DNA of 64,000 nucleotides from Nannochloris sp. 'desiccata' (taxonomy: Eukaryota > Chlorophyta > Trebouxiophyceae > Chlorellales > Chlorellaceae): positions 372,001-436,000 of the forward strand of contig JAGTXX020000012.1 of assembly GCA_019044685.2 (NCBI GenBank), written 5' to 3'. Position 1 is the first letter of the stretch. Every line of letters starts with the position of its first letter. The notes below the pieces were generated by a model, which saw only the letters and a program-made list of their open reading frames with translations, had not been told where the DNA came from and made no database searches. Shown here one piece after another: positions 1 through 64,000 of this stretch. The translations under genes and the position numbers were made by a program.

Positions 1-3000
1 TATCAACCATCTCCCTTTTTTAGTGAGCAGCTTACTGCATTTGAGCTTTGGTTAGAGCATGGAAGCGCAGATAAAACACCCCCAGAACAGCTTCCTATTG
101 TTCTGCAGGTGCTGCTTAGTCAGGTGCATAGATTACGTGCTTTGGTCCTGCTCGGTAGATTTCTAGACATGGGATCATGGGCGGTAGATCTTGCTTTATC
201 AGTAGGGATCTTTCCTTATGTTTTGAAGCTATTACAGACAACTGCACCAGATTTACGTAAGACTCTGGTGTTTATTTGGACCAAGATTATGGCCTGGGAT
301 GCAAATAGCCAAGTGCAAAGTGATCTCATAAAAGATAGCGGGCATTTATACTTTATTAAACATTTGGAATCGTCACAGCAAGAAGCTGGAGTAGGTGCTG
401 AATCTAGAGCTCAAGCGGCGTTTGTATTGTCAGCGATATGCAACGGACATCCAAAGGGGCAGTTGTTGTGTGCGCAAGCTGGGTTGTTGCAGGTCTGTGC
501 CAGTCAACTGCCAGTCGCCCTGGCTGCGGCAGAAGCGGCAGAAAGGAGTGATCCTGCGAAAGCGAGGGATGAGATGTTGCTGGCAAAGTGGCTGGTGCTC
601 TGTATTGGTAAAGTGTGTGAAGATATGCCAGAGCTGACAGCAGCAGCGCTGAGGAGCGAGGTGAGTAGTGGAAAAATGGCGGAACAATACCAGTGACTAT
701 CTATATTCTTTATTCTACACTTCTTAACCTAACTGTACCTCTGCTTTCCTACAGATCCACGAGTTTCTTTTAAAGCTCCTTGCAGCAGATGACTCTGAAG
801 TCAGGGCAGCTGCAGTCTTCTCTCTTGGTGCACTCATTCAAGCGGCAGAATATATTTCCCCCGAGACAGCGGCAGCTCCAGACGCAGAGGCCCACCCCAG
901 CCATCTGCTAGACCAAGAGCGTCTTGTACTCGAACGAGTCATTATTGCTGGTCTTCTTGAAGTGGTGTATGATGGAAGTCCTCTGGTAAGAGCTGAAGTT
1001 GCCCGGGCCTTGGCTCGTGTTGCCCTCGGACACTCTGTGCTCTTCCAAGATGCAGTGCACGCTCACCAAAAAACGTCTGCTCGAATTTTGCGTGCTAAAT
1101 CCTCGGCCTCCCAAAACTTAAACAAGGCCTTATTAGATGCAGCGCAGTCTGCACCAACTGGTGGCGCTCCGAGCACAGCATCAAGTAGTGGAGAGGCTAT
1201 GTGGGTAGGGCAACAAAGCTCTAGTGTGCAGGAACGGTCGCAAACTGACAGTAATGGAAAGCCAGTATCTTCCGGTTCCCTGCCTGAGCATTCTCCTGGA
1301 GTACGGATGCGCGATGATCTTTACGAGCCGATGCTTCACGTTGGCTTAGACAAGAGCAATCTTGGTGGCGTCTATGCTTCAGCGGATGCTGCTAGAGTTG
1401 GCGGAGGGCTTTATCACGCCGTTGTGGAAGCTCTTTGTACTCTGGCAATAGATTTTGCGCCACAAGTTTTGAAGGCAGGTCGCTCTGCGTTAGAAGCTGC
1501 ACATGTAGAAATGGTCTTTATCGGTCAGCGTTCTGCTGCTGCTGGATTGGCTTCCTTGCGGCCGCCGCAAACCTCGCCGCAGCCACTTCCTCCTGGCGCG
1601 TCTTCTAGCGCTGGCTCGGCGATGTCATCGTTCCTACCAAAGTCGTGGCAGTCGAAGAGTTGGAGATCTTTCCAGAGCACCGGACGACCAATAGCTGCGT
1701 CAAGTGTCGCTAGTAGCGGAGCTTCAAGTCCGGAATCATCCGTCCCAACACTCGGTTCATCAGAAACCTCGCGAATATCAAAGCCTCCATTTGTTCTGCG
1801 AATGTTGCCTGATTCTGGGGATCTTGAAGGAACTGTGCATCGTGGCAATGAAATTCGCACGGTTCCAGCTGCTCATCTTCGCTTAGGCCCGTCGCTAGTT
1901 TATTTTACTAGCTGCAAACAGTATCGCTGGCCATCTTTGCCGCCGCTTGCTTTAGAGGAGCGCGGCCCTGCTTGGCTTCGCCCTGTACCGACAGGTAAAG
2001 TGCAAGAGCGCTCTAACATGCGCGATGAAGGTATCGCCAAGTGCCGAGCTGTTGCAGATCAAGGCGTTCGCATGCGCGAGCAAGTGATTACTGTAAATGT
2101 TTCTGCGGAGCGGACAACTGCGCTGCTGCTAGAGCCGTTTAAGCCTCTGTTAGTAACTGCTGACGGCGAAGGTACTGTTCGTGTCATGGATTATGCATAC
2201 CAGACGCCTTTGAACCATTTCTCAGTGTCTTCTAGCGAAGCTGGACCAATTACTGTCAAGTCTCTCTATCGCATCAACACTTTGTACAATGAAGTCCTGA
2301 TGTGTTGCACTGGAGATGGTATGGTATCTGTTTGGCGCGATTATGCAAAGAAAGGCAGGCAACGTTTGGCTACTGCGTGGCAATCTGTTCTAGTCCCATC
2401 CCAAGGAATGCCTTGCTCAGAAGCTACTTTCTGCTATTCTAGCGTGCATATGGGCGGTACGCTGTACGCCGCTGGTGGAAGGAACACGCCGAAGGGTCTT
2501 ATCATTAATGCGTGGGACCTTCATCGCGAATATTGCGTCTCCCAACTAGGCGGTGGCGAAGAAGAAGAAAAGACTTCTTGTATAACTCATTTGGCAGCTT
2601 CTGATAGTTCGCCTATTGTTTATGCTGCAAATGCTGGTGGCAACGTGCGCATCTTTGACCTGCGTACTCAGCAGCAAGTAGAGCGAATCCAGCCATCAAT
2701 TAAAGATACTTTGGTCGGCATGGTACCCGAGCCTGGAGGTGTTGAAAACCAGCTGGTTCTCGGTTATCGCAATGGTACTTTGAACTTTTTGGACTGCAGG
2801 GTATTAAGTAGTTCTTCACCAACAGTATCGTTATTGCGGAGCATCGAAGGACATAGCAAAGGAAATGTGACAACTCTCTGTGGTCATAAGCATGCACCTT
2901 TAGTAGCTAGTGCCACAACTTCACAAGTTGTGAAGGTTTGGTCCCTTCGCGGCCAGCAAGTTGGTGTTATTCGGCCACATAGTTCGATTCTTGGGCAACC

Positions 3001-3109
3001 TATTGGTCCTGCTACTTGCCTCGCTTTTGCTCCATACTCTTTGCAGCTTGCTTCTGGAGGAGCCGATTCTATATGCGCTGTTTACTCGTTAGAATTAGGT
3101 GGTCAGTAA
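1..3109 (+). CDS. RPTOR: Raptor (TORC1 scaffold), 5' end outside window
   Basis: Raptor is the scaffold of TOR complex 1. It brings substrates to TOR kinase and helps place the complex on endomembranes. The reading frame is open at base 1. Exons are 1-660 and 755-3109, with a phase-0 GT-AG intron. About 1,004 C-terminal residues are visible, against roughly 1,300 in the full family. The first exon carries the very conserved Raptor HEAT/armadillo stretch ([20 protein letters not shown] and [16 protein letters not shown]). A long Ser/Pro-rich linker follows, and then a WD40 propeller from about window residue 665 to the end. The N-terminal caspase-like RNC domain must lie upstream. The gene converges on FAB1 with only about 50 bp between stop codons. 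The identification is firm. Confidence 0.95.
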
Positions 3110-3162
3110 ATGTTTAAAGATTATTAGGTGTACAAACTAAAACAATGTAAAATCACTAGAAT

Positions 3163-6100
3163 TCACCCAATGTCAGAACAAATATTGTTTGGGGGCTTCG
3201 TTAAGCACGGCACTACTGTAAAGTAAGAGAGCATCGCAGCCCTAAATCTGCGAGCATATTGTTGCGGTGAAATGATAGTCGGCTCTTTCCCCGCCCCGCC
3301 AAGCAGGCCAGACTTTTTAACCCAGCTTTCTACTTGCTTATCCCACGTATACTGGCGAACATAATCGACTAATCCAATTACCAGCTTCTGTTGGATCCTA
3401 TTAAACCCGACGAGCAAGCTATAGTCCATTACACCAAGCGACGCAAGAAAATTTGTATCATCACACAAACTTTGCTGCAGCGTCAAAAAGGCAGCTGGAG
3501 TTACCAGTGTTGGACTCGTTCGAATCAATTCTCTCAAATTGTCATCCAATAAGACAGTAGGACCTCCATTACGAGACTCCGTTTCGTTAGCATACCGATC
3601 TCTTTCAGAGCCTTTGAGATCATAAATGGATTGGACTTCGCAGCCATGGAACAAATTCTCCATGATAATGAAATCCATTAATCCTTCTTTCCCAAAAGAA
3701 GGAGCTCGGGCGCTGAAATACTCTATCTGAACTTGATAAATCCCAATGATCTTCGCTAAGCAGCTCTTCCCGCCTTGACCTTCGCCTCCGCTCGCACCAA
3801 CATATTTGAAGTATTCAGGCGCATATTCTAACACCGACTGCTTCTCAGATTTAGTAAGCTGTTTAATGACGTATCTATCATCCATACTTTTCGCGAAAAA
3901 AACGTTGGACTTGCCCCCTTGTGCTGACCACGGCACACAACGTCCGATTGAAGCCAGGTACGCTGATTCTCCCCCACTGATACACAGTTGCCGCAAAGCA
4001 GCAAAATGTGGCGCATAGTAAGCAGTCATTTGAAAGCGCGCAGTGCCAGATGCAGACTTGTCTTCGGCGATCATTTGACAATCTAACTGCAAAGACGCCT
4101 GTAATACGCGCTCCTCCACCGAAAGACCAGCGTCAACCTTGAGTCTCGTTTCGACAGATTCCTCTGAATGACTTTCGTCTAGACAACTGTCCTTTGCTTG
4201 TTCAGCATAAGTTTTATATTGTTTGCTAGATAAAAAGAACGCCACAATAGAAGTAGGTTCTTTATCATACACTGTAACAGGAGGTTGACTGCCGTCTGCT
4301 TCATTGGGAAGTAATGGGCGACCGGTGAGAAAGCTTTGCAAGGGGATTATTCTAGGCGGCGGGGTTCCCTCCTCCAACGTTTCCACGAGCTGACCCGTTG
4401 CTAGTTCAGAAAGACTATCAACGAGGCGTTCCAGCCTGTTTTCAAAGTCGGCATCGATCTCATCATCTGCGGTAGTTGCTCGCCGCAGTTCCATGTCTAT
4501 GTTTACACCTCGGAGATCGATAGTTGTTGAAGGACCCCATTGCCGTTTTGCGGAAGAACCGATGTCTGGATTGCTGTTCGCGCGAGCCAGATTTAATTGT
4601 TCTTGTTCTTCGAAATGCGATACATAGCGTGCCACTAATCCGGTGGGAATAGCTTCGTCTATTAAGACAGGTTCCTTAGGAAGAGTCTGAGCTCCTGGAT
4701 CCGTAACTTCGATAAGTTTAGGCGCCATGAAGCTTTGCGTAGGCATATTGGGCACAGGCTTCTGGCCATTGACCGGTGGCAGCGACTGAAAAGCATGCAC
4801 AGAACTCGCAGCGCTGCTTGATCGCGAGTGCGCGATGTAAGTTTGGTTTTGTGCATCACTTATCTGCCCAGCTTTAGCCGCGGCAGTATTGCCTGATTGC
4901 AAAAAGGCAGAATCCCAACGTTGCACAAGCATTGCCAAGTGCCGCCGCAGCTTATTAACCAACTGCACTGGCCTTGTGATGAGATCCACTGAATCAAAAG
5001 GGCCTTCTGTGGGAATACTTCGCACTGTTGTCATTAATGTCGTTTTCACTTCAGCAAGAGTGCTTAAACAATCCTCAGCGAGCGTTGCTTGTGTCCCAGA
5101 TCGGTACAGTGCTACGATTTTCTGGAGGGAATCCAAAATCTCATCGGTTTCCTGTGCAAAAAAAAAACATGAAGTCAGTTAAGTTAAATCTACAAACTTG
5201 CATTGTTGACAGTAGAAAGCTCTGAATTGCTTGCCTCTGTCAATGCTTTCACCTCTTCTACCAGCCACCGGGCTGTACTGTCTTCAGAAACTGAAAGATG
5301 GTTTGAAGGGAGCTGTATTGCAAACGGCTTGATGACCGAGTGGTGCAGACAGATAACAGTCCTCCCAAGGCCCAAGTAACGAACAAAATCATGCTGGAAA
5401 GAAGCACCTGACACCGAGAGATGCCTAGAATCAAGTAATAAAGTCAGAAGATGGGAAAAAGAGATGCGGGCAGCATCCAAAGAGAGAGAAATTCGCTGCA
5501 CCGCCTGCCCAATAGCGGCGTCTCTAGCACGCCCCATTGGCCGCATCCAGTACCAGACAGTACGCTTTTCAGCCCCTAACAACTCTTTATCAGCCGGGAG
5601 ATGAACACTAGAGAGCGTAACAAGGCTATCACCATGAAAGAAACTCCGCAGATGCAAGGCAGCACCGTCACCACACTGCGGATGGGGGCACTTGCGATTG
5701 GTTGGTGCAGCAGCTGCTAAGAAATCTGCCAACGGGAGGTCTCCTTCTCTATAATAGGGCATAGCATGCAGATGAGGAGCTTCGCATTGAATCCCTTTTG
5801 CAGGATTCTTGCACGAAATGGACAACCAAAGTTCCTGGGTACACTCAAAATCTAATGAGGTAGCCGCGGAAGTATTCTCCTCAAGTTTTAGTTCAGCGTT
5901 ACCTCCAAAAACGGAGCAATGAGGCGATGCTGATGTAATCAAGCCATTTCCTCTCGTTTCTAATGCGTGTAGAGCAGATTCTCGAGCAAGTACTTGTGCT
6001 CTGGCACCGTTGCTCGATGCAAGATCTGGGAGGAGTGCTGCAGCTGCCACAAACTGGTCTGCTAAGAAAGCCGCCTCTATGCTATTCCATAATGATGCAA

Positions 6101-7016
6101 AGCAAGCGTTGATTGCCACTTCCTTTACCCTTTTGAGTTCGTCTAGACTATTTCCCTGAAGGACGATGCTGGCTCCGAGCCCCCGAGCACAGCCTTTGAA
6201 AAACATCACAGGAGTAGGCTCAGAAGCTTCTTCTTCCCCGTTTTCTGTGCTCTGTGGCTGAAATACCTCGAATACTTGACAACTACCCACACATGCTAAT
6301 GTTAAAGCTGCTCCAACTGGCTTTACAGTGCTGCCAACACATCGAGCCACTCGTCGGAGCAGCTCTGGCTTGACCCCAGTCGCTAGAGATATACCAGCTT
6401 CTAATAAAAGCTCCTGTGCATGACTTGCAGCCCCTCCTTCTACTAATACAACATCAGGCCCTACTTCTGTCAGCCCTTCCACCCAGTTTCTTAGCCGTTG
6501 TCGCTCTGTATCCATCAGGGCGTCGATGCTCGATAATTTGTCTTGAGCAGGGTCCTGTTCTAGCGCTCCAGAAAGCGTAACTATACGGGGATTTTGAATT
6601 AAGGTACGCATCCGTTTATGTGCGACGTTTTTATGGCATACGACCCCATCTACAGCGCTAGAACCAGCTTGAGGTAGCTCTACACCTGGGTGGAGGACCT
6701 TCTTTATTTTTATCGCCCTGCGGAAGTCTAAATCGCCGCTCATACGTAACTCTGATGGAGATATAAACCCTGCAGCATCACGTGCGAGTCTAGAGAGTAA
6801 AGGACCCCAAATTTTCGCATTTTGTACTCCTTCTGATTCTAGCAGCTGAGCGACGACGGCGTCAATGTGGCCGGCAGAAGCAGTTAAAAATGCAGCCCTG
6901 GAAGCTGTGCCAATGGAGCTGCGTAAGTCAGCATCTATTTCAGGAGGAATTTCCCAGGTTAAGGCTGTGTCCCTAACAGGTTGCTTGACCTCTGCAGCGC
7001 CACCAGAGGTAGACAT
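3163..7016 (-). CDS. FAB1: FAB1/PIKfyve-type phosphatidylinositol-3-phosphate 5-kinase without FYVE domain
   Basis: The enzyme phosphorylates PI3P to PI(3,5)P2 on endosomal and vacuolar membranes. Exon 1 begins at the ATG ending at 7016. It holds a Cpn60/TCP1-like domain (ALEQD, VLVEGGAAS; about residues 130-310) and the FAB1 Cys-rich region (CPHPQCGDGA; about 390-570). Exon 2 (3163-5151) holds the C-terminal PIP kinase, with GVMDYSLLVGFN near 3410-3440 and the Mg-binding DYVRQYTWDK near 3345-3380. The acceptor is clear at 5152. The best phase-0 donor is at 5252 (GAG|GTGAAA); a weaker phase-0 GT lies closer. This gives about 1,250 residues. No FYVE finger precedes the chaperonin domain, as in Arabidopsis FAB1C/D. 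The exact donor is uncertain. Confidence 0.93.
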
Positions 7017-7415
7017 TGCAAGTCACCAAGAGAGGGATGGAAATGTTATCAGATTATATAAAACACCGTGCAGCATTTTTGCAGCTGGACCACAAAATAC
7101 GTCATTCGATGTACACAAAGCTGCAGTCTCCGTATCGTGTTATCTATTACTGGTGCTTGCCCTTCTTAAAATCTTCGAAGCGATCGGCTTAGGATATTGC
7201 CAGGACAAAATTGGCTTGGCCGTTAGAATCAAAAATTGGGTCTTACAGTATTAACCCAAATCAGAATACCGAAATTAAATGTCTCGTATCTTGTATTTTA
7301 AAAATTGCAAATTTAATTATTCAAATAATTCGTTGCCGTCGGCCGACAGTGCTGTCTGCCAACGAAGTTAAAGCTCGCCGAGGCTGACTTTCTGCATTTT
7401 AATCTATTCATTGCA
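7017..7415. other. Divergent intergenic region between FAB1 and ATIC
   Basis: This is about 400 bp between two divergent start codons, so it should hold both promoters and 5' UTRs. A TATATAAA string at 7055-7062 is the only box-like element I see, and it is far from either ATG. A short GC-rich imperfect inverted repeat lies near 7330-7365. No coding signal was found. Confidence 0.5.
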
Positions 7416-9469
7416 ATGAAGTTAGGTGTTAGGTGCCAGGCTCTGGCCGGAAGGTGCTTTCTCCGACAGCAGCAGTCTTCATCTTCGACCGCATCAAAGG
7501 CTCTCTCTTCTGCTACTGCTCTCCAGATAGCGCCTGAAACTTTCAACAGGTGCGTAGAAGTAGTATTTGATGACATGGATCAGAAATCCTTGCCTTGTTG
7601 CTGCGTTATTGACAGTTGTTTTGAGCATGCTGTTTGAAAATTTACAACTTTGGTTGTTAAACTTATGTAGTATTCACACACTTTTCCTTCGCAGGACCCC
7701 TCTTACTCAAGCTACTCGCACCCGTGCTGCAACAATCGTGATGGCCGCCGCTGCAGGTAAGAATTCTATCCTTGGCCGTCCTCTTTAAAAATTCACTGCC
7801 ACCGCCCGTTACTAGTTGCGACCTCTCCTGCCCTCTGTGTAAACCTCTGATTTCCTTCTTCTACCAACCATATGAAACAGGCCAATCCAAGGGCAAGGTC
7901 CTTATCTCTGTCTCTGATAAGACTGGCCTTGACAGCCTCGCCAAGGGTCTCCATGACTTGGGCTATGAAATTGTCTCAACCGGCGGAAGTGCTGCCGTCA
8001 TTGAAAAAGCTGGCATCCCTGTCAAGCGCGTTGAAGAGCTCACCGGCTTCCCTGAAATGCTCGATGGACGAGTCAAGACTTTACACCCTGGTGTTCACGG
8101 TGGTTTACTCGCTCGTCGTGATCTTCCTGCTCATCTTTCCGCAATTGGAGACCACAACATTTCTTTGATTGACATTCTTGTCGTCAACCTCTATCCCTTC
8201 CGTCAGACGGTCACTTCTGCCAACTGCACCTACGAATCTGGTGTAGAGAATATAGATATTGGTGGCCCTGCTATGATCCGTGCTGCTGCTAAAAATCACG
8301 CATCTGTGACTGTCGTTGTCGACCCCTCTGATTACGATGCTCTCTTGGAGCAATTGAAGAGCACTCCTTCCGCTGAAGAAGCTCTTGCTACTCGTAAACA
8401 GATGGCCTGGAAGGCTTTCCAGCACACTGCCAGCTACGATGCTACAGTTGCTGAATGGATGTGGGGTCAAATTGGTGAGGGCCCGGCCCCTGAGCTGGCT
8501 GTCCCCATGAAACTTGCACAAGGGCTCCGGTATGGTGAGAACCCGCATCAAAATGCTGCCTTCTACGTAGATACTTCCCTAGCTGAAAATGATGCTGGTG
8601 GTGTCGCTACTTCTGTCCAGCATCACGGTAAAGAGATGTCGTACAATAACTACCTCGATGCAGATGCAGCCTACTCTACTTGCTGCGATTTTGCTGATGC
8701 TACTTGTGTGATTGTCAAGCATACCAACCCTTGTGGTGTTGCTTCTCGGGAAGATTTGTTGGAAGCATACCGTCTTGCTGTTATTGCTGATCCTATCAGT
8801 GCTTTTGGAGGTATCGTGGCCTTTAACCGTAGTGTAGATGCTGACCTTGCTCGTGAGATTCGTGAGTTCCGTAGCCCTACCGATGGGGAGACCCGTATGT
8901 TTTACGAGATTGTGATTGCTCCTAGCTATACTCCTGAAGGCCTTGAAATTTTAAAAGGTAAATCAAAGACTCTGCGCATTTTAGAGGCAAAGGCTCGTGC
9001 TCCTAGTGGTCGGTCTCTTCGCCAGGTTGCTGGTGGATGGCTTCAACAGGGAGCTGATAATCTTACCCCTGATAAAATTGAGTTTACTTGTGTATCCAAG
9101 GCTCAGCCTACGCCTGAACAACTCGCCGATCTCAAATTTGCTTGGCTTTGTGTTAAGCATGTTAAGAGTAATGCTATTACCGTTGCCAAGAACCAAAAAT
9201 TGCTTGGCATGGGTAGTGGTCAGCCTAATCGAGTGAAATCTGTCCAGATTGCCCTTGAAAAGGCAACTGCTGAGGTCGAGGGATCGGTCCTTGCATCTGA
9301 TGCTTTCTTCCCCTTCAGTTGGAATGATTCAGTAGAGATTGCATGCCAGGCCGGTGTTGGCGCCATTGTTCATCCTGGTGGTAGCATGCGCGATCAAGAT
9401 GCGATCGACTGCTGTGATAAGTATGGAGTTGTGCTTATGACCACTGGAGTGCGTCATTTCAAGCATTAA
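7416..9469 (+). CDS. ATIC: Bifunctional AICAR transformylase/IMP cyclohydrolase (PurH/ATIC), probably plastid-targeted
   Basis: It catalyses the last two steps of de novo purine synthesis: AICAR formylation by 10-formyl-THF, then cyclisation to IMP. Exons are 7416-7549, 7695-7756 and 7881-9469, with clean GT-AG junctions in matching phases, giving 594 residues. The first 65 or so residues are rich in Ser, Ala, Arg and Gln and look like a transit peptide. The MGS-like cyclohydrolase domain follows (KGKVLISVSDKTGL, TGFPEMLDGRVKTLHP, near 7886-8500). The transformylase half has KHTNPCG near 8719-8740 and ends in HPGGSMRDQDAID. Length and motifs match bacterial and plant PurH. Plant purine synthesis runs in plastids, so plastid import is inferred from the leader and that knowledge. 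A second Met at 7741 could serve as an alternative start. Confidence 0.96.
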
Positions 9470-9665
9470 ATTTGCTAAAAATATTGCTGTCAAAGAAAGA
9501 AAAAAGCAAGTGGCAGGTATATGGTCTGTTGCCGTGTTTTTCCCTTCTCTCGACAAATTGTCTTTATCTTATATTCTTTCTTTGTTTCGTCTTTGTTCTC
9601 TGTCCCTTTTACTTTTGTCGCTAAATAACATAACGTTAGATCTATTAACACAATCCATCATTTTT

Positions 9666-12600
9666 CTAACATATTTTAAAAGCACCTTCAAGAACAGGCT
9701 CGCTCTCTTCCGCTCTCTTAAGAGCTCTCGCCAAATCAGTGCCACTTTGCAGTTCAGAATAGAAACGAGCCCAAAAGGCACTTAAACTTCTGCAGTTTCC
9801 TGTGGCAGTATGTGCTTCTTCGGGGAAAATCACCGCAAGAGTCCCAGCTGCAGAGAACGCAGTCAAACAAGAAGATGGGACCACCTCTGAGCATACTACT
9901 ATTTTCCCGGCCAGCACAGACTGCATCTTATCTTCGATGGCATTTGCATCCAAAAGCACTGCTGGTGATGAGTACTGAACTAGTATAACTGACACATTGC
10001 CACAGTACACAGTACTGACTGCACGAACAGTTATATTATTGCTATACAGCAGAGTTACTTCACCACCACAATGTTCAAAAACGATCGGTAAAGATACAGA
10101 ACAAGGGTCATAACCAGCGCCGCGTACGATAGCCTCAGCCTCAGGACCTGTGATAATAAGATAGAAATAATGATAAGAAATACAATTAATGGCTATTAAC
10201 TAGTTAGATCGACTAAAACTTGGAAATATCTTGTGGTGAAAAAAGAATTTGTAAAAAAAAACTTACTTGGCACCGTCACTGCTGCAAAGGAGTCGTTCCA
10301 GCGCAGAACAAAGCCAGAAGGGCATACACGGAGGGCTAAATGAACAATTCCTACTGGAGACAATGCATTCTCAATACTGTGCTGCAGTACTGATAAGGGA
10401 TCGATTTCATCAAATACAGTAGCAATGCCGCCGACTCTGCCGCTGTTGCTGGCACCGCCGCTGGCTTCTGTTGTTGCTCCTGGTCGTCTGCGAGACGCTT
10501 TCGACTTTGCAGGCAAGGGAGATGGGCTGAAAGCAATTGGATGTGATATAGGAGAAGGGGAAATACGATCATCTCCTGCTGGTGGTGATGGCGTCGCTGC
10601 TTCAGTCGGCTCAAAAGCAACAACAGCAGGGCTTGGTGGCGCTGTCGTCGCTGCTGTTGTTGATGCTGGTTCCCCTTCCTTTTCCACTGCTGGAAGCTTC
10701 GAAGGAGAGAACCAGCTGAAGACAGAGTCCAAAGCACTGCCAAGATCGACTTCGACGACATTTGAAGAAGGCTGCTGCAGCTGTGATGAAACTGGTTCGA
10801 CAGCTGGTGCAGGAAGAACTTTATTTGCTGCGGGGGAAGCAGGTGCTTTTGACTTAGGAAGAGGAGTGCTGGTTGTAGCAGCTGATGAGACCACTACATC
10901 ACCTTGTTTCTTTGTACCGCCAGTCTCAGCCCCTCTTGGCTTCTCATACGACTGGAGATCAACAGATACCGAGCAATATTTCAACCGAGCACAAGCCTTT
11001 GCAGCCAATTCTTGGTCTGAAGAGTCGGCGCCGATGGGTATAGAGGTGAACACAGCCAAGCCACGGTGTAGCCCTAACACACGCTTTGGAAGCAGGGAAC
11101 TGAGAACCCCATTACCATCACCAGGAAGACCTGGAACAACTCCAGCTGCTCCTTTACCACCCAAACCACCACCGCCACTGTCACTCTTCAATAATGCTGC
11201 CGCCACTGCATCAAACTCTGCTGAGTTTTCCTCAATAAATTCATCAGTCGCTTCATCCAATAGCGCCCATTTCAACGGATCTATCTCATCTAATTCCATA
11301 GAACACCGTGGATCTACAGGATTGAATCTAAAATATTTCAAACTTGGAATTAATGGAGTCATTGTTGCCAAGGCTTCGTGTGCTCGCTCGACGTTCGTTG
11401 CGCTCTCAATTAATATATTTCCAGTATCCATAAACGCAGACATAGCTCGGTCTCGACGTGATTGAGGGGTTGACCCAGTACCTATACTGACAAAGACATC
11501 AATTGGAGCGTCAGGCCATAAAGCTCGAGCTTCTTGAAGAGCAATCACAGATGGGTTGTTTGCAACCACAGCTCCATCTTGAAATTTGTCACCACCACAG
11601 GTGAAATCATCCAGATAATAGATAGCAGCTGAAGAGGCGCGTACAGCTTGCCACACAGCATGATTCGAACTGCCTTTATGATAGCACATCTTCTCACGAT
11701 CACCACTTAAAGCAACGGGAAGCTCGTAATTTCTGAAAACAAAAGGCATGGCTGGAGAAGTACTTGCCAGGGTCGATACTAACGCGATTTTGGGGACATC
11801 AAGGCACGCAGTATCGATGAGCGCATCTGATGGACATCGTGGATCTTGTGCAAAGCTACAATACTCTTTTAATAACGTTTCGTACACAGCTGCGTCATGT
11901 TTATATCCGACCACCACCGCTCTGACATGTTGCGTTTTGGAGTGAAAAGTTCTGTAGAATGCTTCCATCCACGATTCATCCTTTTCTTTATTCAGATTCG
12001 GCCTACTAAATACCTTTTGACCGAGAACTTTATAAATTTTCTCGGCTTCATTCATTGAAAATTTTCGAAGACCGAGTGCTACGGCTAAAAGTCCGCCAGT
12101 GGACGTGCCAACTATTAAATCAAATAATGAATGAATAGGCCGACCCGTGCGGAGTTCTAATTGCCGTAATAATCGCACAGTAGCCATACCCTTCATACCT
12201 CCACCATCCATTGATAGAATCCGTAACCCTCGTCCTTGGGGCAGTGGTCGGCCGACTGCTCGGCTGACGCCGCTGACGTCACCAAGAATTGCCAAAGCAC
12301 GGACAGCAGCAGCTTTAATTCGTAAAGGGACAGCTTGAAGAGTACGTTTAGGAGGTATATTAGGTGTACCGCTATTATCTATGTTTTCAATATTAACAGT
12401 GACAGTATTCATACCAGGGGCAGCCGTGCCCTCAGCAAGGTGTAAAATTGTACTCATTACTCTAGGATTTGACGACAGCTGAAGCTTTCCAGCTGATGAA
12501 AACGCTAAATTGCCTAGACATTTTAACGCCGCCGTACGTAAATCTTGACTATTATTGTCTCCATCATTAATAATATTAAGAATTATTTCTATTGTGTCAG

Positions 12601-14160
12601 CAGTTAGTAGTCTATTGGGGACGTCACCAAGGGATTGACTGATTGCCGCCATAAGATCCAAACTTGCTTGTTGTTTTACTGGTTGATCTGACTTTAGCAG
12701 CCCTTTCAATGACCCTGCATCTGTATCTAAGATTGCATTAGCAAGTTCAGTGGTGTGTTTAGCTAATAAACTTAGAGTTTTGCATGTTTGCTCAACTACA
12801 ATGTCATCGTCATTGAGCGCCATTAAGATGAGTTGCTGAAGAGCATTTTCTTGTTTGGCCATTAAATCACGATTCTTTGGATCTTCAGCAAGGTGGCCTG
12901 CAAGCGAAGAAAGGTATTAGCGATGTAGATAGAATAGATAAAGATTAAAAATGATAGCATTCTCAAAAGAGCGGTGATCTCGTAAGAAAAAGAATATACA
13001 CTAAGAAAACTTACGAAAAGCTCCCGCTAATAGAGGATGATGCCCCGAACTCCTCCTGAGCATCAAACTGAATATAGGCCTCAATTTATCAGTTGGTTTA
13101 CTATCAAACAAACTAATACTGGAACTAGGTCCAGTCACCGCTTGTAATTCCACGTTGAAAATTTTAAATTCTTGATCAGCTGAAACCCTTAAATTAGCCA
13201 CAGAAAGGCTCCTTAATTCCTGACAAGGTGCTATTTCAGGTAAAAATTCCAATGGATTACCACTGATATGCAAAGTTCGCAAACGACGTAAAGAACCAAA
13301 ACTCAAGAGCACACTTGTCAAGCGATTATGTTCCAAAGTGAACTCTTCAAGCGCAGCACATTTTCTGAGCTCTCCTGGCAGAATGGACAGCTCATTTGAA
13401 TCCACAGCGAGAACACGAAGATTCTCTAATTTTCCAATCTCGGCGGGTAAGATTTTGAGTTGATTGCCAGCTAAACGAAGCTCTTGAAGACTGGTCAACG
13501 TACCTATAACTCCCGGAAGGGTCGATAAATTTGCATGAGAAAGATTTAAAACACGTAATGATGAGAATTTCTCTAGTAAGCTGCGATCCCATAAGCTGCC
13601 AATACCTTCATTGCACCTTAATCGAGTCACATGCTGTAGATGCAATGTGCTCCAAATGCTCATGCCGAGCGATGTGCTAATAGTGCCGTTGACATCACGG
13701 ACGAGCTCTATAGATTGAAGTGGAGGTCTTGTAGCCTTGATTTCAAGGCCTAGTTGGACATCGTGGTGTGCAGAGGCAGCACTAACCACTCCCCAAAACG
13801 CTTGAGATTTTTCTGGGGGCGTCAGTTGCACTGCAACTCGTTCTTCGACGACTTCTGGATCTTTCGCCGCAGTGGTGATTTTTTGTAGAATTTCAGATTC
13901 GGATTCCGAAGAAAACCAGTTAACCTGGACAGAATCCTTATTAAGAGCACCGCCACTGGCTCCGACGATAGGTCTGTATAATCATGTAATAAGTAAAATG
14001 TTAGCAAACAAAATTGGCAAGCCGAGCGGTGGAGTTGGTAAGCAGGAAGAAATAAATATGAAACTTACTCTGCTGCATCAATTTCGATAGCTGGAACATA
14101 CCCCAGCGTCAAACTAAACGTGTCAGGCTGACCTTTGAAGCTGGCCAGTCTATTAAACAT
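9666..14160 (-). CDS. Patatin-type phospholipase A with LRR and armadillo repeats (plant PLA I type)
   Basis: This is a lipid acyl hydrolase with a Ser-Asp dyad that attacks phospho- and galactolipids. Four exons join in phase: 14069-14160, 13015-13973, 10267-12897 and 9666-10147, giving 1,387 residues. Arabidopsis phospholipase A I is similar in length and domain order. Leucine-rich repeats fill about residues 130-270 (LRVLNLSHANLSTLPG, LQELRLAGNQLKILPA). Armadillo-like helices span about 355-560. The patatin domain follows, with the oxyanion loop DGGGMKG near 12200, the nucleophile elbow GTSTGG near 12100 and the DGA motif with catalytic Asp near 11575. A low-complexity Pro/Ala/Ser region near 10450-10900 separates it from a C-terminal domain whose last part is the 9666-10147 exon. 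The acceptor for that exon is at 10148. The paralog and exact lipid substrate are unknown. Confidence 0.92.
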
Positions 14161-14495
14161 GTTAACTTTATTTTGTAATACAAAATTCTTCTAGATCACT
14201 TTAATTTTAAAGTTCAAGCCTGGCAGAGAGGCCTGCCTTCTATACCCACGCCAACTACCCACGCAAGTGACCCCAAAATTTGATTAATAATATTCTACAA
14301 CGACACTGGTCTCAAAACAGCGATGTTTTGAACGCCCGGTTTTTTCGTGTTTTCCTCTCCTTCTATTTCCGTCTCTCTAGCAAACTACATAAGCAAATTT
14401 CGAACTGAGATCGAGTTGATTTGATTCCATTAGGATATCCCATATATGATCATCAAACAAATGAAATAGCTTCTTGTTGCTTAAATTCCAACGCC
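14161..14495. other. Divergent intergenic region, PLA / APC2
   Basis: The region lies between the divergent starts of the phospholipase and APC2 genes. It is AT-rich, with no box-like element that I would defend. An in-frame ATG at 14421 could extend APC2 by 25 residues, but the 14496 ATG has the stronger context (GCCATGG). Confidence 0.4.
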
Positions 14496-17030
14496 ATGGA
14501 TGATCAAGCTGAAAACATGCAAGAGGACTCACCACCTCCCAAGGCCCATTCAGAAATCCAAGAGAAGATCAACACTGCTATTTATGCCGAGCTTAAACAT
14601 CTGATCAATGATCACGCCACTGCAGAGATTCTATCTTCTCAATGCCAAGAATTATTAGCTGCCGCTTTTACCAACGATGTGATCGAGCCTACTCTAAGAG
14701 CACTGGTGAGAATAGGCAAAGATATCTTGGCATCCACGGCAATACCTCAGTTCTGGGACTCTGTAGGTCTCTATGGTAGCTGGGAACCCGAAGATCACGC
14801 TGCCCTTGTCGCTGCTCTGAATAATTTGGTGGCAGTAGCTCAAGCGCTCCACCGAAAAATAACCTATGCTGTAGAATTCTTGAAGTCCCAAACTGCTGAG
14901 CATAGTAAAGCCAGAGTGATTCTATTATGGGCAGCGCCACGTGTTTTCTTTCTAGAAGAGGGGGAACTCATCTATCAAAGTGAAGATCTAAAAAGTGGTA
15001 GTGAGGGCAAGAGCAGCTCCCAAGACGAGCGGGTGAATTTCCCAAGTACGTTTTACCCCCCCCCCCCTCCCCCCCAATAAATGATGTCCTTTTCTTTGTA
15101 TTTAAGCGAAAACTAAATCTAATCCCTTAATTTATTCCTTTAATCTACAGCATTCTTCTCTAATTTCTACTACGCGGCAATTACTGCTCTCTCTGAGTGT
15201 GAGGAAGCGATGCCAGGCTCCAGCTCTGAACTGACCTCCCACCTCCAACAGGCAACACAAGCCTTAAGAACTCTAGGACTCTGGAAAATGGTGGATAGAT
15301 TAGAAGCTGAAGCTGTGAAAAAATATATTACATCCCGTATGGAAGGGTTAGTTGAAGAAAACCCCGGTCAAGCTGTCTTAGAAGAAGCTTTACAACATAT
15401 TAACGACATTCCGCTCATATTTTTAGAAACTCTTCGAATCAAAGATCTTGAAGAAACAAAAGAGGCTGCCTGGACTAAATGGAAGCGACAAATGACGAAC
15501 TTTGTTTACAGGACTTTATGCGAGCTCCGTACAAACTCTCTTTTCGATCTTGTTATCGATTACCCAGAGAGCTTGCCTGCTTTGCAAGATTTAAAACAAT
15601 GTTTAAAAAATACTCGCGACGGCTATCAAAAGCTTGTTGGTGTTTTCGGTAGTGCTATTCGTACTCGATTACTACACCCTGGTGCAGCAACTGCAGATAT
15701 TATCCATCACTATGTGTCTACGATACGAGCATTACGTCATATAGATCAATCTGGTACTGTATTGGATTTAGTATCGGGCTCTTTAAGGGAATATCTAAGA
15801 ACGAGAAGGGACGCCATTCGATGTATTGTTACAATGATTACAGAGGACGATTCTGAAGGCGAAGGACCTGGATTTTTAGCTGAGTTAGAAGCTGAGGGTG
15901 AAGGCTATGATCCAGATGCTGATTTTCTAGGACCTGACGCTGATAAACAAGCTCTGAAGGAAATTGAAGAAGACCTTTGGGAACCTGCACCATTCACCAT
16001 TCCTGGGCGGCGTAGTCGCCGTCATCGAACTGTCGCGCCTGGAGATGTTGTGAGTATGCTGGTGAATATCTATGGTAGTAAAGAGATGTTTGTTGCTGAA
16101 TATAGGTCTATGCTGGCAGACAGATTATTAGCAAAGATGGATTTCGATTGCGATCGAGAACTCCGAACTTTAGAATTACTTAAAGTACGTTTTGGTGAGC
16201 AAGCTTTACATCCAGCAGAGGTTATGCTCCGTGATGTAGCTGATTCAAAACGTATTAATGCAAATGTACGCAATATGGCGAATAATACAACGCCATTAAA
16301 ATCTTTGCAAAGAGATTTAGTGCCCCTAGATAGTTTTGGCGTCACAATAGTGTCAGAGTTATTCTGGCCACAATTAGCTCAAAATGAAGAGTTCAAGCTA
16401 CCACAAAGCGTGCAAAGAATGATGCGTACATTTGGACATAAATATCACGCGTTAAAAGCGCCAAGAATATTGAAATGGAAGGCTGGTTTAGGTGCTGTAG
16501 CATTAACACTCACCGTTGCCGACAAGGATATAAAGTTTAATGTTTCACCTCTACACGCTGCTATTCTCATTAAATTTGAAGAACATCCAGAGTGGGCACC
16601 AGCTGAATTAGCAGAATCTCTTGAGATTACAGCAGAGAGCTTACGAAAAAAGATTGTTTATTGGATTAATCAAGGTGTTATCCTAGAAGTCCGTCGAGGA
16701 GGAGGAATCGGAGAAAATCTTTTATATCGCCGAAATGAACAATTAGAACGTCCTGTAGGTCCTTCAGGTGATCTCAACGATGTATCTATGGATGTGGATG
16801 ATACTACGACCCCAGAAGTAGACCCTATGTCCCAATACGAGCCATTTGTTCTCGGCATGTTGACGAATTTTGACGCTTTAGGGTTGGATCGTATTCATAA
16901 TATGTTGAAAATGTTTGTCACGGATCCACCGTATGATCGCACGATTGAGCAACTGTCTGGATTTTTAGGAAAATTATCGACAGAAGATAAAATAGTACTT
17001 GAAGGAGGCGTGTATAGGAAAAAACAATAG
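14496..17030 (+). CDS. APC2: Anaphase-promoting complex subunit 2 (cullin-like)
   Basis: APC2 is the cullin subunit of the APC/C ubiquitin ligase. With the RING subunit APC11 it forms the catalytic core that marks cyclins and securin for destruction. Exons are 14496-15045 and 15151-17030 (phase-1 junction), giving 809 residues, close to the usual 820-870. The cullin homology block is clear near 16050-16400 (YGSKEMFVAEYRSMLADRLL, LELLKVRFGE, VTIVSELFWPQL). A C-terminal winged-helix APC2 domain ends the protein (DRIHNMLKMF near 16885). The start was set at the ATG with a good consensus; an upstream in-frame ATG exists at 14421. The intron begins with an unusual C-tract eight bases past the donor dinucleotide. 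The gene converges on the coilin gene. Confidence 0.94.
15056..15075 (+). repeat. Poly-C tract inside APC2 intron 1
   Basis: Twelve C, one T and seven C follow eight bases after the intron's GT. Such a tract is prone to length variation and sequencing error. Confidence 0.9.
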
Positions 17031-17127
17031 GAATATCAATTAATTTGCTTGTCTCTTTCTCGCAACTCTTTTTTCTTCTGTCTATACACTGTAAAGAATA
17101 GCAGATTAAAACAGAAAATTTATCATT

Positions 17128-18876
17128 CTAGAGGTTCTCTGAGTTGCGTAACATACGTAGCATAGGCCCAATTGCAGATTGAAGAGCACCACGATGACGT
17201 AAATTCTTATTTTGATCATTATTTGATTTATTTCCCATCAATATCGCTGCAGTACCCGCTGTATCTTTGGCTACTGCTTGTCGATCTGCTTGAGGTGGTT
17301 CTTCCGACGCTTTTGCAGACGATAATTGAGCACGTCGTTGTTGTAACTGTTCAACCAAAGAAGCCAATACTTCAGGATCTCTGACTACAGGCACAGCTGG
17401 AGTGATTCTCACTGCTGTAGCAGCAGTCTGAGGAGGAGGACCGAGCCGAGAATAGTTTGATGGCCCTAATGGCAACGCTGCTACGTCTTCCTGCATCTCG
17501 ATTTCTACATCTGCTCCCTCACCATCAACCTCACTGGCACTATAAACATATTTTAATTCTGAAAAAGACGCCATCTCCGCAGTAAGAACTCCATTTTCAT
17601 TATAACAACTCGGCGGCGGGTCTCTCCTTTCTTCTTCTTCTTTATCTTGATCCTCTCCTAGATTTTTATTAGATTTGCCAGAAATCATAGGTTTTAAAGG
17701 GTGAATAGAGGGGTCTGGGTGAGGTTCGATGATGACTACCTCTTCAGTTGCGTCGGCAACTACCACCTTCCCGAGCCTGGCTTCGGATATCTGCAAAAAG
17801 AAAACAGAGAAATGGAAGAAAGGGATCATATTTGGTTAGATATTTGGGTTATTTATAATACGTTTTAGGAACTTTAAGAGCCATTAATAATATTACTATT
17901 TTACTACTTACTCTAGGTGCAAAATCTTCTCCTATTTCTAAAAGTTTATATGCAACGACCCGTCCAACAGCAGGCATGCCGTTGCAAGGAGGTAACGAAG
18001 GGAATAGGGTGTTTAGCTTGGCTTGATTTTGTAAAAACTTGCTGTTATTATCACTCTTGTCTTGCTCTTCTTCTAATTCTTCTTCTTCTTCATCATCGCT
18101 GGAAGAGGAGGAGGAGGAAGAAGAGGGCGAAGAAGAGCTGGTGGTAGTGGCGTCGGACGAGGAGGTCGTTTCTTCTTCTTCGCTGCTTTCTTCCTCCTCA
18201 GATGATGACGACGAACCAGAAAACTTCTTCTTCTGGCTTTGCTGATTATTCTCAATCACTGCTGCAAGTGCTGCTGCCTTGAATCTCCCATTCGGCGCTG
18301 CCTGCTGCCGTTGTTGCTGATTACGACGGCCATTAAGCGGTAAAGAAACAGCAAGGCCTTGCCTCTTTCGAAGCCTTTTAGCAGCCTTTCTACGAGCGCT
18401 TCTACTAGGCCGCGTCTCAGAAGGTGGGGCGACTGCTGCTGTACCAGCAGGTGTCTTGTGAACTTTATCCGCTCCTGCCGCTTTCTTCAATGCCGGGGTA
18501 ATAGCTGCAGCTGTATCAATTTCCTGTGGCCGCTTTCTCTTTTTAATTTGGCCAGCAAAATCAATCTCCAACAGGTCTCCGTCTCGTAAAAGGGCTGTTG
18601 AGCTGTTTAGAAGCACTGAGAATCCGGATAGTGTGACATTTATTGCATCTAAAGAGCGATTGCCAAGGCCAATAGCTAGAAGAACACCACTGACCAGCTG
18701 TTTTATTTCCTGAGGCGACGACGGCACCGGCCACCTGAGAAAAAAAGTTAAAAATCTGCACTAGTTACAAAGTTTTACCTTGCAACAAGTATCTACATAA
18801 AATCTTACCATAGTTGAGTACAAGAAGCCCCACTCGCAGACAGAGTTTCGCTCAATTGTATTCTAACCCTGCTCAT
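17128..18876 (-). CDS. COIL: Coilin (Cajal body scaffold)
   Basis: Coilin organises Cajal bodies, the nuclear sites of snRNP and scaRNP maturation. Three exons join in phase: 18809-18876, 17912-18734 and 17128-17790, giving 517 residues. The N-terminal domain is formed across the first junction. It starts MSRVRIQL, then CTQLWWPVP, and ends in LLRDGDLLEIDF, like the coilin self-association domain. A basic patch follows (SRSARRKAAKRLRKR), then a Gln-rich stretch and long Ser/Glu runs (18050-18240). The C-terminal Tudor-like domain spans the second junction: VGRVVAYKLLEIGEDFAPRVS joins ISEARLGKVVV, then GVLTAEMASFSEL. This order and these motifs match plant and animal coilin. Overall similarity is low, as is usual for coilin, so a profile search is needed to confirm. 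Confidence 0.8.
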
Positions 18877-19252
18877 CTTGATCGATCAGTCAAATTTGTA
18901 GGTATGCACATGCGTCTTTGTATTATGATGGAAAGTATTTACAATGATATATCCATTAAATTGCAAATACTTAAAATTAGTATCCAAATAAGAAATGACG
19001 TCAAAGCAGAAGGCAGGAATGAAAAGGCTTAGCAAGTGGCTTGTCGGCCCTTCGGCAGGAAAAAGAGAAAATTGGGGAATAAAATAGAACAAAGAAATGG
19101 TACCCAAAAAAATGACAAAAATATAGATAGTAGTATCATCTGTTCGATTCTAAACAGTATTGTACACATGCAGCCTCATTATTCAATTATTTTAGTTTTA
19201 CTGCGGCATTCGCAGCACCATCGTCAACTTGCAAAACTGAAAGATGCTTTTC
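18877..19252. other. Intergenic region between SIS gene and coilin
   Basis: Both flanking genes are on the minus strand, so this holds the coilin promoter and the SIS 3' UTR. It is AT-rich. The short ORFs present lack family-like features. Confidence 0.4.
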
Positions 19253-19867
19253 TTATTCCAAATTCGTGTGGTTCGCTTTCAATCGGGCATCGTCAACATT
19301 CAATTTCTGCTGTAAGAGCACCGCAAACGCATCAAAAAACAGTTGTAAAGCAAGCTCATAGCTAGAACCCATTAAGAGTCGAGATTGTCTCCCGTCAGCA
19401 GAACCAGTCCTGTTCAGGTGTCGAACATCAGCATTTAAAAGCGAAGCAGGCGGTAAACAGGTAGCTGGAATCTGTATAACTATATCAGCAAAGTCTTGAA
19501 GCGGGGAAGGAGGTTGGCTGGTCAGGAGAAGAACCGAGGTGCCTGTTCTTTGAGCTTCACCGCAGAGAGCCGCAACGGTAGAGAAGAAACCTGGCCCTGC
19601 ACTGACAATTAACAAGTCTCCAACGCCTACTGCTGCTGCAGTCATTTCTCCAACGACAAAGGCGTTCAATCCCATATGGAAACACCGCATCGCAAAGCCT
19701 TTCATTGCTAAGCCTTCTCTACCGACCCCATAGAATCCAATTCTGTGAGCTTCACAGATTTTATCCATTAGCGTTGAGATCACGCTTGGATCGAAAGCCG
19801 TAAGGTTGCGTCGTAACTCATTGGTAGCGCTGTCAATGATGGAGTGAAATTCCGAGATATCTGCCAT
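19253..19867 (-). CDS. SIS-domain sugar-phosphate isomerase (6-phospho-3-hexuloisomerase-like)
   Basis: This is a single-exon gene of 204 residues, the usual length of HxlB/PHI-type proteins. The SIS fold is visible as GFYGVGREGLAMKGFAMRCFHMGL (near 19670-19745), where the GxGRSxxxA pattern has Glu for Ser, followed by GDLLIVSAGPGFFSTV and SVLLLTSQPPSPL (near 19495-19630). In bacteria such enzymes act in the ribulose monophosphate pathway; plants keep a homolog of unclear role. The segment LLMGSSYELALQLFFDA near the C-terminus is also typical. The substrate is inferred only from the family. The gene is divergent from the P-loop kinase gene to its right, so the two share the interval 19868-20145. 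Confidence 0.83.
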   Translation of the reverse strand: MADISEFHSIIDSATNELRRNLTAFDPSVISTLMDKICEAHRIGFYGVGREGLAMKGFAMRCFHMGLNAFVVGEMTAAAVGVGDLLIVSAGPGFFSTVAALCGEAQRTGTSVLLLTSQPPSPLQDFADIVIQIPATCLPPASLLNADVRHLNRTGSADGRQSRLLMGSSYELALQLFFDAFAVLLQQKLNVDDARLKANHTNLE

Positions 19868-20145
19868 TGTTTCAAACTGGTAGATCAGATAATTATTGGT
19901 TTATTTCAACTTATTCTTTCAGATCAAAAGCAGCCAGAAAGTGAATAGAGCCTTTTCGCCGTGAAACTATGCCTGATATGTTTTCAGATAAATATCAATC
20001 TGCTAATGTAGCGAAATGTCATCACTAAAGAAGAGAGACGTGCATCTCTCGTTATTCTTGGCCAAACTTCAAGTTGTGTTTTCCACCTGGCTGATTTCTA
20101 CCTTAAAGCGCGCCTCCTCCTTCAATCGCATGATTTTTTCAAAAG

Positions 20146-20823
20146 ATGGGAGTTTTAGTCCTCCTCAAGGGGCAGCCAGGCAGTGGGAAGTCAACCCTCG
20201 GCAAAGCCCTTGCCTCAAAATTGAAAATCCCATTGATTATTAAAGACGACGCCAGAGATTATCTCCATCATGGCTCTCTTTCAGAAGCTCACCCTTCCAT
20301 CGACTGGAACTCTCTTAGCTATGACATCATGTTCAGGTATTTAGAGACTCAGCTGAGTGTTGGATTGAGCGCAATCGTTGATTCTCCGCTAGCACGCCAG
20401 GAACTCTTCAATACGGCAGCAATACTAGCAAAACAGGTAAAACATTAATAAGGGAATTCACAATCCTTATACCAGGATTGACTTAAAAGTAGACGTATAG
20501 ACAATAATAATTAACGTTTATAATTAATGCAGTACAATGCTGAGATGACCTTGATAGAAATTTTCACCTCAGATCACAAAGAGTGGTCGAGACGTCTAAG
20601 CCAAAGAGGAAGTGCCGATGCAGGCACAGAACGTTCTCACAAACCTGGGAGCATGGAAGAGGTACATAGAATTATAGAGCGTAATGATGGCAGTGAATCA
20701 TGGTCGAATGGTGTGACAGTGCCTTGTCACGTGATTTTAGATTCTTGTCTAGAAAGCGTTGACGGTATGGTTGAAAAAGTTATTAATGAGCTAGAAAATT
20801 CGGAATTAATTGGAATGGTCTGA
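20146..20823 (+). CDS. Small P-loop kinase (AAA_33 type)
   Basis: Two exons, 20146-20436 and 20533-20823, join in phase 0 and give 193 residues. A Walker A motif sits at residues 9-16 (GQPGSGKS). It is followed by IIKDDARDYL and then IVDSPL, the pattern of the plant family of ATP-dependent kinases related to AAA_33 and zeta-like folds. The second exon has an Arg-rich lid (WSRRLSQRG) and HKPGSMEEV. These land-plant and algal proteins probably phosphorylate a small molecule, but no substrate is known to me. The intron is 96 bp. Identification as a kinase fold is firm; the function is open. Confidence 0.82.
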
Positions 20824-21085
20824 TGGGTATGTATATAGCAGATGAGAGGTCTGATGATTGAAATGGTATAGACTTAGCGACTAATGGATTGCTAAGATAA
20901 ACTCCTTTATTTGTCCGCCAGCTTCCCGCCAGCTCTCTTTCCCTTTTGAGAAGGCCTGCGAGCCTCTCGCTCGTTATATTGGCACGCCAACAACATCAAA
21001 CACCAGAGAAGATCTCCTTGGATTTGTTTAAATTTCTTTGTGGGGCAATACAGTTGTTCATACAAGCTCTAAAGTAAATTCAAAG

Positions 21086-22358
21086 ATGTTGAGACTTTTA
21101 CAGAAAAAGCTGCCTAGGGCTTTGACACCAGGCACCCCACATATCAGGTTGCCACACAGCAGTGGTCCTGCTGGCACCCCTAAAATCATGAAAGCTGCAG
21201 CCCAAGCCTATTCTGAAGGTCCTACAACTCTTGTAAAGCAAGGAGGCTTTTCATTCGTCGTCGATGAACCACCAAAGTTGGGCGGCAAGGGGCTTGGTGC
21301 AAATCCGCTTACCCATTTGCTTGGCTCACTCATGGCCTGCACCAGCTATACGGCTACAATGGTCACTAGTGAGATGAAAATACCTGTGTTTAATCGTGCT
21401 ACATGGTCTGCGTCAGGGGAATACGATTTACGCGGGCTTCAAAGTGTTGGCGCTGACGTCGATGCTCGTTTTTCAAAAATTTCATTAAAAGGAGTTGTTG
21501 ATACTGATGCCAGCCAAGAAGAATTAGATAAAATTCGGGATCAAATTGAAAAAAGATGCATTGTAGCTGCTACTTTGGGTGCTTCCGGTATGAAAATGGA
21601 CTTTGTTCTTGAAAAAGGCCAAGTAGATCACGACTGTCAAACGGCGTGTGAGCTTCACGACATTGAAAATCAGAAAGGAATCATTGGCAACATTGATGGA
21701 AATCCTGGTTCTGAAGCGGACTCACCCCGTTTTAAAGGTACAGCGGGAAGAGGGAAAGCAAAAACGGCTGCTTCTGCGCGAGGTTTTCACACTCAAAGCG
21801 GTGTTTTTTGGGCTGCAAATGGCGAGGACGTTGCACGGGAGCACCTTGATCCCAATAACAAAGAGCCTCAATTACAAAAAGAACAGAGTGAACAGGGCGC
21901 TGAAGAGACTCGTGGGGGCGCCTATGCCTCTCGAGATTCTCCTCGTGCACAAGCTTCACCTCCTACAGAAGGGAAATCAGATGAACAGCTGGTAACCGAG
22001 CAAACAGCGGGTGCAAAGACAAACCCAGATGGTCACGAGACGGGAGAAAGTGAAGACAAAGGTGGCAGTGAACCAGTCACATCTCCGCCTGGATTTGCAG
22101 GTTAGTTAATTGTTAGCACTATTATGCCATGTATTTAATCTGTTTCTCTCCAGCTGGGTAGTGCGTTAACATTGAATGCCAATCGATGTTTCTCGTAGGA
22201 GAGCCCTCACCGTGGAACGAATAATTTAAAAAAAGTAATCAGGTCTTAATTCTTCCTTCTGCTTGGTGTTGTATTCTCATCTTTGTGCAGATAAGGCGAC
22301 GGAAGCTGCACGTCATGGCGAGGCCCCTCTTGGTACCCAGCCTTCAGGAGGTGGTTAA
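21086..22358 (+). CDS. OsmC/Ohr-like protein with long disordered C-terminal extension
   Basis: OsmC-fold proteins reduce organic peroxides with two Cys residues. The start is set at the ATG at 21086; the preceding in-frame sequence has no ATG. Exons are 21086-22100 and 22291-22358 (phase 1), giving 360 residues. A basic leader (MLRLLQKKLPRAL) suggests import into an organelle. The OsmC domain covers about residues 45-195. Cys85 lies in LLGSLMACTSY and Cys158 in RCIVAATLGASG, matching the redox pair. After residue 205 comes a Gly/Glu/Lys-rich tail with an internal presequence-like segment (ARGFHTQSGVFWA) and a hydrophilic stretch (EHLDPNNKEP) resembling short mitochondrial stress peptides. 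Typical OsmC proteins have about 140 residues, so the tail is an addition. Confidence 0.85.
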
Positions 22359-22589
22359 GAATAATCCAAATCTTTCTTGTTACAAAAGTGCACGTCGCCT
22401 CGTTGATTGGGCGGTTGTTTAAATTCTCTCTCGGATATATATTTTGTGTCTCTCTGCATTTGTTTGCTATAATTACTAGTTCTCACTGTTGTAAACATCT
22501 CATTTCTTACTTCTTTACAAGAGGTATCATACTGTAGTCCAAGGGGTTAAGGGTCTATTACATTGAGAAATCAACAGATCCGATCAAGC

Positions 22590-23699
22590 ATGGCACTGAG
22601 AAACGCCACACGCGAGTTTAAAAGATCTCTATGTTTACTACAAAAATCATATTATTCCACCAGAGTGGGTTTAGAGTCTTCTCCCCTCGCCACTGGCGTG
22701 CGTGGGAAAACGTTCTTGATCTCGGGGGCCACGTCGGGCATCGGCCTGACGACTGCCGAGTTACTAGCCCAACAAGGAGCCATTGTGCTTGTAGCTGGAC
22801 GTAAGAAAACTTTAGTAAGAAGGCTCATCAAAAATCTACGATTGCATACTGGAAACCAAAATATTTATGGATATTGCCACGATTTATCAACTACGACTGC
22901 AACGAAAGCACTGGCCTCTCACGTCTCTAGAGACTTGCATCAATTTTTCGGAGGGAAACTTCATTGTTTGATTAATAACGCAGGCGTGTTTTTAGAAGAA
23001 AAAGAAGTCACTTCTGATGGCTTGGAGATGACATGGGCTGTCAATACAGCATCGCCATTTATACTTACCGCCGAACTCCTACCCGCAATTACCGGGAAAA
23101 TTGTAAACTGTTCCTCTATAGGCTTAGCTGACCAGATAGAGTTGCAAGATGCAAAGAAGTACGAGCGTTCTGGGCATGCTGCATATGGCAACTCAAAGCT
23201 GGCCTTAAATATGTGGAGCTATCGACTGGCAGAAAAGTTAAAATCCACCGGCAGCTCTGTCACAGTTAATTGTGTTGATCCAGGCACAGTAAGCACAAAA
23301 TTACTGTATGCAGGATGGGGCGATGTCTCCTACGTTGCATTACCTGCTGAAGAAGCGCATGATGTGTTTTGGGCAGCCACAAATAGCAGTTTGGATGGAG
23401 TCAGCGGGAGTTATTTTGTTAATAGAAAATCTAGTAGATCTCCTAGTGTATCGTATGATAGCGAAATGCAGAAGAAAGTTTGGGATTTATTGGTGGCTCA
23501 GACAGGCGCTACATATAATTTTGATGGAAAAAATCAAGGACAAGGTAAGAACAGTAATGAAGGAGGAGTTGAGAAAAGTAATAGCCAACAAGAAGACGTA
23601 ACAGACTTGACAAAAGCATCAACCACAGCAGCAGCACCCCTACAAGCGTCTGGTTCTCAAATTAATTCGTCATCTAACTTACAGGAATTAGTGTGTTGA
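22590..23699 (+). CDS. Short-chain dehydrogenase/reductase (RDH/DHRS-like)
   Basis: A single exon encodes 369 residues. The start is the first ATG, at 22590. The basic leader (REFKRSLCLLQKSYYSTR) is mitochondrial-like. The Rossmann motif SGATSGIG lies near residue 48, NNAG near residue 129, the catalytic Ser in NCSSIG, and the YxxxK pair in YGNSK near 23183. These are the marks of classical SDRs that use NAD(P)H on retinoid, sterol or lipid-like carbonyls. The last 70 residues or so are low complexity (Lys, Asn, Gln, Ser, Ala). The 3' end overlaps the convergent PIG-L coding end by 26 bp. The substrate cannot be told. Confidence 0.88.
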   Translation: MALRNATREFKRSLCLLQKSYYSTRVGLESSPLATGVRGKTFLISGATSGIGLTTAELLAQQGAIVLVAGRKKTLVRRLIKNLRLHTGNQNIYGYCHDLSTTTATKALASHVSRDLHQFFGGKLHCLINNAGVFLEEKEVTSDGLEMTWAVNTASPFILTAELLPAITGKIVNCSSIGLADQIELQDAKKYERSGHAAYGNSKLALNMWSYRLAEKLKSTGSSVTVNCVDPGTVSTKLLYAGWGDVSYVALPAEEAHDVFWAATNSSLDGVSGSYFVNRKSSRSPSVSYDSEMQKKVWDLLVAQTGATYNFDGKNQGQGKNSNEGGVEKSNSQQEDVTDLTKASTTAAAPLQASGSQINSSSNLQELVC

Positions 23700-24666
23700 T
23701 ATATATGTAACTAGAAAATATTATAAACAGCTTTCGAAACCATACAAATTGACTATGGTGGGCTCGTAGTGCTGGCCAAGCGGTGAGAGGTCCACCCCCA
23801 AGACAACAAAATTTAGTATCATTTGTTCGTTTTGGTAAGCTTGCAGTTAACAAACAGAGGAATAGATCTAGAGGGAAAATATATTTCCGTAGAAATCCAT
23901 TCGTTGCCTGCATTAAGATCAGCCAAACCTTGGTAAGCAAATTTTTTTTTGGGAAAAATAATAGTTTTGTGCTCGTCGAGGTAGCATCCGTATTTTCTTA
24001 CCAGCATGTACAACTTGACGCTAGTAAATTGCCCTGAAGGATCTCTTCTTAGTTTCTTTATCGAATATAGAACTCCTTGACTGGTGCTAATGTGGTTTTG
24101 ATGTCCAGATACGCCCTTATTATCAAAAGTAAGGACCTGCAGATCAATTTTCAACCAAGAGGCGGTGTCGTTGAGATGACATGATAATTGTACCTAGCCC
24201 ACATTAATTATAATAAAATTTCGAGCAGAAAAAATTAATACTAAGATTTTGACAACTCACAGTGGTTGCAGAGTATTTTTCGATTGCTGCTTCTACGTGT
24301 TTGCCAACTACTTCCAGCGGCCACGCTGCCGCCATTCCATCTGGCAGCCTTGTATCGTCAATTACAGTGACGGAGCTACGTTCTATACCCAATACGCTGC
24401 AGGAGTAAAACAACTCTTGTCTTCTTATAGCCCCCAGTCCGCCAGCGTTGCCTGCAGAGGTTTGAAAATATAGAATAAGGGGAAGGATTTTATAATCAAC
24501 ATCAAAATATGTTCAAATGCGAAACTGATAAATATTCGGTACCTGTTGATAAACACAGAACGTGAAGAGTATACGCTTGTTTCCTAAAGTGCGTTAGCGC
24601 CGGGAGAAAGAACATACACTCGTCATCCGGGTGAGCGATGATCAAGAGCAAGATATGATCATTCAT
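23674..24666 (-). CDS. PIGL: N-acetylglucosaminyl-phosphatidylinositol de-N-acetylase (PIG-L/GPI12)
   Basis: It removes acetate from GlcNAc-PI, step two of GPI-anchor synthesis at the ER. It is visible only after splicing four exons: 24543-24666, 24261-24451, 24002-24193 and 23674-23907. Phases match throughout, and about 246 residues result, close to the family length. Motifs in order: AHPDDE (zinc and catalysis, near residue 11); GNAGGLGAIRRQEL after the first junction; VLTFDNKGVSGHQNH in exon 3; LRKYIFPLD and AHHSQFVWFRKLF in exon 4. The acceptor of exon 3 is uncertain: 24193 adds 19 residues, while 24136 is the alternative with a stronger CTGCAG acceptor. The gene is divergent from Aquarius and overlaps the SDR 3' end. 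Confidence 0.88.
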
Positions 24667-24958
24667 TTTTGAAGATTCCAGCTTTGCCTCATAGTGATCT
24701 GCGTGATCTATACATTTCTTTAATAATTAAGTAAAGCACAAAAGTGTGCCTTTGTCGAAACTTGATCACCATTTAATCCCACGATATGTTTTGGAAAAAT
24801 TGAGGTGACCAATAAAAGGTACTGAAGCAATTAATTCGTGACAGAAATGAAATATATCAAATCATCACATTTGCAAATAGCTGTTTCAGTGCAGCCTTGA
24901 ATACTTACTAGCAACAAGCCACTGATCTGTTTTAGAAATTGCAAAAGTAAAATATATA

Positions 24959-27900
24959 ATGGAGTGGATTGATAGTTTAAAAGTAGCAGAGCTCAAAGAT
25001 GAGTTAAAAAAGCGTGGACTTACTGTAGCAGGCAAAAAGGCCGAATTAGTGGAACGCTTGCGTGCTCATGTCTCTGAACAAGAGGATGCTCAGGTAAGGA
25101 TTTTACCTGTGATGTCTGTTACTTTAGCTTCTTAACATATTTCATAATGATTAATCAAATATTTATTCTTCGATTTGCAGCCTCCACAAGAGGAAGGGCA
25201 GCAGGCAGCTCCGGAAAAAGAGGCAGATAATGTCCCGGCGGCGGCACCAGCTGTTGAAGATATCGATGTCGAGGTAGCCGCAGCACAAGCTCCTGAGCCT
25301 AAAGCCAAGAAATGCAAAACTATCAAAGGTGGCAGCAAAATCGAGCCAGCTCCTGTACCTATACCTGCTCCTGAGGAAGCAGTGACAGAGGAAGAAGAGC
25401 AAGACGGTGCTCCTGCCGGCAACGGCTTTGGCCTTATTTCTCCGCTAGTTACCCAGCCTGAACCTATTAAAACAGAAGCCCCCATGGAAATTGAACACCC
25501 CCGATCTACGATTCCTTCTTCTCAGCAACATGAAACCCTAAAATATGCAGAAAAGAAACAGCAATCGAAACCTCGTGGTGGTGCTGGTGCCTTGACGATG
25601 GCTGACATCTCCAAAGATGAATTAACTCAGCTTGCAGAGAACACATGGTCATCTGCCGCATTACAAGCTGCTGGTAATAAAGCTCCTGCATTTAAGCCTG
25701 CTCTAGTGGAACAAATATATAAAAATGAGCTTGGCGGTGGCACTCAAGAGCCTGCACCTCGTCGGGTTGCTTTATTAGAATTATCTCAATATTTGGAAAA
25801 TTACCTGTGGCGTGGATACGAGCCTGGAGTGACATCTGTTCCACACTTGTTGTCTATAGTATTAATGGTCAATGAGAAATATAAAGAAGGTTTTCCCGCT
25901 TGGGAATGTTTCACCACTCGTCCTGAAGATTTTACATCTTTCTTTAATTCACTGCTGACATTACCTTCCAAACATACACTGAGCCATTTTGAGCGATTAG
26001 TCTACTTGAATTTCTTGTCTAATGCCTTCCAATCGCTAGAAAACGAATTGGTCAGAGGAAGAGTTTTACGTCTGGTTGGCCTTCCCATGTGGCATGCTCT
26101 TTCTCGTGGCCGTTTACAACTAGAATTACATGAACATCCTCAGTTGGCAAAGCATTGGAGACATCTGGCAAAGAAGGACGCCAAAAAAGCTGCTGCTGGT
26201 AATAAATCTGGTGATTACGTCCCGGCAAGTGAAAGTGTCGAGGCCACTTTTCTTCCGTCTTTATTGACTGGTTTCTTAGAGCATCTTTCTTCCGCTGTTG
26301 GTGCTGATGGAGTGGTAGATACTGCTGCTGTCAGGTATTGCGAACGTTTCGTTGCCTTTTTATCGAGTTTACTTTCCCAGTTGCCGACTCGGCGTTTCGT
26401 GCATGCTGTGGTAGAAGACAAAGCTATCCTGGTCAAATGCCATCTGTCAAAATTGCATACACGTCAGCCAGAAGGTGCATTATTTTCTCAATTAGTAGAA
26501 GGACTCCGTTCTGTGCTTTCTTTTCCAATCGATGATCACACTGGCGATTCTCTCTCAGAGGATGCTGTGACTGCTGCCCACTATGAGAGAGTTCAGCAAC
26601 TTCAACGCTTATTATTCAAGCATTGGCCAAAGTTAAACGATTTAGCGTTAAGTAACTGTGGAAAGCTTGAAAATCGGGATGTGCTGACTAATTTTTTAAG
26701 TCAGTTGTCTCCAGAAGAGCTTAGATTGTTGGTTACCGCTCAATTGAGGTTAGTAGATGAAAGCGATCCTAGCGCCTCAGATCCTGCCTTCTTAACTGAA
26801 GTAATGGTATCTGCGTATGAGCGCCGTCGTCCTCAACGTGAAATTATTGAAGGGATGCCTCTGTACCCGACAGAAGAGCTTTTATTAGATGGAGACGCTG
26901 TGCCAGGCGATCAAAATTTAACGACTCTCGGTGATGGTGTTCTTGCTCTGCCTCGTTTAAATTTACAATTTTTAACGCTGAATGACTATCTCGTTAGAAA
27001 TTTTTATTTATTCCGTCTTGAAGCTGCGTATGAAGTTAGAGAAGACGTTGCTGAAGCAATAAAAAGGACTGCTCCATACCTTGGTGACGACGATAGTGTT
27101 CATTTTGGTGGGTGGTCCCGCATGGCCCAACCTTTAGAGAAGTTTGCCTTGGTTGAAGTACGTAAACCACGTATAGGTGAAACGTACCCTGCTGCTGTGA
27201 CTGCTGAGATCACTGTCGATGTGAAACATATGAGACCTGATGTGAGGGCCGAGTGGGATGGTTTAAAACAACACGACGTGGTGTTTATGCTGAGCGTTGC
27301 CCCTAGGTATTCTCAAGGAGGCATGTCTGATACTAGTAGTATTGATTGGAAAGGGCAGCCTACAAATGTAGCATTAAAACAGGCAGGTTTAAAGCATGTT
27401 AGAGGCTGTGAAATATTAGAAATTAGAGATCAAGAGGGCAAATTAATGAACGATTACACTGGTCGGGTAGCTCCTGAAGACCAAGGAGGTGCCCCAAAGG
27501 GCACTTTACGTACTTTGACTGTCGCTCTAGACCCTATGCAATACCAATCTGACTTGAATACAGCTTCCACTACGAATAATCGCGATATCTACTCTAGCTT
27601 TACGCTACTTATGCGTCGAAATGCCAAAGAAAATAATTTCAAAGCGGTGCTGGAAAGTATTCGTGACCTGGTAGCTGATGAGGAAGCTACCTCTGCTATT
27701 CCGACCTGGTTGCATGATGTTATTTTGGGGTATGGTGATCCAGCAGATGCCCTATATCCTGCTATGGATGAGAAATGTTTGCATACTGTAGATTTCCAAG
27801 ATACGTTTTTAGATATAGAACACTTGAAAGAATCTTTTGGTGGAAAGTATCACGTGGAAGTGAAGCCTGCTGCTGGAGAAACTGAACCACGGCCACCTTT

Positions 27901-29968
27901 TAAAGTGACCTTTCCCTCGTTTGCAGAGACCAGTTCCCCTGCTGGTGAAGAGAGAGTAAAGGAGGGAGATGACGATGCGGGAAGAACGAGTGGTGGTAAA
28001 AAAGGAAAGAGGAAAGCTGGCCAAGAAGAACCTGAAGCTCCTGTTTCCTCATTACCTACAATCGTAGCTGAATCGTATTTACCACCTGATCCCGGTCCCT
28101 ATCCACAAGATGCCCCTCCATTGAATACTGTACGATTTACCCCGGTACAAACCGAGGCAATCTTATCTGGAGTACAACCTGGTTTGACCATGGTAGTAGG
28201 TCCTCCTGGTACGGGAAAGACAGATACTGCGGTACAAATAATGCATATTCTCTACCACAACTGTCCTAATCAACGTACATTGATCATCACGCATTCCAAT
28301 CAAGCGCTCAATGATCTTTTTCAAAAAATTATCGAAAGAGATGTTCCTGCTAGATATTTGCTGCGTTTAGGTATGGGTGAGGCTGATTTGGATACGGAGG
28401 AGCAGTTTAGTCGCGTAGGACGTGTGAATGCGATGTTGATGAGACGATTGGAGCTGTTATCAGAGGTGGAGCGCCTTGCAAAAAGCTTAAAAGTGCCCGA
28501 GGGGGTAGCCTATACTTGTGAGACTGCTGCTCATTTTTGGTTGTTGCATGTTCTTTCTCGGTGGGAGAAATTCAGCTCTGCAGTGAGAGCACAGCGATCT
28601 ACCAATCCAAATGGCTGTGTCGCTGACTTATTCCCTTTTAAAGACTTTTTCTCTGATGCCCCCAATGCATTATTCAACGGACAAGATTTCTCTGCTGATT
28701 GGCAACGAGCAGAGGGGTGCTTCCGGCACCTTCGCACCATGTTTCAAGAGCTTGAAGAGGTCCGACCATTTGAAATTCTCAAAACGCAAGGTGATCGTAT
28801 CAATTATTTGCTTACGAAACAGGCAAAGATAGTTGCAATGACCTGCACCCACGCTGCTCTAAAGAGGAAAGAGTTTTTAGAGATGGGCTTTACCTATGAT
28901 AATTTGCTCATGGAAGAAGCAGCGCAAGTTTTAGAGATTGAGACTGCATTGCCGTTGCTTTTGCAACGTGCTGAAGATGGCCAATCGAGGCTTAAACGCG
29001 TTGTTTTAATAGGTGACCATCATCAATTGCCTCCAGTGGTGAAAAATACCGCCCTTCAGAAAGTATCTCGGATGGATCAATCATTATTTTCTCGATTTGT
29101 TCGATTAGGTGCACCGTATGTAGAGTTGAATGCACAAGGACGTGCTCGTCCATCTATTGCTGCGTTGTATACCTGGCGCTATCGTGATTTAGGTGACCTA
29201 CCACGAGTGGCGACACAGCCCGCTTTCCTCGCGGCAAATCCAGGTTTCGCTTTTGAATACCAGTTGATCGATGTTCCTGATTTCTTAGGACGTGGAGAAC
29301 ATGAATCTGTGCCCCATTTCTACCAAAATTTAGGTGAAGCAGAGTATTTGGTCTCCGTATATCAATATATGAGACTCTTAGGCTACCCGGCATCATCAAT
29401 CTCGATTCTCACCACATACAATGGACAACGAGCTTTACTACAAGATGTAGTAGAACGTCGATGTGCTTCTCACCCGTTATTTGGCCGTCCTCGTACTGTT
29501 TCTACAGTCGACAAATACCAGGGTCAGCAAAATGACTATGTTTTGTTGTCTCTAGTAAGGACTCGGCATTTTGGTCATTTACGGGATGTGAGACGTCTTG
29601 TTGTGGCAATGTCACGTGCTCGACTAGGTTTATATGTATTTGCCCGTGGAAGTTTATTTGCCAATTGTTTTGAGTTGCAACCTACCTTTAGGCAGCTGCT
29701 GGGCAGGCCAACGCAGTTGGCATTGGTAGCTGGCGAGCAGTTTGATAGCAGCGGTGGTGGTGGCGGAGCTCTTGTTCAGCGACAGGTGGGTAATGCTCCT
29801 GCTGATGCTTTGTTGGTGCAAGGGATTGAACATATGGCGTCGATTGTGCAGCAAATGGGTACTGAATGGGAAGCAGCAGCAGCTGGTGTTGGTGGCGCTG
29901 CTCTTGTTGAGGAGGACAGGGAGATGGTGCCTGCTGCTGCCGCTGGCGGGGAGGGAGAAGATGCTTGA
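24959..29968 (+). CDS. AQR: Aquarius-type intron-binding RNA helicase with N-terminal SAP domain
   Basis: Aquarius is an SF1 helicase of the spliceosome's intron-binding complex. Exon 1 (24959-25093) encodes a textbook SAP motif (LKVAELKDELKKRGL, GKKAELVERL). It joins in phase 0 to exon 2 (25181-29968), giving 1,640 residues. An acidic Pro/Ala linker of about 135 residues leads to the usual Aquarius start (DELTQLAENTW). The armadillo region has LLELSQYLENYLW. The helicase has Walker A GPPGTGKTD near 28200, the Aquarius-type MEEAAQVLEIE near 28910, GDHHQLPPVVKN near 29012, QGRARPSIA and VDKYQGQQNDYVLL near 29510. Animal and land-plant Aquarius are about 1,500 residues and carry no SAP domain that I know of. 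The helicase call is firm; the fusion rests on one splice junction. Confidence 0.95.
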
Positions 29969-30187
29969 TTGATTTAGTTTGCTTTTGGTACATTTGAGCT
30001 TTACTATTCAGTAACGACGCTTTACAGATGTTTTTCTTTGACAAAACAACACGACATGCACACTAGTTAAAACGAAATATGCGAAATGCAAATAACTATT
30101 CAAAAACACACACACACAAAAAAAAATCGAGCTTATCGAGAATTCTCACAAAAGTAGCAGAAAGCTCCAAGTTTCCAGCACAAGTAT

Positions 30188-31373
30188 TCAACCGACGTAA
30201 GATTTATCAGGACGAGCAGAGCGGGAAGCAGTTCCAGGACCTGTATGGGTAGTCTGACGAACAGGGCTCTGCCATTGATGCATGTGAGACTGCAGCGAAT
30301 AGATGCAAAAAACAGAAAAGTTCAGTTTAGACTTGGGAGAAAAAAAAGTCCTTGAAAAGACAATTTTACTAAATTAGTGGAAAATTACCTGAGGGTGGGG
30401 AGGAACCTTATCATCTCCATGAGCATGGTGTTCGCCAGTAACTGGGTGCCCACGTGCTTTAAACCCTTCTCCTTCAGCTTTTCCTTCATGTTGCGGAGGA
30501 ATGTGGGGCAAAACAGTTGACGCCACCACTTCCGCCACAGCACGACTACTCTGTGGATTCTGCCCAGTTATCAATTTCCCATCTTTAACAACATATTCAC
30601 TCCAATCAGCAGGCCCACATTCAAAATCAGCTCCCAATTCCTTCATCTTATCTTCCAGAGAATAGGGGACTAAATCATGCTTACCGACTGCACGTTCTTC
30701 AGAGTTGGTAAACCCACACGCCCTCTTTCCTTTCAGAATTGAATCCCCTGACGAAGGATCTACTGCTGGAAGGAGACCAGCAGGGCCATGGCATACTGCA
30801 GAAATGATTTTGCCTTGTTTCCACATATGCTCGACGATTTTTTTCAGCTCAGAGCTCTCGGGCCCGTCAAACATGATACCATGCCCGCCGGGGATGAACA
30901 AAGCATCATATTGGTTGAGATCTTCTTCTGAAAAATCAGCAACAGATTTAGTGTTTTGAATCATTGCAGCTGTGTCTGCTCCTTTGAGGAAAGCATCTGC
31001 CTCTTTGGTTAAAAAATCCCCGGAAGTGGAGGAAGGGTCGAAATGCACCTCGCCACCTTTGATACTAGCTAAAGTGACTTGGAAACCATGACTTCTCCAT
31101 GCATAGTAAGGTGATGCAATCTCTTCAACCCTGCAAATTGATGTTTGTGCGCGGTGAGATCAGCTAGAGTTGGAGATTACCGACATCTTCTGTGGAGCAT
31201 TGGGCAATAAAAAAGGCAGAAATACTGCCTTGGAACCCAATTTCTCCACACATATGGTGTTTGTGATACGTAATTACTGGTATAAAGGGTGAATCAACTC
31301 ACCATGATCCTGTAGGAGCATCTCCCAACGTATCATGCCAGGATGTCGCAACCACAAGAATCTTCCCAGCCAT
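30188..31373 (-). CDS. DJ-1/PfpI family protein (Hsp31/glyoxalase III-like)
   Basis: Three exons, 31303-31373, 30389-31130 and 30188-30289, join in phase 2 and then phase 0, giving 304 residues. It starts MAGKILVVATS, followed by YYAWRSHGFQVTLASIKGG. The glutamine-amidotransferase-like core has ALFIPGGHGIMFD and the nucleophile elbow SAVCHGPAGLL, with Cys near residue 136. DPSSTSGDF and the C-terminal core LITGQNPQSS are as in Hsp31-type members. The family detoxifies methylglyoxal or acts as a redox-sensitive holdase. The last 70 residues, spanning the last intron, are a His/Gly/Pro-rich extension not needed for the fold. The exact activity is unknown. Confidence 0.88.
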
Positions 31374-32029
31374 TTTCAGAGATAGGCCAAGCAAACGATT
31401 TGTATTGATAGTAATGAGATAAAGTTCATCGGCTTGAGGAGTGGGGGGAGTAAAAAGTCTTTCAGATTTATTCAATAAAAATGCTGAGCTGTTCAGCAGC
31501 TTCCGTCTCCGCCGCCATTTGTGGTTTTTCCATGAGTATAGATATATTATATTTATAAGATTTACATAGTATAGCAATTCATAGAACGCTCTTCTGGGAT
31601 AAAAGCTACCAGGACAATATTTACTTTATTGGAAAAAGGTTGTAGAAAAAGGATAAAGTAGTATATACTATTTATTTGGACAAGTACGTCGGTTTTCTGG
31701 GACATATTTTTGAAAGCAGTAAGTAGATCTCCTCCGAATATATATTTGATGAAAGAAAACAAAACATGCTGAAAATGCATACTACTGTAGTAAATTATTC
31801 AAAAGAAAGGAGCGAATTATTTTGGAAATGATTTATTGGATACCGACAGATGGATTAAGTATCAAATAAGAAAAAAAGGAAGAAAGGACTATCACGCATA
31901 AACATTTTTCTATCTCAAAATGAAAAGTATCGTTGAAAAAGGAAAGCAGACTATGTTGTTTCTGTACGTACTTGAGAAATATAGCTAGTGGGCGAAATAG
32001 AGAAAGCGATATACATGGAGATTACTTTA
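31374..32029. other. Intergenic region with duplicated unit boundary
   Basis: The region holds no convincing gene. It is AT-rich and contains, at about 31580-31710, the first of three related segments that also occur near 36480 and 41095. Confidence 0.5.
31580..31710 (-). repeat. Cluster repeat, copy 1 (3' flank of gene A)
   Basis: Starts with a GAACGCTCTTCTGGGATAAA-like string, about 450 bp past the gene A stop. The same string and a following CAAGTACG block recur near 36480 and, more diverged, near 41095. Seen by eye; boundaries are approximate. Confidence 0.6.
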
Positions 32030-35000
32030 TTATAAAGTAGCAGTGTCGAAACGGCCGAGAAGCATCCTACGACGGGCACAAGTTTTAGAACCGACAGTAG
32101 TGGCAGAAGAGCATGCTGCACACTTGGAAGCTCCTGCTTTATCAGAGAAAGTCTTCTTGGGGCAAGGGGTGCAGGTGGTCTGGGCAGGCTTCGATTGGAA
32201 GGAGCCAGCAGCACAGAGTGTGGGACCGGTGCTGCCACGACCAGGGCATCTGGAGCCAGCAGGGCAGGCAGTACAAGATCTAGATCCAAGTTTGTTTGCG
32301 TAGTATCCAGCAGTACAGGTAGTACAAGCAGTGGCGCCAGGAGCAGAGTATCTACCCCTGGGGCAGATGGAGCAAGAGCCCTTGCCGCCAGGAGAGAAGG
32401 TACCACTGGGGCAGGCACGGCAGGTACTTGAGCCAGTAATAGAATTGTATCGTCCACCAGGGCACAGCTCACATGTTTCAGAGCCCAGTACATCACTGAA
32501 CTTGCCAATAGGGCACTTCTTACAGGTCCTTTGGCCTGCGCGGTTCTGGAACTCACCAAGTGGACAGTCTTCGCAAGTGTCCCCGACCAGCTTGGTTCCA
32601 GCAGGACAGCGAGAGCATTCGGTAGCGCCAGTCTCTCCCAGAGTAGATGTACCAGATGGACAAGCAGCACAAACTGTGGTGCCATAATCAACAGCGTAAG
32701 TATTTACGGGGCAAGGAGTGCACGCAGCTACTTGTCCTGTTGCATATGTACCAGGCATGCATCTGGTGCAAGTATCAGAGCCAATCCTGGCGGCAGAGCC
32801 ATCATCGCAGGCCACACAGCCTGCACTTGAGAAACCCTCGCGGTGGGTACCAGCAGCACACTTGGTGCAAGCAGTTTTTTCAGCACTTTGCTGAGAACCA
32901 CCGGCGCAAGGTGTGCACCTGTTTGCGCCAGCAGGCGCGTATCCTCCAGCAGGGCATGTATTGCATGCAACACCGTTTGGTGAGGCAGTACCTACGTCGC
33001 ATGTGACGCAAGCTGTCTTTTCGCCATTTACAGCGGTGCCACCAGCGCATTTCTGGCATGTGTCAAACTCGGAGCCACCGTCACCGCTGGGGTTGTAGTA
33101 ACCAGCAGAGCAAGCTACGCATGCCGTGCTATCAGAATTAGGTTCTTCACCAGCTGCACAGCGAGTGCAGACTCCACTAACATTCTCGGCTTCACCAGCA
33201 GGACAGACGCCGCAGGTTTCAGAACCAAGAGCGGAGTACGGAGTGGCGCCGTCGCAAGCAGTGCACTCTGTGACAGAACCTCCAGCAGAGATAGTATTGG
33301 CAGGGCAGATCTCGCAATTACCTTCTCCAAGAGATTTGTATCCAGGTGCACACTCGCAACCATTAGTTTCAGGATTGAACTGCTGGCCCTCTACACAGTC
33401 GGTATCTGCAGCGGTACAAGTACCTTGGCCCATGGTACTATATGTACCGGGAGTGCACTCGGTTGGTGAAGTGGCGGTGGCGGGGCAATAGAAGCCAGGA
33501 TCGCAAGCAGGGCAGGTCAAAGTTTCTAAAGATCCTTGCAAGTAAGTACCTACAGGGCAGGTAGTCGTAACAGTTGTACCAACAAGGGCACCACCGTTGA
33601 CGGTCAAGACACCACTGATAGCAGCGGGCAATGTACTGGGGTCTCTGGCAACAGCAATGACGCTCATAGTGACAGTAGTATCACTTGCCTTGACAATTTT
33701 GACGATATTGCTCACGGCGACGTTGTCGGGGACAAGAGTCATGATAGTGGCAGCATCAGTATAGTAAGCCATGACAGCAGATTCAACATTACTGGGGTCA
33801 GAACATGCCTTTCCATTAGTAGTTGTAGTGGTTACTGCCAAAGCGTGGATCTCAATGGCGCAGGTTTCATCTACAGCAAAGGCGACAAGTGTAGAAATAG
33901 GAGAGCAGGTTTTGAGGAGAGCAGGGTAGGAGTAACTGTTCAAGGTATCGCCACTAGCGCCAAACAAAGTGCTTCCATCCATAAGAGCAGTGAAAGCGCC
34001 AGCACTTCCGGCGGTGGTATCAGAGCAATCTGCAGTACAAATAGCAGGTCTTCCATGAGTACACTTGATGCATCCTGTGGCACCATAAGTATGAGAAGAC
34101 CAGGTAGTAGGGCAAGATTTGCAGGATGAGGCAGAGCCGGCGTTTTGGTACCTGTAGAAAGAAAGACAAGAATCGAAAAATAAGATCGATGGGCGTGACT
34201 GCAATAGCTAGAGAATATTTCAACTCATATCGCAACAAAGCAGTGCAGATTTATTAGTTTCCATTTAATCTATTCAGAAATAACTCACGTTCCAGGTGCA
34301 CAAGGGCGGCAATCAGAAGAGCCCAGGGTGGAGAACGTTCCAGCAAGGCATGCAGAGCAGGCGGTGGCACCGGTGGTACCAACGACAGGGGCAGCAGTGC
34401 CAGCAGCACACCTTGTGCAGGTTTCGGCTTCAGCAGCATCCGCAGTACCCGCAACAGACGTAGTACCAGCAGCGCAGAAAGCACATACAAATGTCGTGGT
34501 ATCAGCAATAGAGACTGGGTAGCGGCCAGCGTCGCATACTGGCATTTTGCCAACAAGAGGTGCAGCGCACTCGGTAGCGACGGAGCAGGAGGGAGCGCCA
34601 GCTGCAAAAATTCCAGCCTGCGGAAAAATAAAATAAAAAGGGAGAAAGAAATTTCAAATAGTGAGTAGAAGTATCGAAACGATGTAATGAGATGAAAGAT
34701 TACTTCTTCATATTCATTAGATGTGAGGCACCAGGAAATATTCTGTGCATGGCGGCGGGACTTACTTCTGAGGTGCCTGTCTTGGAAGAGGGGCGGAATT
34801 TGAGTGTAGCGCCGCTTGATGTGATGGTTACTATACCAGCTTCGACAGCAGCAGTTGCAGTCAAGCCGGTAGCATAAATGGATGTAGCTATGAGGGTTGC
34901 CACGTTGTCGGCATCGGTGATAGTTGCATCATCAGTATAGACAATAGTAGTGCCGCCAGCGGGGCATCCACCAACCTGAGAGTAAGTAGGATCAGCGGAA

Positions 35001-35447
35001 TAAATGGCAGGAACGTAGTTGTCCTGGCCGTTGGCAGTCACACTGAGAGTGCAAGTGTCAGTAACGGTGACGGTCATCGAGTTGTAGCACTTGGCAATTG
35101 GGTGAGAGGCAGAGTTGACGCCAGCGACATTTACTAACTCAAGATCCAAAGTGCCTAAATGAAGGAAAGAAGAGGGGGAAGAAATGGAGATAGTTAAATT
35201 AAGGGTAGTAAACTCATGAGGCAGCCATGGCATGCCCGCTGCGCAGCGGGTGATCAATTTAAAAAAAAGTAGAAGATGAGGTGGACCTGATGCTCGCAAT
35301 GTCTACCGAGCTTTAACATAAACTACTAATAGAGAAAGAAGTTAGAAGAGTTTGCTTACCTGCGATGCAAGCTGCCATGGCCTGAGGCATGACGAGAGAG
35401 AGGATGAGCGCCAAAGCGCAAAGGGTTTGCTTGTGCTAGCCTGACAT
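32030..35447 (-). CDS. Gene A: secreted Cys-rich GCC-repeat protein, signal exon disrupted
   Basis: Exons by homology to genes B and C: 35360-35447 (signal), 34766-35154, 34289-34617 and 32030-34151, with phases 1, 0 and 2. The signal exon reads M-S-G-stop-H-K-Q-T-L-C. A TAG at 35436-35438 replaces the Cys codon of gene B, while the rest of the signal exon is intact. The second exon encodes a domain of about 130 residues (HPIAKCYNSMTVTV, LIATSIYATGLTA). The third is a small Cys-rich module. The fourth (707 residues) is an array of CxxCPxGxY modules of the GCC2/GCC3 or ephrin-receptor-like type, ending in ARRRMLLGRF. The long array is fully open, so the gene is either recently broken, uses another first exon, or carries a polymorphism. 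Extracellular location is inferred. Confidence 0.7.
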
Positions 35448-35512
35448 AACTTAGAAAAGCACGTAGAGTGCGATGTGAGGCTTACTGGAGGTTTATTGGG
35501 GCTTTCAAGACT

Positions 35513-35525
35513 TGCGACACAATTG
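35513..35525 (-). promoter_or_regulatory. Upstream element shared by genes A and B (copy A)
   Basis: On the coding strand it reads CAATTGTGTCGCA, 66-78 bp before the ATG. Gene B has the same element with one change at almost the same distance. It may be a promoter element or just residual homology of the duplication. Confidence 0.35.
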
Positions 35526-36479
35526 GGTGACGTATCCAATTTGTCGCTTGATGATCAATAGGAGGGGCCAACTAGGTAAGGTGCGTTGGCAATCGTTTGT
35601 CAATGCTTTGTATTAATATATTTGAGTTGATAAATATTTAATTATGCAGGAGGGAGGCGAGGATGGGGTCTATAACCTGTGATTGTAGCCTTTTCTTACT
35701 TTCCACCGTGGTCCTTTCATCTCTCGTTACGGCGTCCGCACGGTAACGTTACCTGCAGGCACCTTCAGGGCACCTTCCTCCAAGGACTTCGTCATAATAC
35801 AGAAGTGTTCTTAGGGTTATAGCTTTCTAAAGCAGATCTTTGGGATGTAGATTTGTAAATCAGTTCTTTGGGATGTTCAATTTGTTTTGGAGACGCACGC
35901 GCTGAGGGGCAGAGCCCAGTCAAGGTCTCAGTGGCCTCTCGACGCATTTTGCCGCCCCCGCCGGGAAACCAGCGAACAAAATGCAAGTGGAAGTCTCTAG
36001 TCAAGGAACTTAGAAGTTAAATTATAAGTATAAATCGTGTATGGTAGCTGTTAAAGCGAAAAATAATTGCATTTAACATCGGTAGTTGCTAATTCTTGAA
36101 GATATGGAAATTGCAGCGGAGGCGGTGGGATGGGAGAATGATGGGGCGAAGCAAGCCAAGAAAACACCACACCTAAGCTGTCAGTATTACATATAATTAT
36201 ATATATTTAATTTCAAGTTAATGCACATGTTTAATTTGACTTATGGGAGCATCTCAGCTTGTCATTAAATAATGTGAGATCGAATTATTGCCAGTGATAA
36301 AGGCCCAGCAGACGCACAAATTTCAGAGAAATTGTAGAGTCAAATAATTTGGGGGGATTAAGGAGGCCTTTCCTGATTAATCTCAAAATGCTTGCCCTAC
36401 CCTGAAGAAGCCGCCACCGCCGCCTCATCGTGTTTGTTCTTTTTTGTTAAAATTTACAAAGTTTAGCGATTCAAACGAA

Positions 36480-36620
36480 ATACAACGCTCTTCTGGGATA
36501 CACGAGACCAAGACAACGTCTAATTTCTTGGTACAGAGGGGATATGGACACTGTATATATATTTATTCTTCTTCTTTTCGGCAAGTACGACGATGTCGGA
36601 GCTTGGAACCTATTTTTCCT
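36480..36620 (-). repeat. Cluster repeat, copy 2 (3' flank of gene B)
   Basis: Begins CAACGCTCTTCTGGGATACA and includes GCAAGTACGACG some 100 bp later, as in the copy near 31580. It lies about 450 bp past the gene B stop, the same distance as copy 1 from gene A. Confidence 0.6.
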
Positions 36621-36936
36621 TCTTTTATTCGCGCAAGATTGAGGGGAAAATCTTTTCTCAATACGTGAATTATTATCAAGAGCATATTGATTATTAGTAG
36701 GCAGAATAGAGGTGTAAACTATTCAGAAATAAATAAAATTTTATGCAAATATCGACTTGTCCTAATTTTACCAAATCGCAGAAGAATCTTATCGGAATTT
36801 CCAAAATAAAATTGTGGGCAGTGAAAGACCATCATGCAGATATTAATACAAGACGAGCAAAGTTGACTGAAGAGGGCAATGGTCATTTATTAATTTAGTA
36901 AATGGATAAAATGTACACGGACAGGAAGAAAATTTA

Positions 36937-39900
36937 TTATTTCTTGTGGAACATAGCGGTGCGGAGACGAGTAAGAAGCATCCTACGACCAGAGGCAGGA
37001 CAAATCGTAGTACCGACAGTACTAGCAGTAGGGCAGGATCTGCATCTAGTAGCTCCGCGCTTCGAAGCATTGGTCTTCCTGGGGCAGGGAATGCAGGTAG
37101 TCTGGCCAGGCTTCGATTGGAAGGAGCCAGCAAAACAGAGAACAGGAGTGGCGCGGCCAGCACCAGGGCATCTGGAGCCAGCAGGGCAGGCAGTACAAGA
37201 TCTAGAGCCAATTTTGTTTGTGTAATATCCAGCGGGGCAACGTACACAAGCAGAGGAACCAGGAGCAGAGTATCTGCCCTTTTGACAGCGGGAGCAAGAG
37301 CCCTTGCCTCCAGAAGAGAACGTGCCACCGGGGCAGGTACGGCAGGTCTGAGAGCCAGAAACAGATTGGTACGTTCCAGGAGGGCACAACTCGCACGTTT
37401 CAGAGCCTGCTTCATCGCTGAACTTGCCAATAGGGCATTTCTTGCAGGCCTTCTTGCCTTCCCGGTTTTGGAATTCACCAGCAAGACACTCGACGCAAGC
37501 TCCGCCGTTGTATTTAGTTCCAACAGGGCAGCCAGTACATTCGGTGGCGCCAGTCTCTCCCCAAGTAGATAAACCAGAACGGCAGGCAATGCAAGTACCC
37601 GATCGAGAATCTGAGGAGTAGGTGTCCACAGCGCAACTAGAGCACGTACCGGCGCCTTGTGCAGAAAATTGGCCAGCGCTGCAGGTGGTGCAAGTACTAG
37701 CTCCAGCCTTGGCAGCAGTACCAGCCGGGCAGGGAACACAGCCTCCAGTTGCATAAGGAGCGCGAGAGGTACCAGCAGGGCACTTGGTGCATCCATTCCC
37801 ATCACCATTCTTCTCAGAACCACCGGTGCAAGGTTTGCACCTCTTGGCGCCAGCGGCAGAGTAGCCTCCATCAGGGCATTGCTGGCAATCAGTGGCAGTG
37901 CTAGGGACACGCACAGTAGAGCTAGTCCAAATTGAGTAAGTGCCTGCGTCACATACAGTGCAAGTTGTTTTTAATTCATCTGTTTTCTTGCCACCTTCGC
38001 AACGCTGGCATTTGTCAAACTGGGCACCGCTAGTGCCAGGAGGGTTGTAGTAACCAGGGTCGCAAGCTACGCAAGACAAGCTATCAGAAGCAGGTTCTTT
38101 ACCAGCTGGACAGCGAGCACACAGTCCACTGGTGGTATCCTTGGCCTCACCATCAGGGCAGACGCCGCAGGCTGCAATACTCTCAGAACCAGCAGTGGAG
38201 AATGTGTCGGTAGGACAATCAGTGCACGCACTGTAGGTCCCTCCAGCAGAATAAGTATTGACAGGGCAAATATCGCAAGAAGCCCCACCATGTCCAGGTG
38301 CACACTCGCAAGCATTAGTTTCAGGGTTAAAATCATAGCCAGTTCCACAGTCGCTTGCTGCGATACAGCTAGCTTGGCCCATGGTACTATAAGTACCAAC
38401 AGCGCATTCGGTAGGTGAAGTAGCATCGGCGGGGCAATAGTAGCCAGGATCGCAAGGAGTACAGGTCAAAGTGGTATCAGATCCAGTTTTGTAAGTTCCT
38501 TCAGGGCATGTTGATGCACTAGCACCAGCAAGGGTACCACCATTGACGGTCAAGATACCGGTGATAGTTCCAGTGGGTGCAGTAGGGTTGCTGGTAGCAG
38601 CCGTGACACTCATGGTAACGGTGGTCGCACTTGCATACTTGATTTGCAAGATCTTTCCCTTGGTATCCGTGTTAGAGAGACGAGTCATGATAGATTGAGT
38701 GCCAACATAATAAGCCATGACCGCAGAATCAACATTACTGGGATCAGAGCACGCCTTTCCATTAGTAGTTGTAACCGTTACCGCCAAAGCGTGGATCTCA
38801 ATGGCGCAGGTTTCATCCACATTAAATGAAAGGTTCGTCGACGCAGGAGAGCAGGGTTTGAGGAGCTCAGGATAATAATACCCAGCATCCCATCCAGCTG
38901 CAGTAGTCCAGGTATTATCGTTTGCCATAGTAGCAGTGAAGGCGCCACCACTTCCAGGGGTGGTAGCAGAGCATTCAGCATCATTGGTACACATAGCAGG
39001 TCTGCCATCAGTGCATTTGATGCATCCTGTTGCACCATAAGCATGAGAGGACCATGTGCTGGGGCAAGGTTTGCAGGAAGACTTGGACCCCTCGTTCTGG
39101 TAACTGTAGGAATAGAAAGAAAAACAAGATTGAACATAGAGCGATTTATCGATAATAACGATAGACGCGACCTGAAAGAAACTCTCAACTAGTATACTAC
39201 CAACAAGGCAAATACAAACACAACTTACGTTCCAGGTTCACAAGGACGGCAATCGGAGGAGCCGAGCGTGGCAAAAGTTCCAGCATTGCACGCAGAGCAT
39301 GATGTGGCGCCAACGTCAGGGCGAGCTGTGCCAGCAGCGCACTTTGTGCAGGAACCAGCATTAGCAGCAGAATAACTACCAGAAGCACAGAGAGCGCATA
39401 CATAAGTCGTGGTCCCGTCAATTTGAATGGAGTGGCGGCCAGCTTCGCAGCTATCGACAGCAGCATTGCATTCGGTGGCAGTTGTACAAGAGGGAGCGCC
39501 AGTTGCAAATATGCCGGTCTGTATAAATATGACATAAAAAAAGAAAAAGAATTTGATTTGATAAAACAATTACTAGTATTTACTAACTAAAAGAAGTAAC
39601 AAATTAACTAGTTAAGATATCTGGCGGAAAATGCACACGAATACGTACTTTCCCAGTGCAGCAGGACTTACCGAGGAGCCAGATTTAAAAGAGGAGCGGT
39701 ACTTCAGGGTAGCCTCGTTGCCGAGGTAGGTAGATTTGACGACGACGATACCAGATGCAGCAACTATGGCATCAACGGAGGCAGTCATGCCTTCTGCGTA
39801 GATGGAAGTAGCGAGGAGGTCTGCTAAGCCGGTGGTGGCGGTGGCCGCGGTCGCATCATCAAAGGCCATGGAAGCACCAGGAGGGCATGAATTGAGGTTG

Positions 39901-40357
39901 TCATATGTATCATTATTAGCTGACCACAGGGCAGGAACATAGTTGTTCTCGCCGTTGGGGATGACAGTGAGGGTGCAGTCGTCGAGAACGCTGACAGTAA
40001 TTGAGCTGAAGCACTTGGCAATAGGGTGGGAGGTGGCGTCATTGCCAGTAGCAAGCACTAAATCGAGGTCCATATCACCTGTAAAAGTTAAACCAGGGAA
40101 AGGAAACGACATGGGGATGGTTTAGGGAAGAGGTCTCCAGCAGACATGCCTTGTGACTGTTGATAGGATTTTACAAAATGCAAGAGAACAGGTAGGCCTG
40201 ATACACTCAATCTTATTTAAACTATACAATACTACGAGAAACCAAGACGATAGGTATTATGCTCACCTGGGGCGCAGTCTGCCGCCATGGCGTGCGGCAT
40301 GGCAAGAGAAAGGATGAGCGCCACAATGCAAAGGGTTTGCTTGTGACAGGCCATCAT
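36937..40357 (-). CDS. Gene B: secreted Cys-rich GCC-repeat protein
   Basis: Four exons, 40267-40357, 39672-40078, 39229-39518 and 36937-39103, join in phases 1, 0 and 2, giving 984 residues. A hydrophobic signal peptide (IVALILSLAMPHAMAA) is followed by the conserved N-terminal domain (HPIAKCFSSITVSVLDDC, SIYAEGMTAS) and a small Cys module. The long last exon starts YQNEGSKSSCKPCPSTW and carries a second non-Cys domain of about 180 residues (CAIEIHALAVTVTTTNGKACSDPSN). Then come many modules of the form CPAGxYxxxGxxxCxxC. It ends in RRMLLTRLRTAMFHKK. The fold resembles GCC2/GCC3 or TNFR-like disulfide modules. I infer a cell-wall or surface role from the signal peptide and Cys content. It is a tandem sister of gene A. 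An upstream in-frame ATG at 40426 is less likely as the start. Confidence 0.85.
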
Positions 40358-41094
40358 AGCATTTAAAGCTAAAAATGGTGAGATGAAAGAAGTTTTAAAG
40401 ACCCACTTTGTCCAAGTGCAACACAATTGCTCAATGTGATTAAATGGTTGTCTGCAAAAATAGCAGGCTTACTTAGGAATTCCCTCAAAGTGACTATAGG
40501 GCAATCTTTTAATAGGTTCTAGTGCAGCGATATTACTCGAAAATATTTAAGAATGCATGATTAGAGCCATCATGGCATGTTTCGATACACCAGGTCTCTC
40601 CTCGTGACCAGAGGACGTAAATTTCAAATCGGCACTTACTTTCCAAAGAATATCAAAAGGTCAAAATATTTTAAGACTTCCCAAAATTTTGCCATAATGC
40701 GCAATGTCGTCTTTATCTTAGCGATGAACAGCAGTGCGATCCTTTGCTTGGATTGCTTTTTGGGCGGGCTGAGGGACAGTAACACGCCGGAGAGCGTGCT
40801 AAGTGGCCTCTCAACAACTTACCGCCACGGTGGGAAAACAGAGATTCAAATGCAGCTAGAAGTGGTCGTAAGGTTATCTAAAACTATACACTATACATGA
40901 TGGTATATGTTGTACATTGGTGCTCTTCAAATAGGCAGTTAATTGTGTTCAGAGTCGATATTGTCTTACTTTTTAAAAGAAATAAAGACTTCGGGGCCGC
41001 CTTTAAAATGCGCGTAGCGGGTGCTGCTTAATTATTTTTTCTTCAAATTTTTAGATATTAATCAGATATTATAAATAAATTGTAAATAAACAAG
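40358..41094. other. Gene B upstream region
   Basis: This holds the putative promoter of gene B and the GC-rich block at about 40755-40870, related to 35890-36005. No supported gene; one ORF (40577-40900) lacks any family signal. Confidence 0.45.
40417..40429 (-). promoter_or_regulatory. Upstream element shared by genes A and B (copy B)
   Basis: On the coding strand it reads CAATTGTGTTGCA, 60-72 bp before the ATG of gene B. It matches the gene A element at 12 of 13 positions. Confidence 0.35.
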
Positions 41095-41260
41095 AACGTT
41101 CCTCTGGGTTTAAGCTACGAGAACAATTCTTAATTAATTTATTACCAGTGGATTGTAGGAAAAGGGGCCTTGGTGGAGAATATGTTTATCATTCAAGCAC
41201 AATGATTTATAAATTTAGGAGGCAAGTGCAGGACGCCAGTATTTAATATTTATTCTCGCC
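41095..41260 (-). repeat. Cluster repeat, copy 3 (orphan, no gene beside it)
   Basis: The string GAACGTTCCTCTGGG followed by AAGCTACGAGAACAA is a diverged version of the flank near 31580. Later blocks (GATTGTAGGAAAAGG, GGCAAGTGCAGGACG) also align. No GCC-repeat gene lies at the expected place to its right. Confidence 0.5.
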
Positions 41261-41412
41261 TCAAAAAAGGAATCAGGAATAACAAAGGGGATATGTAATA
41301 GGAAAGTAGATGTAATTATTCCAAAAAAAAATGAAATCTTAAATCAGAAACGGGCATGTTTTTGAAAATCTACGGAAGGATTCTCAGCCAAGCGGCTCTC
41401 TTAGCAGTCTGA

Positions 41413-42505
41413 ATGTATGTCCTTACATGGTTTGCTACTTTGGCCTTATCCTTGCTAACCAGAGACCAGACCGTTAAGACAAGGGCCTCGGCGCCCAGTA
41501 TGGTGGGCAAAGTACATCTGATTCAATGCAATAGATGATGAACATAATCATTAACGAAGTTTCCAATCATAAACGCCTAACAGATATATGCCTTAACGTT
41601 TAGCTCGAGCATTGATTTTAAGGACAAGTGATATCGAACAAAAATCAATGGCGATGTAAAACAAGGGAAAACCACCCGCTCTTTCGTTCAGCGGGGCATA
41701 CAGACAAGCTTCCTTGCTTAGCAGCAACCAGGGGGTTGTATTTCAGCCAGCCCGGCAAATAAGACTTTCAGTTTCACAGCCAGAGACAAGAGTCGGTGAC
41801 AGTAGAGGCGGGGTCCAGTTGCGTTCGATAAGGACAGACATCTAGTCGCCCTGGTGGGAATTAGTCCCCTCCTGCTGGAAAGCCTGGACGGGTAGGTAGT
41901 TTGTTTCCTCGCTGGTAGAGCGAGCGGCCAGCCCACCCAGGTGTGGGATCGCTCTCATACGAGGCAATAGTCGTTTAGGAGGTTCAATTGACGAAAGGTA
42001 TAAACCTTGATACCGACTGTCCTATGCTCTAAGCAAAGGTAGCTGTGTGTGTTGCCAGCAGCACTCGCTGGTCGGCTGCCAAAACTTGCATGTGAGGGGA
42101 CCGGTGTCAACGTTGCAAATTTTGCGGGATTCACATGGAATTTATAGAAATTAAATTCATAGAAAATTCATCCAGGGGTGTAAGGTGACCAGGGGCCCTG
42201 TGTGTCTCACCAAGGTGAGAGTTAACAGTGTCATAATCACCGAGCAGGGTGTCGTTATCCGGAGGTGTGCTGCCCAGAAGCGGTAATTATTATTGAGAGG
42301 TATTAACACGGAGGTAGAATCGCGACTGGTTGGGCGTGTGCGTTGCGTTCATCTCTATCCGATCATTTTGATGAACTGATCAACCCACCTGCCCAGTCGC
42401 GACCGTGTTACTTGGCTGAAATCGTTAGTCCTACGGCTAGATAAAGCCTCCCGCAAAGTAAACTACTACCACTACTACTGCTATTACCACTACTACTACT
42501 AATAA
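41413..42505 (+). mobile_element. Candidate 3' end of a non-LTR retrotransposon
   Basis: A segment of about 1.1 kb, richer in GC than its surroundings, ends in GGCTAGATAAAGCCTCCCGC and then a (TAC)n-like tail at 42462-42500. This is the way many LINE 3' ends look. It is flanked by a candidate 8-bp direct repeat, CAGTCTGA (41405-41412 and 42506-42513). An inverted repeat TCGCGACTGG/CCAGTCGCGA (42320-42329 and 42393-42402) sits near the end. No reverse transcriptase is present, so it would be a 5'-truncated copy or a SINE-like derivative. The 8-bp match could be chance. Confidence 0.4.
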
Positions 42506-42837
42506 CAGTCTGATGAAGCCGCGTGCACGGCGTGCACGCGTGGGTGAAATCCGGGATCCGCGTTATATGAGAGTCGAAAGGAGAAAGAGACCTGCAATTA
42601 TTTATTTCGCCTTATTTTGACCTTAAGTGCAATCAGAGTCTCAGAGACAGCTGTCTTCGATATTTTACGTCATTGGTCCCATTTTAAATTCAGATAATCA
42701 AGACAAAACCCAAATAACACACGCGAAATTACAGCTCAGACAGCACTGAATTTTATCTATATAATACTAACACGACCTTATTGGCAGCAACTGAACGCTG
42801 TACAACTCCAAGTTCAAATCCCCTCTGTTGTCCTAAA

Positions 42838-44159
42838 ATGCCCCCCTTTTGGCAAATATTAATGTTATTCATTTGCTTCTTATTGCAACTATATTGTGTC
42901 TCGGTAAGGATAGTTTGCTTTCTATCAATTGTCGACTAGCACCTTAAAACTAAGATATATATAAAGATTCTTGGATGACATGACTTTTCCCGCTCTTTCT
43001 GCCTCTCCTCGGCGTGTTAGTTAACACCATACTTACTTTCTAAACTTCCCTTTTCATATAGGCACAAACTCAATGCAACAGCAACTTTTACTCAATTCCT
43101 ACAGCGAGAGGTGCTGGCTTTCCTGGTGGTTGGGCTCTTATCACCAGCAACTCTGCCACTGCCTACTGCAAAAGGAAAGGGTTCTCAGTAGCTGGAGCAA
43201 TCCGCACTCGAGCCGTGAGCAGTCTTGCAGGCAAGGGTAAAGTCGCAGTTAATGTAGCTACAAATAAAACGTGCACTTCTGGCCTGTGTATGGCCCTTGT
43301 TGGTGTTGAATGTGTTCGAGCAGGTGCAAAGCGGTGTACAGCGGATTCCAATGGCAACCTTGGTAGAGGAAACATTGGTAAAGATAACTTCGGAACTAAA
43401 AACAGAGGAAGAGGAAATATAGGTACGTTTACGCCATGTAATACAGCGTTTTTAACGAGATATCTTGTTTATCTTAGTGCTTAACCTCTCCCCCCCCCTT
43501 CCCGTACCGATCATTTTTTCCCTACAGGCCACGAAAATATCGGAGCCCTGTGCTCTGGATCGAGAAATCGAGGCGATTCGTTAACTGGATATAATCTTCA
43601 AGGTTATAAAAAAATTGGAACGTCGTTGTCTTCATTAAACAGTGCCATCCTTATAGGCAAACCACCAGCGCCAGTACTACCACCATTGAAATCACCGCCA
43701 CCACCGCCGAAAAGGGTTGCCCCTCCTCCTCCAGATACTGGTAGCGAAGATTTCCCGCCTTCCCCAGACAGCTGCCCACCCCCTGATGATTCCACATGTC
43801 CTCCTTGCGACTGCGATTTGGATATATACGATCCAAATGCCCCTCCGAGCCCCAGTCCTCCACCCGCTCCACCATTCGATGACACCGATGATGGTGATGA
43901 TGGCAGTGAGCTGCCTAGTTCCTGCACGAACCCTTGCTTTAAGTACGATCCTGAGAATAAAACATGCTCTAAAAGCGTTTGTGACGACAACTGTCAGGAC
44001 TGTTTCCTATCTGGTACACAAACGGCGTGTATCGAGATTTTTGGATTAGCTCGCTTTAATACAGAAGCTGCATGCAAAGCTAATACAAATTGCAATCCTC
44101 CTGGGAAATGCTTTCAGTGCAAAGATAAGAAATGGGCCTGTGTTGAATCTTTTAAATAA
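42838..44159 (+). CDS. Secreted hydroxyproline-rich Cys protein with Gly-Asn repeats
   Basis: Three exons, 42838-42903, 43062-43422 and 43528-44159, join in phases 0 and 1, giving 352 residues. Exon 1 is a complete signal peptide (MPPFWQILMLFICFLLQLYC). An N-terminal Cys domain (about residues 25-125) runs into a short repeat of the pattern G-x-N-x-G (LGRGNIGKDNFG, RGRGNIGHENIG) across the second intron. A Pro-rich linker follows (KSPPPPPK, PPSPSPPPAPP; about 200-275), then a Cys-rich tail of about 75 residues with some 14 Cys. Green algal wall glycoproteins often use such Pro linkers between globular domains. I recognise no known domain at either end. The second intron has a C-rich tract before its acceptor. 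Confidence 0.75.
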
Positions 44160-44656
44160 TTAAATATTAAAAAGGTGTTGGACAGTCGTCCGGAAATTAA
44201 TAAAGAAAGATAGAAAATCGAGTTGATAAGTTTTATTCTTAATACTTTTTGCTAGATTACTTAATAAAGTGGAGATTCTACTGTATTGTCAATAATAAGA
44301 TATAATAATCTAGTTTATGCGTACTCGTGATTGTGTCCCTGGTAGACACATTTTTTTCTTCAATAAACTGCCCGCTTTTTTCTTTTTGTCAATTATACTC
44401 TACTCTAACAGCAGGTTGAATCTATTAACTCAACGATATAACATGCTAAAGACTAATTAAATTATCTACATCTAAATCCCTGTTTTATATAACTCTTTTC
44501 TCCATAAGTCTTAACTCTTGACTGTAAAACAACAAGACAAGTTCCCTTTGATTGCCGCTGTGGCACTTCGTAGTGCCAAGTTTTATTTGGTATGATACTG
44601 CTTCTTCAGATAGTAGAATTATGGAAACTACACCAGTTCATCAATCACATTCTAAT
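44160..44656. other. Convergent intergenic region
   Basis: An AT-rich interval of 3' UTRs between the Hyp-rich gene and the TPR gene. No coding signal was found. Confidence 0.5.
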
Positions 44657-45625
44657 TTATTCGTTTTCCTCTAAATCATCATCGTCAAATGACAGCAGCT
44701 GTTTCTGTTTTGCACCGCCGAGACTTTCTGCAACAGGCACCACTCCCGCTGCAGCTGCACCTCCTTTCTTGCCTTGATTATTTTTAACATCATCCTTTCT
44801 CCGCTTAAATTTATGCTGCCCAGAGGCAACTTCTTTCGCTTCTAAAGCCATGGCTTTACTCAATTGCGTTTGCAGAGTAGTATCGTTAGGTTCTAGGGCA
44901 ACAGCCTTTTGCAAAGTTTCTCTCGCTTCAGCGCCATCCTCTTGAGCTAGCAGAGCAGCACCCAACCTCGCCCACCCTTTTACCCAGGTAGGTTTTAAAG
45001 CCACTACTTTCCGAGCATCCCGTTCAGCGTCACTATACCTCTTTAAGTTTATATAGCTAGCAGCTCTATTACTCCAGTAGACTTCATTTCCAGGGTCGAT
45101 TTCAATGCATTTAGAAAATAACTCCGTCGCCTCTTCATATTTTCCAGCTACAAAAGCTGCATTACCTCGTTCTTTTAGCCCTCCAGCTTTCATTTTATCC
45201 GCTACTTGAGCAAGCTCAGGATGTACATCTGCTAGATCTGGGTTTTCTTCTAAAGCGCGGCGTAGGGCTGCTTCCTCATCGTCCTCAAAGTCAGATGCGT
45301 CTCCACCACCACCGCCACCACCATCAAAAGTTTTTCTCGTCTTATCTCCATCAAAGTCATCTAGAGTTAATGGATTATCTGGATTTTGCTGGTCTTGTAG
45401 CCCAGCGCCTAGTAAATGGGCGTGGGACTGCAGGAACTTGGGTACATGCCTCTGAAAGGTCAAGTCGCAGTGGCTGCCACCCCGTCCACCGCCAGCAGCG
45501 CCTCCCCCGCGACCCCCTCCTCCACGCCCACCTCCAGAATGATGATCTTGTCGATCCTGACTACCCCCTATTTCTCCGAATTGATCCTCGGATGGACCTG
45601 CTCCCCGTTTCCGGCCTTTTCCCAT
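44657..45625 (-). CDS. TPR protein with DUF4604/KIAA1143-like ends
   Basis: A single exon encodes 322 residues. The N-terminus is Gly/Arg-rich (RGG-like, about residues 32-50) and then has LTFQRHVPKFLQSHAHLLG. Three tetratricopeptide repeats cover about residues 150-265 (LKERGNAAFVAGKYEEATEL, WSNRAASYINLKRYSDAERD, WARLGAALLAQEDGAEA), of the type that binds Hsp70/Hsp90 tails. The C-terminus is basic and ends in KQKQLLSFDDDD. The ends resemble those of the small eukaryotic DUF4604 (KIAA1143) proteins, which would make the TPR block an insertion. That similarity is from memory and modest. The gene is divergent from gene C. Confidence 0.8.
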   Translation of the reverse strand: MGKGRKRGAGPSEDQFGEIGGSQDRQDHHSGGGRGGGGRGGGAAGGGRGGSHCDLTFQRHVPKFLQSHAHLLGAGLQDQQNPDNPLTLDDFDGDKTRKTFDGGGGGGGDASDFEDDEEAALRRALEENPDLADVHPELAQVADKMKAGGLKERGNAAFVAGKYEEATELFSKCIEIDPGNEVYWSNRAASYINLKRYSDAERDARKVVALKPTWVKGWARLGAALLAQEDGAEARETLQKAVALEPNDTTLQTQLSKAMALEAKEVASGQHKFKRRKDDVKNNQGKKGGAAAAGVVPVAESLGGAKQKQLLSFDDDDLEENE

Positions 45626-46441
45626 TTGTTACAACAATTTAAATTTGAAGTGAATTCGATCAAAACTGAGTAGATATAATTAATTGTATAGCAATCGGCA
45701 GAGGAACAATTAAGCTTAACCAAACCAAAATATTATACATCTAATAAACACTATCGAAGTAGAGATCCAAAAGCAGACATAAGTCAGTAAACTATCGCCG
45801 TCGCTTGTCGGCAACGCAGTGCTGTCTGGTATTCCCTCGCTGTTTGATTCAATTCTATGCGCAATACGCAGCCCTGTTCACAGCTTGTTTGTGATCGTCG
45901 TAGCGTTCAAAGTTTAAACAACTTGTTTAAAAACCTGGAGAGCGGAGAGGTCACCACCGTGACGCTACGTGCAGCCGCAGCTCAGAGGCTTGCCCTAAAA
46001 CAAATTCCCCCCAAGAACCTTGCTTCAAATTGAACTTATGTTGCACTTCAAATCAGTCGAGATCCGCATTCAATATACCAAAATGTAGTTTTTGCCAAAA
46101 GGACGCGTGATTCAGGACGCCAAAAGTGTGTAGCTAGTAGCTAGGCTAGCAGGTATCTGGCCATGATCATGATGATGGCAAAAGCCTTTTGAAAAGGACC
46201 AACTTTTAAAGCTAGCGCTACAGCGGAACAAATTACCCGCCTGCGCTGTCATTCTGACCTATTCCTAAATAAATTATAAAAGCCACTAAAATCACTACTA
46301 GCTCATCTTAGCTTGCTTGGCCCTCCCTACTCTATAAGTTGCCCAACAATCGCAATCGTCAGATAACGTCATTTGATGTCTTGCAGTAAAACAAACCTCC
46401 GATAGCTCTCTCGAGTGCTGTTGTATCGAGTGCTGTTGTAT
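45626..46441. other. Divergent intergenic region, TPR gene / gene C
   Basis: About 800 bp with no coding signal. It should hold both promoters. I found no clear copy of the gene A/B upstream element. Confidence 0.45.
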
Positions 46442-49400
46442 ATGATGGCAGGTTGCCACGAGCGGACCCTTTGCGCCTTGGCGATTATTCTTGGTTTTGT
46501 AATGCCTCACGCCATGGCGGCAACGTGCGAAGCAGGTAAGAGCAACCTCATTAATTTACAGTCTTTGAATTATATACGAATAGTAGAGAACTCTAAGCTG
46601 TTCTCTTAGAACTTTTTGCCAAATTTGATCCACATGCCATTAACGAATGGCTGATCAGTATGACAAAATCATGGAATTGAAGCCTCAATTCTATCGGTAA
46701 TTGATAATTTGCGCCTTGAATGAAATCATCGTGTTCTGATTTATTGCTATTCAACCCATTGTAGGTTCTCTTGACCTTGATTTGGTCTCTGCCATTGGCA
46801 CTGGCGCCGCCACTCACCCATTTGCCAAGTGCTTCAACTCAATGACAGTCAGCGTTTCTTCTGGCTGCACCATAACGCTAACTGCCAAAGGACAGAGGAG
46901 CTATATCCCTGCTCTCTGGTCAGCGGACGATACCTATAATCAGGTCAAAGAGTGCCCCACCAGTTCCTCATTGGCCTTTGCTGATCCGACTGCCGCCACC
47001 GCCACCACCGGATTGGCATCTCTCCTGGCCACTTCAATCTACGCTGAAGGCGTGACTGCCTCTGTTACTGCTTCCACGGGTGAGATTACTATAGTGTCCA
47101 CCTACCTCTCTAACGAGGCTACCTTGAAATACCGCTCCACTGGCACTACCGGCGCTGCAGTAAGTGTTTTTGCAAATATTTTTTTCAGTGTGCAGCTTCT
47201 GCTTTAAAATTCGTTTTTGCCCACCTCTTACCAAGTCTATTTGACACGTATATTATTGTTTTCAACCCTCTCTCTTTACTTCATGATCTATACAGACCGG
47301 CATTTTTAATATCGTCGGCGCTCCTAGCTGCGACACTGGCGCCGAGTGCGCTGCTACTGACACTGGCTGCGGACCAGGTCTCTATTCGGTGCTCATTCAA
47401 GGACAGTCTACATACATTTGTGCGGTCTGCGCTTCTGGTAGCTACTCTGCTTCTGGTGCTACGATCTGCACAAAGTGCATTGCGGGCACCACGCTCTCTT
47501 CAGTTGGTGCCACTTCCAACACCTGCTCTGCATGCGCTGCTGGAACGTTTGCTGCTCTTGGCTCCTCAGATTGCCGCCCTTGTGCACCTGGAACGTGAGT
47601 TGGGTATAAAATCAAAAATAGATCTGCTTTCCTTGCTAAATACTTGAAACTTTATTCCGCGCTCGCTCCATCGCTCTTACTTTGGTTCTCCTTCTCTCTT
47701 CTTTCTATGTCTACAGGTACCAAGATTCCCCTTCTAGCTCAGAGTGCGTTGTGTGCCCTACCCCATGGTCCTCTTATACTTACGGTGCCACTCAGTGCGT
47801 TAAATGCACCAATGGAAGACCTGCTGCCTGCACCGGAGTAGCTTGTTCCTCTGATATCACTGCTGGAAGTGGCGGTTCCTTCGTTGCCACCGTGGCAAAC
47901 GATAATACCTGGACTACTGCATCTAGCTGGCCTCTTGCATATGTATATCCTGCTCTCCTCGGAACCTGCTCCCCAGCGAATACTATCCTCTCTTTTAAAG
48001 TGACAGCTACCTGCACCATGGAGATTCGTGCCTTGGCCCAGACCGCTACAACTGCCAACGGACTCATGTGCTCTGATCCCAGCAACATTGCTTCTAGCGT
48101 CACGGCTCACTATGTTGGTACTAATACAATAATGACTCTTCTCCCTGATATTGAAACCAAGGGGAACATTTTGAAAATTGTTAAGAAAGTTGCCATCACC
48201 GTCACTATGACCGTTGCTGCTGCTAGTCGCTACCCTATTGCAACCACTGCAACCGTCACTGGTGATCTCACCGTTAATGGCGGTACCCTTGTTGGTACAG
48301 ATGTTTATGCTACGTGTCCTGCTGGTACTTACTTTACTGGAACCACGGACGCAGACTTGAGCTGCCCGGCCTGCGAGCCTGGCTTTTATTGCCCTGCCGA
48401 TTCTACTTCCAGTACTTTACCTACCGAGTGCGCTGTCGGCACTTATAGTAGTATTTTGGGACAATCCAGCTGCGACAGCTGCCCTGATAGTACATACGCC
48501 CCAAGTGAAGGTTCATCTCAATGCTTAACCTGCGCTTCTCCAGACGTTGTTGGCAGCTCTGGCGCCACTTGTGTAAGCACCGAGTGCGAGGCAGACAAGA
48601 CATTCAACTATGACACTGTTGTTTGTGACTGTGCACCTGGATATTATGCCTCTGGAGACGGTGCTTGCACTATCTGCCCTGCCAATACCTACTCTTCTGG
48701 AGGGCCTACAGATACTGTTGTTGCCTCGTGCACTGCTTGTCCGACCGGCCAAGTTTCAGATGCTGGTTCCTCATCGTGCAGCTATTGCCCCGATGGCCAA
48801 GTCAAGATTGGCGAGGTGTGTGGCCGTTGTTCAGCTGGCCAAGAAGCTCGTATTGTTAGTCCTAGAACATATGCAACATGCGAAGCGTGTCCTTTTGGCT
48901 ATTACAACCCCGCTGGCACCGATGGCGGCCAGTTTGATATGTGCCAGCGTTGTGAAGATGGCAAGAAAACGGATGCGGGAAAGACGCTGTGCATTAACTG
49001 CGCACCGGGCACGTTCTCAATTTGGAACACCTTAAGTGATCGCGTCCCTGCGAATGACCCCACTTTATGTGCAGCGTGCTCTGCTGGAGGATACTCTGCA
49101 AGCGGCGCCAGTAAGTGCATTCTTTGCGCCGGTGGGGCTCAGGCTACTCCTAATAGAGATTCGTGCGTTCGATGTACTGCGGGTACTTATCGTATCTTTA
49201 GCAGTGCTGAAGGTTGTCAGGCCTGTCCTGCTGGTACTGCGGCCGGGGCTGGCTCTGATACCTGCCTTAACTGCCGCCCTGGCCAATTTTCTGCCGCAGG
49301 TGCAGGTACCTGCTCTAGTTGCGCAGTGAACACCTACTCCACCGATCCTGGCTCCACAACGTGCATGGAGTGCCGGCCTGGTACCAGCACTGTTGGAGAG

Positions 49401-50006
49401 AGTGGTGCTAGCCAGTGTGCTGCCTGTCCTGTTGGAACTTTCTTCAACGCCACTTCCAAGGCGTGTGACGAGTGTGCAATGGGCTATTACCAAAACCGAG
49501 AAGGCCAAATCACTTGTAAGACATGCCCCATTGGCACGTTTAGCGATGCAGAAGGGTCTTCAACATGCGAGCTGTGCCCTCCTGGAAAGTACCAATCTGT
49601 GGCTGGCTCTCAGACCTGCCGTACCTGCCCCGGTGGGACCTTCTCTTTTGGCGGCAAGGGTTCTTGCTCTATCTGCCCCAGGGGTAGATACTCTGCTCCT
49701 GGGTCTACGACTTGTACCACTTGTGCTGCTGGATACTATGCCAACAAGCTTATATCTAGATCTTGTACTGCCTGCCCTGCTGGCTCCAGATGCCCTGGTG
49801 CTGGCAACACCGATCCCACACTCTGTGCTGCTGGCTCCTTCCAATCGAAGCCTGCCCAGACCATCTGCATCCCTTGCCCCAGGAAGACTTTCTCTGATAA
49901 AGCTGGAGCTTCCCGGTGTGCACCATGCCCTACTGCCAATACAGTGGGTTCTAAAGTCTGCAACGCCCGTCGTAGGATGCTTTTTGGCCGTTTCGGCATA
50001 CTATAA
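46442..50006 (+). CDS. Gene C: secreted Cys-rich GCC-repeat protein
   Basis: Four exons, 46442-46535, 46765-47159, 47296-47594 and 47717-50006, have the same phases (1, 0, 2) as genes A and B and give 1,025 residues. The signal peptide contains LAIILGFVMPHAMAA. The shared N-terminal domain has HPFAKCFNSMTVSVSSGC and SIYAEGVTAS. The long exon begins YQDSPSSSECVVCPTPW, has the non-Cys domain (CTMEIRALAQTATTANG) and a long CxxCPxGxY module array, and ends in ARRRMLFGRFGIL. The part at 48585-49708 is almost identical in DNA to gene D. Secretion is supported by the signal peptide and many paired Cys; the actual role is unknown. Confidence 0.87.
48585..49708 (+). repeat. 1,124-bp tract shared with gene D (copy in C)
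   Basis: It matches 53056-54179 at a constant offset of 4,471 without gaps. I found two differences, T/G at 49514 and C/T at 49572, both synonymous. Confidence 0.95.
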
Positions 50007-51235
50007 CAGATACTATAACAATATTTGATTAGAATCTTCTCTCTCTCTCTTATGTATAGTTATCAAGAAGTTGACAGCTTCTTTGATCTACCATGATCTT
50101 TGTTTAAAATATACGTGATGTTCCATCGCCTTCCTTGTCCATTTCGCTGACGATGGTTGTTTATCATCAATTCACTTTCTATCCGGCGATTGTTCAATAT
50201 TAGAGGAGCTTCTCTTTTGCTAAATGAATAATCTTAGTTTTAGTTTCTAAATAAGTTACCTTCCTTCTTACAGTTGAACCTCATTGCAATAATTTTTACC
50301 TCGTGACCATGGCTATGAGTTAATACACCTTTTCCCCTTTCCTTATTTTTTGTAAAGCAGAGCACATTGGGGAAAAATAACATAAGGAGAAGCATCAATC
50401 TTTATTTTCCAAGCAATTTTCTTCAAGATTATCTTCAATAGCTCGGCATCTACTAGTTGTTGTACTAGGCTGTGCGTTGGCAGCAACAGCAGCAGCTGGT
50501 GGAGGCGCTGCAAGTGGACGGCTGGCTGGGACGGCGGTGACAGACAATTCAAACACACAAGGTAAAACAATGTTAGGCTAATCATCAGTTTTCCTAAGGT
50601 ACCTTGAGGGACCGTGAGCAGCCACTGGCGTAACACTAGGCCACTCCTACCAAGAGATAAGTAAGAGATTAACTTACTCCAGCATGTATGTAAAAAAATC
50701 ATCAAGAGTGAGTTTTATGTGGCCGAGACGGTGGGCGTCAAGAATTCAAACATCCATTACATAATTGTTTGAGAACTGGCAGCATGCAGACGTACATGGT
50801 ACTTTTACGTATTAATTTGAAATAATTGCTAGGCATAGCAGCGCTTCAAAATTTAACAGAATTCCTGATACTCGCCCAACCAAGTGACATCTGAGGATTG
50901 CACTTGAATTGTTTATGCGCTCAACTCGGCTGGGTGTTCTTTCGGCATGCCAACTTTTGGGAGGATTTCAATCACTTGATGTGCCTGTTTATTAAGTTCA
51001 AAGTAGCTTGTTTGTTAGCTCTTTGTATGTCAAAATGGCCCCTCGTCCCAGCACGCAAAAATCAAAGTCGTCAAAAGACCAGTCGGCCAATTTTGCGTGC
51101 CGATTTTTCTCGACGCATTAATAAGTAAATTCAACATTCATTCCCTAGTATGCATTTCAATACAATGCTGTTAGAATGCAATGGAATAGCGTCATGAAGC
51201 GCAAGGCTACCTGATCTGTCGGATCGCATCTTGCT
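50007..51235. other. Intergenic region between genes C and D
   Basis: About 1.2 kb. On the minus strand near 50400-50750 there are gene-like pieces: a reading frame ending LEENCLENKD, and a possible exon ending FFTYMLE before a GTAAGT. I could not join them into one model. A 10-bp inverted repeat GCACGCAAAA/TTTTGCGTGC lies at 51051-51060 and 51091-51100. Nothing else is supported. Confidence 0.35.
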
Positions 51236-54200
51236 ATGGGTGCCGAGCAGGATAGGCTCCATTTTGGAGCCATACTCCGAGTCTTGGCGCTACTTACAAT
51301 CTTACCAACTGCACAAGCTGCTGAACCAGTGACGAGGCAGGTCAATAATACTTTAGTATGGAATATGGCCTCGTATGCTGTTCTATCGACGTCAAGCATC
51401 GTTGAGGACAGGTTTCCGTTTGTGGGTTTAAGATTCTTGGGACCAAATGTTCGAATATTTGATGATGTCAGCAGCCCTGCTTTTAAATATACATATTCTG
51501 GTAAGCAGAGAGATGTGGAGTCACACTTTTTTTTCACAGAGGCAACCAAAAACATCCTTTTTGGAAGAGCAGTCAAATTTCGAATTCAAATTCTCTCCCA
51601 TTGTTCTGCAGTTGTTTCTCCATCTCCCTCGTTAACCGATAAGCCTTGGTATAAGTTTGCAATAAGTAACGCATCCATCCCTCAGTCTAGCGGCGGCAGT
51701 ATATATATGGGAAGCTTACTCTTGTTGAGAGGAGATCTCCCCGACACGGACACCGTTCAAACATATAATCTAACGCTGAGAGCTGCTGAAAAAGTTAATC
51801 TGACAAGCTACACAGATATTCTCATCATGGCTCAAGTACCACCACCGGTACGTACGTCGAGGTATACTCTCAGCGTATCTGATCTTACAGCTCCTTTGGA
51901 AACGCAACAAGCAAGGATTGCAAATAAGTGGTTCGTTGATAGGTTCCCCCCTCAAGAGTTTTACAATAATGGAACTGTCTTAGGCAAAAAGGACGTAAGT
52001 ATGCAAAAGAGTAAGATATTTATATATTTGTATATATATTCAGCTAAACTCTTCCTCTCTATGTGGTGCAGGTCTTGGGTATCGAGGTTGGGTCATCTGG
52101 CCAGCCGTCTGCTCGGCAGCAGACTTTTGGCGACACAACCTTGGAAGCAGAAGAATACAATTTTCAAGGAAGACGTCACCAGGTAGCTGAATTCATCCCT
52201 AATACAACCTCTACTACATTCACTGCGAGTCTATACATCCCAGAGGACTGGATCGATGCCTATCCAGGGTCTTCACTGTGCAGTTCTCAAAATCCAAGCA
52301 ACCCCGATGCATGTGCACGAAAAACAGAGTTTGCAGTAGAATTTGCCGCGTCGGATGGTTCTACAGTGACACCTACAATTAATATCAGGGCTGGATTCGA
52401 CAATAGAGACTCTGCTAAAGTGGATGTAGGCCCAGCGCCATTTCTGTACTTGGCATTCGACGGTCCAATTGTGGGGAACGCTGAGTGGAATTCGACTGTG
52501 CCAGGGAAAACAGGCAAGTATGCTGCATATTTCCCGTTAAAGAATCCTCTTTATGGTTGGGAGACAACAGAAACATACGTAAGGGATCAGATAGGGCAAA
52601 ATATGCTACGCAGGAATGATTGGAATCAATTTTCTTTTACTGTGCGGAGATACCCTGGAGATCCTGTAGCATCCTTTAGTCGATTATGCGCAGAAACATT
52701 TAACATCGAGTGGATGGTGAATGGTATCAAGCATTTTCTTGGCCCCAACACGACTATAGCGGCGTCTTTCTGCACTCGGTACCCTTCCGCCCTCGGAGGC
52801 GGGTACACAACTTTAAACACTAATTTTGCGAGAGACATTATTGTTTCAGCATACAATCCACCGCAGACGAATTCGACTGATGTAAAAGGTTATAAGGCTA
52901 TGTGGTCGGATCTGAACATTTATAGAGGTACGACAGATATTACTGCCTTGTTGGACACTCCACCACCTAGTCCACCGCCTCCTCCTCCTTTGCCACCACC
53001 GAGTCCTCCTCCCTCACCTCCTCCTAGCCCGCCCCCACCGTCACCTCCACCGGACTGCGAGGCAGACAAGACATTCAACTATGACACTGTTGTTTGTGAC
53101 TGTGCACCTGGATATTATGCCTCTGGAGACGGTGCTTGCACTATCTGCCCTGCCAATACCTACTCTTCTGGAGGGCCTACAGATACTGTTGTTGCCTCGT
53201 GCACTGCTTGTCCGACCGGCCAAGTTTCAGATGCTGGTTCCTCATCGTGCAGCTATTGCCCCGATGGCCAAGTCAAGATTGGCGAGGTGTGTGGCCGTTG
53301 TTCAGCTGGCCAAGAAGCTCGTATTGTTAGTCCTAGAACATATGCAACATGCGAAGCGTGTCCTTTTGGCTATTACAACCCCGCTGGCACCGATGGCGGC
53401 CAGTTTGATATGTGCCAGCGTTGTGAAGATGGCAAGAAAACGGATGCGGGAAAGACGCTGTGCATTAACTGCGCACCGGGCACGTTCTCAATTTGGAACA
53501 CCTTAAGTGATCGCGTCCCTGCGAATGACCCCACTTTATGTGCAGCGTGCTCTGCTGGAGGATACTCTGCAAGCGGCGCCAGTAAGTGCATTCTTTGCGC
53601 CGGTGGGGCTCAGGCTACTCCTAATAGAGATTCGTGCGTTCGATGTACTGCGGGTACTTATCGTATCTTTAGCAGTGCTGAAGGTTGTCAGGCCTGTCCT
53701 GCTGGTACTGCGGCCGGGGCTGGCTCTGATACCTGCCTTAACTGCCGCCCTGGCCAATTTTCTGCCGCAGGTGCAGGTACCTGCTCTAGTTGCGCAGTGA
53801 ACACCTACTCCACCGATCCTGGCTCCACAACGTGCATGGAGTGCCGGCCTGGTACCAGCACTGTTGGAGAGAGTGGTGCTAGCCAGTGTGCTGCCTGTCC
53901 TGTTGGAACTTTCTTCAACGCCACTTCCAAGGCGTGTGACGAGTGTGCAATGGGCTATTACCAAAACCGAGAAGGCCAAATCACGTGTAAGACATGCCCC
54001 ATTGGCACGTTTAGCGATGCAGAAGGGTCTTCAACATGCGAGTTGTGCCCTCCTGGAAAGTACCAATCTGTGGCTGGCTCTCAGACCTGCCGTACCTGCC
54101 CCGGTGGGACCTTCTCTTTTGGCGGCAAGGGTTCTTGCTCTATCTGCCCCAGGGGTAGATACTCTGCTCCTGGGTCTACTGCTTGCAGTAGTTGTACCTC

Positions 54201-54492
54201 TGGATACTATGCAAATAAATTTGGTTCTAGGTCTTGTACTGCCTGCCCTGCTGGCTCCAAATGCCTTGGTGCTGGTCGCACTCGTCCCACGCTCTGCCGT
54301 AAAGGCTTCTTTCAATCTAAGCCTGGCCAGATCACTTGCCGTGTCTGCCCCAAGAAGACTTATGTTGCCAGGGTTGGAGCTACGAAGTGTATACACTGCG
54401 CTAGTGCCCGCACTGTCGGCACTTCCGATTGTCCTAGCCCAACCCCTAGCCGTCGCAGGATGCTTCTCAAGCATCTCTTAAAACTTAATTAA
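51236..54492 (+). CDS. Gene D: chimeric secreted protein, novel N-terminal region + Pro linker + GCC repeats
   Basis: Two exons, 51236-51994 and 52072-54492, join in phase 0 and give 1,059 residues. A signal peptide (ILRVLALLTILPTAQA) is followed by about 560 residues I do not recognise. These look like two beta-rich, N-glycosylated domains (NNTLVWNM, SNASIPQSS, AEWNSTVPG) and have no resemblance to the N-termini of A, B or C. A linker of SPPPP/SPPP units (about 52960-53053) then leads directly into the GCC module array. The first 374 residues of the array are the same as in gene C. The last 100 are a diverged paralogous version, ending in SRRRMLLKHLLKLN. The Pro-Ser linker is typical of green algal wall glycoproteins. 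A lectin or matrix role is a guess only. Confidence 0.85.
53056..54179 (+). repeat. 1,124-bp tract shared with gene C (copy in D)
   Basis: Begins at the first Cys codon after the Pro linker and ends inside the module array, where the two genes become clearly different again. Confidence 0.95.
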
Positions 54493-54768
54493 TCGCTTTT
54501 TGTCAATGCCTAACTAAACCTAATTTTTTCCATTCCTACGTTTTGTTAAATCAAAAGTAAGCTTTTCTGGTAGTCTGTCTGTGGATTATAGTTAATGTTT
54601 ATCCTACCCATGTAAATAAATATGCAATTTATCGGCACTATTTCCCCGAAAGAAAGAAGTGACGACAGGGCTGACAGTGGCGTGCTTTACTTCCAAGGAG
54701 GAATACGTTTACACAGATCTCATAGAACAGGTAAATATGCTTACCAAATGATAGATGAGATACTTAAT

Positions 54769-56692
54769 TTATAACAGAAAATCTCCTGCTCGCAGAGAGC
54801 TAGCAACTTCCTCGTCACCTTCTTCTCCCAGGCCGCTAAACGAAGCATCCAGCTCCAATGAAGTAGCTTCTTTTTCATCTGACAACCCAGGATTTTTTGA
54901 TTCATTTTGCTCTCTATCACGAGGGGCCTTGCAGAAAGCTTTCATTTGACCTTTCCACGACTCTAATTTACTTAGCGACTCGGCAACTCCGATTTCAGGA
55001 TATGCCAAGGGGAACTTAACATGAAGTAGCCTAGCTCTACAAGCTCCCATAACCTCACGGACACAAGACCGAGTAAGCAAATTTTCACATATCGTAGAAA
55101 TACTGGTTCTTTTAACAGCTTCGTCTACTACAAGGCCTAGCTGCTGTCGCAAAGGCTCATGGTAGGGAGCGCCTGCATCGTCAGCAGTTGCGTCCCTGAG
55201 GTTGGTAGCCAAAGTAGACAACTCTCTCGGGTTCATTAATGATATAGCTGCAGGGAGAATAAACCTTTCCAAGCATTTGGCAGCTTCTCCAGCAAGGCGA
55301 GAAGACTCTTGAGTCCCCATATCGGTATGAGAAGGCAAAAGCTGTCCAATAGTTGTAGTGCTACTACTGCTACCACCGCTCTTTCTTCCTGGAGCGAGAT
55401 TTCCTGGAGCTTTACCAACCTTTTTCCACCAACTCTTTTCTGATGCAATGCTTTGTGCTTTATCAATTTCTGCAGAGGCCGCCAAAGCAGCTTGGTTCAA
55501 GCAATATAAGGGGGCTGCAAGTCGCGTTCCAGCGAGCTCAGCCAAGATTCCAGAAACTACTAGCGCCTCAGTAACACTAGATTGCGATGGCATTTCTGAA
55601 GTTTCATTGCTTCTATTAACTTGCTTCGCAGCGAGTTTGCCTCGACGTGCTGCTTCTTTCATTCCGGCCTCCACAAGTGGTGTAATAGTAGCAGCCCGAT
55701 GGAGCGCTCGAAGCCACTGTTCACTAGAAGCAGGGGCAGCAGTAGGACCAGTGCGCATAACAGTTGCTGCATCCATTAATCGACCAATAGATGCACAATA
55801 AAGCAGCACATCGTTATCAGTAGCCTCGCAAAGAGCGCCTCCAGCTCTGTCAGCCAAGGCCATAAGCATGTCTGCAGGGATCCTTAAACTGCGTGGACAA
55901 GGATACATTAGCCTACACTGAGCGTCAATAACTTCAACAATTTGTGCAATAGTCATTTTTTTAGCTACGATAGCTGTAGCACGAGCTAAATCAGACCAGG
56001 TGGTGGCAATTGCTTTCCTTCCGTAGCCTACCCGAGCGTCTTGCAGTCTACACCACATATCGAGAACTGGAGCAATGTCTCTACCGATTGTCAGTGGTCC
56101 TAACTGTAGCTTAAACATTCTTTGTAATTGCGTATCAATAGATTCTACTTCGTACGCCTGGCGAGGCTTGGTGGTGCTGGCAGCTGGACCGCCGGCGAGA
56201 TGATATGGAGAAGAGGAGGAGGAAGGCGATTTTTTGTCAGTTTTCCTATAATCAGATGCATCAGAAATAGCAGAGAGACCCTTTCGAATAAATTTCTCCA
56301 GGTTCTGTTGGGATCTGACACTATGAACAGCTGAAATAGTGAAGCTAGTATCTCTGGTTACTGGTTTGTCCATTTGGTCATCGCTGCCCGAGCTGAGCAG
56401 CCGGTATGATGGATTCTTTCCAAAAAATGACATTGAATATCTATCACTCTTTGTCTTGGATGTGCTAAGAAGGTGATCAGTTGCGCAATCATGTGCATCT
56501 ATACAAAAAAGTAGCAGATAGATTAGTGTCAGTTGGGATTGTATGATCATACATGCGCGTGCTTAGGGCTTTAAACTGCATTGAATAATACCCACTATTA
56601 TCTTTATTGAATTTCATATCCACAGTTTCCTTCATCTTGCGTCGTCGTGGCATATTATTATTCATGTTTGTTGGTGTTGTGAAAGAATCCAT
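54769..56692 (-). CDS. Unrecognised helical protein
   Basis: The long exon runs from 56498 to 54769. A first exon at 56596-56692 (MDSFTTPTNMNNNMP) joins it in phase 1 through a 97-bp intron with a good pyrimidine tract, giving 608 residues. If that exon is wrong, the start would be the ATG ending at 56433 (MSFFGKNPSYR). The middle (about residues 150-500) is predicted helical by composition, with Leu/Ala-rich stretches such as MTIAQIVEVIDAQCRL and ELSTLATNLRDA. This weakly recalls FASTK/OPR-type organelle RNA proteins. There is a Ser-rich patch near residue 130 and an acidic C-terminus. I assign no function. The gene lies downstream of SEC1 on the same strand. Confidence 0.65.
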
Positions 56693-56943
56693 CCTAAGAT
56701 TTGCAGTGATAAGAAAAGGTACACTATCTCTATAACCTAGAAATATTTTTTAAAATTTATTCTGAATGTTAAAATTCATCAAGTCTTCATTTCAAGAGGT
56801 GACCATGCCAACCTCAATTTAGAAGAAAGTTTTCCTGGCCGCTGTTGGCTTCTCCCCTCCTTATAGCACGAATTTCTTTTCGAATAGCTGAACAATTACA
56901 ACAATATAGCCTATATCTGAGCATCCAAATTATAAATAAAGTC

Positions 56944-59303
56944 CTACTTCCTTCTAACCGAAACTCCAGCTCCTGGCTGTTCAATTTCAAACGTCGCCGC
57001 ATGCTGCCCAACCCCGTCGCCGCCCAAAGAAACAACTTGCTGAATAAATTTACTTGGAGTTTGCACAGAGGTACCTCCTAATAAAACATCACGCCCTGTC
57101 CGTGCAGCCATACGATGTGCCACGCGTAATTCACTAAAGGTAAAGCCTCCAATCACAAACGCAATCATCCGACTACCCAGACCTCCAGCACCATCTCCAC
57201 CACCCGCTGCACCACCACCAAGAGCACGAGAAGTATCGCTAGGAGCCCCTCCTACCACCGCTCCAGATCCACCAGAGCTTGCCTTTTTAGCCCAGTTTCC
57301 AGTAGAACGCAAAGTTCTAAACGAAGCGACACCTGCACCACCACCACCACCACCACCACGAGGAGTGCCATCACTGTCCCCTCCAGAATAATAATCGCTC
57401 GCCCCACCGCCACTTTGTTGAGAATAGAGCCCCTGTTGTTGTTGTGGTTGGAATCCAAATCCGCTACCCGAAGCTGCACTAGGACTTCCTGGTGGTCTCA
57501 CATAGGGGTACTCTTCTTGGGACAATCTTCCCATAGCGGCATTTTCCAGTACTTCAGCAAGCACAGGCACAAATCTACTCAACGAATATTGACTCTCATC
57601 TTCATCCATTTCCCGGTCTTTTCGGACCGCTTTCCTCCTTTTCCGTCCAAAAGTCAAGCTGGCAAGCGCCCCACGCTGTCTCTTACACACAGGAACACCG
57701 AGATATTCCAGATTTGTAATGGCAGACATGCTGGCGGAGGATAACCGGGCTACTTTTTGCCATTGTGAAGCTCTCGTCGTGTCCAACTTTTCTTGATGGG
57801 TCGCACTATAGCACATTAATACTCGTACTTTCTCTTGTTCAGGCAACATTTGATTTGCAGATAAGAATGCAATCACCTCTTTACTTGTAGCATCACCATA
57901 CACAAGATCTTGCTCCAATTTACCCAATTCGGTTAATCTACGTGCCTCGACTGCCCTATTAAGCACACTTGCAAGCTCAACATGAGCACTCAAATTTGAC
58001 AATTGATCTCGATATTGAGGCAACGCTTGCACTAATTTACTCATTCCTTTCAGATCCAGCTGTCCTACACTACTCCCCCGTCCTGCTAGTCTACTTTGCG
58101 CTCGCAAATCATCCATAGCAGAGGAAATACGCAACGATGCAGCTGCGAAATGTCTGTGGCGTAAATCGACATGCATATCATCTCTTTCGTCTAAAACATG
58201 CTCTTTCGGTTCAGTTTTTCCACCTTGAGATTCTGAATTATAGGTGAATATTTTTCCTTTTAATGAAGGTGTTCCTTCTAATAAATCATGTGCCATGGCC
58301 TCGTACGTAAATTCATGGATGATAGGGGCCACGGGGTCAAATCCCCTATCAGTGATAATCAATTCACACGTTTCACGTTCCGGGATCTGCCCTGCACGCT
58401 GCATTTCTGCTAATGCTTCGTATAACTCAACTGCAAGACGTTGGCCAACAAGGAGACGGGATTCGAGACCAGGCGGATACTCATCGCCAGGTGGTAAGGC
58501 AGCACGGAAACGAATAGAAGGAAATTCTTTCAAAGTAGAAAACATGGTGGCTAAACGAGTAGCCATAAAGTGTATTTCCTCACGGTATTCATCACTAGAG
58601 TCTGCGGTGGCTCCAAAAAAAGTAGGCAAGGCGAGATCTTGAGCCGTAGTGAAACTTCGGTTGTCGGGATGCAAGACATATTCTAAATTAACTTCCTTCA
58701 TAGTGGCAATTCTTTCAAGGAGCTTTGAGCACCCACGTATAGATTGGATTATAGCAGGGTCTACGGCGGAAGAGAAGAATATGTGGACTTTATGGTATTG
58801 AGGCTGTCCACGGCGATTGAAATCAGAGACGAGTGCACGGACGCTTTCTTGAGATGGAGTGATGAAATAGATACCAGCGAGATGAGGAGAAGGCTGGCGT
58901 GGTACAGCAACATTGTCAACAACTGTAGAAGTAAATAGGGAGAGCTGATTTATTAGAACTAAGAAAAGGAGTATAAACTAAAATAAAAAGTGCCGCCGTC
59001 AAGAGCGATCCTTTTGGCAATTAGGTAAGCAGGTGCTTACGTGAAATTCCATAGTCTAAAAGGTCAGAGACTCCGCAAATATTGGTCATGATCTGTGTTG
59101 TGATGTTATCCATCAACAGGACTGACCACTGACCCTCAACCTTGACGCTGCCAAGCATTTCATCCTGCAAGATTAATAAATATAAACGTGTGAGAAATAA
59201 GTCAATCATCCAAGGCAGCACTTGCAATGCAGAAAAATTGTAGCTAGCGTACCAAGAGGCGCATCTTGGATACAGCGCTAAGCGTGGTGTCTTTTGTCCC
59301 CAT
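56944..59303 (-). CDS. Sec1/Munc18 family vesicle-fusion regulator (KEULE/SEC1-like)
   Basis: SM proteins clasp syntaxins and drive SNARE assembly in exocytosis. Three exons, 59253-59303, 59041-59164 and 56944-58922, join in phases 0 and 1, giving 717 residues. Family motifs: VEGQWSVLLMDN and DLLDYGISLVDNV across the second junction, GIYFITPSQESVRAL, VHIFFSS, ATMKEVNLEYVLHPDNRSFT, ELIITDRGFDPVAPIIHEFTYEAM near 58290-58360, and AFVIGGFTFSELRVAHRM near the end. A Gly-rich, Gln-rich insertion of about 130 residues (57180-57500) is unusual for the family and probably disordered. The plasma-membrane (Sec1) subfamily fits best; VPS45 and SLY1 are less likely. Confidence 0.9.
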
Positions 59304-59552
59304 TTTGTGTACAGGCTGTGGTGATCGATCGATGTGTAAAATTGGATACCCTTTAGGAGGCAATTTGCCTTAAGATTAAAGCAGATTAGAACTTATCCGA
59401 ATTACTAAATTTGTAAAAGATAAGCTAAAGAGTGCTGTTCCCAGTAAATGCAGCCTGTGAGAGCCTGCAGCTGCCACAGAAGAAGCCAAAGGCCAATCCT
59501 CTTCTTTTAAAATTATATCAAAATTGATATCAGCTGTGCTAGATCGAGCAAA

Positions 59553-60479
59553 ATGACCACGATGATGTGCTCAACAATGAAAATTCATGGGCTTGCACCT
59601 CGCATGTCGATCATAAAATCTCCTACTCCACACTTTTCCATGTCAATGCCACGCTCACTACACAGCATTGGACATCTTAATACCAATATATCAAAAAGCA
59701 TGATCCGGAAACGAAGCCTAATCTGCCAAGCTGCAAAGAAAAACTCATCTGGTGATGACACCGACAATCTTCCGGAGCGGGGCGGCAACGGCAACGTAAT
59801 TGGCAGTGCTGGCCTCTTCCTTCTCTGGGGTGGATTAGCAGCATACGCATTCTTATTATCCCCTAATCAAACTCCCTTACGCGATCAATACTTCATTGAA
59901 AAAGTAGTTGGCCTGACATCTGATTCAGTCCCACTGAATGCCGTCTTTTATAATTTATTTTTCATCATGGGTATTTGGCCATTAATATACACTGCCTTAT
60001 TGGTTCCAGCAGCAAAAAGTAGAAATGGCGTTCCAGCATGGCCATTTTTCACTTTATCTTACGCTGTTGGCGCTTTTGGGTTGTTACCCTTCATGGCATT
60101 GTGGCAACCGTTGGAAAAGGCACCGAAGTTGCCGCCTAAGAAAGAAGATTTAGAGGGCATCGGCAATCTTTTAGGACGTGGTATGGAATCCCCTATCCTC
60201 CCTTGGTTTCTGCTAGGAGGTAGCTTGTTTTGCATTGGCTCTGCGGCCACTGCTGGCGGTGCTGCTTGGGCTGAGTACTTTAGATTATTACAAGAAAGTA
60301 GATTAGTGCACGTCACAACTGTTGATTTCTTAACATTGACGACGTTGGCTCCATTTTGGATGGAAAATGATGCACAGCTCAGAAATTGGGAAGGTAGGGA
60401 TAGTCTATTACCTGTGTTGAGTTTTATACCAGTGGTTGGTCCTGCGCTGTACTTGTGCTTGAGACCGAAAGCTGAATAG
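59553..60479 (+). CDS. Plastid-targeted multi-pass membrane protein
   Basis: A single exon encodes 308 residues. The first 60 residues are rich in Ser, Met, Arg and His and end in RSLICQAAKK, a plausible chloroplast transit cleavage region. Membrane segments are visible at about 83-102 (GLFLLWGGLAAYAFLL), 130-152 (VFYNLFFIMGIWPLIYTALL), 165-185 (TLSYAVGAFGLLPFMALW), 218-240 (FLLGGSLFCIGSAATAGGAA) and near the end (VLSFIPVVGPALYLCL). It resembles conserved plastid/cyanobacterial membrane proteins of unknown function in layout, but I cannot name the family. It is divergent from SEC1. Confidence 0.8.
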   Translation: MTTMMCSTMKIHGLAPRMSIIKSPTPHFSMSMPRSLHSIGHLNTNISKSMIRKRSLICQAAKKNSSGDDTDNLPERGGNGNVIGSAGLFLLWGGLAAYAFLLSPNQTPLRDQYFIEKVVGLTSDSVPLNAVFYNLFFIMGIWPLIYTALLVPAAKSRNGVPAWPFFTLSYAVGAFGLLPFMALWQPLEKAPKLPPKKEDLEGIGNLLGRGMESPILPWFLLGGSLFCIGSAATAGGAAWAEYFRLLQESRLVHVTTVDFLTLTTLAPFWMENDAQLRNWEGRDSLLPVLSFIPVVGPALYLCLRPKAE

Positions 60480-60674
60480 CCATTTAGTCTTTAAGGTTAG
60501 TTTGATGCTCTTTGATTAGGGTTTTAACAACAAAAATGACTGTGTAAATGTGAATTACTGCAATAAACAGTTAATTTGTAGCAAACAGATAGGAGAAACA
60601 GTAGAAAGGCAGTAATTTAAAAGATCAAAAATCATCTATCGATCGATTGATCGGTATGGGAACATCTAAGATTT

Positions 60675-61774
60675 TTATTTTTTCTTGGGATTTGCCAGCC
60701 CCAAAGCAATCATCGTCACCGCCATATCAATAATCATACTCTTCACAGGCGTCAACGCCAGACCCAGCTCCTTTTGGACTTTGGAATTATCCACAGCAGG
60801 CCCCTTTGGTTCGTAATTTTTTGGCGTTGGAAAATCAAATTCGGGAAACCGCTCTCTCAACCACTTGACAATATTTTGAGGAGGGGGACTTGTCTCATAG
60901 CATACAATATACCTCCCTGACGCTTCGGGTACCTCAGCAGCGAGGATATGTGCTTTTGCCACGTCACGCAAGTCAGCGAAGAAAGGATATCCGGGGTCAA
61001 TAGCATCTCTAGATTCAATCCATTTTTTCATATACCCTACAGAAGTACCGTCAGTACGGGAAGAAATAAGTGGCCCAAGAATAAATTCAGGGAGAATGGT
61101 AACTAGATCGATGTTATGTTGTTTGGCAAGGTTCCAGGCGAGTTTTTCAGCTTGTACTTTACTCGCCCAGTATGCTTCCCCGTTGTCAACAGTTGAAGTT
61201 TCGTTGAAATCTTCCTCTGAGTAGACGGATTTGTCATTTTTAGGTGGTTGAGGGTCTTTCATGCCTTTAACAGCAGCAACTGACGACGTGAGAATGACGC
61301 GTTTTAGGTCGCCAGTAGAGGAGAGAGCTTTAGCTGCAGAGAGCATCACGTTGCGGGTGCCTTCAACTGCGGGCTCGACCAGTTCAGCGTGCCCGCCTTC
61401 AATGAAAAAGGGGCTTGCTGTGTGGAAAATGTACCGAACGCCACGGAAAGCGTCGTCAAAGCTGCCTGATTGCATCAAATCTGCATCATACAGCTTGAGG
61501 GTACCTGCAGATGAATGAGTGAATAGGTGAGCAGGATGCCAACGCCTGTGGACGATGACAGATCCTCATCTCAGAAAAGTGTTAATTTTCTTCAACTTCT
61601 CATTACCAGCTTACCAGGCAATGCGTTGCCAAGATTGATCAATGGCTCAACTTTCTCATTGTCATTCTTGTTGCGCACGGTCGCACGCACATTGTAGCCT
61701 TTCGCCAGCAATTGACTGATCAGCTCTGTCCCAACCATGCCTGAGCCACCGGTCACTGCCACTGTGTGCGCCAT
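60675..61774 (-). CDS. NAD(P)-dependent reductase, DFR/cinnamoyl-CoA reductase-like (extended SDR)
   Basis: Two exons, 61615-61774 and 60675-61504, join in phase 1 and give 329 residues, the usual length. The N-terminus has the Rossmann motif VTGGSGMVGTELI (residues 7-19) and RATVRN. Exon 2 has YIFHTASPFF, VEGTRNVMLSA, LTSSVAAVKG and the catalytic YxxxK as YWASKVQAEKL near 61160. This group reduces ketones or CoA thioesters; in land plants it makes flavonoids and lignin precursors, but algal members act on unknown substrates. It is divergent from the SMCHD1-like gene. Confidence 0.9.
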
Positions 61775-62119
61775 TTTTTGTTGTAGACTTCTTTCTGACG
61801 AACTGGAATGTTATAAGATGACGACAAATGCACTGCTTTGAACTCCAAAAAGGAATATTTTTGCCAGCAACACTTCATTGAAGTGCTGGTGTTGCTGTTT
61901 TGATCGAAGCACGACCCAGCACGACGCCCAAATTTCTTTTGGAACCTTATAAAAACCCCTTTGTTCACTGCTTTTCGTCATTAAGTGACTTTTCTAAGAT
62001 CTGTATAGGTTATTTCTGAAGTGTGCTGGAGTTCCCGCCTCCAACGTTGCTCGCAAATTTAACTTGTTCTCTCAACGAACAAAAAGAAATGAATTTCTTT
62101 TGGAAAAAACAAAGATAAA
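61775..62119. other. Divergent intergenic region, reductase / SMCHD1-like
   Basis: About 345 bp between two start codons. No element stands out. Confidence 0.4.
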
Positions 62120-64000
62120 ATGAGTATTAACATTGCGTTGCCTACAAAGGAGGGCACCAAGAATGCAGTGGTTGCCCTCCCGGTGGGGGGTATTGTTCCT
62201 TTGCGGGAGGCAGTGAAGCAATGTCTTGGGCATGAACTGCCAAGCCAGAGCTTCACTCTCAGCGATACTCTTAAAGATATCACAAATGATGAAGATGTAG
62301 CCCAGCTTCTTGATGGGGCAACCTTAGTGGTTACAAACGTGAAAGACGGCCAACTTGCTGCCCCAGCGAGGGAAAGAATTTCCTTTCAACCGCACCCTAA
62401 AACGCTGACAATGGCCGGAGACTATGAGTATTTCGCTGCACAGGTAAGTGAAATTTGAATATAAGCTGCTGAACAATATACATCTTGCACCTTTGCTCCT
62501 CAGATCAGCTGATCATTAATTCTATCGATCTTCACGGTTTTTGCAGGGCCGTCACCCTTTTGTCTACGCCCTGGCCGAATTTATCGATAATTCCCTCCGT
62601 GCTACTCGTAACAATGCTCCCAAACCTAGAAACATCAGCATTAGCTTGCTGACCACCGGTACTGGCGCTGCCAAAAAAGGTTTGGTGTGCATTCAAGACA
62701 ACGGCTGCGGCATGACAAAACACGAACTCAACGACTGGGCAGTAATGAACTATTCAATGGAAGAACGCGGTGCCCAACCTCAAGAACCTGAAGCTGAAGG
62801 TCGTGGCCGTGCTCCTGCCCCTGCTGCTGGCCGTTTCCTCACAGGCGACCTCTCTTTTTTTGGCGTCGGTTCAAAAAATGCCGCATTCTTCATGGGTGCT
62901 TCTGTCAAAATTGCCACGCGAAAAGCTGGAGAACGATTTGTCCACGAACTCGCCCTTGATGCTGCTGACTTGGAGTCACGTTACCGTAACCACGAAGCTG
63001 TGTACGAGGAAGATATGGTACATCGAAACCCAGGAGACACGAGTACACTTAGTACCATGGAAAGTCCTTTCAGTACTGCTGCTACAAACTGGATTCAGGA
63101 AGAAGTGATACAGCCTGAAGAAGGTCAAAATGAAGCTTTTACACGTGTTATTATTGGAGATTTGAAGGTTGATATTTTGCAGCAGTTGGCAGATGATGCT
63201 GGCGGAGCCCAAATATGTCGGGAGCTGGCTCATGTTTACCATTATTACTTACATGGCGAAGCTGGTAATAGACTTCGAGAAGAAGGATTAGAGTGTCCTA
63301 CTGTCTTGCCTAATGGTGAGCCTTTACCTAATATCGTGCTGCGCCATGCTTTTGATACTCGCGTCCTCTGGGAGAGGAAGCTGACTGAAGTTGATGATGA
63401 TTTAGAAACCAGAATGCTGCGTGCGCACAAATCTGATTTTACGTTTAGTTTGCAAGTACCTGAGAAAGGTATTGTGAATGGTGTGTTGTACTATTTCCCG
63501 TATGAAAATGACAGGGAGACTGTACCGCTTGAGGCAGGACCATCCTGGGCTGTGGCTGCTGCAAGGCCTAATGGCGCAGGGCCAACGCAAGTTGGGATGC
63601 ATACTCAAGCTGGAGGAGCTAATGGCCGTACACATGCTGCTGCTGCTGTTGGTGGAACTCAATTTGGGCGCACCACTCAGGCCATTGGTGGCGCCGGGGG
63701 GAGCAAGGAAGTAAGCCAAGATTATGTCTCTGACGATGAAGATGCTAATGGATTACCCCATCGTTCTTCAATTTTCTCAGCTTTCTGGCAAGGTCGTCTT
63801 ATACCTAGTGCTCAGGTTGATTCTCTTCCCTTCATGGATGCTATTCGTCAAAAGAGAACAGCAGCGACTAAAGATACTCTTCCAGACGAGGTCTTTGGTC
63901 GCTTACGTGGAGCTCTATTCTTTGGGCCTGGCTTCCGTGTTACCCGTAACAAGTAGGTTCTCAAATTAGTTATTAATTGTTTCTTTTGTTTGCTTCTTCA
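62120..64000 (+). CDS. SMCHD1-like protein, ubiquitin-like + GHKL ATPase region, 3' end outside window
   Basis: Exons are 62120-62443 and 62547 onward (phase 0). The N-terminal 80 residues resemble the ubiquitin-like domain of SMCHD1 (VPLREAVKQCLG, LLDGATLVV), followed by RISFQPHPKTLTMAGDYEY. The GHKL ATPase has the N box ALAEFIDNSLRAT (near 62570), DNGCGM (62698) and FFGVGSKNAAFFMG (62860). The next region has HVYHYYLHG, GVLYYFPYENDRET and FWQGRLIP, all shared with human SMCHD1. A stop lies at 63954-63956, but AACAA|GTAGGT just before it looks like a splice donor, right where human SMCHD1 continues. The gene therefore probably extends beyond the window. SMCHD1 and plant GMI1/DMS3 act in chromatin silencing and repair. 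MORC-type ATPases are the main alternative. Confidence 0.85.

Follow-up and report, generated by a model that had tools for sequence, protein, structure and literature searches.

Why should two neighboring genes share a stretch of coding sequence that is almost letter for letter the same, when what lies on either side of it is dissimilar? The question is raised by genes C and D in the window, the whole 64,000-nucleotide stretch of Nannochloris DNA analyzed here, which has a GC content of 45.8% and contains no N. The UTEX 2526 assembly is put at 21.6 Mb with 45.0% GC in a part of PMC12636532, where Nannochloris is also named among the diploid assemblies. The features of the locus, together with the paralogs A and B, are collected in the table. 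The exons of gene C (~46764-47180, ~47296-47595, and ~47718-50006) were placed with tblastn of the protein record P0001 (Ndes2526A_g06790, 1005 aa), using only rows above 95% identity and with approximate edges. This record, the top-ranking protein hit for C, contains the open reading frame (ORF) of C exactly, the comparison running from residue 41 of the ORF onward. Pfam found Ephrin_rec_like repeats in C and also in the Cys-rich half of D; a weak match to VSP probably reflects the Cys-rich repeats. Judging by their hydrophobic N-termini, the Cys-rich and Pro-rich proteins of the cluster are probably secreted. The contig carrying the window (C12) is 1,630,598 bp long, compared to 1,630,067 bp for the contig of record P0001, and contig C2, which carries a gene related to D, is 804,739 bp long, compared to 803,818 bp for that of record P0071. 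As these sizes do not match and the records are labelled Ndes2526A and Ndes2526B, phased assemblies usable for a comparison of C and D may exist.

Table. Features of the C-D locus and its paralogs (window coordinates).
Feature	Position	Strand	Evidence or remark
Paralog B, ORF in last exon, record P0003	32030..34204	-	
Paralog A, ORF in last exon, record P0002	36937..38994	-	
Gene C, Cys-rich protein with Ephrin_rec_like repeats, three exons	46764..50006	+	tblastn of P0001, Pfam
Near-identical tract, gene C copy (374 codons + 2 bases, Cys-rich domain)	48585..49708	+	2/1124 differ
Third tract, C end similar to B end (B on opposite strand)	49671..49995	+	0/2000 shuffles reach it
D's own 5' framework (upstream region plus the exon 1 part that resembles a signal peptide)	50816..51309	+	147/488 differ from C2 gene
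Gene D, C2-type N-terminal half, Pro linker, Cys-rich domain	51236..54492	+	modelled exons
D segment similar to the C2 gene	51310..51973	+	36/664 differ
Diverged patch, mainly 5' part of intron 2	51974..52041	+	20/68 differ
Second tract, shared by D and the C2 gene (another contig)	52042..52867	+	20/826 differ; exon 3 part dS 0.053
D's own Pro-rich linker	52868..53055	+	68/185 differ from C2 gene; final codon GAC as in A and B, GAG in C
Near-identical tract, gene D copy (recipient if the weak lean in direction is right)	53056..54179	+	identity, silent divergence, trees
D's own C-terminal end, homologous to C but distant	54180..54492	+	dS 0.66, dN 0.35

When the two genes were compared with positions shifted by a constant 4471 bp, the C and D copies of the tract matched over 1,124 bp with no gaps and two mismatches (C/D: T/G at 49514 and C/T at 49572), both of which are silent (ACT/ACG for Thr and CTG/TTG for Leu). 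The sequence-only reading of this DNA, which had reported two gap-free 1,124-bp tracts with two synonymous differences, was exact on this point. The tract was then used as a DNA query against the 21.55-Mb, 18-contig assembly, and five matches were found among the best candidates, which were the ones scored: C and D themselves, and three fragments from A and B with 68-74% identity. At the protein level, again with scoring of the best candidates, the Cys-rich domain gave eight matches. Those in C, D, A, and B were near full-domain and all lay in the window, while the other four were weak and partial, three of them elsewhere in the region of the window that holds A and C, and the fourth on contig C7. 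In a GENECONV-like permutation of A to D, the kind of test that the sequence-only reading had proposed, the longest C-D run comprised 417 consecutive variable sites and was reached by 0 of 2000 shuffles, indicating that the likeness is not due to chance.

To the left of the tract, each of the three full rows of the comparison had 19-25 of 100 bases in common between C and D, and the row containing the edge had 44, in agreement with the claim that the left flanks are unrelated. The edge is the first base of a TGC codon (Cys), with one Asp codon (GAC) between it and the Pro run of D, and the earlier placement of the edge on the first Cys codon after the Pro linker was thus accurate. The codon preceding this Cys is GAC in A, B, and D and GAG in C; this one codon hints that D's own Cys-rich domain may have begun there before the exchange. 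To the right of the tract, the ungapped rows matched at 81, 67, and 45 of 100 bases, the first of which includes the last 9 bases of the tract and amounts to 72/91 outside it. Across the whole right end, 32% of the positions in aligned codons differed (about 68% identity), with a dS of 0.66 and a dN of 0.35, as expected from right flanks described as homologous yet clearly diverged. The right flank of D was about equally far from C as from A (dS 0.61, dN 0.31) and B (dS 0.46, dN 0.33). The first full codon past the right edge is GCT in D, as in A and B and unlike C, and the further codons of D are either unlike all three or common to all. In the self-comparison of the window there was no C-D match outside 48578-49890, and the sequences after the stop codons of C and D did not match. 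The even divergence along the copied unit that a simple tandem duplication gives was absent from both the row and the sliding-window identities.

The silent sites separated the tract from its flank most clearly. Within the tract, C and D differed at 2 of about 288 silent sites (~0.7%), compared to about 34 of 77 beyond its right edge (Fisher p = 4e-24 from rounded counts); the computed dS of 0.010 for the tract takes in one codon that straddles the edge. As the silent sites are homogenised too, selection at the protein level alone does not explain the identity of C and D, and purifying selection was ruled out as its cause. Phylogenetic trees of the two parts were in conflict. The tract tree grouped C with D, with log-likelihood gaps of 136.6 and 137.4, and the right-flank tree grouped B with C. 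For the right flank, C+D was rejected by the AU, KH, and SH tests (p-AU = 0.024, and 0.013 once the gappy C-terminal end was removed), and c-ELW, applied to the full right flank, still included the C+D tree in its set. A tract beside a diverged homologous flank, homogenised silent sites, and conflicting trees, three marks of ectopic conversion, were found here. The silent sites and the trees support the view, already held by the sequence-only reading, that the tract arose by a recent conversion or ectopic copy.

Gene D is itself composite. Its exons were modelled on P0071, the protein of the related gene on contig C2 (the C2 gene), as 51236-51500, 51612-51994, and 52072-54492, giving an open frame of 1022 aa. 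Positions 50816-53051 aligned with the C2 gene (L018, 3095-5356) at 87% over 2275 columns, introns included, and the two genes have in common the upstream region, the N-terminal domain, and two introns at the same places. The C2 gene is a proline-rich protein gene whose listed ORFs end in a long Pro/Lys-rich tail, and a Cys-rich domain was found neither in these ORFs nor in those of a distant relative on contig C3. This diverged relative (37%) of the N-terminal half of D (L020, 399-3738) continues into a long Pro-rich tail. The C2-type protein P0071 gave no Pfam match even at E up to 5, and AlphaFold, run with a three-sequence alignment on the exon-3 ORF of D up to the linker, returned a mean pLDDT of 35.6. 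Judged by these alignments, D is a chimera joined at the Pro linker. Because of this build, homology between C and D starts only at about the first Cys, and the left edge of the tract is therefore the end of C-D homology. A retrocopy was ruled out, as the two introns are kept between D and the C2 gene; the C-D tract, lying within one exon, is by itself uninformative on intron loss. Protein searches, with about 8,000 candidates scored in each, returned records for A, B, C, and the C2-type gene, and the D protein was absent among the matches listed (70, 6, and the best 120 of 764). Either D is unannotated, or it is annotated with a length beyond the search range, or it is missing in other assemblies.

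The likeness of D to the C2 gene is also uneven. Segmentation into five segments gave a divergence of 2.4-5.4% over most of the N-terminal half, the low-divergence segments spanning intron 1 and the greater part of the N-terminal domain, and of 29-37% in three places: the upstream and signal-peptide part, the beginning of intron 2, and the Pro-rich linker. For the best segment of high identity (51563-52867), 0 of 1000 shuffles did as well. Here, selection keeping the N-terminal domain alike is a more serious rival than for C and D, as the diverged parts (upstream region, signal-peptide-like start, intron, and linker) are those expected to be less constrained. However, silent differences were fewer in exon 3 (10 of ~197) than in exon 1 (16 of ~65, p = 3e-5), and the introns exceeded the silent sites of exon 3 (17/77 in intron 2, p = 7e-5; 15/111 in intron 1, p = 0.015); exons 2 and 3 showed no difference (p = 0.20). 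On account of the exon 1 and exon 3 silent sites and the introns, we prefer conversion over selection, and it is likely that the N-terminal half of D was overwritten by an earlier conversion with the C2 gene.

A third tract joins C and B. To the right of the C-D tract, C and B were 87% identical, compared to 64% in the rest of the Cys-rich domain, and their dS was 0.195 there and 0.711 within the C-D tract; this is probably an older conversion between inverted genes. The tolerant scores of the other pairs were reached by 18/2000 (A-C), 5/2000 (A-D), and 39/2000 (B-D) shuffles, values that are uncorrected for six pairs, and no tract is claimed from them. With segments of unusual likeness in both D-C2 and B-C, exchange in the family looks recurrent.

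Given the observed tract, flanks, chimera, and conflicting trees, we consider it highly probable that D is an old chimera of C2-type and Cys-rich parts in which at least 1,124 bp were later overwritten between C and D by ectopic gene conversion. A C2-type 5' half, comprising the upstream region, signal-peptide-like start, N-terminal domain, and Pro linker, would have been joined to a Cys-rich domain from the A/B/C family. An earlier conversion with the C2 gene probably overwrote the N-terminal domain of D, and, much later than the fusion, a stretch of no less than 1,124 bp in the Cys-rich domain of D would have been swapped for the counterpart in C, or the reverse. The route may have been strand invasion between same-oriented domains about 4.5 kb apart, followed by copying and return without crossover; the tract would then end on the left where C-D homology is lost, and its right end would fall within the homologous domain. 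D looks like a framework of its own with two overwritten domains of different ages. If rates are equal, the C-D event is the younger, since the silent differences are 2/288 for C-D and 10/197 for D-C2 in exon 3 (p = 0.005). The direction from C to D is weakly favoured by the sequences: the ratio of amino-acid differences to A over those to B was 0.849 in the tract, 0.848 in the upstream part of C, and 1.03 in D's own end, with overlapping intervals.

What speaks against conversion is the low identity of the partners, about 68% over the right end and 72/91 beside the edge. According to a part of PMC3924818, conversion occurs mainly above 80% identity and at a low rate below it, and the mean tract lengths quoted from experiments mostly fall at 200-500 bp (more than 1 kb in one data set), which makes 1,124 bp long for a single event. 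Earlier exchanges that kept the copies similar, or several overlapping events, would ease both the low identity and the long tract. Among the alternatives, it is unlikely that the tract was newly inserted by copying, a broken older D being repaired on a C template with homology on the right side only and with end-joining or microhomology at the Pro linker. The left edge at the end of homology and a short imperfect match (CACCG) directly to the left of it fit such a fusion. However, the GAC codon to the left of the tract agrees with A and B, as though the Cys module of D started there, although this is one codon, and the right end of D is that of an old family member, so that D most likely already had the whole domain.

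An assembly artefact, through collapse, misjoining, or over-polishing of a repeat or through mixing of haplotypes, would draw on the reported diploidy of the genome and on the lack of a D record among the matches listed, where A, B, C, and the C2-type gene each have one, and polishing could hide a few true differences. We consider it very unlikely, as both copies lie in distinct flanks on a single 1.63-Mb contig, in a window free of N, and the ORF of C (less its first 40 residues) is exactly contained in P0001, which possibly comes from data of the same strain. Moreover, the upstream region, linker, and 3' end of D are about 30-37% off the C2 gene or C; D is therefore no plain join of the two, and divergence of this size would not be expected to vanish by polishing. 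C and D are adjacent and in the same orientation, which would suit a tandem duplication of the entire domain in recent times, if one copy later had its right end replaced or evolves fast there. This is the least credible of the alternatives, with odds that we regard as negligible: the right flank is high in both silent and replacement divergence, the edge is abrupt, the trees place the flank elsewhere, and the C-D match in the self-comparison is confined to 48578-49890, with different sequences after the stop codons. Duplication of the whole domain as such was ruled out by the abrupt edge, the diverged right flank, and the tree conflict. The earlier argument that a simple duplication does not give a near-identical core with dissimilar flanks holds, given the uneven divergence, the abrupt edge, and the right-flank tree. 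Ectopic conversion into an existing chimera is thus the reading that we retain. It could be extended to a standing scheme in which the probably secreted Cys- and Pro-rich proteins of this alga swap whole mature domains by conversion, even across contigs, with upstream regions, signal peptides, and linkers spared and D as a landing place for several donors, an extension that we consider improbable.

Conversion itself is a known process, and the two-donor pattern in D is a tidy example of it. The locus offers a clean natural instance, in a diploid alga with a streamlined genome, of conversion among paralogs that are strongly diverged, and a single gene there apparently carries tracts that differ in age and stem from two donors, which lie on different contigs. 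Gene trees for such protein families need to be built segment by segment, and the D locus can be used to test how diverged templates still convert each other. Titles and abstract beginnings of the papers listed on conversion in green algae contained no treatment of this Cys-rich gene family.

Chimeric genes formed by domain shuffling occur in gene families. D resembles them in that an N-terminal half of C2 type meets a Cys-rich domain at a Pro-rich linker and the introns are retained, but the tract of near-identity arose long after the fusion and is therefore no marker of the fusion event. Ectopic conversion can act between homologous or non-homologous chromosomes, as a part of PMC3924832 describes. 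In the Drosophila Amylase and Hsp70 genes treated in that part, as in C and D, a coding stretch is homogenised and the flanks evolve independently, whereas D seemingly received its patches one domain at a time and from two separate donors. The partners here are also only about 63-71% identical outside the patches, below the usual range given in the cited part of PMC3924818. The introduction of PMC12636532, a paper on the related diploid alga Auxenochlorella, describes how gene conversion causes short interstitial losses of heterozygosity in diploid cells; the same repair machinery is likely at work, but on alleles in the case described there and on paralogs here.
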